A stretch of 64,000 nt of DNA, taken from the NCBI GenBank assembly GCA_018715595.1, contig DVLI01000007.1:1-64000 (forward strand). The letters are read 5' to 3'. Below are positions 1 through 64,000 of the stretch, one piece after another; the first letter of the stretch is position 1; each line of letters starts with the position of its first letter. The position numbers and the translations under genes were made by a program. The DNA is from Candidatus Caccoplasma merdavium. Lineage in GTDB: Bacteria > Bacteroidota > Bacteroidia > Bacteroidales > UBA11471. Below the pieces are notes generated by a model. That model made no database searches, had not been told where the DNA came from, and worked only from the letters and a program-made list of their open reading frames with translations.

Positions 1-462
1 GTGATTATATTGCTTTTTCTCATGCGGTGTAACAAGGACGAGTACAGCCATTTCGACCGAATGATGTTGGCCGGCTGGAATACAAGCGATACCATAGTCG
101 ACCTGTCTCGTCTCACCCCGTTTCAGTGGGACACGATGTATTATTATGAGAACGGTTGTTCGGAAGAGGTGATGGCATCGTTCGGCGTTATTGCCGATGC
201 CTGTATGCAAGATGTGATGGACTCGTTCGGTATTATGCAAGATGTGATCATCTTTAAGGACAAAAAAGGCCGGACCGTTTATTGGGACAAGTGGATATAT
301 TCTTGGGAGAATTCTCACTACGGAAATGGAGGGTTTATAATCATACCCGATTTCAATTATTTGCGGGTCAGCAGCGACGATGCCCTTTTTAAGGTTCGTA
401 AAAAAACGGATTGTACTATTCTATTGGAGCATCTTCCGCGCGGAGAAGTTCGGCAGGATTAG
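1..462 (+). CDS. Hypothetical protein, 5' end cut by window
   Basis: The reading frame is open from the first base to a TAG at 460-462, so the true start lies upstream or at the GTG at position 1. The visible part is about 153 residues, begins with a short hydrophobic stretch ending in a cysteine (LLFLMRC, which could be the end of a lipoprotein signal), and is rich in aromatic and acidic residues. I recognise no family. A strong intrinsic terminator follows at 499-538, which supports it as the last gene of a plus-strand unit. Confidence 0.6.
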   Translation: MIILLFLMRCNKDEYSHFDRMMLAGWNTSDTIVDLSRLTPFQWDTMYYYENGCSEEVMASFGVIADACMQDVMDSFGIMQDVIIFKDKKGRTVYWDKWIYSWENSHYGNGGFIIIPDFNYLRVSSDDALFKVRKKTDCTILLEHLPRGEVRQD

Positions 463-498
463 AATCGTTTTTCCGATGGTTGACCCACCGATAATAAT

Positions 499-538
499 AA
501 CGGCTGTCTCCGCAGGGAGACAGCCGTTACTTTTTTTA
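499..538 (+). terminator. Intrinsic terminator after the first gene
   Basis: A perfect 12-bp stem (arms 499-510 and 517-528, AACGGCTGTCTC and its complement) with a 6-base loop is followed by a run of T at 531-537. It sits 36 bases after the stop of the first gene. On the other strand the stem is followed by TTATTATTAT, so it may also stop transcription from the convergent sulP gene. Confidence 0.85.
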
Positions 539-549
539 TTGGGAGGAGA

Positions 550-2238
550 TTATTGTTTCAGTTTCTCGTTGAGCTCGACGAGGGCGTTGGCCTTTTCTAC
601 GGCCTTGGATATGTGGTCGCAGATGTTTTCGTTGCCGATGATTTTGTTGAGCCCCGACTTGTAGAGCGTCTCCTGCACCGAGGGGTTGACCCCCGAGAGT
701 ATGACCCGTATGCCCTCACGGTGCGACGACTCGACGAGGATTTGCAGGTTGTGCAGGCCGGTGGAGTCGATAAACGGTACTCTGCGCATGCGAATGATGC
801 GCACTACCGGTTTGTCGCCCATCTCGCGCATCACTTCGTCGAACTTCGTGGCCACGCCGAAGAAGAACGGGCCGTTGATTTCATATACCTCCACGCCTTT
901 GGCGATGTTCAGCGTCTCGTGCTGGGTCATCTCGGTGCCCTGGGCCACGTCGAGCTCATCTTTCAATACCGAAATCTGCACATTCTCCGACACGCGGCGC
1001 AGGAAGAGCAGCACGGCCAGCAGCAGACCTATCTCGATGGCGATGGTGAGGTTGAAAACGACGGTGAGAATGAATGTCGTGGCGAGAATGGCCACATCGG
1101 ATTTGGGGTTTTTCAGCAGCGAACGCACGGTGCGCCAGCCGCTCATGTTGTAGGCCACGATGACGAGTACGCCGGCCAGACAGGCCATGGGTACCAACTC
1201 GATGAGGGGCATGAGCAGCAGGAAGATGGCCAGCAGTACCACGGCATGTATGATGCCGGCCACGGGGGTGCGGCCGCCGTTGTTGATGTTGGTCATGGTG
1301 CGGGCGATGGCTCCCGTCACGGGAATGCCGCCGAAGAAGGGCACCACGATGTTGGCGACGCCTTGGCCGATGAGTTCGGTGTTGGAGTTGTGGTGTTCAC
1401 CCACGGCACCGTCGGCCACGGTGGCCGAGAGCAGCGACTCGATGGCGCACAAGATGGCGATGGTGAAGGCCGGCGAGAGCAGCTGGTTGATGGTGGCCAT
1501 GTCGAGGTGGAGCGGCTGCGGGTCGGGTATCTCGTTGCTGATGTCGAACCGGTCGCCGATGGTCTCGATGCCGGTGATGCCCCACACCTCTTTCATGAGA
1601 TAGGCAACGACCGTCATGATGATGATGGCTACCAGCGACCCCGGTATCTTGCGTGATATTTTGGGCATGACGGCGATGATGAGAATGCTGGCCACGCCGA
1701 TGAAGAGCGACAGCGGGTTGATGGTGTCGAGGTGCCGGAAGTAGACGGCCCACTGCGAGAGGCAGTCGGCCGGGAGCTTGTCGATGGTGAGGCCCAGCAG
1801 GTCTTTGACCTGCGTGGTGAAGATGGTGAGGGCGATACCGCTGGTGAAGCCCACGACAATGGGGTAGGGAATAAACTTGATGATACCGCCCAGGCGGAAG
1901 AGTCCCATCATGATCAGCATGGCACCCGCCAGTGCCGTGGCGATGGCGAGACCTTCGAGGCCGTAACCCTGTATGATACCGAATACGATGACGATGAATG
2001 CGCCGGTGGGGCCGCCTATCTGCACCGAGCTGCCGCCCAGTGCCGAGACGATGAAGCCGCCGACGATGGCGGTGATGAGACCTTTTTCGGGGGTGACGCC
2101 CGAGGCGATACCGAATGCGATGGCAAGCGGCAGCGCCACGATGCCCACAATGATACCGGCCATGAGGTCGGCGATGAATTTTTCGCGCGAATAGTGGCGC
2201 AGGCCTACAAGTAATTTAGGCTGAAAATCAATCTTCAT
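550..2238 (-). CDS. SulP family inorganic anion transporter with STAS domain
   Basis: The 562-residue protein has the SulP (SLC26-like) architecture: about 10-12 hydrophobic segments over residues 20-430, then a cytoplasmic STAS domain over roughly 445-555 (motif VPFIDSTGLHNLQIL). The N-terminal region has the typical glycine-rich core (ITAIVGGFIVSALGGSSVQIGG cannot be quoted in full, but the QIGGPTGAF motif is present). Family members move sulfate, bicarbonate or other anions across the inner membrane; the substrate cannot be read from sequence. A TACCTTTG element (2264-2271, minus strand) just upstream of the ATG looks like the -7 box of its promoter. It is a single-gene unit convergent with the first gene. 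Confidence 0.9.
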   Translation of the reverse strand: MKIDFQPKLLVGLRHYSREKFIADLMAGIIVGIVALPLAIAFGIASGVTPEKGLITAIVGGFIVSALGGSSVQIGGPTGAFIVIVFGIIQGYGLEGLAIATALAGAMLIMMGLFRLGGIIKFIPYPIVVGFTSGIALTIFTTQVKDLLGLTIDKLPADCLSQWAVYFRHLDTINPLSLFIGVASILIIAVMPKISRKIPGSLVAIIIMTVVAYLMKEVWGITGIETIGDRFDISNEIPDPQPLHLDMATINQLLSPAFTIAILCAIESLLSATVADGAVGEHHNSNTELIGQGVANIVVPFFGGIPVTGAIARTMTNINNGGRTPVAGIIHAVVLLAIFLLLMPLIELVPMACLAGVLVIVAYNMSGWRTVRSLLKNPKSDVAILATTFILTVVFNLTIAIEIGLLLAVLLFLRRVSENVQISVLKDELDVAQGTEMTQHETLNIAKGVEVYEINGPFFFGVATKFDEVMREMGDKPVVRIIRMRRVPFIDSTGLHNLQILVESSHREGIRVILSGVNPSVQETLYKSGLNKIIGNENICDHISKAVEKANALVELNEKLKQ

Positions 2239-2361
2239 GTTACCTTAAAAAAAATTGAAGCCGCAAAGGTAGTGCTTTTTTTAAAAAGTGCGCTATTTGT
2301 GTAAATTTTTGTGCATAAACGCGTCGGCTTATACATGAAGAGACCGGGCTGTTTGGTGTTG

Positions 2362-4305
2362 TTAGCGTCGGGTCTGATTGCCGATGAGGGTGGGTTGGTT
2401 GGAGTAGAAGGGTGTCTCTTCCTGCGGTTGGGTCTCCTCTTCGCTCTTGGTCTCCTTCGGTTTGTTCTTGATGATTTCGTAAGGTTTCTGTTCGGCGAGC
2501 GGCGTGGCATAGACGTCCCATACCTGGTCTACGTCCCAGTTGGCCCGCAGGGAGAGGCTTCCCGGGTAGTAGAAAATCTCCTCGGGCTGGCGCTTCTCGC
2601 GGTAGTTTCCGGTGTCCCACACCCCGTTGTCGTTGCGGTCGAGGCACAGGCGCATGTAGTAAGTGCCGGGATTGATGTAGCGGAAGAGGGCGGCTCCTTT
2701 TCTTACCGGGGCTTTGTAGATGGGTTGGTCTGAATTGTTGAGCAACTCCACGAAGGCCGAGTCGGTAACCCCCGTGGTGCGTACGATGAGGTTGGCGTAT
2801 TCTTCGACGGCTTTTACCTTGAACTTGTGCTTCATCGTGGCCGTGGGGTTGCCATAGATACTCTCGGCGGCCAGGGAGTCGAGGGTGAAAATGTATTCTC
2901 CGCCCGAAGCCCATTTGGTTTTCAGCCGATAGGTACGGGGGGCGTCGGTCCCGGCCTCGAAGGTGTAGTCATCGGGTGGGACGGGAACCCACAGGGTGTC
3001 GACCTTTTGTTCGAGGTGTATGGCCGCGGGGTCGAGATGCTTCACCGGCTGGGTGAAGATGTAGGCCGGTGAGGCGTAGATGTCGATGTTCGACCCGCCA
3101 CGGATCTCTATCCCCATAAATTCGATGGACGGTAACGTGTCGGCGTCGTTGTTGCGTTTTTTCTCCCGGGAAGAGCGTTTCCTCTCGCGATAGGCCCACA
3201 GCATGGTGTCGTTGTAGAGGGAGAGTTGCTGTGCCGAGTCGGTGCGGAGGTAGCTGGCCACGATGCGCAACGTGTCTTTGTTGTAGACGTTCGAGTCCCT
3301 GAACCAGTAGGTGATGGTGTCGTTGGTCTTGCTCTTCTCGATGATGGACCAGTCGTCGCCGGAGAAGTCCAGCGGCGTGATTCGGGGCAGGGAGTCTTGT
3401 GCGGTCGAGAAGTAGAGGGTTACCTTGTGGCGGTCGGTGCGGTCGTATTTCTCGAAGTAGCTGGCCTTGTAGTTCTCGTTGAATGAACGCAGTATGATGC
3501 CTTCGGGAAAGTAGTGGGGTTGCAGCGAGGTGATGATGGTGTCGATGGTGCTGGTGTCGGCCCATATCGTGTCGTTGTGCCACTCCATGGTGACGCTGGG
3601 CACGAACGACGTGTCGAGGAAGGCCAGGTCTTCGGTCGCATTGTCGAAGAAGTAGTTGCGGTTGCCGTCTTTCAAGGCAAAAATGCGGTAAGTGCCCTCG
3701 GCGATGTTGCGTACGGTGAACCGACCGTATTCGTCGGTGCGGCTCATGCGCAGGAACGGTTGGTTGGTGAATGTCGTGTCGTGGGGTTGCATGTAGATGC
3801 CCACCAGCATGTCGCTTACCGGTTCGAGGTCGGCGGCATTGAGTAGGATTCCCGACATTTCGAGCGTGTCGATGTGGTCGCCTGTCGAGAAATGGAAACT
3901 GAAATTGAGCAGTTTGTTTTTCTCGTTGTTGTCGGCGATGGCATCACCACAGTCGATGGTGTAGGTCGTGTTGGCTTTCATCGAATCGTTCAGGGTGATG
4001 GAGACAATGCGTCCCAAGGCCGATATTTGAGGCATTTGGGTCTGTGGCGGCGAGATGATGATTTTCTCGTTGGGGTTTTCGACCTGGACGATTTCGTCGA
4101 ATTCGAGCGTGATTTTGTTCTTGTTGAAATGGAGTGCCCCCATCGGCGGGTTGCTCTTCTTCAATACCGGAGGGGTCTCGTCTTTGGGGCCTCCGCCGGG
4201 ACGTCCCATGTTGGCACACGAGAAACAGCACGCCCCGATGGCAATGATAAGGGCGATGGCAATACCTCGTGACGACCGGTTGTGTGAGTGACGATGCAGG
4301 CTCAT
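2362..4305 (-). CDS. Ig-like domain lipoprotein (Bacteroidota SbsA-type Ig family)
   Basis: The 647-residue protein starts at the ATG ending at 4305; the open frame continues upstream but that part lies antisense to secDF and is not coding. A signal peptide (IAIALIIAIGACCFSC) leads to the signature SCANMGRPGGGPKDETPP, typical of a widespread Bacteroidota outer-envelope lipoprotein family. Residues about 45-140 form the Ig-like SbsA-type domain (LEFDEIVQVENP, IVSITLNDSMKANTTYTI), followed by a carboxypeptidase-regulatory-like beta domain and further beta-rich sequence. Function is unknown; an envelope location is inferred. A CAAAGATA element at 4326-4333, read as TATCTTTG on the minus strand, is a likely -7 box. 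It is divergent from secDF. Confidence 0.85.
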   Translation of the reverse strand: MSLHRHSHNRSSRGIAIALIIAIGACCFSCANMGRPGGGPKDETPPVLKKSNPPMGALHFNKNKITLEFDEIVQVENPNEKIIISPPQTQMPQISALGRIVSITLNDSMKANTTYTIDCGDAIADNNEKNKLLNFSFHFSTGDHIDTLEMSGILLNAADLEPVSDMLVGIYMQPHDTTFTNQPFLRMSRTDEYGRFTVRNIAEGTYRIFALKDGNRNYFFDNATEDLAFLDTSFVPSVTMEWHNDTIWADTSTIDTIITSLQPHYFPEGIILRSFNENYKASYFEKYDRTDRHKVTLYFSTAQDSLPRITPLDFSGDDWSIIEKSKTNDTITYWFRDSNVYNKDTLRIVASYLRTDSAQQLSLYNDTMLWAYRERKRSSREKKRNNDADTLPSIEFMGIEIRGGSNIDIYASPAYIFTQPVKHLDPAAIHLEQKVDTLWVPVPPDDYTFEAGTDAPRTYRLKTKWASGGEYIFTLDSLAAESIYGNPTATMKHKFKVKAVEEYANLIVRTTGVTDSAFVELLNNSDQPIYKAPVRKGAALFRYINPGTYYMRLCLDRNDNGVWDTGNYREKRQPEEIFYYPGSLSLRANWDVDQVWDVYATPLAEQKPYEIIKNKPKETKSEEETQPQEETPFYSNQPTLIGNQTRR

Positions 4306-4412
4306 GTCGGGGACAATTCTGTCGGCAAAGATAAGACAAAGATGCGGAAAAAGCGCTTTCCTCCTTGAAATATAACTTCTTTTTGGCTTCGGTGATGACA
4401 AAAATTCGTATT

Positions 4413-4446
4413 TTTGCAGCCGTAACCGAAAAAAGCCATATATTTG
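4413..4446 (+). promoter_or_regulatory. Candidate promoter of secDF
   Basis: TTTG (4413-4416) and TATATTTG (4439-4446) are separated by 22 bases, close to the Bacteroidota form TTTG-N19-21-TAnnTTTG. A second -7-like TATTTTTG lies at 4409-4416. The secDF ATG is about 55 bases downstream. The spacing is slightly long, so this is a moderate call. Confidence 0.45.
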
Positions 4447-4500
4447 CACCTTAAATCGAAAACTGCACAATAATTTCAAAACATAAAAGTAATAATCACA

Positions 4501-7425
4501 ATGCAAAACAAAGGATTCATAAGGGTCTTGGCCGTTCTGCTCACTTTGGTCTGCCTCTTCTACATTTCCTTCTCGTTTGTAACTCGCTATTACAATCAGA
4601 AAGCCGAAGAGATTTCCAACGGGGACCCTGTCGTTTACAAGAATTATCTTGATTCTATGGCTACCGAGAAAGTCTATCTCGGCTATTACACCTTGAAACA
4701 GTGTAATGAAATGGAAGTCGGTCTCGGTCTTGACTTGAAAGGCGGTATGAACGTTACGTTGCAGATTTCGGTTGCCGACGTGCTGCGTTCGCTTTCCAAC
4801 AACAATCCCGATGCCAAATTCAATGCGGCTCTTGCTGCGGCTACCGCCAACCAGGCCGATAATTCCGATTTCTTGGTCATCTTCGTAGACGAATATAAGA
4901 AACTTGACCCCAATATCCGTCTGGCCTCGATTTTCAGTACCTATCAACTCAAAGAGAAAATCGCTCCCAGTGCCACCAATGACGAAGTGGTTGCCGTCTT
5001 GCGTGAAGAACTCAACAGCGCCATCGACAACTCCTTCAACGTGCTGCGTACCCGTATCGACCGCTTCGGTGTGGTATCGCCCAACATTCAACGCCTCGAA
5101 AAAGACGGCCGCATTCTCGTAGAGCTTCCCGGTGTGAAAGAACCCGAGCGTGTGCGCAAACTGCTCCAAGGCAGTGCCAACCTCGAATTCTGGGAAACCT
5201 ATAACTTCAACGAAATCTACTCTCGCTTGGCTGCCGCCAACGACTTGATTGCCCGCATGGAAAACAATGGCGAGCCTGTCGTTGCCGAAGAGAAAACCAC
5301 CGAAGGCGACCTTTCTGAGCTCACCGGCGAAAGCGAAGAGATGGAATTGTGGAAACGTCAGAATCCGCTCTTCTCGCGCTTGCAACCTGCTATTGCACAG
5401 AACGGACAACCCGTGGCCAGCCCGGGTGTCGGTTATGCCCATTATCGCGACACGGCTGCCGTGAGCGCTTACCTCGCTCTGCCGCAGGTGCGTGAGATGC
5501 TTCCCACCAACCTTCATTTCTGCTGGACGGTGAAATCGATCGACGAAAAAGAACAATACTATCAACTGGTAGCCCTCAAATCGAGCACCGGAGGCCGTCC
5601 TGCTCTGGAAGGCGATGTCATCAACGATGCCCGTGAAGACTTCGACCCCCTGACCAATGCTCCCGTCGTGAGCATGTCGATGAATGCCGAGGGTACCAAG
5701 ATTTGGGCTCAGCTCACCCGCGAAAACATCGGCCGGTGCGTGGCTGTGGTTCTCGATGACCATGTATATTCGTTCCCTGTTGTCAACACCGAAATTCCCA
5801 ACGGTTCGTCTCAAATTTCGGGCGGTTTTACTCCCGAGGAGGCCAAAGACCTGGCCAATGTGTTGAAGACCGGAAAAATGGCGGCCAGCGTGAAAATCGT
5901 GCAAGAAGACATCGTGGGACCCTCTTTGGGTCAGGAAGCTATTCGTAGCGGTGTTTTCTCGTTTATCTTCGCCCTTGTCCTGCTCATGATTTACATGATC
6001 TGTGTCTATGGCGTTGTTCCCGGTTTGGTGGCCAACGTGGCGCTTATTTTGAACATGTTCTTCACGATAGGTATTTTGGCTTCGTTCCAAGCCGTGCTCA
6101 CCCTTTCGGGTATTGCCGGTTTGATTCTATCGCTGGGTGTCGCTGTCGATGCCAATGTGCTTATTTATGAGCGCACCAAGGAGGAATTGCGAGCCGGAAA
6201 GAGTTTGAGAAACGCCATTGCCGATGGTTATAAAAACGCTTTCTCGGCCATTTTCGACTCCAACTTGACGTCGGTCATCACCGCTATCATCCTGTTCTAT
6301 TTCGGCTCGGGACCCATCAAAGGTTTTGCCACCACGACGCTTATCGGTATCGTCTGCTCTTTCTTCACGGCCGTGTTCATGACACGTTTGTTCTATGAGA
6401 GAGGTCTCGACAAGAATTGGTTCAAGAAACTTTCCTTTACCACGCCTTTGACCCGCAATATGCTGCTCAACCCGCAAATCAATTTCCTCGGGTTCCGCAA
6501 AAAAGCCTATATACTGAGTTTGGTTTTGGTGCTTATCGGTTGTGTCTCTTTTGCTTTGCGCGGTCTTGAAAAAGGTATTGAGTTCTCGGGCGGCCGCAAT
6601 TATATCGTCCGTTTTGACAAGCCGGTTAACACCCAGGAGATTGCCGACCTTCTCAAACCTCAGTTTGTAGATAATATTCCTACCGTCATCACCATCGGTG
6701 GAAGCAACCAGGTGCGCATCTCGACCAATTACCGCATCAATGAGTCGAGCGACACGGTCGACCAAGAGATTCTTACATTGATATATAACGGTCTCAAAGA
6801 TGAGGTGGGCGGCAAATCGCAAGAAGCTTTCGTGACGGAGAATGTGATGAGTATACAGAAAGTAGGTCCGAGTATCGCCGAGGATATCACTGTCGGTGCC
6901 GTTTGGGCTGTTGTCCTTTCCCTCTTGGCCATCGCTCTTTATGTGTTGGTACGGTTCCGCGACTTGGCATTCAGTGTCGGTACGCTTGCTTCTTTGGCAT
7001 TCGATACCGTGATTATTCTGTTGGTTTATTCGCTCTTCAACGGATTGCTTCCCTTCTCGATGGAAATCGACCAGACCTTCATTGCCGCCATTCTTACCAA
7101 CATCGGTTACTCGGTGAACGACAAGGTGGTTGTGTTCGACCGTGTGCGGGAGGTTATCGGTATTTATCCCAAACGTGACCGTTGGCTTGTCATCAATGAA
7201 GCACTTAACAGTACCCTTTCGCGTACCATCAGCACCTCGTTGAGTACGGCTCTTGTGCTGCTCTCCATCTTTATTTTGGGTGGTGATTCTATCCGCAGTT
7301 TCTCTTTCGCCATGTTGCTCGGTGTGATTATCGGTACCTATTCGACCTTGTTTGTTGCCGTGCCCATTGCCTATGAAATGATGAAGAAAAAATTTGCAAA
7401 AGCGATGGCTTCCGAAGCCGCTTGA
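4501..7425 (+). CDS. secDF: Protein translocase subunit SecDF (fused SecD-SecF)
   Basis: The 974-residue protein is the fused SecD-SecF form usual in Bacteroidota. It uses the proton motive force to help pull proteins out of the SecYEG channel on the periplasmic side. The SecD half has an N-terminal membrane segment, the DLKGGMNVTLQI motif near residue 78, the P1 periplasmic domain with VLRTRIDRFGV, and five clustered membrane segments from about residue 480. The SecF half starts near residue 655 (INFLGFRKKAYILS) and ends with a second membrane bundle (TNIGYSVNDKVVVFDRVRE). Length fits the family. It stands alone between its own promoter region and a strong terminator at 7443-7478. Confidence 0.97.
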   Translation: MQNKGFIRVLAVLLTLVCLFYISFSFVTRYYNQKAEEISNGDPVVYKNYLDSMATEKVYLGYYTLKQCNEMEVGLGLDLKGGMNVTLQISVADVLRSLSNNNPDAKFNAALAAATANQADNSDFLVIFVDEYKKLDPNIRLASIFSTYQLKEKIAPSATNDEVVAVLREELNSAIDNSFNVLRTRIDRFGVVSPNIQRLEKDGRILVELPGVKEPERVRKLLQGSANLEFWETYNFNEIYSRLAAANDLIARMENNGEPVVAEEKTTEGDLSELTGESEEMELWKRQNPLFSRLQPAIAQNGQPVASPGVGYAHYRDTAAVSAYLALPQVREMLPTNLHFCWTVKSIDEKEQYYQLVALKSSTGGRPALEGDVINDAREDFDPLTNAPVVSMSMNAEGTKIWAQLTRENIGRCVAVVLDDHVYSFPVVNTEIPNGSSQISGGFTPEEAKDLANVLKTGKMAASVKIVQEDIVGPSLGQEAIRSGVFSFIFALVLLMIYMICVYGVVPGLVANVALILNMFFTIGILASFQAVLTLSGIAGLILSLGVAVDANVLIYERTKEELRAGKSLRNAIADGYKNAFSAIFDSNLTSVITAIILFYFGSGPIKGFATTTLIGIVCSFFTAVFMTRLFYERGLDKNWFKKLSFTTPLTRNMLLNPQINFLGFRKKAYILSLVLVLIGCVSFALRGLEKGIEFSGGRNYIVRFDKPVNTQEIADLLKPQFVDNIPTVITIGGSNQVRISTNYRINESSDTVDQEILTLIYNGLKDEVGGKSQEAFVTENVMSIQKVGPSIAEDITVGAVWAVVLSLLAIALYVLVRFRDLAFSVGTLASLAFDTVIILLVYSLFNGLLPFSMEIDQTFIAAILTNIGYSVNDKVVVFDRVREVIGIYPKRDRWLVINEALNSTLSRTISTSLSTALVLLSIFILGGDSIRSFSFAMLLGVIIGTYSTLFVAVPIAYEMMKKKFAKAMASEAA

Positions 7426-7442
7426 TGCAAAGCTCTTATATG

Positions 7443-7480
7443 AAAAGAAGCCTCGGAAATTTTTCCGAGGCTTCTTTTTT
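7443..7480 (+). terminator. Intrinsic terminator of secDF
   Basis: The inverted repeat has 17-base arms at 7443-7459 and 7462-7478 (core GAAGCCTCGG / CCGAGGCTTC) and the 3' arm runs into six T residues. It begins 17 bases after the secDF stop codon. The symmetric A/T flanks could allow function in both directions. Confidence 0.9.
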
Positions 7481-7527
7481 GGGAGGATATTTATGCTTTG
7501 GAGGCTTTGATAGCCCCAAGGTGGATT

Positions 7528-7900
7528 TTACGACAGGCTGTCGTCCTTCTCGTGGTAGGTATAAGTGATAGACGGCAGGCGAAGCTCTTTTCGCCCGCCT
7601 TTGATGCGGGATTTGATATGCCGACGGGTTTGCGGGGTCGACGAATGCCGACCGTTGTTTGACCGCTGTGCCGTCCTTGAGAAATGTTTTTTGCCGGTTG
7701 TGGTACACGGGATTCTTTTGTGACATCGACGGATTCTCGTTCGACGGGACGGATTCATACCCCGCCTTGAAAACGACGATAGAGGGAATCTCCTGCGGCG
7801 GGAAATGGCCGCGAGGTAGCCGAATCATTTTTCCTTTTGATTGTCGGATTGCCGCACCGTATAGGAAGGCAATGGTTGCTTGTGGCATTTTGGACAGCAT
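7528..7900 (-). pseudogene. Possible frameshifted remnant of a small hypothetical gene
   Basis: The 556 bases between secDF and the YqaA-type gene hold no convincing intact gene. One minus-strand frame from 7900 reads protein-like sequence (IRLPRGHFPPQEIPSIVVFK, AGYES, FLKDGTAVKQ), resembling the beta-sandwich regulatory domains common in Bacteroidota lipoproteins. A different frame, ending with a stop at 7528, reads KELRLPSITYTYHEKDDSLS, which looks like a natural C-terminus. A frameshift near 7600-7660 would join them. The first frame would otherwise run through the secDF terminator to 7436, which argues against it being intact. Function unknown. Confidence 0.3.
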
Positions 7901-7981
7901 GCGTCCAAACCCCTCTTTTGTCGGGTGAAGCGGAAGTGTGACGGGAATATGTCTGTCGGAAAATGGGGCCGGGCTCGATGC

Positions 7982-8431
7982 TCAGAAAACCCATTCCACG
8001 CCGATGGCGATGAGGTAGTAGCGAATGCCTTTACCCAGCAGCATCGAGAGCGAGACGCCAAGCAGATTGGCTCTCATGAGGCCCAAGGCCACGACGATGG
8101 CATCGCCGATGCCGGGAACAAAAGAGAAAAAGCCCATGAGCGAACCTTTCCCTTGCAGGAAACGCTGCGTTTTTTCGAGTTTCTCGTGAGAGAGTTTCAG
8201 GTATTTCTCTATCCATTCGGTTTTTCCCAGTCGGCCTATGTAGTAGCAGGTGATGCCTCCCAGCCAGTTGCCCAGGGAGGCTGCCACGGTGCAGCCGATG
8301 GCGTCGTATCCGGCGGCGATGAGCAGTCCCAGTACGACTTCGGAGCTGAACGGGAGCACGCTTCCCGCCAGGAATGCGGCGATGAAGAGACCTATGTAGC
8401 CCCACTCACTCAGTGTGGTCAGAAATTCCAT
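7982..8431 (-). CDS. YqaA family (DedA/SNARE-associated-like) membrane protein
   Basis: The 149-residue protein matches the YqaA/DedA-like family of small inner-membrane proteins. It opens with an amphipathic hydrophobic segment (EWGYIGLFIAAFLAGSVLPF), has a central conserved GNWLGGITCYYIGRLGK motif followed by a charged loop, and ends with two more hydrophobic segments (FFSFVPGIGDAIVVALGLMR). Relatives are linked to lipid movement or membrane homeostasis, but no reaction is assigned. The ATG at 8431 was chosen because the upstream extension overlaps the next gene; even so the two genes overlap by 13 bases, which suggests translational coupling. Confidence 0.85.
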   Translation of the reverse strand: MEFLTTLSEWGYIGLFIAAFLAGSVLPFSSEVVLGLLIAAGYDAIGCTVAASLGNWLGGITCYYIGRLGKTEWIEKYLKLSHEKLEKTQRFLQGKGSLMGFFSFVPGIGDAIVVALGLMRANLLGVSLSMLLGKGIRYYLIAIGVEWVF

Positions 8432-9402
8432 ATATAAAGCAGCAGGTAAGCGGCGACAACCACGCAGGCTTGCCAGGGTGCGTAGCGGTTGCGGGCGTGA
8501 ATGAGATAATAGGCCGAGGCTTGCGCCGTGACGATGTGTATCCACGGCAGGAAGTCGGCCGTGCGGTCGGGGTTGAGCAGGGCAGCGGCCAGTATAAAGA
8601 GGAGCAGCAACAGCAGGAAACGGTTGCTGCGCCATATCTGTATCTTGTGGCGGGTGATGAGGTAACTGCCCGACAGGCAACAGCTCACACCGATGAGGGC
8701 GGCAATGCCATATCCCGTCAGTGCGGTCGGGTCGTCGACTTGCAACGAGTAGGGCAGGCCGGGAATATACGACACAAACTGGTCGAAGGTGTAATAGATG
8801 TGCAGGTCGAAGATGATATTTGCCACGAAAAGCAGCCATACCGGCGTAGCGATACCCAGCAGGAAGGCTGTCGCCGATTTCCAGGTCAGCTCCTGCATGT
8901 AGGCCAGTCCTGTGCCGAGGGCGACAATCATTGCGGCTGCCGGCGGCCAAAGCAAGGTGCAGGCCGTTGTGAGCAGCCCTATGCCATAGGCGGCTTCGCG
9001 CCCCTCTTTCTGGTAAGAGGTAAAGAGCAGGTAGAGCCACACGACGAGCAGCGGCGACAGGAGCAAGGCGGTATTGAGACGGTCGGCAAAAGCAGGGTTG
9101 CAGAGGTTGAGAAACAGCAGGGTGGTGGCGGGAAGCCAAGTGCGCCGCTGCATGAGGTTGCAGGTGTTGTTGAGGTGTATGAGCAATATGCAACTCAGCA
9201 GCGTGGCCGCGCTGTGCAGGAGATAGATAATGACCCGCGACTGCCACAGCGGCGTGTCGGCCGGCAGGGTACCGACGACCGATCTGTCGGGCTCCCGCAT
9301 CACGAGGGCTACCAGTGACAACAGCCACACCGTGCCCCAGGTGATGGGGACGGTGCGACGGCTGTCGATGGCAGAAAGGAGTTTCTCGGTCGATAAGGTC
9401 AT
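8419..9402 (-). CDS. Polytopic membrane protein of unknown function
   Basis: The 327-residue protein is almost entirely hydrophobic, with about 8-9 predicted membrane segments between residues 20 and 325 and short polar loops (RRTVPITWG, REPDRSVVG, HIYYTFDQFVSY). The general layout recalls the DUF6427-type membrane proteins of Bacteroidota and perhaps glycosyltransferase-like membrane cores, but I cannot place it firmly. It lies between purD (24 bases upstream) and the YqaA-type gene, which it overlaps by 13 bases, all on the minus strand, so the three are probably co-transcribed. Confidence 0.75.
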   Translation of the reverse strand: MTLSTEKLLSAIDSRRTVPITWGTVWLLSLVALVMREPDRSVVGTLPADTPLWQSRVIIYLLHSAATLLSCILLIHLNNTCNLMQRRTWLPATTLLFLNLCNPAFADRLNTALLLSPLLVVWLYLLFTSYQKEGREAAYGIGLLTTACTLLWPPAAAMIVALGTGLAYMQELTWKSATAFLLGIATPVWLLFVANIIFDLHIYYTFDQFVSYIPGLPYSLQVDDPTALTGYGIAALIGVSCCLSGSYLITRHKIQIWRSNRFLLLLLLFILAAALLNPDRTADFLPWIHIVTAQASAYYLIHARNRYAPWQACVVVAAYLLLYIWNF

Positions 9403-9425
9403 GAGTGCAACCCGGTGAGTCGTGG

Positions 9426-10694
9426 TTAGAGGTCGAATCCGATGTCGGAACGGAAATATTTCTTCTCGAAATGGATTTTCGAGGCGTTGGCAAACGAGCG
9501 TTGCAGGGCATCGTCCTTGTCTTTTCCGTAGGAGCTGACGGCGATGACGCGGCCGCCGTTGGTGACGATGTGACCCTCTTTCTCGGCCGTTCCGGCGTGG
9601 AACACGATGCTGTCGGTCACGTCGTCGATGCCGGTGATGACCTTTCCTTTCTCATAGGCTCCGGGGTATCCGCCCGATACCAGCATCACGGTGACGGCCG
9701 AGCGCGGGTCGACGTCGAGCACGCGACGGTCGAGGTCGCCTTGGGCCACGCCTTCGAGCAGTTCCACGAGGTCGCTTTTGATGCGCAGCATGACGGCTTC
9801 GGTCTCGGGGTCGCCCATGCGCACGTTGTATTCGATGACCATCGGTTCGTTTTTCACGTTGATGAGGCCGAGGAAGATAAATCCCTTGTAGTCGATACCC
9901 TCCTCCTTCAATCCGTTGATGGTGGGCACGACGATGCGCTCTTCGACCTTCTTCATGAAAGTGGCGTCGGCAAACGGTACGGGCGATACGGCACCCATGC
10001 CGCCGGTGTTGAGGCCGGTGTCACCCTCGCCGATGCGTTTGTAGTCTTTGGCTTCGGGCAGGATTTTATAGCTCTTGCCGTCGGTGAGGACGAAGACCGA
10101 ACATTCGATACCCGAGAGGAACTCCTCGATGACGACCGTGCGGCTGGCTTCGCCGAACATGCCCGAGAGCATCTCTTTGAGCTCGGCCTTGGCCTCTTCG
10201 AGCGTGGGGAGTATGAGCACCCCTTTTCCGGCGGCGAGGCCGTCGGCTTTGAGCACATAGGGGGCTTCGAGGGTTTCGAGGAAGGCATAGGCTTTGTCGA
10301 TGTTCTCGGCGGTGAAGCTCTCATAACGGGCGGTGGGTATGTGGTGGCGCATCATGAAGGCTTTGGCAAAGTCTTTGCTCCCTTCGAGGCGGGCTCCCGA
10401 GGCCGAGGGGCCGATGACGGGTATCGAGGCCAGTTGCGCGTCGTTCTTGAAGAAGTCATAGACTCCTTTCACGAGCGGATCTTCGGGCCCTACCACCACC
10501 ATGTCGATGGCGTGGGCGAGTGCAAACTCTTTGAGGGCCGGGAAGTCGGTGGCCGAGAGAGCGACGTTCTTCCCGATGCGGGCGGTTCCGGCGTTGCCCG
10601 GGGCGATGTATAGATTCTCCACGCGGGGACTTTGGGCTATTTTCCATGCCAAGGCGTTTTCGCGGCCGCCTGAGCCTAATAACAGAATATTCAT
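9426..10694 (-). CDS. purD: Phosphoribosylamine-glycine ligase (GAR synthetase)
   Basis: PurD joins phosphoribosylamine to glycine using ATP, the second step of de novo purine synthesis. The 422-residue protein has the expected length and domain order: N-terminal domain starting [21 protein letters not shown]-grasp core with [16 protein letters not shown] near residue 140, the [15 protein letters not shown] loop, the metal-binding [13 protein letters not shown] segment, and the C-terminal domain. It starts 19 bases downstream of the S9 peptidase stop, so it is likely in one transcript with that gene although the functions are unrelated. Confidence 0.97.
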
Positions 10695-10713
10695 GACAAA
10701 TATGTTTTATAAA

Positions 10714-12867
10714 TTATTTCAGATAATCGTCGAAGTAGCGGATTACTTTTTCATAGAGGTGCACCCGTTCGGGGCCGATGACGTTGTGGGCGTGTCCCGG
10801 ATAGACGAAGTAATCGGGGTAGGTGCCCGCCTGAATGCAGCTTTTCAGGAACGAGAGGCTGTGTTGCCACACCACGACGGGGTCGGTGTCGCAGTGTATG
10901 AGCAGGAGGTGCCCGGTGAGGTTGCCCGCTTTGAGGTTGAGGTTCGAGTCTTTGTAGCCTTCGGGGTTTTTCTGCGGGGAGCCCATGTAGCGTTCGCCAT
11001 ACATCACCTCGTAGTATTTCCAGTCGATGACGGGGCCGCCGGCCACACCCGCTTTGAAGACGTCGCCGTGGGTGAGCATGAGGTTGGTGGTCATGAAGCC
11101 GCCGAAGCTCCACCCGTGTACGCCGATGCGTGTGGTGTCGCACCACGGCTGTGCCTGCAACCAGGCGATGCCGCGCATCTGGTCGGCCATCTCTTCCTCG
11201 CCCAGGCGGTGGTGGGTCACGTCTTCGAAAGGCAGGCCGCGGTTGGCCGAGCCCCGGTTGTCGAGGGTGAAGACGACATAGCCGCGTGTGGCCATGAGCA
11301 GGTCGTTGCCCGAGGCGCCCCAAAGGAAGCGGTCGGTTACCATCTGGGCGTGCGGGCCGCCGTAGACGTAGACGATGACGGGATATTTCTTTTCGGGGTC
11401 GAAGTGGGGCGGACGGGTGACGCGGTAGTAGAGCGTGGTCGTGTCGTCGGCCGCTGTCAGCGTGCCGCAGATGACACTGGGCAGGTCATATCCCTTGTAG
11501 GGATTCTCGGCCGTGAGGAGCGTCTCGGTCTTGCCGCTGGCGGTGTTGACGAGCTGGGTGATGCGCGGTGTCTCGTGATTGGCAAAGAGGTCGATGGCAT
11601 AGCGACCCGAACGGCTCAACCGCACATTGTGCACGCCGCTTTGCGGGGTGAGCCGTGTGCGTCGACCCGAGGCGACGGAGACTTTGTAGAGGTTTGTTTC
11701 GAGCGGAGAAGCCTCGGTCGAGGTGATGAAAATCGACTTCCCGTCGGGCGACGGGGTGGCCGAGAGCACTTCCCATGCACCCGAGGTCAGCTGACGGAGC
11801 AGGCGTCCCTCGGTGTTGTAGAGGTAGAGGTGGTGGTATCCGTCGCGGCGCGAGAGCAGCACAAAGCGGTCGTCGTGGCCGGGCAGGAAGAAGATGGGGT
11901 GTTGCGGCTCGACATACTTCTCCGAAGTCTCGGTGCAGAGGGTGCGCAACAGGCGTCCCGTCGAGGCGTCGTAGGCTTCGAGGCGGCAGGTGTCCTGGCC
12001 GCGGTTGAGGCGTTGCAGGTAGATGCACGACTCGTCGGGCGACCAGGTGATGTTGGTCAGGTACTGGTCTTTCTCTCCGGGGGTGCGCAGGTATACGGTG
12101 TCGCCCGAGGCGAGGTGGCAGATGCCCACTTTCACCTCATGGCTGGCCATGCCCGCCATGGGATATTTGATGGCTTTGAGGGCGGCCGTGCGGGCCGATA
12201 TGTCGACGAGCGGATAGTTGGTTACCCGGCTCTCGTCCATGCGGTAGAAGGCTACGGCGTTGCCTCGCGGCGACCAGAAGATGCCTTTGCTTATGCCGAA
12301 CTCGTTGCGGTGCACGTTGGAGGCGCCGAACGACACGGCTTCGTTGTCGTCGTGGGCGATGACCGTGCGGTTGCTGTCGCTGTCGATGACCACGAGGTCG
12401 CGACCTTGTGTCGCGGCCAGTCGCTTTTGATGGGGTTCAAAGGCGAAGTTGGTGTCGCCCCTGCGGTAGGGTATACGGTAATCGACCCGGTCGGTCTCGG
12501 GGTTGAAGAGCAGGAACGACGATTGCAGCCACAGGCCGAGCCGCGGGGTGCCGTCGCGCTCTTCGATGGAGAAGGCGGGCATTGATTTCACGGCTTTCAG
12601 GCCGACCTCTTCGAGACCCTTGTTCAGCCGGGAGAGGGTAAGCCACGGTTGGTGCCGGTTGCTTCCCGGACGGGTGATGAGCAGGGTGTCGCCTTGGGCA
12701 AAGAGGTAGTTGTCGCCGACAAAGGTGAGCTGTCGCAGACCTTTGGGCACGAAGCGATAGGTGTTTTTCCCGCCGGGAATCAAATCCTGGGCGGTAAGTT
12801 GTTTGTCTTGTGCGGCGGTGTTCATGGCGAGCAATAGCGTGAACAGAACAATGAGATGGCGTTTCAT
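10714..12867 (-). CDS. S9 family dipeptidyl peptidase (DPP IV-like)
   Basis: The 717-residue protein begins with a signal peptide (LIVLFTLLLAMNTAAQ), so it is exported to the periplasm or envelope. Residues about 40-450 form the beta-propeller N-terminal domain and the C-terminal third is an alpha/beta hydrolase. The catalytic triad is visible: serine at residue 587 in GWSFGGF, aspartate near 662 in CDTDPVV, and histidine at 692 or 694 in GHAHNV. S9 enzymes of this type remove dipeptides, often after proline. The protein fits the oligopeptide-based nutrition of Bacteroidales. It ends 19 bases before purD and starts 13 bases after the RlmL-like gene. Confidence 0.93.
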   Translation of the reverse strand: MKRHLIVLFTLLLAMNTAAQDKQLTAQDLIPGGKNTYRFVPKGLRQLTFVGDNYLFAQGDTLLITRPGSNRHQPWLTLSRLNKGLEEVGLKAVKSMPAFSIEERDGTPRLGLWLQSSFLLFNPETDRVDYRIPYRRGDTNFAFEPHQKRLAATQGRDLVVIDSDSNRTVIAHDDNEAVSFGASNVHRNEFGISKGIFWSPRGNAVAFYRMDESRVTNYPLVDISARTAALKAIKYPMAGMASHEVKVGICHLASGDTVYLRTPGEKDQYLTNITWSPDESCIYLQRLNRGQDTCRLEAYDASTGRLLRTLCTETSEKYVEPQHPIFFLPGHDDRFVLLSRRDGYHHLYLYNTEGRLLRQLTSGAWEVLSATPSPDGKSIFITSTEASPLETNLYKVSVASGRRTRLTPQSGVHNVRLSRSGRYAIDLFANHETPRITQLVNTASGKTETLLTAENPYKGYDLPSVICGTLTAADDTTTLYYRVTRPPHFDPEKKYPVIVYVYGGPHAQMVTDRFLWGASGNDLLMATRGYVVFTLDNRGSANRGLPFEDVTHHRLGEEEMADQMRGIAWLQAQPWCDTTRIGVHGWSFGGFMTTNLMLTHGDVFKAGVAGGPVIDWKYYEVMYGERYMGSPQKNPEGYKDSNLNLKAGNLTGHLLLIHCDTDPVVVWQHSLSFLKSCIQAGTYPDYFVYPGHAHNVIGPERVHLYEKVIRYFDDYLK

Positions 12868-12879
12868 GATGGCGTCGGA

Positions 12880-14520
12880 TTATTTTTTCTTGCGCGGTCT
12901 GAGGCTTTTGCCGTTTTGGGGGGCGTCTTTTTTCTCGTCGGGATTGCCGATGGAGGGTTTGCGTCCGATGACGTAGCTGCGTATGGCTTCGTCGCCGTGG
13001 GGACGGTTGCGGCGGTAGCGCGATATTTTTATTTCGTCGTCGTCGAAGTAACTGTCGGGGAGTCGGTTGGTATTCGTCGGCTCGTTTCCCTCCGCTTTCC
13101 CGAAGGGGCGCTCCCGGCGGTAGCCGTCCCGGTTCTCGCTGCCGGCTTTGCCGGCGAAGGGGCGACCGTTGCGACGTTCGCGTTGCGGCTTCTCGCTGCG
13201 TGTTTCGTCTTTCTCGCGTTGCGGCTTGCGATCGTCGAACGCGTAGAATTTCCCGGGTCGTTCTTTTCCCCGTTTTCCATTGTTGTTGAACGGCTTACGG
13301 TCGTCGAAAGTGCGGAATTTTTCGTCGCCTTCGGTTGCGGCCGGTTTCTTGAATCCGCCGGTTTCGCGCTTGAAGTCGTTGTATTTCCCGTCGAAGATTT
13401 CATATTTGCGGAACTCGCATTCGAGGGCGCCGTTCATCATGGGCAGACGGGCGGCGGCTTTGAGCCCGATGTGGTCGAAGCATTCGTTGCGGTAGCTGAG
13501 CACCCAGGCGTCGAACCCTTTGAAAACGTGTTTCAGTTGTGATCCTATCATGGTGTAGAGCCCCATGAGGTCGTCGCTGGTGATGCGTTCGCCGTAGGGA
13601 GGGTTGGTCACCAGGAGTCCGCCCGGGGTGATGTCGCCTTCGGCATATTGTTGCATGGGCTTGGTCGAGAGGTCGATGTAGCGGCTCATGCCGGCGTTCT
13701 TGATGTTGGCCAGGGCTATCTCGGTGGCGGCGGGAGAGATGTCGCTGCCGTAGATTTTGTGGGTGAAGGGGCGTTCGTGGCTCTCGTCGTTGTAGAGGCG
13801 GTCGAAGAGCTCCTCGTCGAAGTCGTTCCAGTGTTTGAAGGCGAAGTCCTTGCGGTAGATGCCGGCCGGCGTTCCCGTGGCGATGAGGGCGGCCTCGATG
13901 AGGAGGGTTCCCGAGCCGCACATGGGGTCGATGAAGTCGCGGCTGCCGTCCCAGCCGGCCAGCAGCAACAGGCCGGCGGCGAGCACTTCGTTGAGCGGGG
14001 CTTCGGTCTGTGCCACGCGGTATCCGCGGCGGTGGAGCGATTCGCCCGAGCTGTCGAGCGAGAGGGTGCAGGTGGTCTGGCTGATGTGCAGGTTGATGAG
14101 TATGTCGGCGTTGCTCAGCCGCACCGAGGGGCGTTTGCCGTATTTCTCGTTGAAGAAGTCGGCGATGGCGTCTTTGGCGCGGTAGGTCACGAACTTGGAG
14201 TGGCGGAATTCGTCGGAGTAGACCACCGGGTCGATGGAGAAGGTCATCTCGGGAGTGAGATACTGTGTCCAGTCGAAGGCTTTGACCTGGGCATAGAGCT
14301 CGTCGGTGTCGCCGGCCGTGAAGGTGTGTATCGGTTTGAGAATGCGCAAGGCGGTGCGGCAGTGGAGGTTGGTCTTGTAGAGCAACTCCTTGTCGCCGGT
14401 GAACGACACCATGCGGCGTCCTGTTTCGATGTTTTCTCCGCCGAGGGCGGCAATTTCTGAGGCAAGAACTTCTTCGAGACCTTGAAAGGTTTTTGCGATG
14501 AATGTGGTGGAAGATTCCAT
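12880..14520 (-). CDS. THUMP-domain 23S rRNA methyltransferase (RlmL-like) with basic tail
   Basis: The 546-residue protein carries an N-terminal THUMP RNA-binding domain (about residues 45-155) and a UPF0020/RlmL-type methyltransferase domain. Motif I is DPMCGSGTLLIEAA and the catalytic motif is NPPYGER, typical of N2-guanine methylation of 23S rRNA using S-adenosylmethionine. From about residue 385 onward the protein has an unusual low-complexity tail rich in Arg, Lys, Glu, Gly and Asp with repeated FDDRKP and RRERPFGK-like units, ending in RPRKKK; such a tail probably binds RNA. Its ATG overlaps the cysE stop by one base (TAATG), indicating translational coupling. Confidence 0.92.
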   Translation of the reverse strand: MESSTTFIAKTFQGLEEVLASEIAALGGENIETGRRMVSFTGDKELLYKTNLHCRTALRILKPIHTFTAGDTDELYAQVKAFDWTQYLTPEMTFSIDPVVYSDEFRHSKFVTYRAKDAIADFFNEKYGKRPSVRLSNADILINLHISQTTCTLSLDSSGESLHRRGYRVAQTEAPLNEVLAAGLLLLAGWDGSRDFIDPMCGSGTLLIEAALIATGTPAGIYRKDFAFKHWNDFDEELFDRLYNDESHERPFTHKIYGSDISPAATEIALANIKNAGMSRYIDLSTKPMQQYAEGDITPGGLLVTNPPYGERITSDDLMGLYTMIGSQLKHVFKGFDAWVLSYRNECFDHIGLKAAARLPMMNGALECEFRKYEIFDGKYNDFKRETGGFKKPAATEGDEKFRTFDDRKPFNNNGKRGKERPGKFYAFDDRKPQREKDETRSEKPQRERRNGRPFAGKAGSENRDGYRRERPFGKAEGNEPTNTNRLPDSYFDDDEIKISRYRRNRPHGDEAIRSYVIGRKPSIGNPDEKKDAPQNGKSLRPRKKK

Positions 14521-15416
14521 TATTTTCGGGCTTTACTTTGTACAATGCGGGCATTGGGGGCGACATCTTCGGTGACCCAGATGTTGCCGCCGATGGTGGC
14601 TCCACGGCCTATCGTGATGCGGCCGAGAATGGTAGCGTTGGAGTAGATGATGACATCGTCTTCGAGAATCGGGTGGCGGGGTATGCCTTTGATGGGGTTG
14701 CCTTCGTCGTCGAGGGGGAAGCTCTTGGCACCGAGGGTCACTCCTTGGTAGAGTTTCACGTTCTTGCCGATGATGGCGGTGGCGCCGATGACGACACCGG
14801 TACCGTGGTCTATCGAAAAGTATTCACCGATGGTGGCAGCGGGGTGTATGTCGATGCCGGTCTCGGAGTGGGCCATCTCGGTGAGGATACGCGGGATAAG
14901 GGGGATTCCCTGCTGATGCATTTGGTGGGCGACACGATAGTTGATCATGGCCCGTATGGCCGGGTAGCAGTAAATCACCTCTCCATAGCTCTCGGCGGCG
15001 GGGTCGCCGTTGTAGGTGGCGATGACGTCGGTCGACAGCAGGCGGCGCAGCTCGGGCAGTGCTTCGATGAATCGGGCGGCGTGTCCCTCGGCTGTCCGAT
15101 GCAGCTCGGCCAGCGAAGACGCGTCGCAGGTTTCGGAATTGTCGAAGTGGAGTACCGAAAAGACTTGGTCGGCCAGCAGGATATAGAGTCGCTCGGCGGC
15201 GGTGCCGAGGTGGTAACCGATGGTGAGGCCGTTGAGTCCCGAGAGACCGAAGTAGCCGGGAAAGAGGAGCTTGCGGCAAAGCCCGATGATTTCATCGAGT
15301 TTCTCTATCGAGGGCATGCGCTGCTCATCGGAGCCGTGATAGCTCAGCTTGCTCTGGGGGTCGCGGTAGGAGAGTTGCTCCACGACATCGGCGATGATAT
15401 GGGTGTGAGAGGTCAT
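14520..15416 (-). CDS. cysE: Serine O-acetyltransferase (EpsC/CysE family)
   Basis: The enzyme acetylates L-serine with acetyl-CoA to give O-acetylserine, the precursor of cysteine. The 298-residue protein has the helical N-terminal domain (residues 1-185) and a C-terminal left-handed beta-helix of hexapeptide repeats (IDIHPAATIGEYFSIDHGTG, VVIGATAIIG, VTLGAKSF). The catalytic histidines DIHP and DHGTG are present. I chose the ATG at 15416; a TTG five codons upstream is the alternative. A TATCTTTG element (minus strand, 15447-15454) is a likely -7 promoter box. Its stop codon overlaps the start of the downstream methyltransferase gene. Confidence 0.94.
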   Translation of the reverse strand: MTSHTHIIADVVEQLSYRDPQSKLSYHGSDEQRMPSIEKLDEIIGLCRKLLFPGYFGLSGLNGLTIGYHLGTAAERLYILLADQVFSVLHFDNSETCDASSLAELHRTAEGHAARFIEALPELRRLLSTDVIATYNGDPAAESYGEVIYCYPAIRAMINYRVAHQMHQQGIPLIPRILTEMAHSETGIDIHPAATIGEYFSIDHGTGVVIGATAIIGKNVKLYQGVTLGAKSFPLDDEGNPIKGIPRHPILEDDVIIYSNATILGRITIGRGATIGGNIWVTEDVAPNARIVQSKARK

Positions 15417-15512
15417 GTCGGTAAGGTGCAATGCTGATTAAGGAGACAAAGATAAGACAATTTACCGACAATCGCCGGCTTTGCGCCGGGAAAGTAATAC
15501 GTTGTTTCCTCA

Positions 15513-15553
15513 AAAAAGACCGGCCCGCCTCGGGTTTCCCGGGCGGGTCGGTC
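15513..15553 (-). terminator. Intrinsic terminator of the XusABC-like operon
   Basis: Arms at 15518-15529 and 15542-15553 pair with one G-T wobble (GACCGGCCCGCC against GGCGGGTCGGTC). On the minus strand the hairpin is followed by TTTTTTGAGG. It lies 24 bases downstream of the PepSY gene stop and separates this operon from cysE. Confidence 0.85.
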
Positions 15554-15576
15554 AGGTGGAAGATGCGGCATGCCGC

Positions 15577-16764
15577 TTATTGCCGGCCGCTTTTCCGGCG
15601 CAGGAGCCGTTTTATCCACAGATAATAGCCGGTCAAGGGTAGGGTGGCACCGACGAGGGCGGCGATGAAATAGAGAATGCGGGTGGGCATGCCTCCCCAG
15701 CTCCCCACATGCAGGGTGTAGAGCCAACCGCGCAGTTTGCTGGTGCGGGGACTCTCTTTGTAGCGTGTGATGGAGGTGATTTCACCACTTTCCGGGTCGA
15801 AGGCATAGCGGTCGGCCGCCCGTTGGTTGCCCCACTTTCCCCAGGAGACCGAGGCGTTGCCGTCGCCGATGGTGATTTGTTCGAAACCTTTGTTTTGCGC
15901 CGACAGCTCCTCATAGACCTGTTGCCAGTGGGCATAGGTCGTTGTGCGGGCGCCGGGACGCCGGCTTTGCCCGTCGGCTTCTGCCCGCCGATTCCTGGAA
16001 ACCTCCTTTGCGCTCTCTGAGGCGGTGTCTTTCTCTCGGTTGGCCGATGACGCGTGTGTTTGATTTTGCGATGCGTCGGCACCGAAAATTTTGTAGACCC
16101 CGTCGCGGTACCACGAGAACGACCAGGTCAGTCCCGTCAGGGCCATGACCAGCAGGAATACCAGCGTGTACATGCCTCCGGCGACGTGCAGACCATATTG
16201 GAATCGCGCCGCACCTTTTCGGAGGGGTATTTTGAGACTGTTCGTCAGCGCTTTGCGGTTTCTGGGCCACCAGACGACGATGCCCGATACGAGTATGACG
16301 ACAAAGAGCAGCGTACTCACGCCGACGATGAGTTTCCCCACGAAGAGCCCTCCGTCGGGGCGGGCGCTGTCGAGCAGCCAGCGGTGCAGCCTGAACATGA
16401 CCGAGAAAAACGGCGTCCGTTCGTTCCGCCCCAGCACTTCGCCCGTATAGGGGTCGATAGAGAGCGAGGCGCGGCGGGGTTGCGAGAGCGATACCTGCCA
16501 ACTGCGCCGCGGGTCGGCTTGGACGGTGAGCCCCGTGGCTTCGGTGCCATCGGGCAGCTTGGCCGCCGCCATCTCCATGAGCCGGTCGGCCGGCAGCGGC
16601 GCGGCCTTCACTTCCTCGACGTAATAAAGGTCGGGGCGGCAGAGTTGCGTGATTTCGGTCTCGAAGACCAACATGGCTCCCGAGAAACATATCAACGTGA
16701 TGATCAATCCGAAGGGGACCGAGAGCCATAGATGCAGGTGGCGAAAGATTTTTCTCATGCGCAT
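15577..16764 (-). CDS. PepSY-associated inner-membrane protein (XusC-like, iron uptake)
   Basis: The 395-residue protein has the PepSY-TM (iron-regulated membrane protein) layout: membrane helix near residue 12-35, periplasmic PepSY domain with FETEITQLCRPDLYYVEEVK, second helix near 150, a third near 205, a charged low-complexity loop around 235-275, a second PepSY-like segment (ITIGDGNASVSWGKWG), and a final helix (ILYFIAALVGATLPLTGYYL). It is the last gene after a TonB receptor and a DUF4374 lipoprotein, the same trio as the xusABC xenosiderophore locus of Bacteroides thetaiotaomicron. The likely role is in reduction or release of iron at the inner membrane; this is by analogy. Confidence 0.88.
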   Translation of the reverse strand: MRMRKIFRHLHLWLSVPFGLIITLICFSGAMLVFETEITQLCRPDLYYVEEVKAAPLPADRLMEMAAAKLPDGTEATGLTVQADPRRSWQVSLSQPRRASLSIDPYTGEVLGRNERTPFFSVMFRLHRWLLDSARPDGGLFVGKLIVGVSTLLFVVILVSGIVVWWPRNRKALTNSLKIPLRKGAARFQYGLHVAGGMYTLVFLLVMALTGLTWSFSWYRDGVYKIFGADASQNQTHASSANREKDTASESAKEVSRNRRAEADGQSRRPGARTTTYAHWQQVYEELSAQNKGFEQITIGDGNASVSWGKWGNQRAADRYAFDPESGEITSITRYKESPRTSKLRGWLYTLHVGSWGGMPTRILYFIAALVGATLPLTGYYLWIKRLLRRKSGRQ

Positions 16765-16775
16765 AGTCGTTCAGG

Positions 16776-16810
16776 AGAGCCTTGCCGGGTCTTGACGCCC
16801 GGCAGGCTCT
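16776..16810 (-). promoter_or_regulatory. Intercistronic stem-loop between DUF4374 and PepSY genes
   Basis: AGAGCCTTGCCGGG at 16776-16789 pairs with CCCGGCAGGCTCT at 16798-16810 with a single bulged T. It lies between the stop of the DUF4374 gene and the start of the PepSY gene in one operon. No T-run follows on the minus strand, so it is more likely to act in mRNA stability or attenuation than as a full terminator. Confidence 0.6.
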
Positions 16811-16846
16811 TGTTTTGAGGATAAATGTTTTTCTCCGTTCGAAGGT

Positions 16847-18292
16847 TTATTGCACCGCCAGTTTCCCTACACCGCTCACTTGGGTGGCGACGATGGTGAT
16901 TCCTTTCGAGGCCGAAGCCGAGACCGGGTCGATTTTGTAGATGGCCGGATAGTCGTCGGTGGTGGTGACGGCGATGTAGGCGTTGCCGTTCTCGATAAAG
17001 GGGGTGTTGCCGAATCCCGAAATGCGGTCGGTCGAGGGCAGTCCCGAGACGAAGGTCAGCGAGCCGGTCGACCCTTTGAAGATGGCCAGGCGGTTGGCCG
17101 TCTTGTCCGAGGCGGTGATTTCCTTGTCATACATCAGCAGCAGGAAGTAGTCGTCGGCAATGAACCAGCTGCGCAGGAAGGCCGCCTCCCGGCCGTTGTC
17201 GTCGGTGAGGGCGTGGTAGTAGCTCTCGTCGAACTCCTGTGTGGCGGTGTTGATGCGCACCACGCCGGCCGGCAGCGAGGTTTGTTGCAGTTCGCTGGCC
17301 ATGGTCTTGGCGTAGCTCGGCGAAAAGACATAGACATAGCCGTCGTCGGCCTTCCACAACATTTGGTAGTATTGCGATCTGTTGCGGCCGCAGGCGTAGC
17401 TTATCTTGTCGGTCTTGATGAGTTTCTTGCCGGTGAGCGTGTTGTCGTCGAAGATGGCCACCCAGCATTCGTCGGGATACTGGGTCCATTGCAGTTCGTC
17501 CTTGTCGTAGGCGCCGCTGCCGCTGCCACCCGACTCGGTCTTGATGAGCGAGGCGTAGTCGCCGTCCTTGCGCACCCACTTGTGGGGGTTGCCGTTGTCG
17601 TCTTTCTGCATGCAGCCATATTGGCTCAGTCCCATGGGCACAGCGGCCGCATAGACCGCGTCGCCCACCTGTTCGAGACCGGCCAGCGTTACATACTCGC
17701 CGTTGCCGAGGAAGTTTTCCGAGAGGTAGGCCGGGTTCCCGGTGTCGTTTGAGGTGACGTTCTCGTTGTTCACGTCGAGATACGAAATGAGGAACGATTT
17801 GGGGGTGTAGCCGTTCTCGTCGTTCCACTCCGTGGGGCCGTCGCCCGACGAGGTGGTCATGATATACTGGTTGTAGAGGCCGTAGGTGGTGAAGCGTTTC
17901 AGTTCATACTCCTTGGCCCGCTTGTTCATGTCGAAGGCGGCATCGAGCGTGAATGATTGAGTCGTCCCCGCATTGCCCTGGTGATAGTTGAGGGCATAGA
18001 GCATCTGGTCGTTGTAGAAAATCCAGTAGGAGGCACCCTCATTGACCAACCCTTGTGTAGTGGCCGATACCTTGCAGGAAGGGTCGTCGAGCCGGTCGGC
18101 CGTGAGCAGGACGTTGGTCGAGTTGCCCGATGCCTCTACCGTGGCCGCAATCACATAATTACCTTTCGATGCCTCGGTGAGCGTGCCCAGGGCGCCGTTG
18201 TTGCTGTCGTTTCCTCCGTCGTCGTCGGAGCAGGAAGCCATGCCGGCCGCAGCGAGTGCGAGAAGTCCGGCAAACAAAAAGTTCTTTCTCAT
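16847..18292 (-). CDS. DUF4374 lipoprotein (XusB-like siderophore-binding protein)
   Basis: The 481-residue protein has a lipoprotein signal with lipobox GMASC and lipidated cysteine at residue 21, followed directly by SDDDGGND; an acidic stretch after the cysteine is the Bacteroidota surface lipoprotein export signal. The rest is beta-rich with repeated propeller-like segments ([44 protein letters not shown]), matching DUF4374. In Bacteroides thetaiotaomicron the DUF4374 protein XusB binds enterobactin at the cell surface for the XusA receptor. The same gene order here supports an equivalent role, by inference. It starts 47 bases after the receptor stop. Confidence 0.9.
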
Positions 18293-18339
18293 TTTTCAGA
18301 AATTAAAAGTTTATGATGTTTGTGTATGATGTCCGAAAG

Positions 18340-20730
18340 TCAGTTGCCGAAGCAGATGCGTACTTTGCCGTAAAAGGCCCGCCCGGCTTTTTGCAGACTG
18401 AAATTGTCGTACAGCCGTTCGTCGGTGAGGTTGCGGCATTCGAAGGAGAAGTTGTACCGCCCGTTCCGTAGACTGTAAGTGAGCGTCAGGTTGTGCGAGA
18501 ACTGGTCGGGCACGACGAAGTTGCTCTTTTTCCCCACGGCCTGCGAGTAGTAGGAGAAACTGTGCAGATAGAGGTTTTCGTAGGTTACCGTGAGCAGGTT
18601 GCCTTTCCCGAACAAGTCGTGCCAGTAGAGGTTGATGTCGCTGTCGGCAAAAAGATAGGGCACGTTGGGCATGCGCGAGCGGTAGGCGATGTTTTCGACC
18701 TGTTTGCCTGTGCTGCCTATTTGGTACTTCTCGTTGTCGCGCACGTCCATCTGAGTGAAGTTGCCTCCGAGACTGAGCCATTTGTCGAAACTGTACCGGG
18801 CCGAGAGGTTGACCCCTTGCGTCAGGACTTTGCCGTAGTTGATGTAGGTGGCGTTCTCTTTGCCGCCGCTCAGGTCTTGTATGTTGCGCTGAATGTAGTC
18901 GCTGGTGTTGCGGTAGACGAATCCCGCTTCGAGGTAGAGGGTGTGCATGCCGAAGGTCGGGTTGTAGCTCAGGTTGAGATTGACGTTGTGGCTCTTCTCG
19001 GGTCGCAGGGTTACTTCGCCGCTTTCCAGGTCTTCGTCGCCGAAGAGCTCTTCGATGGTGGGCAGCCGGCAGGCTCTCTCATATGAGGCTTTGGCTTGTA
19101 ACTTACTGACAATAAAATAGGTGCCGGCCACGCCATATCCCCAGCTGTTGCTGGTGCGGCTGGTGCGCACATAGTCGCTGGCGTTGTCGTCGACGGCCAT
19201 GGGGCCGGCCACCTGCTGCCGGTAATGTTTCCCGAAGAGCGACAGGTTCCAGTGTTTCGAAGGGGAGAGGCGGTAGGAGAGGCCGGCGATGTTCTTGCGG
19301 GTCTCCTTGGCGATGGCGTCGGTAGCCTCCTCTTCGGCCAGCAGCGAGGTGTTGTCACGACGGAAGGCGTTCCACACGTTGTTGAACGTGAGCAGGTGCA
19401 TCGAGCCGATGCGGTAGTTGAGTGTGAGGGTCGCGTTGCCGTTGTTGTTGTCCGAGCGGGTGTGTTGGTACGACTGCTCGCCGCGGGAGTTCATCACCTT
19501 TTTCTCACCGAGCCAGTTGTATTCGTAACGGGCGGTGTCGACGTTGAAGGTGGCATTGCGGTTGTAGTTGGCCGTGAATACGACATCGAGGCCCGGCGTG
19601 AAGAGGTCGCGCTTGCTGTATTCGAGCGAAGGCATGAACGAGTGTCCCCGGCGGTGTTTCTCGCCGAAGACGGTCTTTTGGCGCACGCCCGTCTGTATCT
19701 CCTGGTACATGTTGGAGTAGGTGAAACCGACGAGCAGTCGGTCGGCCCAGGATTTGTTTTCGACGCCGATTTTCGCCACGACGGCTTCGTTGTGGTAGGT
19801 GTCGTGAAACCGCTTCACACGTTGGGTCTTCTCGGTATCGAAGTCGGTGGTGCCGTCGTCCTTGAAATATTTTATCGGGGCGTCGACCCGGTAGTTGTTG
19901 TCGGAGTAGTTCTGGAATGCCGTGAGTTCATAGACGAAGCCGTTGTCGAGCCGTTGCCCGAAGTCGATGTGCGACTTGTGGGTGTTGAACGAGCCGTAGG
20001 AGTAGGAGGCATCGACATGCCAGCGCCGGCGTTGGCGGTTGGTGACGATGTTGATGACTCCCCCCAAGGCATCGGTGCCGAACCCTACCGGCACTACCCC
20101 TTTATAAACTTCGATGCGGTCGGCAAAGTTGATGGGAATGTTGTTCAGCCCGAACGAGCTGCCCACCCCCTCTTGCGGTACGCCGTCGATGAATACCTTG
20201 ACGTGTTTCCCGCTGAACCCGTCGAGCGTGATGGCGGTACTCGACCCCACGCCGCCCGATTCGCGCACCTTCACGCCGGGTACTTTGGCCAGCGTGCCGG
20301 CCAGGTCGCGGGTCGTGTTGTGCAGCCCCTTGGCGTCGATGGCCACGGCGTTGTAGGCCGAGCGGTTGATGCGGCTCACCCCGTTGGTGCCGGTTACGGC
20401 AACTTCGCGCAACGCCTTGACTTCGGGCTCGACGACGATGTCGAGTTTTACCCTCTTTCCATCGACGATTTCGACCTCCCGCTCTACTGTCTTGTAGCCG
20501 AGTGCGGTGACAATCAGCGTGTATTTCCCGACCGGCGCTTTGATGCGGAAAATCCCCTCTTTGTCGGTTTGGCTGCCACGGCCAGAGCCTTTGAGGTGGG
20601 CGGTGGCAAAGGTGACGGCTTCGTTGCCGCGGGTGACGACGCGCCCCGAGAGCATTCCTTTTATTTCGCAGAAAACAGGTGTGGTGGCTAAAAAAAAGAA
20701 AAAGAGAAAACAGAGTTTTTTTGCCTTCAT
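18340..20730 (-). CDS. TonB-dependent outer-membrane receptor (XusA-like)
   Basis: The 796-residue receptor starts at the ATG at 20730 (the TTG two codons upstream is less likely). It has a signal peptide ending near FC at residue 21, a carboxypeptidase-regulatory-like domain (residues about 25-105, ITLIVTALGYKTV region), a TonB plug (AGTLAKVPGVKVRESGGVGS), and a 22-strand barrel ending in KVRICFGN. It is not a SusC: there is no SusD partner and it is shorter. Together with the DUF4374 lipoprotein and PepSY protein downstream it forms a XusABC-like operon, predicted to import an iron-siderophore complex. No Fur box was recognisable upstream. Confidence 0.93.
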   Translation of the reverse strand: MKAKKLCFLFFFFLATTPVFCEIKGMLSGRVVTRGNEAVTFATAHLKGSGRGSQTDKEGIFRIKAPVGKYTLIVTALGYKTVEREVEIVDGKRVKLDIVVEPEVKALREVAVTGTNGVSRINRSAYNAVAIDAKGLHNTTRDLAGTLAKVPGVKVRESGGVGSSTAITLDGFSGKHVKVFIDGVPQEGVGSSFGLNNIPINFADRIEVYKGVVPVGFGTDALGGVINIVTNRQRRRWHVDASYSYGSFNTHKSHIDFGQRLDNGFVYELTAFQNYSDNNYRVDAPIKYFKDDGTTDFDTEKTQRVKRFHDTYHNEAVVAKIGVENKSWADRLLVGFTYSNMYQEIQTGVRQKTVFGEKHRRGHSFMPSLEYSKRDLFTPGLDVVFTANYNRNATFNVDTARYEYNWLGEKKVMNSRGEQSYQHTRSDNNNGNATLTLNYRIGSMHLLTFNNVWNAFRRDNTSLLAEEEATDAIAKETRKNIAGLSYRLSPSKHWNLSLFGKHYRQQVAGPMAVDDNASDYVRTSRTSNSWGYGVAGTYFIVSKLQAKASYERACRLPTIEELFGDEDLESGEVTLRPEKSHNVNLNLSYNPTFGMHTLYLEAGFVYRNTSDYIQRNIQDLSGGKENATYINYGKVLTQGVNLSARYSFDKWLSLGGNFTQMDVRDNEKYQIGSTGKQVENIAYRSRMPNVPYLFADSDINLYWHDLFGKGNLLTVTYENLYLHSFSYYSQAVGKKSNFVVPDQFSHNLTLTYSLRNGRYNFSFECRNLTDERLYDNFSLQKAGRAFYGKVRICFGN

Positions 20731-20860
20731 TTGCAATGATATAATCTTGTAAAAATCACTGCAAATTTCTGTATTATGCCCTGCTGCGACAATACCGAAA
20801 AAAGGGGGTTTCTTGTCGTGCGGCTACCTCTATTTTATGAAAGGCAGGTGAACGACCGTA

Positions 20861-20895
20861 ATAAAAAATCCCGGCACATTTCTGTGTCGGGATTT
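20861..20895 (-). terminator. Intrinsic terminator of the sdh operon
   Basis: AAATCCCGGCAC (20866-20877) pairs with GTGTCGGGATTT (20884-20895) with one wobble. On the minus strand the stem is followed by TTTTTAT. It lies 47 bases past the sdhB stop and closes the sdhCAB unit before the divergent-free gap upstream of the TonB receptor. Confidence 0.85.
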
Positions 20896-20942
20896 AAGAC
20901 GTATGTTTGGCGGAGAGCAGAGCGCTTGTCCGCGCGGAGAAA

Positions 20943-21698
20943 TTAGTCTTTCAGTTTGGCCTTGATAAACTCGCGGTTGAGGCGGGCGATGTTGGTAATC
21001 GAGATGTTTTTGGGGCATTCGGCTTCGCAGGCGCCGGTGTTGGTGCAGTTGCCAAATCCCAGTTCGTCCATCTTCGAGAGCATGGCCTTGGCGCGGCGGG
21101 CGGCTTCGATGCGGCCTTGGGGCAGCAGGGCGAGCTGGCTCACCTTGGCCGAGACGAAGAGCATGGCCGAGCCGTTTTTGCAGGCGGCTACGCAGGCTCC
21201 GCAACCGATGCAGGTAGCGGCGTCCATGGCCTCATCGGCGTTGGCTTTGGGAATGGGTATGGCATTGGCATCGGGAACACCGCCGGTGTTGACCGAGATG
21301 TAACCGCCGGCTTGCATGATTTTGTCGAAGGCGCTGCGGTCGACCATCAGGTCGCGAATGACCGGGAACCCGGCCGAACGCCACGGCTCTACCGTGATGA
21401 CATCGCCGTCGTTGAACTTACGCATGTGCAGCTGGCAGGTCGTTACATCTTCGTCGGGCCCGTGGGGGTGTCCGTTGATGTAGAGCGAGCACATGCCGCA
21501 GATACCTTCGCGGCAGTCGTGGTCGAAAACGACGGGGTCTTCACCGTTGTTGATGAGTTGTTCGTTGAGAACGTCGAGCATTTCGAGGAACGAACTCTCG
21601 GTGGAGATGTTTTGGAGCGAATACTCTTTGAAAGCGCCTTTTTCTTTGGGGCCTTTCTGACGCCAGATTCGGAGCGTTATGTTGATATTTTTTTCCAT
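20943..21698 (-). CDS. sdhB: Succinate dehydrogenase/fumarate reductase iron-sulfur subunit
   Basis: The 251-residue subunit carries electrons between the flavoprotein and the membrane quinone site. The N-terminal ferredoxin-like domain holds the 2Fe-2S ligands (CREGICGMC and the later C in TTCQLH) and the C-terminal half holds the cluster motifs [12 protein letters not shown] and [13 protein letters not shown]. It is the last gene of sdhC-sdhA-sdhB, starting 18 bases after sdhA. In anaerobic Bacteroidales the complex mainly runs as fumarate reductase with menaquinol, which gives succinate; direction cannot be decided from sequence. Confidence 0.97.
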
Positions 21699-21716
21699 AA
21701 TCGTATGCCTATAAGA

Positions 21717-23741
21717 TTATTGTTTGTAATTACGTTGTTGTACCTTGATGGCTTCGTATTTCAACTCCTCTTTATACATGACGGGTTCTTTGTCGTCGCC
21801 TTGGTACTCCCAGCAACTTACATACATATATTTGTCGTCCTGACGCAGAGCCTCTCCATCGGGGGTCTGGTATTCCTCACGGAAGTGTCCGCCGCACGAC
21901 TCGTTGCGGTTGAGGGCATCGAGGGCCATGAGGTGGCCTATCTCGATGAAGTCGGCCAGACGCAGGGCTTTTTCCAGCTCGACGTTGAGCGTGTTGGCTT
22001 CGCCGGGGATATGCACGTTGGTCCAGAACTCTTTCTTCACCTCCTTGATTTTTTCAAGGGCGATTTCGAGACCCTCTTTGGTGCGGCCCATACCCACGAA
22101 TTCCCACATGATGTGGCCGAGCTCTTTGTGAATGGAGTCGACCGAACGTTTACCCTTGATGTTCATCAGTTTGGCGATGCGGGCGTTTACGTCTTTCTCG
22201 GCTTGCACAAACTCGGGTAGGCTGGTGCTGAAACGGGGCACGGTGATTTGGTCGGAGAGGTAGTTCTGTATCGTATAGGGCAATACGAAATATCCATCGG
22301 CGAGACCTTGCATCAGGGCCGATGCTCCCAGACGGTTGGCTCCGTGGTCGGAGAAGTTGGCTTCACCGATGGCGAAGAGGCCGGGAATGGAGGTGCTCAG
22401 TTCGTAATCGACCCAAATACCGCCCATCGTGTAGTGAATGGCCGGGTAGATTTTCATCGGGGTCTTATAGGGGTTCTCGTCTACGATTTTTTCGTACATC
22501 TGGAAGAGGTTGCCATAGCGGGCGCGAACCACGTCTTCACCGAGGCGTTCGATGGCCGAGGCAAAGTCGAGATATACGGCCAAGCCGGTCGAACCGATGC
22601 CGTAGCCGGCGTCGCAACGCTCTTTGGCGGCACGCGAGGCCACGTCGCGGGGCACGAGGTTACCGAAGGCCGGGTAGCGGCGCTCCAAGTAGTAGTCGCG
22701 GTCTTCTTCCTTGATGTCGGTGGGTTTCAGTTTGCCGGCGCGAATGGCTTCGGCGTCTTCTTTTTTCTTGGGTACCCAGATGCGGCCGTCGTTGCGGAGC
22801 GACTCCGACATGAGGGTGAGTTTCGACTGGAATTCGCCGTGTACGGGAATGCAGGTCGGGTGAATCTGTGCGAAGGCGGGGTTGGCGAAGTAGGCGCCTT
22901 TGCGATAGCATTGCATGGCTGCCGAGCCGTTCGAGCCCATGGCGTTGGTCGAGAGGAAGAAGGTGCGGCCGTAACCACCGGTGGCGATGACCACGGCGTG
23001 GGCGGCATAGCGCTCTATCTTACCGGTGATGAGGTTGCGGGCAATGATACCGCGGGCACGGCCGTCGATGATGACGAGGTCGAGCATTTCGTGGCGGGGG
23101 AAGAGTTTCACGGTGCCTTTCTTCACTTGGCGGCTCAATGCCGAGTAGGCGCCGAGCAACAGTTGCTGGCCGGTCTGTCCTTTGGCATAGAAAGTACGCG
23201 ACACTTGGGCACCACCGAACGAACGGTTGTCGAGCAATCCGCCGTATTCACGGGCGAAGGGTACGCCTTGTGCCACGCATTGGTCGATGATGGAGTTTGA
23301 CACTTCGGCCAGACGGTAAACGTTGGCTTCGCGGGCGCGGTAGTCGCCGCCCTTGATGGTGTCGTAGAAGAGGCGGTACACGCTGTCGCCGTCGTTCTGG
23401 TAGTTCTTGGCGGCATTGATACCTCCTTGTGCAGCGATGGAGTGGGCGCGGCGGGGAGAGTCTTGAATGCAGAAACTCAGCACGTTGAATCCCATTTCAC
23501 CGAGCGATGCGGCAGCCGATGCGCCGGCCAGGCCGGTACCTACGACGATGATGTCGAGGCGGCGTTTGTTGGCGGGGTTCACCAGTTTCTGGTGGCTTTT
23601 ATAGTTGGTCCACTTTTCGGCCAAGGGGCCTTCGGGAATTTTGGAGTCGATTTTTTTTGCAGCCGGTTGGGTTGCAGCTTGCGGGGCTTCCTGTTGGGTT
23701 TTAGCCTCCATAGCTTCGGGGGTTATATCTGTTTTAGCCAT
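21717..23741 (-). CDS. sdhA: Succinate dehydrogenase/fumarate reductase flavoprotein subunit
   Basis: The 674-residue catalytic subunit has an N-terminal tail rich in Gln, Ala and Lys (residues 1-60), the FAD dinucleotide-binding motif [17 protein letters not shown], the histidine that covalently binds FAD in [13 protein letters not shown], and the active-site region HPTCIP. The C-terminal helical domain follows the [18 protein letters not shown] segment. The ATG at 23741 was chosen over a TTG two codons upstream. It lies between sdhC and sdhB with short gaps, forming one operon driven by the promoter at 24506-24537. Confidence 0.97.
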
Positions 23742-23767
23742 AGTCAATATGATTAGATGATGTTACG

Positions 23768-24430
23768 TTATGCTATGAAACCGAAATAGATGGCTACCAC
23801 AGCAAATCCGAGGCAGAGAATGGTCGTGTAGATGTTGGAGATGCATTTCCAGCGCGACAGCCAGATTTTGTTGTTCCAGCCCAGCGTCTGAATGGCGCTC
23901 CAAAAACCGTGGGTGAGGTGGAACCAGATGGCCACGAACCATACCAGGTAGATGACGGCCACGATGGGGTTGCCGAGCGTCTCGACGATGAGACCGTATC
24001 CGTCGTGGGGGTTCACTTCGGGCAGAATGCCGGTGATTTCGTTGAACTGCATTTTGAACCAGAATTGGTACAAGTGCAATGCGATGCCCAATACGACGAT
24101 GATGCCCAATACAAGCATGTTCTGGGAGGCCCATTCGACATCTTTGGGTCTTTCGGTCACTTTGTAACGGTCTTTTCCGCGGGCCCGACGGTTGATGTAG
24201 GTCAGCCACAAGGCAAAGAGAATGTGCAGTACTGCACCGGCTGCGATGACGGCGGTACCTGCCAAGGCATACCAGTTGGCTCCCAAGAATTCACACACCG
24301 CGTTGTAGCCCTCTTCCGAGAAGATGGCCACCAAGTTCATCGACATGTGGAATGTCAGGAACAAGATAAGAAAAAGACCGGTGAGGCTCATCACCACCTT
24401 TTTCCCGATTGATGAGTTTAATAACCACAT
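23768..24430 (-). CDS. sdhC: Succinate dehydrogenase/fumarate reductase cytochrome b subunit
   Basis: The 220-residue membrane anchor belongs to the single-subunit cytochrome b558 type used by Bacteroidota, epsilon and delta relatives. Five hydrophobic segments are visible, with haem-ligand candidates among the histidines in LILFLTFHMSMN, AVLHILFALW, GIALHLYQFW and FHLTHGFWSA. It anchors sdhA and sdhB to the inner membrane and exchanges electrons with menaquinone. It is the first gene of the operon, 26 bases before sdhA. The promoter lies about 75-105 bases upstream. Confidence 0.95.
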   Translation of the reverse strand: MWLLNSSIGKKVVMSLTGLFLILFLTFHMSMNLVAIFSEEGYNAVCEFLGANWYALAGTAVIAAGAVLHILFALWLTYINRRARGKDRYKVTERPKDVEWASQNMLVLGIIVVLGIALHLYQFWFKMQFNEITGILPEVNPHDGYGLIVETLGNPIVAVIYLVWFVAIWFHLTHGFWSAIQTLGWNNKIWLSRWKCISNIYTTILCLGFAVVAIYFGFIA

Positions 24431-24505
24431 AAGATTTGAGATTTTTTTTGAGTTAATATTTGTCTTATAATGTATTGCCTATTGAAAACATCTCTTTTCG
24501 GCTTG

Positions 24506-24537
24506 CAAAATTAATGGAATGTCGATATGTATGCAAA
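24506..24537 (-). promoter_or_regulatory. Promoter of sdhCAB
   Basis: Read on the minus strand, TTTG (24537-24534), a 20-base spacer and TAATTTTG (24513-24506) match the Bacteroidota primary sigma factor promoter. The sdhC ATG at 24430 lies about 70 bases beyond the predicted start of transcription. Confidence 0.8.
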
Positions 24538-24555
24538 TATTAAGGAAAAATTTCG

Positions 24556-25728
24556 CTAATCTGACCGTTGATTCCATTGCAAGGTTGCCATTACGGGGTA
24601 GTGGTCGGAGTAGCTTTTGTGTATGATGCGGCTGTCGGTCGCCCGCAGGGCGTCGTTGTGCAGAATGTGGTCGATGCGGAACCACATTCCCGACTCGTGG
24701 TAGGTGATGCCCGGGCCGAATCCCGTCGACACATACGCATCGCCGAAATCGCCGCGTATCTTGCGGTAGGCATAGGACTGGGGCGTGTCGTTGAAGTCGC
24801 CGCAGATGACGACGGCGCCCGGTATCTCCTCGGCAAACGCGCGTATGGCACGGGCTTGCTTGGCGCGCATGGCACCTGCGCGGGCCAGTTTTTTCAGGAG
24901 TTGGTTTTTGGCTTGGGGCAGGAGGTCGGTCGATTGGGTCGGGTGTTTGGCTATCTGCTCATACAGTTCCCGGTCTTTGTGTTCGAGATGGTTCGATTCG
25001 AGATGGCAGTTGATGAGCGTGAGCGGCTTCCCGTCGATGGAGAACTGGTAGAGGCAGGCCCGGTTGCTTGATTCGTCGAAAGAGATGGTCTCGACCTTCT
25101 TGATAGGGTATTTCGAGTAGCAGGCGATGCCCGTGTGGTAGAGGCTGGGTTTGTAGACGTGGTGGTAGGGGTATTCCGACAGCACCCGTTCTATGCCTCT
25201 TTGGGTGAGCTGTTGCCTTTTGGTCGGTTGGTTGCTGTATTCTTGCAGGCAGATGATATCGGCCTCGCTGTCGCGCAGCAGGTCGAGAATCGTGTTGCTC
25301 TTCCCGCCGCTGGTCGATGCGGCCTGGCCGAAACTCTGTATGTTGTAGGTGAGCAGGGTGATTCCCTCCTTGGGGCTTCCCCAGTTTATGTGCACGGGAA
25401 AGTAGTTGCGGGCCGACCCGAATGAAAGCAGCAGGAAAATCACGGGAAGAAGGGCATATTTCCGTGGACGAATGAAGAGTTGCAGCAGCAGGAGCGACAC
25501 TTCGAGGAAAAAGAATAAGGGATAGGCCAGCGTGAAGAAGAGTGCCGGTGCAAAACGGTCGGGCGGAATCAGGTCGCTGTATGCGGCTACGAGCAGCAGC
25601 CCGCCCGCGACGAGGTTGATGCTCAGAGCCAGTATCCGGTAGGCGGCCGAAAAAATCTTTACGCCCTTTTTCTTATTTTTTCCCGGCTTCGAAGAGTTGT
25701 CGTTTTTCGTCCCGTGAGAGTGATTCAT
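24556..25728 (-). CDS. Membrane-anchored endonuclease/exonuclease/phosphatase family protein
   Basis: The 390-residue protein has a basic N-terminus (residues 1-25), three hydrophobic segments between residues 28 and 108, then an endonuclease/exonuclease/phosphatase domain. Catalytic motifs of that fold are visible: TYNIQSFG, ICLQEYS (metal-binding Glu), INCHLESN (His), ICGDFNDTP (Asp/Asn) and SYSDHYPV (Asp-His). Substrate is unknown; relatives cut nucleic acids or phosphoesters, and the catalytic domain would face one side of the membrane. The ATG at 25728 overlaps the end of the upstream rhomboid gene by 56 bases; a start further in is possible. Confidence 0.88.
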   Translation of the reverse strand: MNHSHGTKNDNSSKPGKNKKKGVKIFSAAYRILALSINLVAGGLLLVAAYSDLIPPDRFAPALFFTLAYPLFFFLEVSLLLLQLFIRPRKYALLPVIFLLLSFGSARNYFPVHINWGSPKEGITLLTYNIQSFGQAASTSGGKSNTILDLLRDSEADIICLQEYSNQPTKRQQLTQRGIERVLSEYPYHHVYKPSLYHTGIACYSKYPIKKVETISFDESSNRACLYQFSIDGKPLTLINCHLESNHLEHKDRELYEQIAKHPTQSTDLLPQAKNQLLKKLARAGAMRAKQARAIRAFAEEIPGAVVICGDFNDTPQSYAYRKIRGDFGDAYVSTGFGPGITYHESGMWFRIDHILHNDALRATDSRIIHKSYSDHYPVMATLQWNQRSD

Positions 25729-26560
25729 ATCCCGATTGTTTTATTTTGTCGAGAATGCGGTCTATTTCGACCGTTTTCTCTTGCCGGCGTCGCAAATATT
25801 CTTCGTCGCTGACATTCCTTGTGCGGTTTGGGCGGCTCTTTTTGAACGGGCGGCTGCTTGGGGTTCCCGGTTTGAAGAGAAGAACAAATTGGTCGACCAT
25901 ACGGTTGAAACTTTTTGTCAAGTCGCGGCCGGTTTTGTATTGCCGGGCAAAAAGGTAGCCGAAGAGGGCGCCTCCGATGTGGGCAATGTGTCCGCCCGCA
26001 TTTTGGGACGTGATGCTCAGCAGGTCGAGCAGCACGGTGATCAGGGCAATGTATTTGAGCGAGACATTGCCCAGCAGGAACAGCCTTATTTTATAGTCGG
26101 GGGCGTAGGCCGACACGGCAAACACGACGCCCAGTACGGCGGCCGATGCGCCCAGCAGCATGCCTCGGCTGGCGGCGAAATAGGGCAGCAGGTTGTAGGC
26201 CGCCAGGTAGAGCACGGCTCCGCTCAACCCGCCCAGGATATAGACCCCGCCAAACTGCTTGGCGTTGAAAAACAGGAGGAAGAGCTGCCCGAACCAGTAG
26301 AGCCACAGCATGTTGAAGAGCAGGTGCAGCAGGTCATACTGGAAAAACATGTAGCTGATGACCGTGTAGGGCCGATGCAGCAGGAGGGTGGGGTCGGACG
26401 GCAGTTCGAGATAGGGCGCTACCGAGAACGGACTGCCCATCAAGGTGCAGATGATGTCGGAGAGCCGCACGACAAGGAACAGGCCGACGTTGATGAAGAT
26501 AAACTTTATCGGCAGTTGCCCCGTGTTGTATTTCAGGCGCAGGTCATCAAAAATACCCAT
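25673..26560 (-). CDS. Rhomboid family intramembrane serine protease (second copy)
   Basis: The 295-residue protein starts at the ATG at 26560, 14 bases inside the end of the previous rhomboid gene. Six membrane segments precede a soluble, charged C-terminal region (about residues 215-295, RRRQEKTVEIDRILDKIKQS). The catalytic dyad is serine 139 in GASAAVLG and histidine 194 in HIAHIGGALFG, with the conserved asparagine at 83 in HLLFNM. Rhomboids cut membrane helices; the substrate is unknown. The nucleophile motif reads GASA rather than the usual GxSG, as seen in some bacterial rhomboids. Confidence 0.92.
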   Translation of the reverse strand: MGIFDDLRLKYNTGQLPIKFIFINVGLFLVVRLSDIICTLMGSPFSVAPYLELPSDPTLLLHRPYTVISYMFFQYDLLHLLFNMLWLYWFGQLFLLFFNAKQFGGVYILGGLSGAVLYLAAYNLLPYFAASRGMLLGASAAVLGVVFAVSAYAPDYKIRLFLLGNVSLKYIALITVLLDLLSITSQNAGGHIAHIGGALFGYLFARQYKTGRDLTKSFNRMVDQFVLLFKPGTPSSRPFKKSRPNRTRNVSDEEYLRRRQEKTVEIDRILDKIKQSGYESLSRDEKRQLFEAGKK

Positions 26561-27257
26561 TGCGGCTGCCTCCTTTCTTGCGCCAGTAGAGAATGAGTAT
26601 GAGGCCGAAGAGCATGCCGCCCAGGTGGGCAAAGTGGGCGATGTTGTCACCGCCGCCGCTGCTGCTGCGAATACCCAGGAAGAGCTCGATGAGTCCGTAG
26701 CCGATGACGAAATATTTGGCCTTGATGGGGATAGGGATAAACATCAGGAAGAGCTCGGCGTTGGGGAACAGCATGCCGAAGGCCAGCAAAATGCCGAACA
26801 CGGCACCCGAGGCTCCGATGGTGATGATGTTGTTGAGCATCATTTGCGTGTGCTCCCAGCCGATGGCGGCTTCGGTATGGGCAATGGCTTCATGCAGGGA
26901 GAGGTACCAGGTGATTTCCTGTATCAGCCCGGCGCCGAGGCCGGTGATGATGTAAAAGACAAGGAAACGTTTCCCGCCCCACACCATTTCGAGCGTGCGG
27001 CCGAAAATGAAGACCGAGAACATGTTGAAGAATACATGCCCGAACGAATAGGGGTCGTGCATGAACATGTAGGTCACCATCTGTGCGGCGTTGAAACGTT
27101 CGGCCTGGAAGTAGTGCAGCCCCATGTATTCGACCAGGTCGATACCGAGGGTTTTCTTGAAGACAATGGTTGCCAGCCATAGCAACAAGTTGATAATAAT
27201 CAGGTTTTTGGTGACAGGCGGAATGCTGCTGAGAAAATTTGACCGGTTTTCAATCAT
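26547..27257 (-). CDS. Rhomboid family intramembrane serine protease (first copy)
   Basis: The 236-residue protein has six hydrophobic segments and no large extra domain. Catalytic residues are clear: serine 150 in GASGAVFG, histidine 211 in FAHLGGMLFG, plus the histidine 74 and asparagine 78 in GHVFFNM that form the oxyanion region. It is the first gene of a minus-strand cluster with a second, divergent rhomboid and a membrane endonuclease-fold protein, all overlapping. A CAAAAATA element at 27322-27329 reads TATTTTTG on the minus strand and may be its -7 promoter box. Confidence 0.94.
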   Translation of the reverse strand: MIENRSNFLSSIPPVTKNLIIINLLLWLATIVFKKTLGIDLVEYMGLHYFQAERFNAAQMVTYMFMHDPYSFGHVFFNMFSVFIFGRTLEMVWGGKRFLVFYIITGLGAGLIQEITWYLSLHEAIAHTEAAIGWEHTQMMLNNIITIGASGAVFGILLAFGMLFPNAELFLMFIPIPIKAKYFVIGYGLIELFLGIRSSSGGGDNIAHFAHLGGMLFGLILILYWRKKGGSRNGYF

Positions 27258-27412
27258 GTGGGTTTATTTATGGTGTGCCGAACAATAACGGCTGTTTCGG
27301 GTTGAAAAGTTTTATGCGACACAAAAATAAGGAATATTTCTTTGCCGAAAAGATAAAAAAAGGACAGAATGGGAAAAGGATAAATATTTTTGTCTTTTTT
27401 TTGACCTAAACC

Positions 27413-27443
27413 TTTGTTTTTTTGTTTTTTAATTATACATTTG
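27413..27443 (+). promoter_or_regulatory. Promoter of the HU gene
   Basis: TTTG (27413-27416), a 19-base T-rich spacer and TACATTTG (27436-27443) match the Bacteroidota promoter form. The HU ATG is at 27527, giving a leader of about 78 bases. Confidence 0.75.
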
Positions 27444-27526
27444 TCCACAAGTTGATGCTCTTTCCCCTTGTCGGGATAGAAGAAAGGAAGAAGATAAACC
27501 ATATTTTAATACTAACAATAAACATT

Positions 27527-27799
27527 ATGAACAAAACAGATTTGATTGCTGCTGTTGCAGAAAAAGCCGGCTTGGCCAAGACCGACACCAAAAAGGCGTT
27601 GGAAGCATTTGTTGCTACCGTATCGGAAGAGTTGGCAAAAGGTGAAAAAATCGCTTTGATTGGTTTCGGAACTTTCTCTGTCAGCGAGAAAAGTGCAAGA
27701 ACCGGTATCAATCCCGCTACCAAACAGACCATCACCATTCCGGCTAAGAAAGTGGTAAAATTCAAAGCCGGTGCAGAATTGGCCGACAAAGTAAAATAA
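27527..27799 (+). CDS. hup: DNA-binding protein HU
   Basis: The 90-residue protein is a complete HU-family histone-like protein. It starts MNKTDLIAAVAEKAGLAKTD, has the helical dimerisation domain to residue 45, the GFGTFSV turn, and the beta-arm with the INPATKQTI tip (Pro in the DNA-intercalating position). HU dimers bend and compact DNA. The start at 27527 was chosen because it gives the canonical HU length; the upstream open frame is the untranslated leader. It has its own promoter and a strong terminator. Confidence 0.96.
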   Translation: MNKTDLIAAVAEKAGLAKTDTKKALEAFVATVSEELAKGEKIALIGFGTFSVSEKSARTGINPATKQTITIPAKKVVKFKAGAELADKVK

Positions 27800-27820
27800 T
27801 TGTTTTACGGATTGAAAAAG

Positions 27821-27859
27821 AAAAAACCTCTTCCCCGCGGGGAAGAGGTTTTTTCTTTT
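27821..27859 (+). terminator. Bidirectional intrinsic terminator after HU
   Basis: A perfect palindrome at 27821-27854 (AAAAAACCTCTTCCCC and its complement, GC centre) is flanked by A-run on the left and T-run on the right. It serves HU on the plus strand and can also serve the S41 protease gene, which converges from the minus strand. Confidence 0.9.
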
Positions 27860-27923
27860 TTCGTGTAGCCGGGTGAGAGATAGGCCCCGACGAGCGGTAA
27901 TGGCCTGCACGTCGCGGCCGTGC

Positions 27924-29576
27924 TTATTCGCCCAGCAAGGAGGGGTATGCCTCGGTCCTAATGATTTCAACCGCTTTGAGATAGGTCGGGTCGGTCGGGT
28001 TGTAAATCTTGTAGAACGCCGATGCGTCGTTGTAGAGGTCTCGGGCCAGCAAGGCTTTGAGATGTGTGGCGATGAGGGGCATGGCTTGCTCTCTCTCGGC
28101 GGCGTCTTTGGGCGTGATGCCCGACCGGGCGGCCAGTTCGTCGAGCAATTTCAACAGGTCGTCGTCGATGACATATTGGTCGATAAACCGTTGCACGCGC
28201 CGGTACTTGGCGTTCAACTCCTTGCGGTGGCTGTCGAGGTAGGTATAGACGCTGCGGTTCAGCACGCCGCTGCGCAGGAGTTGGCGATGGTAGGCGGTGT
28301 AGCGTGTGGTGTCGAGGCCCACGAATACATCGGGCATGATGCCTCCGCCGCCATAGACCGTGCGTCCGGTGCGCAAAGTCTTGTAAGTGAGTGAGTCGGT
28401 GAAGTGAATACTGTCGGCATTCATCAGTTCGCCATGTATGAACCGCTCATTCAAATCCTGTTCGTATGCTTCGCTCTCGCCTTTGACATAAGGGCGTTGA
28501 ATGCAGCGGCCGGTGGGCGTGTGGTAGCGGGCCACGGTGAGGCGCAGCAGCGACTGGTCGGGCAGGGTGATGGGGCGTTGTACCAACCCCTTGCCAAACG
28601 TGCGACGGCCTACGACCACGGCGCGGTCCCAGTCTTGGAGCGCGCCGGCCAGTATTTCGCTGGCCGAGGCCGACAATTCATCGACCATCACCACGACCCG
28701 TTCGTCGGGAAGGAGGGGTTTGCCCGAGGCTTTCTCTTGGGCCCGGCGGGTGTTGCGTCCTTCGGTGTAGACGATGAGTTGGTCTTTGTCGAGGAACATG
28801 TCGGCGATGGCGACGGCGACGTTGAGATAGCCGCCACCGTTGCCTTGCAGGTCGAGAATGAGGCGGCGCATACCCTCCTTGCGGAGCGATTTCACCGCTT
28901 TTTCCATCTCTTCGGCGCTTTTTTCGGCAAAGCGGCTCAGCCTGATGTAGCCTGTCGAGTCGTCGAGCATGTAGGTGGCGTCGATGCTGTTTACCGGGAT
29001 TTTATCGCGGGTGATTTTGAATGTTATCGGTTCGCTTACGCCGCGCCGCACGACACCTACCGAGACTTTGCTGCCCCGCTTGCCCCGCAGCATGGTGATG
29101 ATGTCGTTGATGGGACGTTTCACGCCGGCCACGAGGGTGTCGTCGACCGTCACGATGCGGTCGCCGGGCAAGATGCCCGCTTTTTCCGAAGGTCCGCCGA
29201 CGATGGTCTGCACGACGAGCAGCGTGTCGTTGAGCATGTTTATCTGCACCCCGATGCCGTCGAAGCGGCCCGACAGGGTTTCGAGCGTCTGCTTCGCTTC
29301 ATGGGGTGGCAGGTAGGTCGAGTGGGGGTCGAGTTGTTTGAGCATGGCGGCGATGGTCTTTTCGGCGAGGGTGTCTTCGTCGACCACGTCGACATAAAGA
29401 CGCGAGACGGCGGCTGCCACCATGTTTATCTTGTTGAGCGCATTGAAGCGGCGGGGTTGTTCCTCGCGACGATTCTCGGTCGATGCGCGTCGGTCGTTTT
29501 CTTTCGGGGTTTGTGCCATTGCCGTCCCCGTCAGCAGCAGGAGGGGGAGCAGCAGGAGTGTCGTGAGCCTTTTCAT
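27924..29576 (-). CDS. S41 family C-terminal processing peptidase
   Basis: The 550-residue protein begins with a signal peptide (LTTLLLLPLLLLTGTAMAQ) and acts in the periplasm. Domain order is the family norm: N-terminal helical region (KINMVAAAVSRLYVDVVDED), PDZ domain with EKAGILPGDRIVTVDD near residue 130, then the protease core with the catalytic serine in DELSASASEILAGALQD and lysine in RRTFGKGLVQ. Such Prc/Tsp-like proteases trim or degrade envelope proteins from the C-terminus. It ends 13 bases after coaD in the same direction. Confidence 0.95.
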   Translation of the reverse strand: MKRLTTLLLLPLLLLTGTAMAQTPKENDRRASTENRREEQPRRFNALNKINMVAAAVSRLYVDVVDEDTLAEKTIAAMLKQLDPHSTYLPPHEAKQTLETLSGRFDGIGVQINMLNDTLLVVQTIVGGPSEKAGILPGDRIVTVDDTLVAGVKRPINDIITMLRGKRGSKVSVGVVRRGVSEPITFKITRDKIPVNSIDATYMLDDSTGYIRLSRFAEKSAEEMEKAVKSLRKEGMRRLILDLQGNGGGYLNVAVAIADMFLDKDQLIVYTEGRNTRRAQEKASGKPLLPDERVVVMVDELSASASEILAGALQDWDRAVVVGRRTFGKGLVQRPITLPDQSLLRLTVARYHTPTGRCIQRPYVKGESEAYEQDLNERFIHGELMNADSIHFTDSLTYKTLRTGRTVYGGGGIMPDVFVGLDTTRYTAYHRQLLRSGVLNRSVYTYLDSHRKELNAKYRRVQRFIDQYVIDDDLLKLLDELAARSGITPKDAAEREQAMPLIATHLKALLARDLYNDASAFYKIYNPTDPTYLKAVEIIRTEAYPSLLGE

Positions 29577-29588
29577 GGGTCGGTGGGG

Positions 29589-30065
29589 TTAGCGGAGGTC
29601 GGGGAGAACGAGGTTTTGGGGTATGAACTGTTTCACCGGTTGGTTGAAGCGCAGCAATTCGCGCACGACCGAGGAACTGATGTGGGCATATTGCGGCTCG
29701 GTGAAGAGCAGGAGCGTTTCGATGCCCGAGATATCGCGGTTGAGGTCGGCGATGGTCTTCTCGTATTCGAAGTCGGCGACGGAACGTATGCCCCGCAAGA
29801 TGGCGGTCGCTTCCCGTTTTTTTGCCTCGATGACGGTGAGGTTGTCGTAGGTGATGACTTCGACGCGGGGTTCGTCGGCAAACAGTTTTTGCAGCATCTC
29901 CACACGTTGTCCCGGCGTGAAGAGGCAGCGCTTGGCATCGTTGATGCCGATGGCGACGATGACTTTGTCGAAGATTTGCAAGGCGCGCCGCGTCACCGAT
30001 TCGTGGCCCAGCGTGAAGGGGTCGAATGTGCCCGGATAAAAGGCTGTTTTTTCAGAGGTCTTCAT
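29589..30065 (-). CDS. coaD: Phosphopantetheine adenylyltransferase
   Basis: CoaD transfers AMP from ATP to 4'-phosphopantetheine, the penultimate step of coenzyme A synthesis. The 158-residue protein has the nucleotidyltransferase signature [19 protein letters not shown] (TxGH motif) and the C-terminal [12 protein letters not shown] motif that contacts ATP. Length fits. The ATG at 30065 overlaps the end of parE by 14 bases, so translation is probably coupled, and the S41 protease follows 12 bases later. Confidence 0.97.
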
Positions 30066-31905
30066 CGTCTACAATCAGGTTATCGATAATGAAATTCTGT
30101 CGTTCCATGGTGTTTTTCCCCATGTAAAATTCGAGTAGCTCTTTCACCGAGTCTTCTTTGCGCAGGGTGACCTGGTCGAGCCGGATATTCTCGCCGATGA
30201 ACTCTTTGAACTCATCGGGAGAAATCTCTCCGAGCCCTTTGAAACGGGTGATTTCGGCGTTCTCGCCGAAATATCTGATGGCCTCGATGCGTTCCTGGTC
30301 GGTGTAGCAGTAGCGGGTTTCTTTCTTGTCGCGCACGCGGAAGAGCGGCGTTTGCAAGATGTAGACGTGTCCTTTCTTGATGAGGTCGGGGAAGAATTGC
30401 AGCAGGAAGGTGAGCGTGAGCAGCCTGATGTGCATGCCGTCGTCGTCGGCATCGGTGGCGATGATCACCTTGTTGTAGCGCAACCCCTCGATACCGTCTT
30501 CGACATTGAGGGCGGCTTGCAGCAGGTTGAACTCCTCGTTCTCGTAGACTACCTCGCGGGTCTGCCCGTAACTGTTAAGCGGTTTGCCCCGCAGGCTGAA
30601 AATGGCTTGCGTGTCGGCGTTGCGGCTCTTGCCTATCGAGCCCGAGGCCGAGTCGCCCTCGGTGATGAAGATGCAGGTCTCGTCGCGCAGGTCGCCTTTG
30701 GGGTCGTTGTAGTGTATGCGGCAGTCTTGCAGTTTGCGGTTGTGGAGGTTGGCCTTCTTGGCCCGTTCACGGGCAATCTTCGAGACGCCGGCGATGGCTT
30801 TGCGCTCTTTTTCGGAGTCTTGTATCTTTTTGAGGAGAATCTCTTTGGTCTCGTTGTTGCGGTGGAGGTAGTTGTCGAGTTCTTTTTTCAGGAAGTCGCC
30901 GATGAACTTGTTCACCGTGGGGCCGTCGGGTCCCATGTCGCGCGAACTGAGTTTGGTCTTGGTCTGCGACTCGAAGACCGGTTCCTCGACCTTGATGCTG
31001 ATGGCGGCTACCATGCCGTTGCGAATGTCGGCATATTCGAAGTTCTTGGAGAAAAACTCCTTTATGGTGCGCGACACCGCCTCTTTGAAGGCCGACAGGT
31101 GGGTGCCCCCCAGTATCGTATGTTGGCCGTTGACAAACGAGTAGAACTCCTCGCCATACTGGTCGTTGTGGGTGATGACCACTTCGATGTCGTCGCCTTT
31201 GAGGTGTATCATCGGGTAGAGAGGGGTGGCGGTCATCTTCTCGTTGAGCAGGTCGACGAGGCCGTTTTTCGACGTGTACCGCACGCCGTTGTAGATGAAG
31301 GTGAGACCCGAGTTGAGGTAGGTGTAGTTCTTGATGAGGGCGACGACAAACTCTTCGCGGTATTTGTAGTCGACGAATATCGTGTCGTCGGGTTTGAAGC
31401 ACACCCAGGTTCCGTTGTTCTGGTCGGTAGGGATGATGGCGCTCTCTTCGACTTTGTTGCCGCAGGCATAGGTGACGCTTTTGCATTCGCCGTCGCGGTA
31501 AGACTCGATGCGGAATTCCGACGAGAGGGCGTTCACGGCCTTGATGCCCACACCGTTGAGGCCGACCGATTTCTTGAATGCCTTGGAGTCGTACTTGGCG
31601 CCGGTGTTCATCTTGGAGGAGACGTCGACCACTTTGTCGAGGGGGATTCCCCGTCCGTAGTCGCGCACCGACACGCGGTCGTCTTCGATGTCGACGATGA
31701 CCTGTTTGCCATAGCCCATCATATACTCGTCGATGGTGTTGTCGATGACCTCTTTGAGCAGCACATAGATGCCGTCGTCGGCGTGCGTGCCGTCGCCGAG
31801 TTTCCCGATATACATGCCGGGACGCCGGCGTATGTGTTCTTTCCAGTCGAGGGTGCGTATGCTGTCTGAGCCGTATTCGATTCCGTCTTTGGTGTCTTCT
31901 GCCAT
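30052..31905 (-). CDS. parE: DNA topoisomerase IV subunit B (ParE type)
   Basis: The 617-residue ATPase subunit has the GHKL domain ([38 protein letters not shown]), the transducer domain with lysine in QTKTKL, and the TOPRIM domain with [14 protein letters not shown]. GyrB in the same window has [13 protein letters not shown], so the two paralogues are easily told apart. ParE with ParC decatenates chromosomes. It lies downstream of rnr and upstream of coaD on the minus strand with short gaps. The length is shorter than many ParE proteins but is usual in Bacteroidota. Confidence 0.95.
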
Positions 31906-31936
31906 GGTGTATGCGATTAATGTGGGGTGTCTTTGT

Positions 31937-34198
31937 TTATTTGCGGCGTTTGTGTCGGCGAGCCATTTTCAGCCCGAAGTTTTTCGGCGAGAGTCCTTTG
32001 CCGGGTTTCGGCTTCGGCGTGCGGGTCGGTGACGTGGCGGTGGTGTGGGAGAGGGCGCGTTCTTCGAGGGCGAAGTCGATTTGCCGGCGCTCCATGTCGA
32101 CGCGGGCAATGACGATGCGCAGCGGGTCGCCGAGGCAGTATTGCCGGCGGGTGCGGTGACCGACCAAGCGGTAGTTTTTCTCGTCGAACTCGTAATAGTC
32201 GTCGTCGAGGTCGCGCATGGGAATAAGCCCTTCGCATTTGTTCTCGTCGATTTCGACATACAGCCCGCGGTCGGAGATGCCCGAGATGGTGCCGTCATAG
32301 ACCTGTCCCAACCGTTCGCTGAGGAACTCGGCCTGCTTGTATTTGATGGAGGCGCGCTCGGCATTGGCCGCCAGCTGTTCCATGTCGGAGGCGTGTTCGC
32401 ATTTCTCTTCGAGTTTCTCTTTGTCGACGGCGCGACCTTGGTTGAGGTAGCGTTCGAGCAGGCGGTGCACCATCATGTCGGGGTAGCGGCGTATGGGAGA
32501 GGTGAAATGGGTGTAGTAGTCAAATGCCAATCCGTAGTGCCCGATGTTGTCGGTCGTGTAGACGGCCTTGGCCATGGTGCGTATGGTGAGGGTCGAGATG
32601 AGGTTTTCTTCGGGACGGTTGTGTATCTCGCTGAGCATCTGATTGATGGAGTCGGTGATTTCCGCCCGGGTACCCGAGGCTTTGAGTTGCAGTCCCAGCC
32701 GGCGCACAAACTCCGACAGGGTGGCCATCTTCTCGGGGTCGGGGTTGTCGTGCACGCGGTAGACAAATGGTTTCGGCGTTTTCCCTTTGGGGACGCGACC
32801 TATCGTTTCGGCCACCGTGCGGTTGGCCAGCAGCATGAATTCCTCGATGAGTTTGTTGGCCTCTTTCGACACTTTGTTGTAGACGCTGATGGGGCGTCCT
32901 TTCTCGTCGATGACAAATTTCATTTCCTGGCGGTCGAAGTCGATGGCTCCGTGGGCAAAACGCTGTTTGCGCAGGGCTGCTGCCAGACGGTTGAGCGTGA
33001 GTATCTCCCGGGCGCAGTCGCCTTGTCCCGTTTCGATGACCTGTTGTGCCTCCTCGTAGGCGAAACGGCGGTCGGAGCGGATTACCGTGCGGGCGATGTG
33101 CGATTGTTTCACCTTGCCGTTGTCGTCGAGGGTGAAGATGACCGAGAAGCAGAGTTTCTCTTCGTCGGGGCGCAGCGAGCAGATGTGGTTGCAGAGCCGT
33201 TCGGGGAGCATGGGCACCGTGCGGTCGACCAGGTAGACCGAGGTGGCTCGCTGGTAGGCTTCCTGGTCGATGGGGCTTCCTTCTTTGACGTAGTGGGTCA
33301 CATCGGCGATGTGCACGCCCACTTCCCAGTCTCCGTCGGGGAGTTGGCGCAGGGAGAGGGCGTCGTCGAAGTCTTTGGCGTCGGCCGGGTCGATGGTGAA
33401 TGTCGTGATGCTGCGGAAGTCTTCGCGTCGGGCTATTTCGTCGGCCGGGATTGTCTCTTCGATTTTGTCGGCCAACTGTTCGAGCTCTTCGGGGTAACGG
33501 GTGGGGAGGCCAAACTCGGCGAGAATGGCGTGCATCTCGGTGTCGTTCTCGCCGCTCTTGCCGAGTATTTCCGTGATTTCGCCTTGTGGACTGGCGTTAT
33601 ACATGGGCCAGTCGGTGAGGCGCACCACGACTTTTTCGCCTTCCTGCGCGCCGTGTGTGAGGCGTGCCGGGACATAGACGCAGTGGTCGAATGTGCGGCT
33701 GTCGACCCACAGCACCGTTTCGCGGGGGCCGATTTTTTCGACCCGTCCCACGATTTGCTGGGCACCGTTGCGTCGGGTGATGTCGGTGACTTCGGCTTCG
33801 CCGCTGTATTTGCCTCGGTTGATGAGCAGATACTCGACCGAGTCGCCCGAGAGGGCGTGGCGGGCGTTGCTCTCGCTCACGGCGATGGGGTCGCCTCCGT
33901 TGTCGGGGGTGATTGAGAGCCGGTGGTGGTTGCGCACGAACGTGCCGGTGAGGAAGAGGTCGGCCACGTTGCGGCGGTAGCGTCCCGGCCCTTCTTGCAG
34001 GAGGAACCCTTCCTTTACCATGTTGTCCAACAGCACGACGACTTCGCGTTTCTGCATCTCGTTTTTGGCGCCCACCCGTCGGGCTATCTGTCGGGGGTTG
34101 TAGACCGTGCGGAAGTTTTCGTTGAACAGGTCCCTGATGTGCTCGGCAAAGGGCTTGGTGGCTTTGACTTCGGGGCGTAGTTTGCGATGTTTGACCAT
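31937..34198 (-). CDS. rnr: Ribonuclease R
   Basis: RNase R is a processive 3'-5' exoribonuclease that degrades structured RNA. I place the start at the ATG at 34198 ([11 protein letters not shown]), giving 753 residues; the longer open frame upstream has no family-like sequence. Order: helical N-terminus, two cold-shock domains, the RNB catalytic domain with [15 protein letters not shown] and HIADVTHYV, and a C-terminal S1 domain ([15 protein letters not shown]), then a basic tail rich in Lys/Arg. The four-aspartate active site is intact. It lies between gyrB and parE. Confidence 0.96.
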
Positions 34199-34393
34199 GG
34201 CTGTTGGCGTTGTTGGTGGTTGGTTGTGCAAATTTCCCTTTCCGGGAATATTCTTGGCTTTATGTTTTTGGCATCGGTGTGCTTTGTGGCGCTTGGCGCA
34301 AACCTCTTTGGGGGTAGAAGCCCGGTTTCTGTTTCCGGGGCTTGGCCGTCGTGCTTGCACCGTGTGCGGCGTGCGGGGTCTCTTTTTAGCAGA

Positions 34394-34423
34394 CAGCCCG
34401 GTCGTCGCAAGGCGGCCGGGCTG
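34394..34423 (-). terminator. Weak stem-loop downstream of gyrB
   Basis: CAGCCCGG at 34394-34401 pairs with CCGGGCTG at 34416-34423 across a 14-base loop. It sits in the 273-base gap between gyrB and rnr, which otherwise shows no gene. There is no clear T-run on the minus strand, so termination is uncertain. Confidence 0.35.
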
Positions 34424-34471
34424 CTCGTTTCTGCCTCGATAGTGGGGCGTGAAGGGTTTTGCGCGCCCGAC

Positions 34472-36451
<1,980 letters not shown>

Positions 36452-36708
36452 TTAATTCTGTTTGATGGTGTTTTCCTGTCCTGCAAGGTTGGCAACGGCC
36501 GTCTCTTGCAGGGTGGCGGAGTCGGGCCGCAAAGGCGGAAAACCTCACGACAAAGATAATAAAAAAACTCGGTGTGGGGAAATTTTTAGCAATCTTTTCG
36601 ATGTGTTGATGAGGGAGAATTGCGGGAAAAAGCCGGGTGGCGTGACAGATTGTGTCGGGTGCGGCCGTGTGCGGGGAGGCGGGGCTATTGTGCCGAGGTG
36701 CCGATACG

Positions 36709-36737
36709 AAAAAAGCGTTGAGGATTTCCTCAACGCT
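36709..36737 (-). terminator. Intrinsic terminator of the tRNA-Glu/rpsT operon
   Basis: AGCGTTGAGGA (36714-36724) pairs perfectly with TCCTCAACGCT (36727-36737) and on the minus strand is followed by TTTTTTCG. It starts 4 bases beyond the 3' end of the second tRNA-Glu. Confidence 0.88.
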
Positions 36738-36740
36738 GGG

Positions 36741-36812
36741 TAGCCCATAGGGGAATCGAACCCCTCTTTCAAGAATGAAAATCTTGCGTCCTAGCCGATA
36801 GACGAATGGGCC
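36741..36812 (-). tRNA. tRNA-Glu (TTC), downstream copy
   Basis: The 72-base minus-strand sequence folds as a cloverleaf: acceptor GGCCCAT with ATGGGCT, anticodon stem CAAGA/TCTTG and loop TTTTCAT giving anticodon TTC (glutamate GAA), T-arm with GGTTCGATTCC. CCA is not encoded. It is identical to the copy at 37165-37236 and lies 62 bases after rpsT. Confidence 0.96.
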
Positions 36813-36874
36813 ATGATTACCGCCTCGGTGCGAAGCGGCCGGCGTGCAACCTCACCACGGAGGTGCCTGCGGTA

Positions 36875-37126
36875 TCAGAGCTTGTTGATGTGCAAAGCCA
36901 GTTTCGACTTCAAGTTGCTGGCTTTGTTTTTGTGGATCACATTTCTCTTAGCCAACTTGTCGAGCATCGACGAAACTTGGCGGTACAATGCGGTGGCATC
37001 GTCCTTCACGGTCATGGCGCGGAGTTTGCGCACGGCGTTGCGGGCGGTTTTAGCGTAGTATCTGTTGCGCAAGTTTCTGGTTTGCGTCTGTCTGATTCTC
37101 TTGATGGATGATTGATGATTTGCCAT
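36875..37126 (-). CDS. rpsT: 30S ribosomal protein bS20
   Basis: The 83-residue, strongly basic protein is bS20, which binds 16S rRNA early in 30S assembly. It starts [20 protein letters not shown] and contains the typical helical repeats ending [11 protein letters not shown]. The gene is sandwiched between two identical tRNA-Glu genes in one short transcription unit with a clear promoter and terminator, so tRNA maturation should release a short rpsT mRNA. Confidence 0.97.
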
Positions 37127-37164
37127 TCAATAAATCTCCTTTAATTTTTTTTGTTTCTGATTGG

Positions 37165-37236
37165 TAGCCCATAGGGGAATCGAACCCCTCTTTCAAGAAT
37201 GAAAATCTTGCGTCCTAGCCGATAGACGAATGGGCC
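37165..37236 (-). tRNA. tRNA-Glu (TTC), upstream copy
   Basis: Sequence identical over 72 bases to the tRNA at 36741-36812, with anticodon TTC. It is the first gene of the unit, 38 bases upstream of rpsT and about 50 bases downstream of the promoter at 37290-37320. Confidence 0.96.
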
Positions 37237-37289
37237 GTTTTCCGTAAATCCCTATCAATGAAAGAGGAGGGTTTCCGAAAATGCGAGTG

Positions 37290-37320
37290 CAAATATAGAG
37301 CTGTTTTTTGAATTGGCAAA
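37290..37320 (-). promoter_or_regulatory. Promoter of tRNA-Glu/rpsT/tRNA-Glu
   Basis: On the minus strand TTTG (37320-37317), a 19-base spacer and TATATTTG (37297-37290) form a full Bacteroidota promoter. The mature tRNA begins at 37236. Confidence 0.8.
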
Positions 37321-37397
37321 ATATTTGGAGAAAAAATTGCCTTTCTCCTTTTTTTGTCCCAAATTTGTGTCTTCTAACGGCACTTTTTTACGCCAAT

Positions 37398-38123
37398 ATG
37401 CAAGTAAAAACCCGGGGTATCGTGTTGCACACGGTCGCCTACAACGACAAGATGTCGATCGTGCAGGTCTATACCGCGCAGTTCGGGCGCGCCGCTTATC
37501 TTTTGCCCCAGTCGCACGGCCGGCGGTCGCGGGCCCTGCGCCCTCTTTTCGCCCCATTCTCTTATCTCGAAATCGACTCCGAGGCGCGTCCCGGCCAGGA
37601 TATATTCCGTTTGCGCGACGTGCGTCCCGTCGAGGTGTGGAACCACATCTACGGCGACCCGGTGAAGACGGCCGTGGCTTTGTTCCTCTCCGAGGTGCTC
37701 ACCCGCCTGTTTCGGGAGCCCGAGGCCAATCCTCCGTTTTTCGACTTCCTCACCCAGTCGATACGTCTCTTCGACTTGATGGAAGAGGGGAAGGCCAATT
37801 TCCACCTTTGGTTCCTGCTCCGCCTTTCGGGCTTTTTGGGTTTCCTGCCCAACACCGAGCAATATGCCGAAGGGGCTTTTTTCGACATGCTCGACGGCGT
37901 TTTCGTCACCCGGGCTCCTGCGCACCCCCATTTCCTGCTGCCCGACGAGGCTTCGGCGTTTGCCCGGCTCATGCGCATGAACACGCACAACATGAGCCTC
38001 TTCCGTTTCTCGCGCGACGAGCGGCGTGCCGTGCTCCAACACATCATCGACTACTACCGCCTGCACCAGCCCGACCTGCCCGAGATACGTTCGCTCGAAG
38101 TCATGCAGCAGCTCTTCGACTGA
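37398..38123 (+). CDS. recO: DNA repair protein RecO
   Basis: RecO helps load RecA on single-stranded DNA in the RecFOR pathway. The 241-residue protein begins MQVKTRGIVLHTVAYNDKMS, the typical OB-fold start of RecO (TRGIVLHT, KMSIVQVYT), followed by an all-helical C-terminal domain (FLSEVLTRLFREPEANPPFF, FLLRLSGFLGFLPN). As in other Bacteroidota, the zinc-binding cysteines are absent. The ATG at 37398 matches family length. It is divergent from the tRNA-Glu operon. Confidence 0.92.
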   Translation: MQVKTRGIVLHTVAYNDKMSIVQVYTAQFGRAAYLLPQSHGRRSRALRPLFAPFSYLEIDSEARPGQDIFRLRDVRPVEVWNHIYGDPVKTAVALFLSEVLTRLFREPEANPPFFDFLTQSIRLFDLMEEGKANFHLWFLLRLSGFLGFLPNTEQYAEGAFFDMLDGVFVTRAPAHPHFLLPDEASAFARLMRMNTHNMSLFRFSRDERRAVLQHIIDYYRLHQPDLPEIRSLEVMQQLFD

Positions 38124-38241
38124 TGCCGGCCCGCTGTCCATCGGTCGCGCGGGGCCCACACGCCCCTTCTCGTGCCGGAGTCGCCTCCGCCGTGTCGGCC
38201 TTTTCCCTGCGTTTCGCCGTGAGCAAGTCGGCCGGCCGAAA

Positions 38242-38273
38242 TTTGGAAAAGTATGTCAAAAGTCCTACCTTTG
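38242..38273 (+). promoter_or_regulatory. Promoter of tRNA-Arg
   Basis: TTTG (38242-38245), a 20-base spacer and TACCTTTG (38266-38273) match the Bacteroidota promoter exactly. The tRNA begins at 38291. Confidence 0.82.
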
Positions 38274-38290
38274 TCGCATGAATCGCTTCT

Positions 38291-38362
38291 GCTCTTGTAG
38301 TTCAACGGATAGAACGGAAGTTTCCTAAACTTTAAATCCGGGTTCGATTCCCGGCGAGAGTA
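38291..38362 (+). tRNA. tRNA-Arg (CCT)
   Basis: The 72-base cloverleaf has acceptor GCTCTTG with CGAGAGT, anticodon loop TTCCTAA giving anticodon CCT (arginine AGG), and T-arm CCGGGTTCGATTCCCGG. CCA is not encoded. It is a single gene with its own promoter and terminator, next to the start of the CRISPR array. Confidence 0.95.
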
Positions 38363-38367
38363 CTCCC

Positions 38368-38403
38368 TTGCCTGCCGATGCGGCGTGTCGGCAGGCAATT
38401 TTA
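38368..38403 (+). terminator. Intrinsic terminator of tRNA-Arg
   Basis: TTGCCTGCCGA (38368-38378) pairs with TCGGCAGGCAA (38388-38398), followed by TTTTATT. It separates the tRNA from the CRISPR array, so the array is unlikely to be read through from the tRNA promoter. Confidence 0.88.
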
Positions 38404-38473
38404 TTGTCTGCGCGGGCGCATCACTTCTTGATATAATCGTTCATACTCCTTAAAGCAGGGGTGTTGAAATGTG

Positions 38474-38520
38474 TCGACCATGCAATAAAGACTTCGTATC
38501 ATTGTTCTACAGAATGCAGC
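38474..38520 (+). repeat. Degenerate terminal CRISPR repeat
   Basis: Only the 3' 26 bases resemble the repeat (CGTATCATTGTTCTACAGAA and on to GCAGC), with about four substitutions; the first 20 bases no longer match. The internal -7 box is changed from TATCTTTG to TATCATTG and the -33-like GTTG is lost. This marks the oldest end of the array. Confidence 0.8.
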
Positions 38521-38550
38521 ATCAATAGGGTGAGAATCACGCCGGAAGAA

Positions 38551-39902
38551 GTTGTAAATTGCTTTCAAATTTATATCTTTGTTCTACCGAATACAGCAGA
38601 CTTTGCATCAGCCTTTAATGATTCAGGTTGTAAATTGCTTTCAAAATTGTATCTTTGTTCTACCGAATACAGCACAATAAGGCGCGGAAGTCGTACACGC
38701 TTAGTTGTAAATTGCTTTCAAAATTGTATCTTTGTTCTACCGAATACAGCCGCCGGGGTGCTCAAAGGCTATACCCTGCAGTTGTAAATTGCTTTCAAAA
38801 TTGTATCTTTGTTCTACCGAATACAGCCGGTGATAGTTTCTTTATTCGTCGTATGTCGTTGTAAATTGCTTTCAAAATTGTATCTTTGTTCTACCGAATA
38901 CAGCTCATGGCTCTACCACCTCTACGACGAGAAGTTGTAAATTGCTTTCAAAATTGTATCTTTGTTCTACCGAATACAGCTTCGTTGTAAGGGATGCAAT
39001 ATCTGTTTAAGTTGTAAATTGCTTTCAAAATTGTATCTTTGTTCTACCGAATACAGCTTCCGAAGTTTTCCGAGTTGGCAAATTTGCGTTGTAAATTGCT
39101 TTCAAAATTGTATCTTTGTTCTACCGAATACAGCAAGTGAACGAATCGATGAGACTGTCTTTACGTTGTAAATTGCTTTCAAAATTGTATCTTTGTTCTA
39201 CCGAATACAGCGAATTGTAAAAGCTTGCGCTTATGTGAAAGTTGTAAATTGCTTTCAAAATTGTATCTTTGTTCTACCGAATACAGCCGGAGGAAGGTGG
39301 CGAGCGCACCTCCCGTGTTGTAAATTGCTTTCAAAATTGTATCTTTGTTCTACCGAATACAGCACAGCCATTGGAAAGACGAACAGGCTCTGCGTTGTAA
39401 ATTGCTTTCAAAATTGTATCTTTGTTCTACCGAATACAGCGTTGATAACGCTCGAAGCAATACGGAGTATGTTGTAAATTGCTTTCAAAATTGTATCTTT
39501 GTTCTACCGAATACAGCTAGTACATATTACGAAGTGCCTGGGCACGCGTTGTAAATTGCTTTCAAAATTGTATCTTTGTTCTACCGAATACAGCGGTGGC
39601 AGTTCTGGTTCTGCTTCGTCAGGTGTTGTAAATTGCTTTCAAAATTGTATCTTTGTTCTACCGAATACAGCAAACGTTGACGTTGTTGAGCGGCAGAGTT
39701 AGTTGTAAATTGCTTTCAAAATTGTATCTTTGTTCTACCGAATACAGCGAAGACATACTTATCAGCATCTTCAATTTTGTTGTAAATTGCTTTCAAAATT
39801 GTATCTTTGTTCTACCGAATACAGCTTATTCAGGATAATAATGGTAATTACGGAAGTTGTAAATTGCTTTCAAAATTGTATCTTTGTTCTACCGAATACA
39901 GC
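38551..39902 (+). promoter_or_regulatory. Promoter-like element inside each CRISPR repeat
   Basis: In every full repeat, GTTG at repeat positions 1-4, a 19-base spacer and TATCTTTG at positions 24-31 match the Bacteroidota promoter (TTTG-N19-21-TAnnTTTG) apart from one base in the -33 box. The same form, with the same spacing, drives at least six other genes in this window. Transcription would start near repeat position 37-38 and run through the next spacer and repeat. In Neisseria type II-C systems crRNAs are made in this way from repeat-embedded promoters; here it is an inference. Confidence 0.65.
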
Positions 39903-39969
39903 TCGATGTGTGTAGTGCGCTATTTCCCAGCTGTTTACGGGGAGATTTAGAAAAGAAAAAGTATTCGAT
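39903..39969. other. Leader-like flank of the CRISPR array
   Basis: A short 67-base non-coding stretch between the last perfect repeat and the terminator, ending in an A-rich run (AGAAAAGAAAAAG). By position next to the invariant repeats and cas2 it should be the adaptation end. No promoter is seen in it. Confidence 0.45.
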
Positions 39970-40008
39970 AAAAAGGCACCTTCCTTGCAAGGAAGGTGCC
40001 TTTTTGGT
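39970..40008. terminator. Bidirectional terminator between CRISPR array and cas2
   Basis: A near-perfect palindrome at 39970-40005 (AAAAAGGCACCTTCC and its complement around TTGCAA) has A-run on the left and T-run on the right. It would stop array transcription on the plus strand and cas9-cas1-cas2 transcription on the minus strand. Confidence 0.9.
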
Positions 40009-40010
40009 TT

Positions 40011-41277
<1,267 letters not shown>

Positions 41278-41281
<4 letters not shown>

Positions 41282-44200
41282 GCTTCGTCGATTTCGCCGA
41301 TGGCGGAGATGCGCACTTTGTGGGGATTCTGCGTATATAAAGCACGTATACTTCGTATACGTATTAATTTTCCCATTTGTTGAGACAATTTTTTGTTCCC
41401 ATCCCCATTGTATTTATCGTCGACAGAGGTTTCGATATGAAGGCGAAAATTGTAATCGTTTGTTGCAATATTTTGTACCCGGTAGAGGTAGCGGCTCAGC
41501 AGGGCATGGTCACGGTTTTCCATGGCGTCGGCATAGAGATCGTCGGGCATACCGAGTATAAACATTTCGTTTTGTTGCATCGAGAGTTGCAGTTGCCAGG
41601 TGGCGTCGGGCAGCTGTTGCATGAACTCCTCCGACAGCCCGTCGGGCAGTGAATCCCACACGGCATCGGGGTGTTCGATGACGACAGGCAGCCGATGTAT
41701 CTTGCGCTCGACAGCGTGCCAGAAGGTAACGACATGCTCGTGCAGGTTGCCGTCGCGGTCGGCATAGATGGCGATGTGGTGGTTGTTGCCCGGCTTGACG
41801 AAACCGATGGCCTCTCCCGACGCATTGTATCGTACCGGGGCGACGGCTTTGAGGCCGGTAAAGCAGCGCACGGTGCGGATAGGAAATCCGTTGGCCGTGT
41901 AGACGGGGGTGGCGAAGGCTTTCTTGGCGTTGCCTCCATACTCGTCGAGTCGTTGTTGCAGGAGCCGCCGTATGCCGGCGTCGACCACGCTGCCCACCGT
42001 TTTGGCGTCGATGCCTTCGACGGGATATTTAAAGACGTATTCTTCGCGGAAGGAGACCTTCCCTTTTTTGTTTTTGGTGTATTGTGATATTTTCCCGTAG
42101 ATGCTTTGTTCGCTCAGGGCTCCGCGGGGCACGACGATGCCTTCTTGGACCAAGATGCGCCGGCCTCCGCGGTAGATGTAGCGTTTCCCGGGGGTAGCTA
42201 CCCGTTTGCCGGCTTTGAACGAGACGAGTATTTTCGCGACGGCGGCAGAGACTTCGGCATGGGAGAAGTGGGGTTGTTGCTGTATGTAGCGTTCGAGCGA
42301 CAGGTTCTCGTCTTTGTGAGAGGCAAGGGTGTTGATGCGTTGTATGTATCCCTGGCGGGTGCAGGCCACGGCCAGGGCGTCGATGGCGTGGTGCCGGTGG
42401 TCGAGCCGCTTGGTCCAATCTTTGATGCACTCCGTAGGGCGGTTGTTGATGGTGCGCATTTCGGTAAGGTTACCGGCGCGGTATCGCTCTATGTTGAGGT
42501 CGTGCAAGACGGTGTCCCACCCCCATACCCGACGCAGGAAGGCGGTTACCGAGCCGCTGGTGGCATAGGCATGGTGGCATATCTCGTGCAGCATGGCAAG
42601 GGCCTTGCGCGAAATGTATTGGCTCTCGCGCATCTGTCGGTTGAGAAAGTCTTGCGGAATTTCCGCTTCGGGCATGAGTAGATACTTGTATTTATCTTTG
42701 GAGATCTCCTGTTTTTCAAGCATCTCTTTTATGCGCGAAAGATAGTCTTGGAACTGGTTGTCGGGCAGACTGCTCATGTAGTCGTAGGCGGTGCGGTTGT
42801 TTTTCACCTGGTTGCAGGCACGGCAGGCGCACACTTTGTTGTTGAAACTGTCGTCGAAGTAGAGCGAGCGGGGAATGATGTGTTCGACCTCGGTGTCGTA
42901 GCCCGACAGAAAGGCTTTCAGGCTGATGTCTTTACCGCAGTAGATGCATCGGTGATGGCTCTCCTCGTATAGCTGGTATTTCTGTATGCCGGCACGAGTG
43001 GGGGTTACTCCCTCCTCGATGATTCGCTGTGCGGCTTTTTCGTTCTCTTTTTGGCGATTCAGAATGTTTTTGTAAGTTTTTTCCCGTTTTTCCCGGCTCT
43101 GTTGCAGTTCCCGAGCCAGCTCTACGCGTATCTCGTCGAAAGGCCCGTATCGGTCGACGAGGGCATTGACGACGTTGACCATCTGGTTGAGAATTTTCTC
43201 GACGATGGGCTGTCGCAGTTCGCCTTTGGCCAGAGGGGTCAGATGCGTTGCTAACTCCCGGGTCAGGTTCTCTTCGCGGGTGAGCGACTGGCTGTGATTG
43301 TAGCCGGCCATGAAACAGGCATCGGAGTAGACATAGCCTTGCCGCAGGTAGGGCAGTATGCGCCGCATGGCGATGCTCGACAGGTTGCCGTAGCCGGCTT
43401 TGGTGAAATCGAGTTTTATCAGTTCTCCGCGTATGGCGGCGTCGTCGATGTGAAATTTCTTTTCCAAGATGCGGTCGAGGGTATCGATGTCGCTCACCGA
43501 GTAGAGCGTGTGCCAAAGCTGGTACAGGGGCTCTTGCTCGAAGGCCGGGTCGACGACGAGTTGCGAGGCTATTTCGCCGGTGTCGGGGTCGGCCATCTCT
43601 ACCGTGCGGATATGCAGGTCGAAGCGCAGCAATGCTTCGGCATCGGGGTGGGATTTTAGAATCTTTTGCAGGGCGACAACCGTGGTGTTGCCTTGCAGGC
43701 CGGCCTTCATCGACTCGCCGGCCCACCAGCCGTCGCGTTTGGTGATGCCCAGTATCTTTTGCAGGTCGGTGAGTTTCAACTTCTCGTTGTTGTTCATGTG
43801 CGAGAAGAGGGCTTGTCGCTGTGCCGGGGTTATTTCCAGGGTTTCCCGTCCGCGTTGCAGGGTGAGGTGGTTGATGCTCTCCCATATCTTGCAGATCTGG
43901 AAGAGCGGCGAACTTTTAGGGGCGACTTTTACCGGTCGGGATTTTGTCGAGCCGTCGGGCAATGTATAGACCATCTGTGCCAGGGTGCATTTGCCCACCA
44001 GGTGCTTGCACGATTTCAGGGGACGCTGGTAATAGATGATGCGGTTGCGCAGGTTGTCGATGTGCTCGTCGGTGAGCGTGTCGTGGTAGCGGCGCTGGCA
44101 GGCCATGATGCGGTCAAACTCTTCGATGTAGGCTTGTCGGGGATAGACCCTGTCTTTGCAGCGATAAGTGGGGTCGGCTTTCAGTTCGGCGTGGAATTTC

Positions 44201-44697
44201 TGTCCGATGGTGAGGCCGCACTCCTGCAACTCTTTGTAGCGGTCGCTCACGGCCGAGAGATATGCCGAACTTTTTTTGTCCTGAAAATCGGCCTTCCCCG
44301 ATTTGTATCCGCGCTTTTGGTTGAGGTGGTAGAGCACCCTCCCCAATTCGGGGAGGCTTATCTCTTCGGTTGCCGCTTTGGCCCGTAGAGCCCACAGCTC
44401 CTGTTGAGGCAGCTTTATGAGTGTTTCGTCGGGTGTCATGCCCAACTGGTGAAGATATTGAGTGAGGGCCTTCCGGCGCAACTGATGGCGGTCGTATCCC
44501 TTCCTTTGGGTGCGGTTTGCCGTTCGGTCGGCATTCTTGGTAATGCTTTTCCCTTGGGTAAATTGGGTGGCGTCGTCGACCGACAGGGGTATGATGCGGG
44601 AGCCTAATCCCAAAATGACACGGTTGTTTTCGTCTTCTTTGATAACGGCCCACCCGATACTGCCTGAGCCAAGATCCAGTCCTAATATGTTTTTCAT
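41278..44697 (-). CDS. cas9: Type II-C Cas9 endonuclease (compact, 1139 aa)
   Basis: Cas9 cuts DNA matched by a crRNA paired with tracrRNA. The catalytic residues are intact: RuvC-I Asp8 in ILGLDLGSGSIGWAV, RuvC-II Glu526 in IRVELARELQQ, HNH His606 in VEHIIPRS, and RuvC-III His769 and Asp773 in HHAIDALAVA. The HNH domain carries a zinc knuckle (CIYC and CRAC). An Arg-rich bridge helix lies near residues 58-80. The RuvC-III to C-terminus segment (774-1139) holds the PAM-interacting region. At 1139 residues it is shorter than the roughly 1,400-residue Cas9 known from Bacteroides fragilis. Its promoter at 44721-44751 faces away from the tracrRNA gene. Confidence 0.98.
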
Positions 44698-44720
44698 GGT
44701 TTATTGATAAATATTCTTCT

Positions 44721-44751
44721 CAAATATACGAAGAATAGCATAAAATGCAAA
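44721..44751 (-). promoter_or_regulatory. Promoter of the cas9-cas1-cas2 operon
   Basis: On the minus strand TTTG (44751-44748), a 19-base spacer and TATATTTG (44728-44721) form a full Bacteroidota promoter. The cas9 ATG at 44697 is about 18 bases past the predicted transcription start. Confidence 0.8.
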
Positions 44752-44767
44752 ATACTGGTGCTGTTTG

Positions 44768-44799
44768 TTTGGAAATATAAATTAATATACCTATATTTG
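44768..44799 (+). promoter_or_regulatory. Promoter of the tracrRNA
   Basis: TTTG (44768-44771), a 20-base spacer and TATATTTG (44792-44799) form a full promoter pointing away from cas9. Its -33 box is 16 bases from that of the cas9 promoter. Transcription should start at about 44804-44806, at the anti-repeat. Confidence 0.82.
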
Positions 44800-44803
44800 A
44801 AAA

Positions 44804-44890
44804 CAATTTTGAAGCAATTCACAATAAGGATTATTCCGTTGTGAAAACATTCTGAGTGGGGGCGCTGCTTGCAGTGTCCCTCGCTTTTTA
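44804..44890 (+). ncRNA. tracrRNA of the type II-C system
   Basis: The anti-repeat at 44804-44825 (CAATTTTGAAGCAATTCACA and on) is complementary to the first 23 bases of the CRISPR repeat with one bulge, one A-C mismatch and one terminal wobble. It is followed by AAGGATTATTCC (a small hairpin, 44826-44837), GTTGTGAAAACATT, and a GC-rich hairpin at about 44855-44882 that runs into CGCTTTTTATT. This matches the layout of known Bacteroidota tracrRNAs. It lies directly upstream of cas9 on the opposite strand. No other anti-repeat was found in the window. Confidence 0.9.
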
Positions 44891-44892
44891 TT
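44857..44892 (+). terminator. Terminal hairpin and T-run of the tracrRNA
   Basis: GGGGGCGCTG pairs with CAGTGTCCCT (about ten pairs including G-T wobbles, loop CTTG), then CGC and TTTTTATT. It forms both the last tracrRNA stem and the terminator. Confidence 0.8.
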
Positions 44893-44970
44893 ATTAATAT
44901 TTTATAAATTCGAGGAGTTTAGGTGTAAAATGTAAAATTTTTTTCTTTTCTTTAAGAAAAATGTTTGCCT

Positions 44971-47484
44971 ATGAATTTTCGGCGTTTTTCTTGGATTCTG
45001 ACGTTACTTGTTATTTCGTCCTTGTCGGCTTCGGCACAGTCGGCTTTCCCCGACAGTGTGCTGTCGGCCATGGCCCGACTGGTCGAGGCGTATAATCACT
45101 TCGGTCGCTATAATGTGCAGGAGAAGGTCTATCTGCACTTCGACAACACGGGTTATTTTCTCGGTGAGACCATGTGGTTCAAGGCTTATGTGGTGGCGGC
45201 GCCCCAGTTGCGTCCTACCGAGATGAGCCGGGTGCTCTATGTCGAGCTGCTGACCCCCGAAGGGCGCGTTGTCGAGACCAAGAAGCTGAAAATTGTCGAT
45301 GGCAAGTGCCACGGTGAGTTCCTGCTCGCCGGGTCGACGCTCATCGGCGGATTCTATGAGGTGCGGGCCTATACACGGGCCATGCTCAACTGGGAAGGTA
45401 CGGTATTTTCGCGGGTCTTTCCCGTTTTTGACCGTCCGGAGACAGACGGCGAGTATAACCACAGAATCACCCAGTATGCCCGTTCGTTCAGGCTTCCCAA
45501 CTATCGTGCGAAGCAGTCCGGCATGGACGACCTCAACCTCTCGTTCTACCCCGAGGGAGGCGTGCTGGTAGAGGGGCTGCCCTCGGTGGTTGCCTTCAAG
45601 GCGACCGACAAGCTGGGGCGGGGCGTGGCTCTCTCGGGCGGCGTTTACGACAGCAATGACCGTGTGCTGACGACGTTTACCACGCAACACAACGGCATGG
45701 GACGTTTTGTCGTCACTCCCGGCAACGAGCCCTGTAAAGTGAAGATTTCCGATGGCCGTTCGCAGAAACAGTTTACCTTGCCGGCGGCCAAGCCCCAAGG
45801 ATATACGATGACGGTCGATAACCTGAATGGCGAAGAGATGTCGCTCACCCTGCGCCGCAGTGCCGCGGTCGAGGGGGAGTTTGTGGGACTGATGGTGGCT
45901 TGCCGCGGACTGGCGCATGCGTTTGAGCTGGTCGACATGCGGCGCGACACGCTCGTGTCGCTCGCGCTCCCGAAGGCGAATTTCCAGCCCGGGGTACAAC
46001 AAATCACCCTTTTCACCTCGCAGGGCGAAGTCCTGGCCGAGCGGCTGGCCTTCCACCGGGGCGACCGGCAAATCGTCATTACGGTCGATTCGCTGAAACC
46101 TCTTTATGCGCCGATGGAGCGCGTGAACCTCGGTTTTACGATGTGCGATGAGCGGGGCAATCCCGTCGAGGGCGACTTCTCCCTGTCGGTGCGCGATTAT
46201 GCCACCGAGGTGCCCACCTATTACCAGAGCCAGGTGGTGAGCAATCTCCTGTTGGAGTCGGACCTCAAAGGCTACATCGAAGACATTCCCTACTATTTCG
46301 AGGCCGACGACCGCCGCCACCGCGAAGACCTCGACCTGCTCATGCTGGTGCAGGGCTGGCGCCGCTACGAGTGGCGCCAGCAGGCCGGAGTGGAACCTTT
46401 CGAGCCTGAGCATTTTGTCGAGGAGGGTATCGTGGTCAAGGGAAATGTATATGATTACCACCTTTTCGGGGCAAAAGCCAAAGCCGGTGTAGAGGTATCG
46501 GTGTGGATCTATTCGCCCGTAACCAGTCGGCATGGAAAAGCCTTTACCGATGAGGACGGCGGATTTGTTTTCCTCTCCGACAGCGATATATGGGAAAGCA
46601 GTAACCTGGTGCTGCAAACCCAAATAACAAATCGTCGGGGCAAGAAAAAGAACAAACCCTATGGCATAGAGCTCGACCGGAGTTTCTCGCCTCCCGCCTT
46701 GGCCTATCCGCCGCTGATGACGACGCTGCCCGATACGGTGATGAACCCGCTCGAAGAGATTCAGGTGAGATCCTTCCCTGTCGATACCGTCGACAATAGC
46801 GACCTTGATGATGATGCTATCGTGTATCAACTCTCCGAGGTCGACGTGAATGCCTTGCGTGTGCGGGGGCTTGACCGTCGCGCGTCTGTCGAATATGTCG
46901 TTGCCGAGGAAGAAGACAAACTCATCGACTCGCAGGTGCGCCACTATACCGATGATTTCCCGGCTTTCCTCGAACAGATAAATCCGTTTTTCACCATTTC
47001 GTATGAATGGTCCAAAGACGGCTACACGGCAACTCCCCAGTATTGGTACAAAGGCAAAAGAGCCTACTTCGCTTTTTATCAGTACGGGAGTGACGGATAT
47101 TATTATTTCGATAAGGATTATTGGGACTTGGACAAGATTTCGCTCGATGACGTGAAGAAGATGGAAATTGTCGAGCATGCCACAAACGTGGCGATTCGTC
47201 TGTATGCCTATCCGCCCCAAGAGCGCAAGAACTATAAAAAAGGGTATCGGGCCACGACGTTGCAGGGATACTCCGTCCCGAAAGAATTTTTCCATGTCGA
47301 TTACGGTGTGGGTGTTTTGCCCGACGAGAGCGACTTCCGCCGCACCCTTTATTGGGACCCTGACGTGAAGACCGACTCGACGGGCCGTGCCTGGGTATCG
47401 TTCTACAACAACAGTTCCGAGACCCGTCTGAGAATCTCGGCCGAGACCCTTTCGTCCGACGGCGTGCCCGGCTGCTGCGAGTGA
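44971..47484 (+). CDS. MG2-domain (macroglobulin-like) exported protein
   Basis: The 837-residue protein starts at ATG 44971 with a signal peptide (WILTLLVISSLSASAQS). Near residue 45-75 it has the conserved MG2 start EKVYLHFDNTGYFLGETMWF typical of large Bacteroidota exported proteins of unknown role, followed by further macroglobulin-like beta domains (LYAPMERVNLGFTMCDERG) and a QGWRRYEW motif. A carboxypeptidase-regulatory-like segment lies around 505-580. There is no thioester motif, and the usual TonB plug-like part is reduced to VDVNALRVRGLDRR. It ends with CC(E). An envelope role is inferred only. It is not part of the CRISPR system despite adjacency. Confidence 0.85.
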   Translation: MNFRRFSWILTLLVISSLSASAQSAFPDSVLSAMARLVEAYNHFGRYNVQEKVYLHFDNTGYFLGETMWFKAYVVAAPQLRPTEMSRVLYVELLTPEGRVVETKKLKIVDGKCHGEFLLAGSTLIGGFYEVRAYTRAMLNWEGTVFSRVFPVFDRPETDGEYNHRITQYARSFRLPNYRAKQSGMDDLNLSFYPEGGVLVEGLPSVVAFKATDKLGRGVALSGGVYDSNDRVLTTFTTQHNGMGRFVVTPGNEPCKVKISDGRSQKQFTLPAAKPQGYTMTVDNLNGEEMSLTLRRSAAVEGEFVGLMVACRGLAHAFELVDMRRDTLVSLALPKANFQPGVQQITLFTSQGEVLAERLAFHRGDRQIVITVDSLKPLYAPMERVNLGFTMCDERGNPVEGDFSLSVRDYATEVPTYYQSQVVSNLLLESDLKGYIEDIPYYFEADDRRHREDLDLLMLVQGWRRYEWRQQAGVEPFEPEHFVEEGIVVKGNVYDYHLFGAKAKAGVEVSVWIYSPVTSRHGKAFTDEDGGFVFLSDSDIWESSNLVLQTQITNRRGKKKNKPYGIELDRSFSPPALAYPPLMTTLPDTVMNPLEEIQVRSFPVDTVDNSDLDDDAIVYQLSEVDVNALRVRGLDRRASVEYVVAEEEDKLIDSQVRHYTDDFPAFLEQINPFFTISYEWSKDGYTATPQYWYKGKRAYFAFYQYGSDGYYYFDKDYWDLDKISLDDVKKMEIVEHATNVAIRLYAYPPQERKNYKKGYRATTLQGYSVPKEFFHVDYGVGVLPDESDFRRTLYWDPDVKTDSTGRAWVSFYNNSSETRLRISAETLSSDGVPGCCE

Positions 47485-47568
47485 GCGATGGCCCCATGGC
47501 GCCGCTTCTGTGGACAGTAGTTCTGCTTTTCAATGACAACCGAGCAAAGAAATGATTACTTTTGCGGC

Positions 47569-48183
47569 ATGAAACCTGTGATTCATCTCGAAGTGCCGGG
47601 CGATGCCCGGGAGGTGCTGCTGCACTGCTGTTGCGCGCCGTGTTCGTCGGCGATTGTCGAGTGCCTGCTCGACAACGGGGTGCGCCCCACCCTCTTTTTC
47701 TGCAACCCCAATATTTATCCGCGCGAGGAGTATGAGCGGCGCAAGACCGAGTGCATACGTCATGCCCGGCGGCTGGGGCTCGATTTTGTCGACGACGACT
47801 ACGACCACGACGGCTGGGTGGCCGAGATGTGCGGTCTCGAAGGGGAACCCGAGCGGGGAGCCCGCTGTCTGCGTTGTTTTACCACCCGTCTGCGTCGGGC
47901 GGCCCGATATGCGGCCGACCACGGGTTCGCGCTCTTTACGACGACCCTGGCTTCGTCGCGCTGGAAAGACCTGAACCAAATCAACATGGCCGGCCGCGTG
48001 GTGGCCGGCGAGGTGCCGGGCGTCGTGTTCTGGGAGCAGAACTGGCGCCGGGGCGGTTTGCAGGAGCGGCGTCGCGAGTTGATTGCCGCCTATGACTTCT
48101 ACAATCAGACCTATTGCGGCTGCGAATACAGCATGCGCAGCGCGGCGGAGCATCACCCGACAATCTCACCCGACAAGAAGTAA
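47569..48183 (+). CDS. queH: Epoxyqueuosine reductase QueH
   Basis: QueH (formerly DUF208) reduces epoxyqueuosine in tRNA to queuosine, replacing QueG. The 204-residue protein shows the family cysteine sets: LLHCCCAPCSS near the start, RCLRCF in the middle, and QTYCGCEYS near the end, which bind an iron-sulfur cluster and a second metal. The ATG at 47569 is preferred over 47533 because a -7-like TACTTTTG (47557-47564) lies between them. It is convergent with eno. Confidence 0.93.
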   Translation: MKPVIHLEVPGDAREVLLHCCCAPCSSAIVECLLDNGVRPTLFFCNPNIYPREEYERRKTECIRHARRLGLDFVDDDYDHDGWVAEMCGLEGEPERGARCLRCFTTRLRRAARYAADHGFALFTTTLASSRWKDLNQINMAGRVVAGEVPGVVFWEQNWRRGGLQERRRELIAAYDFYNQTYCGCEYSMRSAAEHHPTISPDKK

Positions 48184-48200
48184 TCTCTCCCGTTTTATTA

Positions 48201-48250
48201 CAATAAGAAGATGAGCCGAAATAGGAATTTTTCGGCTCTTCTTCTTATTG
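48201..48250. terminator. Long stem-loop between queH and eno
   Basis: CAATAAGAAG (48201-48210) pairs with CTTCTTATTG (48241-48250), and inside it GAGCCGAA pairs with TTCGGCTC. It lies 18 bases after queH and 98 before the eno stop on the other strand, so it probably ends both convergent transcripts, though no T-run follows outside the stem. The remaining 97 bases up to the eno stop are non-coding. Confidence 0.6.
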
Positions 48251-48347
48251 TGTGGAAGGAATGTCGGGAGGGTTGCGGCCGGGGAGGTCTCAAATTCGGG
48301 ACCGCCGCGACCCCTGTCTCCTGTGCGGAGGCACGCCGTTCCCGCTT

Positions 48348-49637
<1,290 letters not shown>

Positions 49638-49741
49638 TTATCGCTTACCGATATAACAGTCGGCGCCCCCGAATGTTTGTTCCCGGCAGTGAAGTTGAGG
49701 GGTGTTGTGCCCTTTGGCGACCGAGCTTTCTCCTCTTGGCA

Positions 49742-49777
49742 GAAATAAAAAGGGCTGTGCTTTGTAGCACAGCCCTT
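49742..49777 (-). terminator. Intrinsic terminator of pckA
   Basis: AAGGGCTGTGC (49750-49760) pairs perfectly with GCACAGCCCTT (49767-49777) and on the minus strand is followed by TTTATTTCT. It lies about 20 bases past the pckA stop. Confidence 0.88.
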
Positions 49778-49797
49778 GGTATGGGGAATCTCTTTTA

Positions 49798-51399
49798 TCA
49801 GAGTTTCGGGCCGGCAGCCACGAGAGCTTTTCCGGCTTCGTTTCCGGTGAATTTGGCGAAGTTCTTGATGAAGCGTCCGGCCAAATCCTGAGCTTTAACG
49901 TCCCAATCCGATGCGTTGGCATAGGTGTCGCGCGGGTCGAGGATTTTGGGGTCAACACCCGGCAACTCGGTGGGTACGGTGAAGTCGAAGTAGGGAATCG
50001 TTTTGGTCGGAGCCTTTTCGATGGAACCGTCGAGGATAGCGTCGATGATACCGCGGGTGTCGCGAATCGAGATACGTTTTCCGGTACCGTTCCAGCCGGT
50101 GTTCACGAGGTAAGCCTTGGCACCGGTCATGTTCATCTTCTTCACGAGTTCTTCGGCATATTTGGTGGGGTGCAGCGAAAGGAAGGCGGCACCGAAGCAA
50201 GCCGAGAAGGTGGGGGTAGGCTCGGTGATACCACGCTCGGTACCGGCCAGTTTGGCGGTGAAGCCCGAGAGGAAGTAGTATTGAGCTTGTTCGGGAGTCA
50301 GAATCGAAACGGGGGGCAGTACGCCGAAGGCATCGGCCGAGAGGAAGATGACTTGTTTGGCGTGCGGGCCTTTCGATACGGGCTTAACGATGTTTTCGAT
50401 GTGGTAGATGGGGTAGGAAACGCGGGTGTTCTCGGTTACGCTCTTGTCGGCGAAATCGATTTTGCCGTTGGCATCGACCGTAACGTTTTCGAGGAGGGCG
50501 TCACGTTTGATGGCGTTGTAGATATCGGGCTCGCTCTCTTTGTCGAGGTTGATGACCTTGGCATAGCAACCGCCTTCGTAGTTGAACACGCCTTCGTTGT
50601 CCCAGCCGTGCTCGTCGTCGCCGATGAGTTTACGTTTGGGGTCGGTCGAAAGAGTGGTTTTACCGGTTCCCGAGAGACCGAAGAAGATGGCCGAGCTCTT
50701 CTCTTCCATGTCGGTGTTGGCCGAGCAGTGCATCGAGGCGATGCCGCGCAGGGGGTTGAAGTAGTTCATCATCGAGAACATGCCTTTCTTCATTTCGCCG
50801 CCGTACCAGGTGTTGAGGATTACCTGCTCTTTGGTGGTGAGGTTGAAGACAACGGCGGTCTCGGAGTTGAGGCCGAGTTCTTTATAGTTCTCTACTTTGG
50901 CTTTCGATGCGTTGTAAACAACGAAATCGGGCTCGAAGTTTTCCAACTCTTCTTTGGCGGGACGGATAAACATGTTGGTCACGAAGTGAGCCTGCCATGC
51001 TACTTCCATGATGAAGCGCACTTTCAGGCGGGTAGCTTCGTTGGCGCCGCAATAGCAGTCTACCACATAGAGTTTTTTGTTGGAGAGTTCTTTTACGGCG
51101 AGTTCTTTCAGGGTAGCCCAAGCCTTTTCGGTAACGGGTTTGTTGTCGTTTTTGTATTCGTCAGACGTCCACCAAACGGTATTTTTGCTGGTTTCGTCCA
51201 TAACGAGGAATTTGTCTTTGGGCGAACGTCCGGTGTAGATACCGGTCATTACGTTTACTGCGCCCAGTTCGGTAACCTGTCCTTTTTCATAACCTTCAAG
51301 ACCCGGTTTGGTCTCTTCGGCGAAAAGTTCGTCATACGAAGGGTTGTGGATAATCTCTTTTACACCTTCAATTCCATACTTTGTTAAGTCCAATTTCAT
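49798..51399 (-). CDS. pckA: Phosphoenolpyruvate carboxykinase (ATP)
   Basis: PckA interconverts oxaloacetate plus ATP with phosphoenolpyruvate plus CO2. In succinate-producing Bacteroidales it runs mainly in the carboxylating direction to feed fumarate reductase. The 533-residue protein has the P-loop [11 protein letters not shown], the substrate site TGRSPKDKF, the metal-binding DDEHGWDN segment and the [14 protein letters not shown] motif. A TACCTTTG element on the minus strand (51471-51464) is a likely -7 box. The 297 bases up to the menA start hold this promoter region and no gene. Confidence 0.98.
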
Positions 51400-51696
51400 T
51401 GCTGTTAAAATTAATTTGACCTATGAAAATTTTAAATTCGATTTCTTTCTTCTAAATCGACTACAAAGGTAATCTATTTTCCAATACGGAATCGTCATAT
51501 TAAGGAAATTTTTCTCTAATCAAGGATATTTTTTGTTTTTGTTGTCGCGAATTGCTCTCTTTACCTGCCAAAATCCGCCTCCTTTCGGGGGGCGACAATC
51601 GCCTGTCGCGTCTCCTTGCCCGAGGCGGGCTGTGTGAAACTTTGTGAGTCGATGGTGGGGATACGATACTTTTTTTGTACATTCGCCCCCCCCCTT

Positions 51697-52698
51697 ATGA
51701 ACAAAGTCGCTTTCTGGATAAAAAACGCGCGGCACATCTCCTTGCCGCAGAGTCTCCTGCCTGCACTTTTGGCCGTGAGTATGTCGTGGACCCATGAGTC
51801 GTTTTCGTGGGGGCTCTCCTGTGTCGCTTTATTTGGTGTGATATGCGTGCACCTGGGCATGAATCTTCTCGACGATTATTTCGATTACCGGGAGGGGAGC
51901 GGGGAAAAACGTCTCCGATTGGCGGCCGACGGTGTACGGGCCCGGGTGGCGAAGTACCCCTATCTTACCTTGGGGCTGGCTTCGGTGAGGGAACTCGTGG
52001 GAGCCATTGCCGTATTCTTCGCTTGTGCTGTTGCCGCGGGAGTGGTCATCGTGGCCATGCGGGGCGAAACGCCCCTTGTCATTGCTTTGATTGCGGTGGT
52101 TTTGGGCATCTCTTATTCGGGAAAGCCTTTACAGTTGGGCTATTACGGATATGGCGAATTGCTCATCGGGCTCATCTTTGGCCCGCTCCTCATGGCCGGC
52201 ATGCAATGTGCCGCATGTGGTGTCGTCGATGTCGAGCTCGTGTTGGTAGGTGTGGCCGTGGGCTTTTTGGTGACCAATATCCTCTATTCGCATTCGGTGC
52301 TCGACCTGCAAGCCGATACCCGCATGGGAAAGACGACCTTGGCCGCGTTGTTGAAGACCCCCCGGGCTCGCCGGGTCGCATCGGCGGTCTTCAACTTCTT
52401 TCCCTTTGTGCTGGTGCTGGCCGGCGTGGCGGCGGGCGTCCTGCCGTGGGCATACCTTTGCGTCCTTCTCCTGTTGCCGATGGCCGTTACCCTGTGGCGC
52501 TCGATTTGCCGTTTCACGGCCGGCCGTCACGACGCTCTGCGACTGCGCTGGTGGTATGGTCCTATGGGGCGTTTCGATGCCTATCGTGCAGCCGGCATCG
52601 ACTGGTTTATGTACCGCTGGCTGATGGCTCGTAACCTGATTTCTTTTTTCGCGTTGCTTCTGTTGCTTGCAAATGTAATTCTTCAAATAACCGCTTGA
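51697..52698 (+). CDS. UbiA family prenyltransferase (MenA-like)
   Basis: The 333-residue protein is a UbiA-type intramembrane prenyltransferase with about eight membrane segments. The first prenyl-diphosphate/magnesium motif is visible as GMNLLDDYFDYREG and the second as HSVLDLQADTRMGKTTLA. The best match is 1,4-dihydroxy-2-naphthoate prenyltransferase (MenA), which makes the menaquinone tail that sdhCAB needs, but the exact substrate is not proven. The ATG at 51697 directly follows a run of nine C bases. Its stop overlaps the radical SAM start (TGATG), so the two genes are translationally coupled. Confidence 0.85.
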   Translation: MNKVAFWIKNARHISLPQSLLPALLAVSMSWTHESFSWGLSCVALFGVICVHLGMNLLDDYFDYREGSGEKRLRLAADGVRARVAKYPYLTLGLASVRELVGAIAVFFACAVAAGVVIVAMRGETPLVIALIAVVLGISYSGKPLQLGYYGYGELLIGLIFGPLLMAGMQCAACGVVDVELVLVGVAVGFLVTNILYSHSVLDLQADTRMGKTTLAALLKTPRARRVASAVFNFFPFVLVLAGVAAGVLPWAYLCVLLLLPMAVTLWRSICRFTAGRHDALRLRWWYGPMGRFDAYRAAGIDWFMYRWLMARNLISFFALLLLLANVILQITA

Positions 52699-53597
52699 TG
52701 ATGAAACTCTCGCAGATGTTCTATTTGGCCCGGTGGTTTTTCGGCGCCAGGTTCTTGGGCCGGAAACGGCCGTTGCAAACCGTGCTTTTCATTACCGACC
52801 GTTGCAACCTGGCGTGCAAGCACTGCTCGGTCTATGCCCGTTCCAATCCGCACACCATGTCCTATGAGGAAGTGCGTCGCGAATTGGAATATGCCTACGG
52901 TTTGGGTTCCCGTTTTGTCGACTTCGAGGGGGGCGAGGTGATGTTGTGGCGCGATGGCGATTATCGCATCAACGACCTTCTCGACCTGGCCCGTGAGGTG
53001 GGCTTTTTCTCGGCCACGATTACCACCAATGCCCAGTTGCCTTTCTCCGGTGTGCGGGCCGACAGCATTTGGGTGAGTCTCGACGGGTATGGCAAGTATC
53101 ACGAGACGATACGCGGCGAGGGCACTTTTGCCCGTCTCGAAAAAAATATTGCGGCCTGCGGTCACCCGCATCTGAGCGTGAACATGGTGGTGAACAAGTA
53201 CAACTGGGAGTCGGTTGCCGACACGATACGCTATGTCAAGGAGAATCCCGCCATAGAGAGCATCTCCATCAATTTCTATACCCCTTTCCCCGACGCCGAG
53301 AATCTCATGATTACGCAGGCACAGCGCGAGGCCGTCATCGACACCGTCATCGCCATGAAGCGGCAGGGTTATCCTGTCATGAACTCGGTCTCGGGCCTGC
53401 GGCTAATGAAGCACAACCGCTTCAAGCGGCGTTGCTGGGTGACCAACTTTATCTATGCCGACCATCGACGTGCGAACTGTGCCGGCGAAGAACTCGGCAT
53501 TTGCGACGATTGCGGGCTCTGCATGGCCGGCGAGATGAACGCCGTCTTCAACCTGCGTCCCGATACGGTCTTGGCCGGTCTCAAACTTCGCTTGTGA
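52698..53597 (+). CDS. Radical SAM protein
   Basis: The 299-residue protein has the radical SAM cluster motif CNLACKHCSVYARS near residue 37-44, a GGEVMLW-type S-adenosylmethionine loop, and a second cysteine-rich region at the C-terminus (NCAGEELGICDDCGLCMAGE), which suggests an additional iron-sulfur cluster as in SPASM/twitch proteins. The product is unknown. It is translationally coupled to the UbiA-family prenyltransferase gene (TGATG), so a role in quinone or prenyl-lipid metabolism is possible but unproven. ATG 52698 or 52701 may be the start. Confidence 0.88.
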   Translation: MMKLSQMFYLARWFFGARFLGRKRPLQTVLFITDRCNLACKHCSVYARSNPHTMSYEEVRRELEYAYGLGSRFVDFEGGEVMLWRDGDYRINDLLDLAREVGFFSATITTNAQLPFSGVRADSIWVSLDGYGKYHETIRGEGTFARLEKNIAACGHPHLSVNMVVNKYNWESVADTIRYVKENPAIESISINFYTPFPDAENLMITQAQREAVIDTVIAMKRQGYPVMNSVSGLRLMKHNRFKRRCWVTNFIYADHRRANCAGEELGICDDCGLCMAGEMNAVFNLRPDTVLAGLKLRL

Positions 53598-53698
53598 CCC
53601 GAGGAAGGGCGTCTGCTTGATTCAGGAAATCGAGGCTTGGACGTCCGGCATCTGGCGCTTTGTACTTTGGCCTTCACTTTTTAAATTTTATTAGGTTT

Positions 53699-53732
53699 TT
53701 TGACATTATGTTTGCTTTTTTTGCTATTTTTG
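53699..53732 (+). promoter_or_regulatory. Candidate promoter of the GNAT-like gene
   Basis: TTTG (53699-53702) and TATTTTTG (53725-53732) with a 22-base spacer, slightly long for the consensus. The ATG is at 53754. Confidence 0.45.
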
Positions 53733-53753
53733 CCAGCCTAAAATAATGTATGC

Positions 53754-54890
53754 ATGGAACCCATAACGATTCGTGAAATAACGGGACGTCGCGCCCTGAA
53801 AAAATATGTGCAGTTCAATATCGACCTCTATAAAAACAATCCCTACAAGGTTCCACCGTTGATTGTCGATGAACTCGATACTTTTACACCGGCCAAGAAT
53901 CCGGCCTATGATTTTTGCGAAGCGGTGCATTACATGGCCTATGAAGGAAAGAAACCGGTGGGTCGCATAACGGGTATCATCAATCACAACCTCAATAAGA
54001 AGACCGGAAAGTCCGAAGCCCGTTTCGGCTTTGTCGATTTTGTCGACGATGCCCGTGTGAGCGATGCCCTTTTCGATGCCGTGGAGGCGTGGGCGCGCGG
54101 CAAAGGCATGAATCGGCTGGTGGGCCCGCTGGGATTTACCGACATGGACCCCGAAGGGCTGCTCGTCGAGGGATATGACCAGTTGGGTACCATGGTGACC
54201 ATCTACAACTATCCCTACTATGTCGACCACATCGAGCGCCGCGGTTTCACCCCCGAATGCGAATGGGTGGAGTTCAAGCTCACGGTTCCCCCTACCATGT
54301 CGGAAAAGCATGCCCGCATTGCCGAAATCGTGCGCCAGAAATATCATCTGCGCAGCATCATCAAGGAATATACCAATATCCATAAGTTGGCCCGTGATTA
54401 TGGCCGCCAGATTTTCGAGCTCATCAACGAGGCTTACAAGAACCTGTATGGTTACTCGACGCTCACGCCCCGGCAAATCGAGCACTATGTGAAGATGTAT
54501 ATCCCGATTGTGAGCCTTAAACACCTCTCGCTCATCGTCAACGAGAAAGACGAGTTGATAGGTGTGGGCATTGCCATGCCCTCGATGAGTCGGGCATTGC
54601 AGAAAGCCAAAGGCCGCTTGTTCCCCTTCGGATTTATCCATCTGCTCAAAGCCATGAAAGGGAAGAACGACATTGTCGATTTGCTCTTGGTGGCCATACA
54701 CCCCAACTATCAGAACCTGGGAGCCAATGCCCTGCTCTTCGACGATATTCTGCCCAACTTTATCAAGGACGGCTTCAAATATGCCGAGAGTAATCCCGAA
54801 ATTGTCACCAACAACAAGGTGCAACAACAGTGGCAATATTTTGAGCAGCAGCAGCACAAGCGCCGCCGTGCTTATGCCAAGGATATTTAG
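53754..54890 (+). CDS. GNAT-like N-acetyltransferase family protein
   Basis: The 378-residue protein belongs to a conserved Bacteroidota family usually annotated as a GNAT-like or hypothetical protein. It starts MEPITIREITGRRALKKYVQ, has an N-terminal half with PVGRITGIINHN and GFVDFVDDARVSDALF (GNAT-like beta-alpha pattern), and a C-terminal half with a second GNAT-like unit (HLSLIVNEKDELIGVGIAMP, HPNYQNLGANALLFDDILPN). The end is rich in Gln and basic residues. The substrate is unknown. It is followed by the TRIC gene after 11 bases, probably in the same transcript. Confidence 0.75.
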   Translation: MEPITIREITGRRALKKYVQFNIDLYKNNPYKVPPLIVDELDTFTPAKNPAYDFCEAVHYMAYEGKKPVGRITGIINHNLNKKTGKSEARFGFVDFVDDARVSDALFDAVEAWARGKGMNRLVGPLGFTDMDPEGLLVEGYDQLGTMVTIYNYPYYVDHIERRGFTPECEWVEFKLTVPPTMSEKHARIAEIVRQKYHLRSIIKEYTNIHKLARDYGRQIFELINEAYKNLYGYSTLTPRQIEHYVKMYIPIVSLKHLSLIVNEKDELIGVGIAMPSMSRALQKAKGRLFPFGFIHLLKAMKGKNDIVDLLLVAIHPNYQNLGANALLFDDILPNFIKDGFKYAESNPEIVTNNKVQQQWQYFEQQQHKRRRAYAKDI

Positions 54891-54901
54891 CGGCCTGCCC
54901 T

Positions 54902-55543
54902 ATGTTGATGCCTACATTCGTACAGATTCTCGATTTTATCGGGACATTTGCCTTTGCCATCAGTGGCATACGGTTGGCCTCGGCCAAGCGGTTCGACTGG
55001 TTTGGCGCTTATGTCGTGGGGTTTGTCACGGCCATTGGCGGCGGTACGATACGCGACCTGTTGCTCGATGTTACACCGGCGTGGATGGAGAATCCCATGT
55101 ATCTCATCTGTACGGCATTGGCGTTGGTGTGGGTCATTGTCTTTGAAAAACGGCTGGTGCGTCTCGACATCACGTTCTTTATTTTCGATACCATCGGTTT
55201 GGCCCTCTTCACGGTGGTCGGCGTGGGCAAGAGCCTCACGGCCGGGTACCCGTTTTGGGTGGCGATTATCATGGGCAGCATCACCGGTGCTGCCGGAGGT
55301 GTGTTGCGCGACGTGTTTATCAATGAAATCCCGCTGATTTTCCGAAAGGAAATTTATGCCATGGCCTGTGTCGTGGGCGGGGTGTTTTACTGGTTCTTCG
55401 ACCTGTTGGGCATGGAGCCGTACATCTGCCAGATTGTGGGCGGTGTCGGGGTCTTTGTCACCCGCATTCTCGCGGTGAAGTACCAGATATGTCTTCCTGT
55501 CCTCTCGGGCGAAACCGGCGGCGAAGACAGAAAGGAAAACTGA
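54902..55543 (+). CDS. Trimeric intracellular cation (TRIC)-like channel, UPF0126 family
   Basis: The 213-residue inner-membrane protein shows the internal duplication of the TRIC/UPF0126 (YadS) family: two three-helix units each containing a glycine motif, GGGTIRDLLLDVTPAWM and GAAGGVLRDVFINEIPLIF. Seven membrane segments are visible. Bacterial TRIC proteins form potassium-permeable trimers. The C-terminus is a short charged tail (GETGGEDRKEN). It is 11 bases downstream of the GNAT-like gene and convergent with the HAD phosphatase. Confidence 0.92.
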   Translation: MLMPTFVQILDFIGTFAFAISGIRLASAKRFDWFGAYVVGFVTAIGGGTIRDLLLDVTPAWMENPMYLICTALALVWVIVFEKRLVRLDITFFIFDTIGLALFTVVGVGKSLTAGYPFWVAIIMGSITGAAGGVLRDVFINEIPLIFRKEIYAMACVVGGVFYWFFDLLGMEPYICQIVGGVGVFVTRILAVKYQICLPVLSGETGGEDRKEN

Positions 55544-55613
55544 CTCTCGTCACCCTCTCCCTCTGTCCCGACACCCTTGCCGGATCGGGCCCAAGGCCGC
55601 ATCTTCCCCTTTT

Positions 55614-56255
55614 TTATTCCGACGTTTTTGCGCGGTCGGCATCGAGTCGTGTAGCCAAATTCGCACGCCAGTCGCTCCCGTTTGCCGGGCAGAAGGTCTG
55701 GAACCCCAATTCTTCCCCTCGCGCTATGTTCGACGCGCCGTCGTCGACAAAGAGCGCCTCTTCGGGACGCAGTCCTTCGGCTGTGATGAGGTGCTTGAAG
55801 ATTTCGGGAGCCGGTTTGGTGTACCCTATTTGGTAGGAGAGGTAGAGGCGGTCGGCGTAGTCGGTGAGCGATTTTCCCGAGGGAGAGAAGTCGGCGCTGC
55901 AAGCCCAAGACATCACATAGGGGTTGGTGTTGCTCAGGATAAGTATGCGATACCGCTTTTTCAGTGTTTCGAGATAATCGAGAATGGCGGTCGGCACCTC
56001 GACAAAAAATCCCAGCCAAGCGCTCTTGACCTCTTCAAACGTCAGTTCCCGGCCGCAGAGACGACCCAGTTCGGCCCGGAAACCGGCCTCATCGAGCTTG
56101 CCCTCTTCCAGTTCCTGAAAGATGCCCGACTGGTGGTACTTGTCGAGTCGAGTGTCGGCGTCGGTGAGTCCCAAGCGGGCAAAGGCCGCTACGGCATTTT
56201 CGCGGCTGAGGGTGGCGATGACGCCACCGAAATCGAAAATAAGAGTTTTTATCAT
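55614..56255 (-). CDS. HAD family phosphatase (YihX-like)
   Basis: The 213-residue protein has HAD motif I as IFDFGGVI with the nucleophile Asp8 (the second Asp is replaced by Gly, as is normal in the YihX-like group), motif II as LILSNTNP, motif III Lys in GYTKPAPEIF, and motif IV FVDDGASN. The cap is a small helical insertion after residue 15. Relatives remove phosphate from sugar phosphates. It stands alone between two convergent or divergent neighbours. Confidence 0.9.
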   Translation of the reverse strand: MIKTLIFDFGGVIATLSRENAVAAFARLGLTDADTRLDKYHQSGIFQELEEGKLDEAGFRAELGRLCGRELTFEEVKSAWLGFFVEVPTAILDYLETLKKRYRILILSNTNPYVMSWACSADFSPSGKSLTDYADRLYLSYQIGYTKPAPEIFKHLITAEGLRPEEALFVDDGASNIARGEELGFQTFCPANGSDWRANLATRLDADRAKTSE

Positions 56256-56656
56256 ACGGCGTGTGGAGGGGTTCTGAAATTGTACTTGTCGAAAAACGGT
56301 TTTTACCCGGCAAAGATACGTCCGATTTTTTGTTTATGTCACGGCCGGCCCGTTTTCTTCGGCCGAATGCCTTTCTTGTGCCTCCATTCCCGACGCAATC
56401 GGGGACCCAAGCCCCCCCTTTATGATGTCTCGGCTCCCGCGAATTTTTTATCTTTATCGCGGACATTCCCTTTTTCCCGGCGTGGGAAAGAGCATATCGG
56501 GCACGAGTAATATAGCCTTGACCCGATAATCTCTCCCGCCAAAAGTTGCAGGCAAGACCTCTATCGCTTACCTTTGTACGGGCAATCCTGCGATACTATA
56601 CCCTTTGTGCGGAAGTCCTTGTCGGGTTGTCGTTTATTTTTTTTGAACACTACATT

Positions 56657-57229
56657 ATGACAGAAATAGAAATTTGGGCGTTGGCCGTAGGGCTGGCGAT
56701 GGATTGTTTTGTCGTGTCGATTACGAGCGGAATCATTTGGGGAAAACTCCGATGGAAACCCATGTTGACGATGGCTTTCTTTTTCGGTCTGTTTCAAGCC
56801 CTCAATCCCTTTCTCGGCTGGTTGGGAACCCGTTATTTCCGTCACTTGATAGAGAGTGTCGACCACTGGATAGCCTTCGGGATACTGGCTTTCCTGGGCA
56901 TACGCATGATTGTCGAGTCGTTCAAGGCCGAAGACGAAAAGCATTTCGACCCCGCCAGCCTCAAAGTGATACTCATGATGGCCGTCGCCACCAGCATCGA
57001 CGCCTTGGCCGTGGGCATATCGTTTGTGTGCGTGGGCATGAGCGACTGGCGCGACCTGCCCTATCCGTTGGGCGTCATCGGGCTGGTGTCGTTTCTGATG
57101 TCGCTCGTGGGCGTTTCACTTGGCGTGAAGTGCGGCAGTTATGCCCGGAAAATCCATGCCGACCTGCTCGGCGGCATCATACTCTTCGCCATCGGACTCA
57201 AAGTCCTCATCGAGCACCTCTCGGCCTGA
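56657..57229 (+). CDS. mntP: Manganese efflux pump MntP
   Basis: MntP exports Mn2+ across the inner membrane. The 190-residue protein has the family length and six hydrophobic segments with an internal repeat: GLAMDCFVVSITSGIIW and ATSIDALAVGISF, each with the conserved Asp in the membrane. ATG 56657 was chosen to match family length. A -7-like TACCTTTG lies at 56570-56577. I saw no recognisable yybP-ykoY manganese riboswitch in the leader. Confidence 0.93.
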   Translation: MTEIEIWALAVGLAMDCFVVSITSGIIWGKLRWKPMLTMAFFFGLFQALNPFLGWLGTRYFRHLIESVDHWIAFGILAFLGIRMIVESFKAEDEKHFDPASLKVILMMAVATSIDALAVGISFVCVGMSDWRDLPYPLGVIGLVSFLMSLVGVSLGVKCGSYARKIHADLLGGIILFAIGLKVLIEHLSA

Positions 57230-57349
57230 TTGTCGTCCGTTTGTGTGAGTGGAAGAGTTATTCTTCCCCCGAGAAGGATATTGGGTGGCGTTTCTCATTT
57301 TGGATAGTTCCTGCCCCCAATTTATGTTATTCCTTAAAAAACTATTATC

Positions 57350-57940
57350 GTGAAAACATTTACCCAAGAAAACCTCTATTGGATACATGAACCTCGACGC
57401 TACTCTATCTCAGATGCGCTCATTACGATAGAGACCGAACCTCATACCGACCTTTGGCAGCGGACCTATTACGGATTCCGGAACGACAATGCTCCCGTGT
57501 TGCAGATGAAGACGACACAGAAATATTTCTCGTTTACGGTCAAGACGGTTTTCAATACCTCTGTCCTGTTCGACCAGTGCGGCATTGCCGTCTACTTGGA
57601 TAGCGATAACTGGATAAAAGCCTCGGTCGAGTACGAAAACGACCGCTTCCAGCGGCTTGGCAGCGTGGTGACCAATAACGGTTATTCCGACTGGGCGACG
57701 CAAGATATTCCCGCTTCGATACATGAAATATGGTATCGCCTGAGTCGCCGCGAAAGTGATTATTATATCGAAACGAGCCTCGACGGTATCGATTTCAAGC
57801 AGATGCGTGTGTGCCATTTGTTTCATGGCGATGGAGAAATCTCGTTTGGAATCTATGCAGCCAGTCCCTCACAGCACACATTTACGGCCGAGTTTACCCA
57901 CATGGAAGTGGGAGAATGTACCTGGAAGGCTTGGCAATAG
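57350..57940 (+). CDS. DUF1349 domain protein
   Basis: The 196-residue protein matches the DUF1349 family, a concanavalin-like beta sandwich. It begins at a GTG (no suitable ATG upstream) and has the family landmarks NLYWIHEPRRYS, FSFTVKTVFNTSVLFDQCGI, LYDSDNWIKASVEYEND-like segment, and SYYIETSLDGIDFKQMRV-like segment. There is no signal peptide, so it is cytoplasmic. Function is unknown; carbohydrate-related roles are often suggested for the fold. It is the last typical-GC gene before the AT-rich island. Confidence 0.85.
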   Translation: MKTFTQENLYWIHEPRRYSISDALITIETEPHTDLWQRTYYGFRNDNAPVLQMKTTQKYFSFTVKTVFNTSVLFDQCGIAVYLDSDNWIKASVEYENDRFQRLGSVVTNNGYSDWATQDIPASIHEIWYRLSRRESDYYIETSLDGIDFKQMRVCHLFHGDGEISFGIYAASPSQHTFTAEFTHMEVGECTWKAWQ

Positions 57941-58040
57941 AGCCTACATATCTGTGCTTGAAGAGCCGCTTTTTCTATCCAATTTCTTTGGCTTAGTCGA
58001 CAAAAAATAGGATAAAACCTCTGCAAGGCACTGATTTTAA

Positions 58041-58048
58041 TATCTTTG
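58041..58048 (+). promoter_or_regulatory. -7 promoter box before the zinc-ribbon ORF
   Basis: TATCTTTG, 17 bases upstream of the ATG at 58066. No TTTG at the expected -33 distance. Confidence 0.4.
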
Positions 58049-58065
58049 CGAAGATTATTACTGAT

Positions 58066-58509
58066 ATGGTTAAAAAATGCTTTTTCTGCGGGTCTCCCAA
58101 TGTGATCAGGAACGGCTTGAGAGGCAGGAAAAAACAATATAAATGCAAGGATTGCGCCCGCCAATTTTTAGGCGGTACCCGGCGCGACAAGTCACAGGTC
58201 ATCTTGGAGTACATTGAGGACAAACAGACACGGAAACAGCTTGCCGCAAAAGTATGTGAGCTTCAAGAGAAGACCACGGAATTACATAAAGTGACAAATA
58301 CCTATTACCTTTATACCGCCGAGGGTGAACGCCTTTTCTGTGAGCGGCACAACTGTCGGATTTATCCCGACAACAGAGGCATCTACTGGCATTTCAAGGT
58401 TGCCGACTATCCGGCTTATATACTTCCTACCGAAATCAGTAAGGCATATCTTAACCATGATATTTCGATACGGGATGTGTATGTGCATTGGCATAAGAAT
58501 AGGGGATAA
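58066..58509 (+). CDS. Zinc-ribbon ORF, probable transposase remnant or fusion
   Basis: The 147-residue product starts with a zinc ribbon (CFFCGSPNVIRNG and YKCKDCARQF) and a helical stretch like the N-terminus of IS1/ISXO2-type transposases. After about residue 65 the similarity ends: the rest (YYLYTAEGERLFCERHNCRI and on) shows no catalytic DDE residues and looks like a separate short domain with its own Cys/His pairs. It may be a truncated transposase or a small DNA-binding protein that captured a zinc ribbon. It marks the left edge of the AT-rich island and is convergent with the next gene. Confidence 0.55.
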   Translation: MVKKCFFCGSPNVIRNGLRGRKKQYKCKDCARQFLGGTRRDKSQVILEYIEDKQTRKQLAAKVCELQEKTTELHKVTNTYYLYTAEGERLFCERHNCRIYPDNRGIYWHFKVADYPAYILPTEISKAYLNHDISIRDVYVHWHKNRG

Positions 58510-58510
58510 T

Positions 58511-59206
58511 TTATGACCAACTATACCTGATGTTAACTTGTTGATAATATTCATCGACAATTTCTTGAGCGTTTGGTTTCATAACCATATCAGAAATTTG
58601 TTGCAAACATTTATCCTTACTTGATTGAAGAAATTGGCCGTTAAATAATTCCATATAAACATCACAAACCTGATTTGATATATCCTTAACAGTCATTGGT
58701 GCAAGATTACGGCCTGATTTGTTACGATATTCCAAACACATATCAACAGCGTATATGACAGCGGATTTTTCAAGGTCAGGCAGGAATATATTGCGTTTAA
58801 AATCACACGTTAGTTTCGTAATGTTTTGGATTACGTCTTGTTTAAAATACATACGCATATCAGGCAAATGCTGCCAATCATATCCAGTCTGGACATTAAA
58901 GTCATCCACTTGTTCGTTTATTCGTTTTTGCCTTTCGTCCATGCCGTTACATACATTATTAGGTTGGCCTGCCAAGTATTCTTCATAAGTTATTTCTTTA
59001 ATGCCTTTTCTTGTCATTGGCACGTATATTCCTTCTCCTATTTTCACGATATAAGCAGAAGGCGTTCTCTTTACGACTTCGCCCACCATACCGTTTTTTG
59101 GGTAAAAATTGTATTTTGCCCATTCAGTTTTATTGGCATAAACGCCATTTATAAATTCCATTGTTGTGGAGAAGCATTCTCCTTTGTCGATGATTTCTAC
59201 GTACAT
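58511..59206 (-). CDS. Unrecognised protein in AT-rich island
   Basis: The 231-residue protein is not one I recognise. Residues about 1-85 look like a small beta-barrel (GMVGEVVKRTPSAYIVKIGE, GIYVPMTRKGIKEI); the rest is helical, with DMRMYFKQDVIQNITKLTCD and LEKSAVIYAVDMCLEYRNKS. No signal peptide or membrane segment. Base composition is much more AT-rich than the flanking genes. It follows the next gene on the same strand by 11 bases, so the two are probably an acquired two-gene operon. Confidence 0.75.
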   Translation of the reverse strand: MYVEIIDKGECFSTTMEFINGVYANKTEWAKYNFYPKNGMVGEVVKRTPSAYIVKIGEGIYVPMTRKGIKEITYEEYLAGQPNNVCNGMDERQKRINEQVDDFNVQTGYDWQHLPDMRMYFKQDVIQNITKLTCDFKRNIFLPDLEKSAVIYAVDMCLEYRNKSGRNLAPMTVKDISNQVCDVYMELFNGQFLQSSKDKCLQQISDMVMKPNAQEIVDEYYQQVNIRYSWS

Positions 59207-59217
59207 GGTTTTTATGT

Positions 59218-60330
59218 TTATTGATTAAGCTTTTCATACAAATAAGGTAATGGCATGGTATTGCCTATTCTGATAAGTGGTACAGGTTCTTGTTGGAACA
59301 ACTGTATGTAATCAACAGCATCATTCATATTAATGAAGTTAAAAGCCTTACTCTTGGTATGGCTCGCAAAACGGAGATACAAATCTTTACTGCATATATA
59401 AGGCTCTATCATATGGTAGTCTTGAGTCAGTGCCTCATATCCAATAAAAGCCACAAGAATATCATTCTCTATCTTCTTTCCAAGACAATGGCAGATACTT
59501 AAAAGAAAAGCATCTTCAGTCAGAATGAATTTATCGGTAAGTAGAGCGTAGATAAACAAGATGTCTTCAATAGTGTATTCTCCAAAGAGGTGATTTTCTC
59601 TTATCTGGGAGAATCCACAGCTGAAATTATGAATTTTAAGTTGATATGACGGGTGGCAATTATATATGGAATGTTCGCATTCTTCATATAAGAATCTCGC
59701 ATACTTAAAGATTTCAATTCCGCGAAATAGTGGGTTTATATAGCTCTTTCCGGTATAATACCTATCTAAGTATTCATCGAATTCCTTATTGAACGGTATT
59801 TCATTTAACAGAACCCCACATTCAGTATGCAATCCAAAAACCTTTCTATCAAGATAGAACTGTTTAATAAATCCGTTCTTAGGAAAGACGGTAAATAGGT
59901 AATTATCAAGCCCGAACAAACGCCATATATTATTAACAAACGTGCATCTATCGTACAGGTTATTTAAATGAATAACAATTTCACCTTCAGGATGGACAAT
60001 CCCTTTAGGAGTTATCTGCTCATAACAAAATCCCTTAGGGAATATTATTTCTTTAAAATTATATGTCCTAAAGAAATAATCAATAAAGACATCATCAATA
60101 TATTGGTAAATGTGGTCAATCTTACTGCTATTAACAACAGAACCTCCATGAAAGAAATCAGTATGGACATTTAAATCTTTCGCAAGCCCCAAACTCGAAA
60201 TAAAAGATTCCATATGAGACAGAACTTCATTCCTGTCGGTAAACATATTATCCCCTTCTTCTACATAAAAAAATTTATGGAAGTGAAGGTCAGCCACCAA
60301 TTTATCAACAAGTTCAGAACTTCTAATCAT
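59218..60330 (-). CDS. Unrecognised protein in AT-rich island, beside tRNA-Leu
   Basis: The 370-residue protein (ATG 60330 preferred; a TTG five codons upstream is the alternative) belongs to no family I can name. It is soluble, rich in Phe, Tyr, Asp and Ile, with mixed alpha/beta pattern (LGLAKDLNVHTDFFHGGSVV, EGEIVIHLNNLYDRC, YTIEDILFIYALLTDKFILT). No catalytic signature stands out. It is the first gene of a two-gene, AT-rich minus-strand unit that ends before the tRNA-Leu gene, typical of cargo left from a mobile element. Confidence 0.75.
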   Translation of the reverse strand: MIRSSELVDKLVADLHFHKFFYVEEGDNMFTDRNEVLSHMESFISSLGLAKDLNVHTDFFHGGSVVNSSKIDHIYQYIDDVFIDYFFRTYNFKEIIFPKGFCYEQITPKGIVHPEGEIVIHLNNLYDRCTFVNNIWRLFGLDNYLFTVFPKNGFIKQFYLDRKVFGLHTECGVLLNEIPFNKEFDEYLDRYYTGKSYINPLFRGIEIFKYARFLYEECEHSIYNCHPSYQLKIHNFSCGFSQIRENHLFGEYTIEDILFIYALLTDKFILTEDAFLLSICHCLGKKIENDILVAFIGYEALTQDYHMIEPYICSKDLYLRFASHTKSKAFNFINMNDAVDYIQLFQQEPVPLIRIGNTMPLPYLYEKLNQ

Positions 60331-60422
60331 ATTAGTTCGTATCAAATTATTGTTATTTCCTTTTAGAATACCCCTAAGTCACTGCTCTGTGGGAACAAAA
60401 CGGGAACATTCTTAAAAGAATA

Positions 60423-60459
60423 AAAGGATAAGTCGTTTGTTATCAACTACTTATCCTTT
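60423..60459 (-). terminator. Intrinsic terminator of tRNA-Leu
   Basis: AAAGGATAAGT (60423-60433) pairs perfectly with ACTTATCCTTT (60449-60459); on the minus strand it is followed by TTTATTCTTTT. It lies 7 bases beyond the 3' end of the tRNA. Confidence 0.85.
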
Positions 60460-60466
60460 ATCTTCG

Positions 60467-60550
60467 TACCCAGAGCCGGGATCGAACCGGCATGGAAGTG
60501 AATCCACTGGTGTTTGAGACCAGCGCGTCTACCGATTCCGCCATCTGGGC
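60467..60550 (-). tRNA. tRNA-Leu (CAA)
   Basis: The 84-base minus-strand sequence folds as a class II tRNA with a long variable arm: acceptor GCCCAGA with TCTGGGT, anticodon loop CTCAAAC giving anticodon CAA (leucine TTG), and T-arm CCGGTTCGATCCCGG. Its 3' end faces the AT-rich island, as expected for an integration target. CCA is not encoded. Confidence 0.96.
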
Positions 60551-60911
60551 CCGGTAAAGCGTTGCAAAGGTAACGATTCTTTTATAATCCACAAATGTTT
60601 TTGCGTTTTTTTATTTTTCTCTTTCCCGCCGGGTTGTTTTATGGCGACGTGGGGTGGCCGGTAGGGCTGCTCCCTGCCTTGCCGTGGGGTGGAACTTTTG
60701 TCTCGTGTCGGGAGGGTGGGGCGTAATTGTGCGGGTTGGTCGATGGGGTGACGCGGTGGGTTGCCGTGCCGGCTCTTGTTGTGCGGCGTGCGGCTCTTGC
60801 GCGGGGGTGTCGAAAAGGTTGTTTTTTATCTAAAAAAATTCTTTTCGCGGGAGGAAGAGTCCAAATAAAGTAGTATATTAGCCGTATCAACTTTTGATAT
60901 ACATTTCTGGT
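60551..60911. other. Intergenic region between tRNA-Leu and manC
   Basis: 361 bases without a credible gene. It contains the tRNA-Leu promoter at its left end (60565-60595). The minus-strand open frame across it continues antisense through manC and is not coding. No clear promoter for manC was recognised. Confidence 0.6.
60565..60595 (-). promoter_or_regulatory. Promoter of tRNA-Leu
   Basis: On the minus strand TTTG (60595-60592), a 19-base spacer and TACCTTTG (60572-60565) match the Bacteroidota promoter exactly, 15 bases before the mature tRNA. Confidence 0.82.
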
Positions 60912-61991
60912 ATGGGAAACAACCGATATTGTGTGATTATGGCCGGCGGCGTCGGCAGCCGTTTTTGGCCTTTCAGCCGGGCCGACCGCCCCAAACAGTT
61001 CCTCGATCTTTTCGGCATGGGGCGTTCGCTCTTGCAGATGACGTATGACCGTTTTTCCGCTATTGTGCCGCCCGAGCATGTTTTCATCTCGACGCACGAG
61101 CAGTATGTCGACTTGGTCATGGAGCAGTTGCCCCAAGTCCCCCGTGAGCGCATCTTGGCCGAGTCGCAGCGGCGCAACACGGCTCCGTGTGTGGCGTGGG
61201 CGGCTTATCATGTGCGGGCCATCGACCCCGAGGCGACGATGATTGTCTCGCCTTCTGACCATGTGATTTTGCGTGAAGAGGTTTTCAGCGAAGCCATTCG
61301 CCAGGGTATGGATTTTGTCGAGTCGCACCCTTCTCTTCTCACGTTGGGCGTGAAGCCCACGCGGGCCGAGACCGGTTATGGTTACATTCAGATAGGCGAT
61401 GAGTCGTTGGGCGCCATACGTTCGGTGAAGACGTTTACCGAGAAACCCAATCGCGAGTTGGCACAGATTTTTGTCGACAGCGGGGAGTTTTTCTGGAATT
61501 CGGGCATCTTTATTTGGAAGGCTTCGTCGATCATCGATGCCATCGGTCAATATCTGCCCGAGGTTTCGATGCGTTTTGAAACCTGTACCGACAGTTTCGG
61601 CCGTTACGAAAGCGTACCTGTGGTGCAGAAACAACTGGCTGCCTGCCCCAATATCTCTATCGACTTCGGCGTGATGGAGAAGGCCAAGAATGTGTATGTC
61701 TTGTGTGCCGACTTCGGTTGGAGCGACGTGGGTACTTGGGATTCGCTTTTTGCCCTTTCCCAGAAAGATGTGAGCGAGAACGTGGTGCTGCACGGCCGGG
61801 CCACCTGCTACGACAGCCATCGCAATATCATATCGACCAACGAGAAGAAACTGGTTATTCTCGACGGGCTCGAAGATTATATCGTGGCCGACACCGATAA
61901 CGTGTTGCTCATCTGCCGCAAGAGCGAGGAGCAGCGCATACGGCAGTTTGTCAACGATGCCAAGACCCGCTTTGGCAACGAATATACATGA
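60912..61991 (+). CDS. manC: Mannose-1-phosphate guanylyltransferase
   Basis: The enzyme makes GDP-mannose from mannose-1-phosphate and GTP, for capsule, O-antigen or glycoprotein synthesis. The 359-residue protein is the short form without the fused phosphomannose isomerase domain. The nucleotide-binding signature is VIMAGGVGSRFWPFSRADRP with PKQF, followed by QRRNTAPCVAW, SDHVI and FTEKPNRE. The C-terminal beta-helix has DNVLLICRKSEEQRIRQFV. ATG 60912 gives the usual length. It stands alone with its own terminator. Confidence 0.95.
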   Translation: MGNNRYCVIMAGGVGSRFWPFSRADRPKQFLDLFGMGRSLLQMTYDRFSAIVPPEHVFISTHEQYVDLVMEQLPQVPRERILAESQRRNTAPCVAWAAYHVRAIDPEATMIVSPSDHVILREEVFSEAIRQGMDFVESHPSLLTLGVKPTRAETGYGYIQIGDESLGAIRSVKTFTEKPNRELAQIFVDSGEFFWNSGIFIWKASSIIDAIGQYLPEVSMRFETCTDSFGRYESVPVVQKQLAACPNISIDFGVMEKAKNVYVLCADFGWSDVGTWDSLFALSQKDVSENVVLHGRATCYDSHRNIISTNEKKLVILDGLEDYIVADTDNVLLICRKSEEQRIRQFVNDAKTRFGNEYT

Positions 61992-62018
61992 TGCCTTGCC
62001 GGGTATCGACGTTTATGG

Positions 62019-62050
62019 GCGGAGGTGCATGATGCGCTTCCGCTTTTTTT
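62019..62050 (+). terminator. Intrinsic terminator of manC
   Basis: GCGGA (62019-62023) pairs with TCCGC (62039-62043), enclosing GTGCA/TGCGC, then seven T. It lies 28 bases past the manC stop. Confidence 0.75.
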
Positions 62051-62140
62051 GTGATGCGCCGGGCGGTAACGAATGGCCGGGCTAAACAATTTCGCATCGG
62101 GCGATGTTCGTTATAAACAATCGTTTGTAGCTGTCGCGAT

Positions 62141-62608
62141 ATGAAAGAGAATGTAGGTGTGATTTATGATTCCTCGTCCCGTGTTGCCGACGTGGTTGCC
62201 TTGTTGCGCGACCGGTTGTCGCTGAGACGTCGGCAGGTGCGGCCGGTGGCCGGGGTTTCGGCAGGGTGCTTGTTGCCCTGCGAGGTGTTGATGCTGGTTT
62301 CGTGCCGTTGGAGCGAGCCGTTGCTCCCGGGTGAATGGCATGCATTTTTTGAGCATTTCGGTGTCTCGGCGTTTTCGGGGCGGACGTTGGTGCCTGTGGC
62401 GACATCGGTGCCGTTGGCGGTGAGTCTGGCGCCGGCCTTGCGGCGTATGTTGCGGCCGGTGTGCGTGCGCATCATTTCTCCGGTGGAGGTCTTTTTCATA
62501 CCTGAGGGACATTTTGCCGAGGCCGGAAATGATGCGGGAGCGACGCGTCAGGTCGATGAGTGGTTGTCGGTCTTTGTCCGTTGCGGAGAGCCGGCCGATG
62601 AGCGTTAG
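62141..62608 (+). CDS. Degenerate flavodoxin-like protein
   Basis: The 155-residue product has the alternating pattern of a flavodoxin-like fold: VGVIYDSSSRVADVVALLRD at the start (where flavodoxins have the SxTGNT phosphate loop) and VLMLVSCRWSEPLLPGEWHA followed by FSGRTLVPVAT (like the second FMN loop). The phosphate loop lacks the usual Thr-Gly-Asn, so FMN binding is doubtful. It may be a divergent or decaying member. The stop overlaps the convergent serine hydrolase stop by four bases. Confidence 0.5.
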   Translation: MKENVGVIYDSSSRVADVVALLRDRLSLRRRQVRPVAGVSAGCLLPCEVLMLVSCRWSEPLLPGEWHAFFEHFGVSAFSGRTLVPVATSVPLAVSLAPALRRMLRPVCVRIISPVEVFFIPEGHFAEAGNDAGATRQVDEWLSVFVRCGEPADER

Positions 62609-63999
62609 TGTTTCGTCTCAGCGGCGGACGTGAGCGATTGATAGATGACCGATTGTATGCGGGTGCGGATATTCATGTCGAAAAGACGGGTGTTCCATCG
62701 GTGGGGATAGACCCGGTTGCTGAGAAAAATGTAGATGATGTCGTTGTCGGGGTCGACCCAGAAGGCTGTTCCCGTGTAGCCGGTGTGCCCGTAGACCGAG
62801 CAGGGGGCTTCTTCGCAAGTAGGGCTTTTCTGCGGGCTTTCGGTGTCGGGCTTGTCAAAGCCCAGGCCGCGCCGGCTCAGCGTGCTTTTTTCGGTGGTGA
62901 ATTTCTGCACGGTGGTCGGCTCGAAGTAGTCTTCCATGCCATAGCTTCCTCCATTTTGGAGCATCTGCAACACTTTGGCCATGTCCCGGGCGTTGGAAAA
63001 CAATCCGGCATTCCCGCTTACGCCGCCCAGGAAGCAGGCCAGTTCGTCATGGGGGTACCCCACGACGAGTTGCTGCCTGAACAGCCGGTCGTCCTCGGTG
63101 GGGGCTATGGCCGATAGGGGAAATTTCTCTCTCGGTCGAAAGGTCATGTGGTAGGCGCCGAGCGGTTGCAACAGCCGGCGGTCGATAAAGCGGTCGAGCG
63201 GTTCGCCCGAGACTCGCTCGGTGAGCTTTTGCAGAATGACGAAGTTGAGGTCGCTGTATCGGTAGCGGCGGTCACTGCGCGATACCGACAAGATTTTGTG
63301 CCAAATGCTGTCAGCAAGGGTCGGTGTGGCATAAATGCTGTCGGCGATGAGCCGGGGAAAATCCCGCCGTGCGTGGTTGTCGAAGAGCCACGGTTTGAGC
63401 CGGCACCCCTGTTGCACATACCACTCTTTGTCGACTTGTATCGGGTAGTTGCTGTCGCGTCCCCTTTTCAGGAGGGGGGCCGAGTAGCTGTCGGGGTCGA
63501 TGAGCAACCGGCGCAGGGAGATGCCGGCGGGCAGTCCGCTCTCGTGCATCAAGGTCTGGCGCAGCGAGATGGCCGAGAGTCCGTAATCGCGCATCTCGGG
63601 CAGATAGAAGCAGAGCGGGGCGTTGAGGCTCACCTGCTCGTGGTCGTTGAGCCACATGATGGCGGGCAGGGTGCCCATGGCCTTGGTGATGGAGGCCAGG
63701 TCGTAGAGGTCGTTGGTGCTTACCGGGTGGGTTTTCTCATAGTCGAAATGGCCGAAAGCCTTGTCATAGACAATCTTTCCGTGGCGTGTAATGATGATTT
63801 GGCAGCCGGGAAAGGCCATGCTGTCGATGCCTTCGTGTACGATGCTGTCGATGCGAACGAGGGCGCGGCTGTCCATGCCGACCTCTTCGGGGTAGGCGTG
63901 TCCCAGCCGGCATTCGGGAATATATAGGCCGTGTCCCATCGGATAGCGGCCTGTGCTTACCGGGAGCTTACCGTCGGCCGAACTTCCCCCGAAAAGCAC
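62605..63999 (-). CDS. C-terminal part of a GH3/serine-hydrolase fusion, cut by window end
   Basis: The visible 464 residues are open to the window edge, so the start lies outside. The first 30 residues (VLFGG-like LFGGSSADGKLPVSTGRYPM) look like the end of a glycoside hydrolase family 3 domain, followed by a complete beta-lactamase-like serine hydrolase domain: SxxK motif SITK in LYDLASITKAMGT, YxN-type YSDLN, and HTG in YGHTGYTGTAFWVD. Such fusions in Bacteroidota combine a NagZ-like beta-N-acetylglucosaminidase with an esterase or peptidase and act on muropeptides in the periplasm. Function is inferred from the family. Confidence 0.85.
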   Translation of the reverse strand: MLFGGSSADGKLPVSTGRYPMGHGLYIPECRLGHAYPEEVGMDSRALVRIDSIVHEGIDSMAFPGCQIIITRHGKIVYDKAFGHFDYEKTHPVSTNDLYDLASITKAMGTLPAIMWLNDHEQVSLNAPLCFYLPEMRDYGLSAISLRQTLMHESGLPAGISLRRLLIDPDSYSAPLLKRGRDSNYPIQVDKEWYVQQGCRLKPWLFDNHARRDFPRLIADSIYATPTLADSIWHKILSVSRSDRRYRYSDLNFVILQKLTERVSGEPLDRFIDRRLLQPLGAYHMTFRPREKFPLSAIAPTEDDRLFRQQLVVGYPHDELACFLGGVSGNAGLFSNARDMAKVLQMLQNGGSYGMEDYFEPTTVQKFTTEKSTLSRRGLGFDKPDTESPQKSPTCEEAPCSVYGHTGYTGTAFWVDPDNDIIYIFLSNRVYPHRWNTRLFDMNIRTRIQSVIYQSLTSAAETKH

Positions 64000-64000
64000 T

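What the first reader, a model, noticed from the sequence alone, without database searches (positions are those of the whole stretch)
38551..39902. Every CRISPR repeat carries a Bacteroidota-type promoter
Each full 47-base repeat contains GTTG (positions 1-4), a 19-base gap, and TATCTTTG (positions 24-31). This equals the promoter form seen in front of HU, sdhC, tRNA-Glu, tRNA-Arg, tRNA-Leu, cas9 and the tracrRNA in this same window (TTTG-N19-20-TAnnTTTG), with a single mismatch in the -33 box. Transcription would begin about ten bases before each spacer, giving one short spacer-repeat RNA per unit. Repeat-embedded promoters of a different (sigma70-type) sequence are known from Neisseria type II-C arrays; the use of the phylum-specific promoter inside the repeat would be a parallel solution. 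Conservation of TATCTTTG may reflect promoter function as well as RNA function.
Basis: partly seen in the sequence, partly recalled or inferred. Interest (0 to 1): 0.75.

Follow-up and report, generated by a model that had tools for sequence, protein, structure and literature searches.

The report
Promoter inside each CRISPR-Cas9 repeat
Each repeat of this gut bacterium's CRISPR-Cas9 immune memory appears to carry its own transcription start signal, written in the special promoter code of the Bacteroidota, so every stored virus memory could be switched on by itself; the trick is known from other phyla but this version of it had not been described.

Summary
All 18 repeats of this type II-C array (38551-39902) read GTTG-N19-TATCTTTG. 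The -7 part is very probably a real sigma-A promoter element. It lies at repeat positions 24-31, essentially beyond the crRNA:tracrRNA duplex (positions 2-24). Of 32 distinct long Bacteroidales repeats, 28 carry an exact TAnnTTTG in the expected place (0.14 expected). Its six core columns are as conserved as the tracrRNA-pairing half, while the two 'nn' columns and the rest of the 3' half vary. The array is insulated from the upstream tRNA by a terminator, grows at its 3' (cas2) end, and has no promoter of this type on either side. The -33 part is much weaker: GTTG is fixed by tracrRNA pairing, is only mildly enriched in the genome, and is lost in most degenerate first repeats. Repeat-embedded promoters are known for II-C arrays of Campylobacter and Neisseria; for Flavobacterium only a 'TTG' -33 was proposed. 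The Bacteroidota -7 element, and its apparent move to a second position in lineages that lost the first (10 of 26 clusters against 1.5 expected), seem undescribed. No RNA data were available. New variant of a known kind.

The parts
38551..39902 (+). type II-C CRISPR array, 18 repeats of 47 nt, spacers of 29-30 nt; crRNA sense is the + strand
38574..38581 (+). -7 box TATCTTTG of the first repeat; the same box recurs in all 18 repeats (last at 39879-39886)
38551..38554 (+). GTTG, candidate -33 element of the first repeat (repeated in all copies; weak evidence)
38497..38520 (+). degenerate remnant of an older repeat (matches repeat positions 24-47 with 3 mismatches; box reads TATCATTG); marks the old end of the array
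   Evidence: sequence
38368..38398 (+). intrinsic terminator after tRNA-Arg, insulating the array from the tRNA promoter at 38242-38273
39903..39969 (.). leader (acquisition end), almost identical in a relative (L039) whose adjacent spacers all differ
39970..40005. 15-bp inverted repeat with A and T tracts, probable bidirectional terminator between array and cas2 (read by eye; not listed by the terminator scan)
   Evidence: sequence
40011..40355 (-). cas2
40352..41281 (-). cas1 (type II, TIGR03639)
41278..44697 (-). cas9 (TIGR01865, 1139 aa)
44721..44751 (-). cas9 promoter TTTG-N19-TATATTTG
44768..44799 (+). tracrRNA promoter TTTG-N20-TATATTTG
44803..44824 (+). anti-repeat, pairs with repeat positions 2-24; coincides with the predicted tracrRNA 5' end

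Best explanation
Each repeat carries a sigma-A promoter of the Bacteroidota kind whose decisive part is the -7 box TAnnTTTG at repeat positions 24-31. RNA polymerase would start at about repeat position 36, giving a precursor of about 12 nt of repeat, the spacer and the next repeat, and running on to the terminator at 39970-40005. The tracrRNA pairs with positions 2-24 of the following repeat and RNase III trims the precursor to one guide. This lets new spacers, added at the 3' end beside cas2, be transcribed without any leader promoter. Shown by sequence: the box, its conservation, its position relative to the duplex, the array polarity, and the lack of an external promoter of this type. Inferred: that the box is used, the start site, and the processing.
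For: (1) Exact TAnnTTTG in the expected place in 28 of 32 distinct long Bacteroidales repeats, 14 of 18 clusters at 85% (0.14 and 0.08 expected). (2) In 3'-anchored columns, not chosen by the motif, mean pairwise difference is 0.174 for the box core, 0.394 for 'nn', 0.508 for other 3'-half columns and 0.182 for positions 1-20; six random 3'-half columns are as conserved with P about 1e-5 (1.3e-4 on clusters). (3) The box lies essentially beyond the anti-repeat duplex (2-24), which itself coincides with the predicted tracrRNA start. (4) Among 93 complete arrays the first repeat is the more degenerate one in 53, the last in 1; only 4 have TTG-N18-21-TAnnTTTG within 250 nt upstream (one of these is a repeat remnant) and none has an antisense one in the leader. 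(5) A terminator insulates the array from tRNA-Arg. (6) The own genome uses this promoter code. (7) RNA-seq in F. columnare shows a few reads from within the II-C array towards the leader (PMC8092290), and F. psychrophilum arrays are transcribed (PMC10309648).
Against: No start site has been mapped in this or a near relative. The -33 match is GTTG, constrained by tracrRNA pairing, and is lost in most degenerate first repeats. In those first repeats the stretch after the box is nearly as intact as the box (2.1% against 0.8% changed), so their 3' half is not evidence for the box alone. In most loci the anti-repeat match runs 1-3 nt into the box. Several repeats outside Bacteroidales, and the 36-nt Bacteroides-like class, lack the box. 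Related repeats share ancestry, so shuffle P values overstate independence.
Confidence: 0.8

Rival explanations
1. The TATCTTTG box is kept because Cas1-Cas2 needs an internal DNA motif in the repeat for spacer integration (a ruler or anchor), and its likeness to a promoter is coincidental.
For: CTTTGA is kept in several repeats outside Bacteroidia that lost the TA; repeat ends GTTGT and ACA are also conserved, so acquisition does constrain the repeat.
Against: It does not predict a TAnnTTTG pattern with variable nn, the lack of an external promoter of this type, or the appearance of a second TAnnTTTG-like box in lineages that lost the first.
Confidence: 0.1
2. The box is conserved as RNA: tracrRNA pairing, a repeat hairpin or an RNase III site.
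For: Repeat conservation in CRISPR systems is often RNA-based; the anti-repeat match runs 1-3 nt into the box in most loci.
Against: TTTG lies beyond the duplex in nearly all loci and the predicted tracrRNA starts opposite repeat position 23-24. Four repeats fold no better than shuffles (z from -1.1 to 0.3), with the box in different structures.
Confidence: 0.05
3. A single promoter outside the array makes a long precursor; the internal boxes are weak or silent.
For: The tRNA-Arg promoter lies about 280 nt upstream on the same strand; L062, whose repeat lacks the box, has a good promoter 50 nt before its first repeat.
Against: A strong terminator follows tRNA-Arg. Only 4 of 93 complete arrays have a consensus promoter within 250 nt upstream, one of them a repeat remnant. 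Promoters of other types were not excluded.
Confidence: 0.07

Closest known systems
Campylobacter jejuni type II-C array with a promoter in each repeat (PMC3656092)
   Same: II-C architecture (cas9-cas1-cas2 only), each repeat supplies its own promoter, only the 3' end of the crRNA needs RNase III
   Different: There an extended -10 box (GGTAAAAT) ends the repeat and transcription starts at spacer base 5, shown by dRNA-seq. Here a TAnnTTTG box lies 16 nt before the end of a 47-nt repeat and the predicted start is 12 nt before the spacer.
Flavobacterium columnare and F. psychrophilum II-C arrays (PMC8092290, PMC10309648)
   Same: Same phylum, transcription from within the array towards the leader, a repeat-encoded promoter proposed
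   Different: Only a TTG 33-35 bp before the spacer was named as promoter; no -7 element in the repeat was described and no start sites were mapped.
Riemerella anatipestifer CRISPR1 (PMC5006608)
   Same: 47-nt II-C repeat beginning GTTG, same gene order
   Different: That paper reported no promoter in the repeats; the predictor it names (BDGP neural network) is a general tool, not one for the Bacteroidota consensus. Its repeat was not re-examined here.
Bacteroidota sigma-A promoter (B. thetaiotaomicron, F. psychrophilum; PMC7366714, PMC9723704)
   Same: TAnnTTTG -7 box; spacing typical for this genome
   Different: Here the -33 is GTTG instead of TTTG and the promoter is embedded in a CRISPR repeat.

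Membership tests
type II-C CRISPR-Cas | cas9, cas1, cas2 and no further cas gene recognised beside them | tested here: met
   TIGR01865, TIGR03639, TIGR01573; of the two flanking ORFs tested one is recO, the other has no NCBIfam match
type II-C CRISPR-Cas | tracrRNA with anti-repeat to the 5' half of the repeat | tested here: met
   anti-repeat 44803-44824 pairs with repeat positions 2-24
type II-C CRISPR-Cas | array transcribed towards the acquisition end; old, degenerate repeat first | tested here: met
   first repeat and an older remnant are degenerate; leader on the cas2 side conserved while adjacent spacers differ; 53 to 1 over 93 arrays. Direction of transcription itself is inferred from the anti-repeat.
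II-C array with repeat-embedded promoters (Campylobacter/Neisseria kind) | promoter element in every repeat | tested here: met
   18 of 18 repeats; conserved in relatives; sequence evidence only
II-C array with repeat-embedded promoters (Campylobacter/Neisseria kind) | mapped start site for each unit | not testable with these tools
   no RNA data
II-C array with repeat-embedded promoters (Campylobacter/Neisseria kind) | -10 hexamer at the 3' end of the repeat | tested here: not met
   box is at positions 24-31 of 47; the repeat ends AATACAGC
Bacteroidota sigma-A promoter | -7 box TAnnTTTG | tested here: met
Bacteroidota sigma-A promoter | -33 TTTG at 19-20 nt | tested here: inconclusive
   GTTG at 19 nt; GTTG version 45 against 26 control in the genome; TTG lost in 18 of 22 degenerate first repeats

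The most novel reading that the evidence does not exclude
Bacteroidota II-C repeats hold their promoter in one of two registers that borrow fixed tracrRNA-pairing letters as the -33 element: GTTG (1-4) with a -7 box at about 24-31, or TTTG (8-11) with a -7 box at about 31-39. Lineages that lost the first box acquired the second, so the promoter moved inside the repeat while promoter function was kept. Support: among 26 clusters that lost box A, 10 have box B within one mismatch (1.5 expected, P 5e-7) against 1 of 32 that kept A; TTTG at 8-11 in 19 of 26 against 12 of 32.
Probability: 0.4. Interest if true: 0.65.

Novelty: new variant of a known kind. Interest (0 to 1): 0.52.

Why it matters
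It suggests that unit-by-unit transcription of II-C arrays holds in Bacteroidota too, in the promoter language of that phylum, and it offers a possible reason why an earlier paper saw no promoter in such repeats. One short DNA stretch would then serve as tracrRNA partner, integration site and promoter at once. It also matters in practice: a Bacteroidota II-C repeat would bring its own promoter in Bacteroidota hosts but probably not in E. coli, and the predicted primary guide begins with about 12 nt of repeat.

Tried and rejected
Strand asymmetry of the motif upstream of genes: clear only in the own genome and Bacteroidales, and blurred by divergent promoters; not used as evidence elsewhere. 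Genome-wide enrichment in other lineages (sums): weak on average (ratio 1.25 in 79 Bacteroidia, 1.17 in 41 genomes of the G224 class), so a clean 'promoter code predicts repeat code' test failed. Completion of TAnnTT at the end of 36-nt repeats by TG as the first two spacer letters: 29 of 551, no enrichment. RNA hairpin around the box: none common to four repeats. Spacer matches in phage records: none. Retention of the box in degenerate first repeats looked decisive at first, but the stretch after the box is retained as well.

Full report
What is there. The window holds a type II-C CRISPR-Cas locus: cas9 (41278-44697, - strand), cas1 (40352-41281, -), cas2 (40011-40355, -), and on the opposite strand an array of 18 repeats of 47 nt with 29-30-nt spacers at 38551-39902. 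The tracrRNA is on the + strand before cas9; its anti-repeat (44803-44824) pairs with repeat positions 2-24, and its promoter TTTG-N20-TATATTTG ends at 44799. Every repeat reads GTTG-N19-TATCTTTG.

Is the likeness more than chance? In this genome TTTG-N18-21-TAnnTTTG occurs 174 times against 38 for the reversed pattern, and over 448 kb of it TTG is enriched 4.6-fold at 19-20 nt before TAnnTTTG. The seven window sites lie before the sdhC-like gene, HU, a tRNA-Glu, tRNA-Arg, cas9, the tracrRNA and tRNA-Leu. A shuffled 47-mer has the motif with probability 0.0015. The GTTG variant is only mildly enriched outside the array (45 against 26).

Comparison with relatives. II-C loci were collected from Bacteroidota, giving 122 distinct repeats in 138 deduplicated arrays. 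In 32 distinct long Bacteroidales repeats, TAnnTTTG with a gap of 17-22 nt after GTTG is exact in 28 (0.14 expected by shuffling the 3' half); among 85% clusters, 14 of 18. Other Bacteroidia: 10 of 31 exact and 23 of 31 within one mismatch (0.17 and 2.4 expected).

Shuffles do not remove shared ancestry, so columns were compared within one set of repeats. In Bacteroidales, anchoring the repeats at their 3' end without regard to the motif, mean pairwise difference is 0.18 for positions 1-20, 0.17 for the six core positions of the box, 0.39 for its two 'n' positions, and 0.51 for the other 3'-half columns before the last five. Six random columns are as conserved with P about 1e-5 (1.3e-4 on clusters). 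A conserved TA..TTTG with a looser middle, in a stretch that mostly does not pair with the tracrRNA, is what a promoter element predicts. In most loci the anti-repeat match extends 1-3 nt into the box, so pairing could add to the conservation of TA, but not of TTTG.

Why the array should need internal promoters. In 93 complete arrays the first repeat (crRNA sense) is more degenerate than the last in 53, equal in 39, less in 1: arrays grow at the 3' end, towards cas2. In the window the first repeat has two changes and an older remnant lies at 38497-38520; in a relative (L039, 94% identical Cas9) the leader is nearly identical while the eight spacers beside it are all different. Only 4 of 93 arrays have TTG-N18-21-TAnnTTTG within 250 nt upstream, one of them a repeat remnant, and none has one pointing out of the leader. 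In the window the nearest upstream promoter, that of tRNA-Arg, is followed by a strong terminator at 38368-38398. One repeat without any box (L062) has a good promoter 50 nt before its array, a single suggestive case.

The -33 element. GTTG is fixed in almost every long repeat, which tracrRNA pairing and integration already explain. In 22 degenerate first repeats TTG at 2-4 survives in 4, while the -7 core is unchanged in 21; a TTG 17-22 nt before the box is present in 9 of 22. The stretch after the box is also little changed (2.1%), so this shows that -33 is dispensable more than that -7 is under special constraint. Preferential mutation of the first repeat, clustered in a region needed for targeting, is already described (PMC12080349).

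A possible move of the promoter. Among 58 long-repeat clusters, 26 lack box A within one mismatch. Of these 10 have a TAnnTTTG-like box starting at positions 30-33, that is 18-21 nt after the TTTG at 8-11, within one mismatch (1.5 expected, P 5e-7); among the 32 that keep box A only one has it. TTTG rather than ATTG at 8-11 is commoner in the former (19 of 26 against 12 of 32, P 0.009). Many of the B boxes read GATATTTG or AATATTTG, with the first T missing, and the lineages are related, so this stays a hypothesis.

How it most likely works. From the mapped -12 to -5 position of the box in F. psychrophilum (PMC9723704) the start would be repeat position 36, an A: 12 nt of repeat, the spacer, then the next repeat. 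No terminator was recognised in the repeat itself (one search lists one weak repeat-spacer site at 38815-38832), so transcripts probably run to the inverted repeat at 39970-40005 and are cut by RNase III at the tracrRNA duplex.

What is known. Repeat-embedded promoters in II-C arrays are established by dRNA-seq in Campylobacter (PMC3656092) and cited as general for II-C (PMC12080349). For F. columnare and F. psychrophilum a repeat-encoded TTG was proposed as -33, with a few reads towards the leader (PMC8092290, PMC10309648). For Riemerella, with 47-nt repeats, promoters in the repeats were reported absent (PMC5006608). A search of the held library found no paper that describes TAnnTTTG in a CRISPR repeat; papers outside that library were not seen. 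The new part is the -7 element in the phylum's own code, its selective conservation, and the second register.

Limits.

Noticed in passing
L062 (repeats 8987-10494; promoter 50 nt before the first repeat in crRNA sense): A II-C repeat without the -7 box goes together with a TTG-N-TACCTTTG promoter 50 nt upstream of the array, as if an outside promoter had replaced the internal ones.
   Followed up: partly
L125, L138, L140, L157, L162, L163: A 36-nt repeat class (GTTGTGGTTTGATTAAAGATTAGA...GATATT) whose arrays run in the same direction as cas9 and lack the TAnnTTTG box; how they are transcribed is open.
   Followed up: partly
L127, L130, L131: Three related 36-nt repeats carry TAGATTTG, TAATTTTG and TAGTTTTG at the same place: inside the box only the two free positions of TAnnTTTG differ.
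   Followed up: no
window 36737-36813 and 37162-37236: Two tRNA-Glu (TTC) genes on the - strand with near-identical sequence lie about 350 nt apart on either side of a short ORF.
   Followed up: no
loci of the G224 class: TTG-N20-TAnnTTGG (71) and TTG-N19-GTnnTTTG (74) are strikingly over-represented outside the masked arrays, probably an unmasked repeat array.
   Followed up: no
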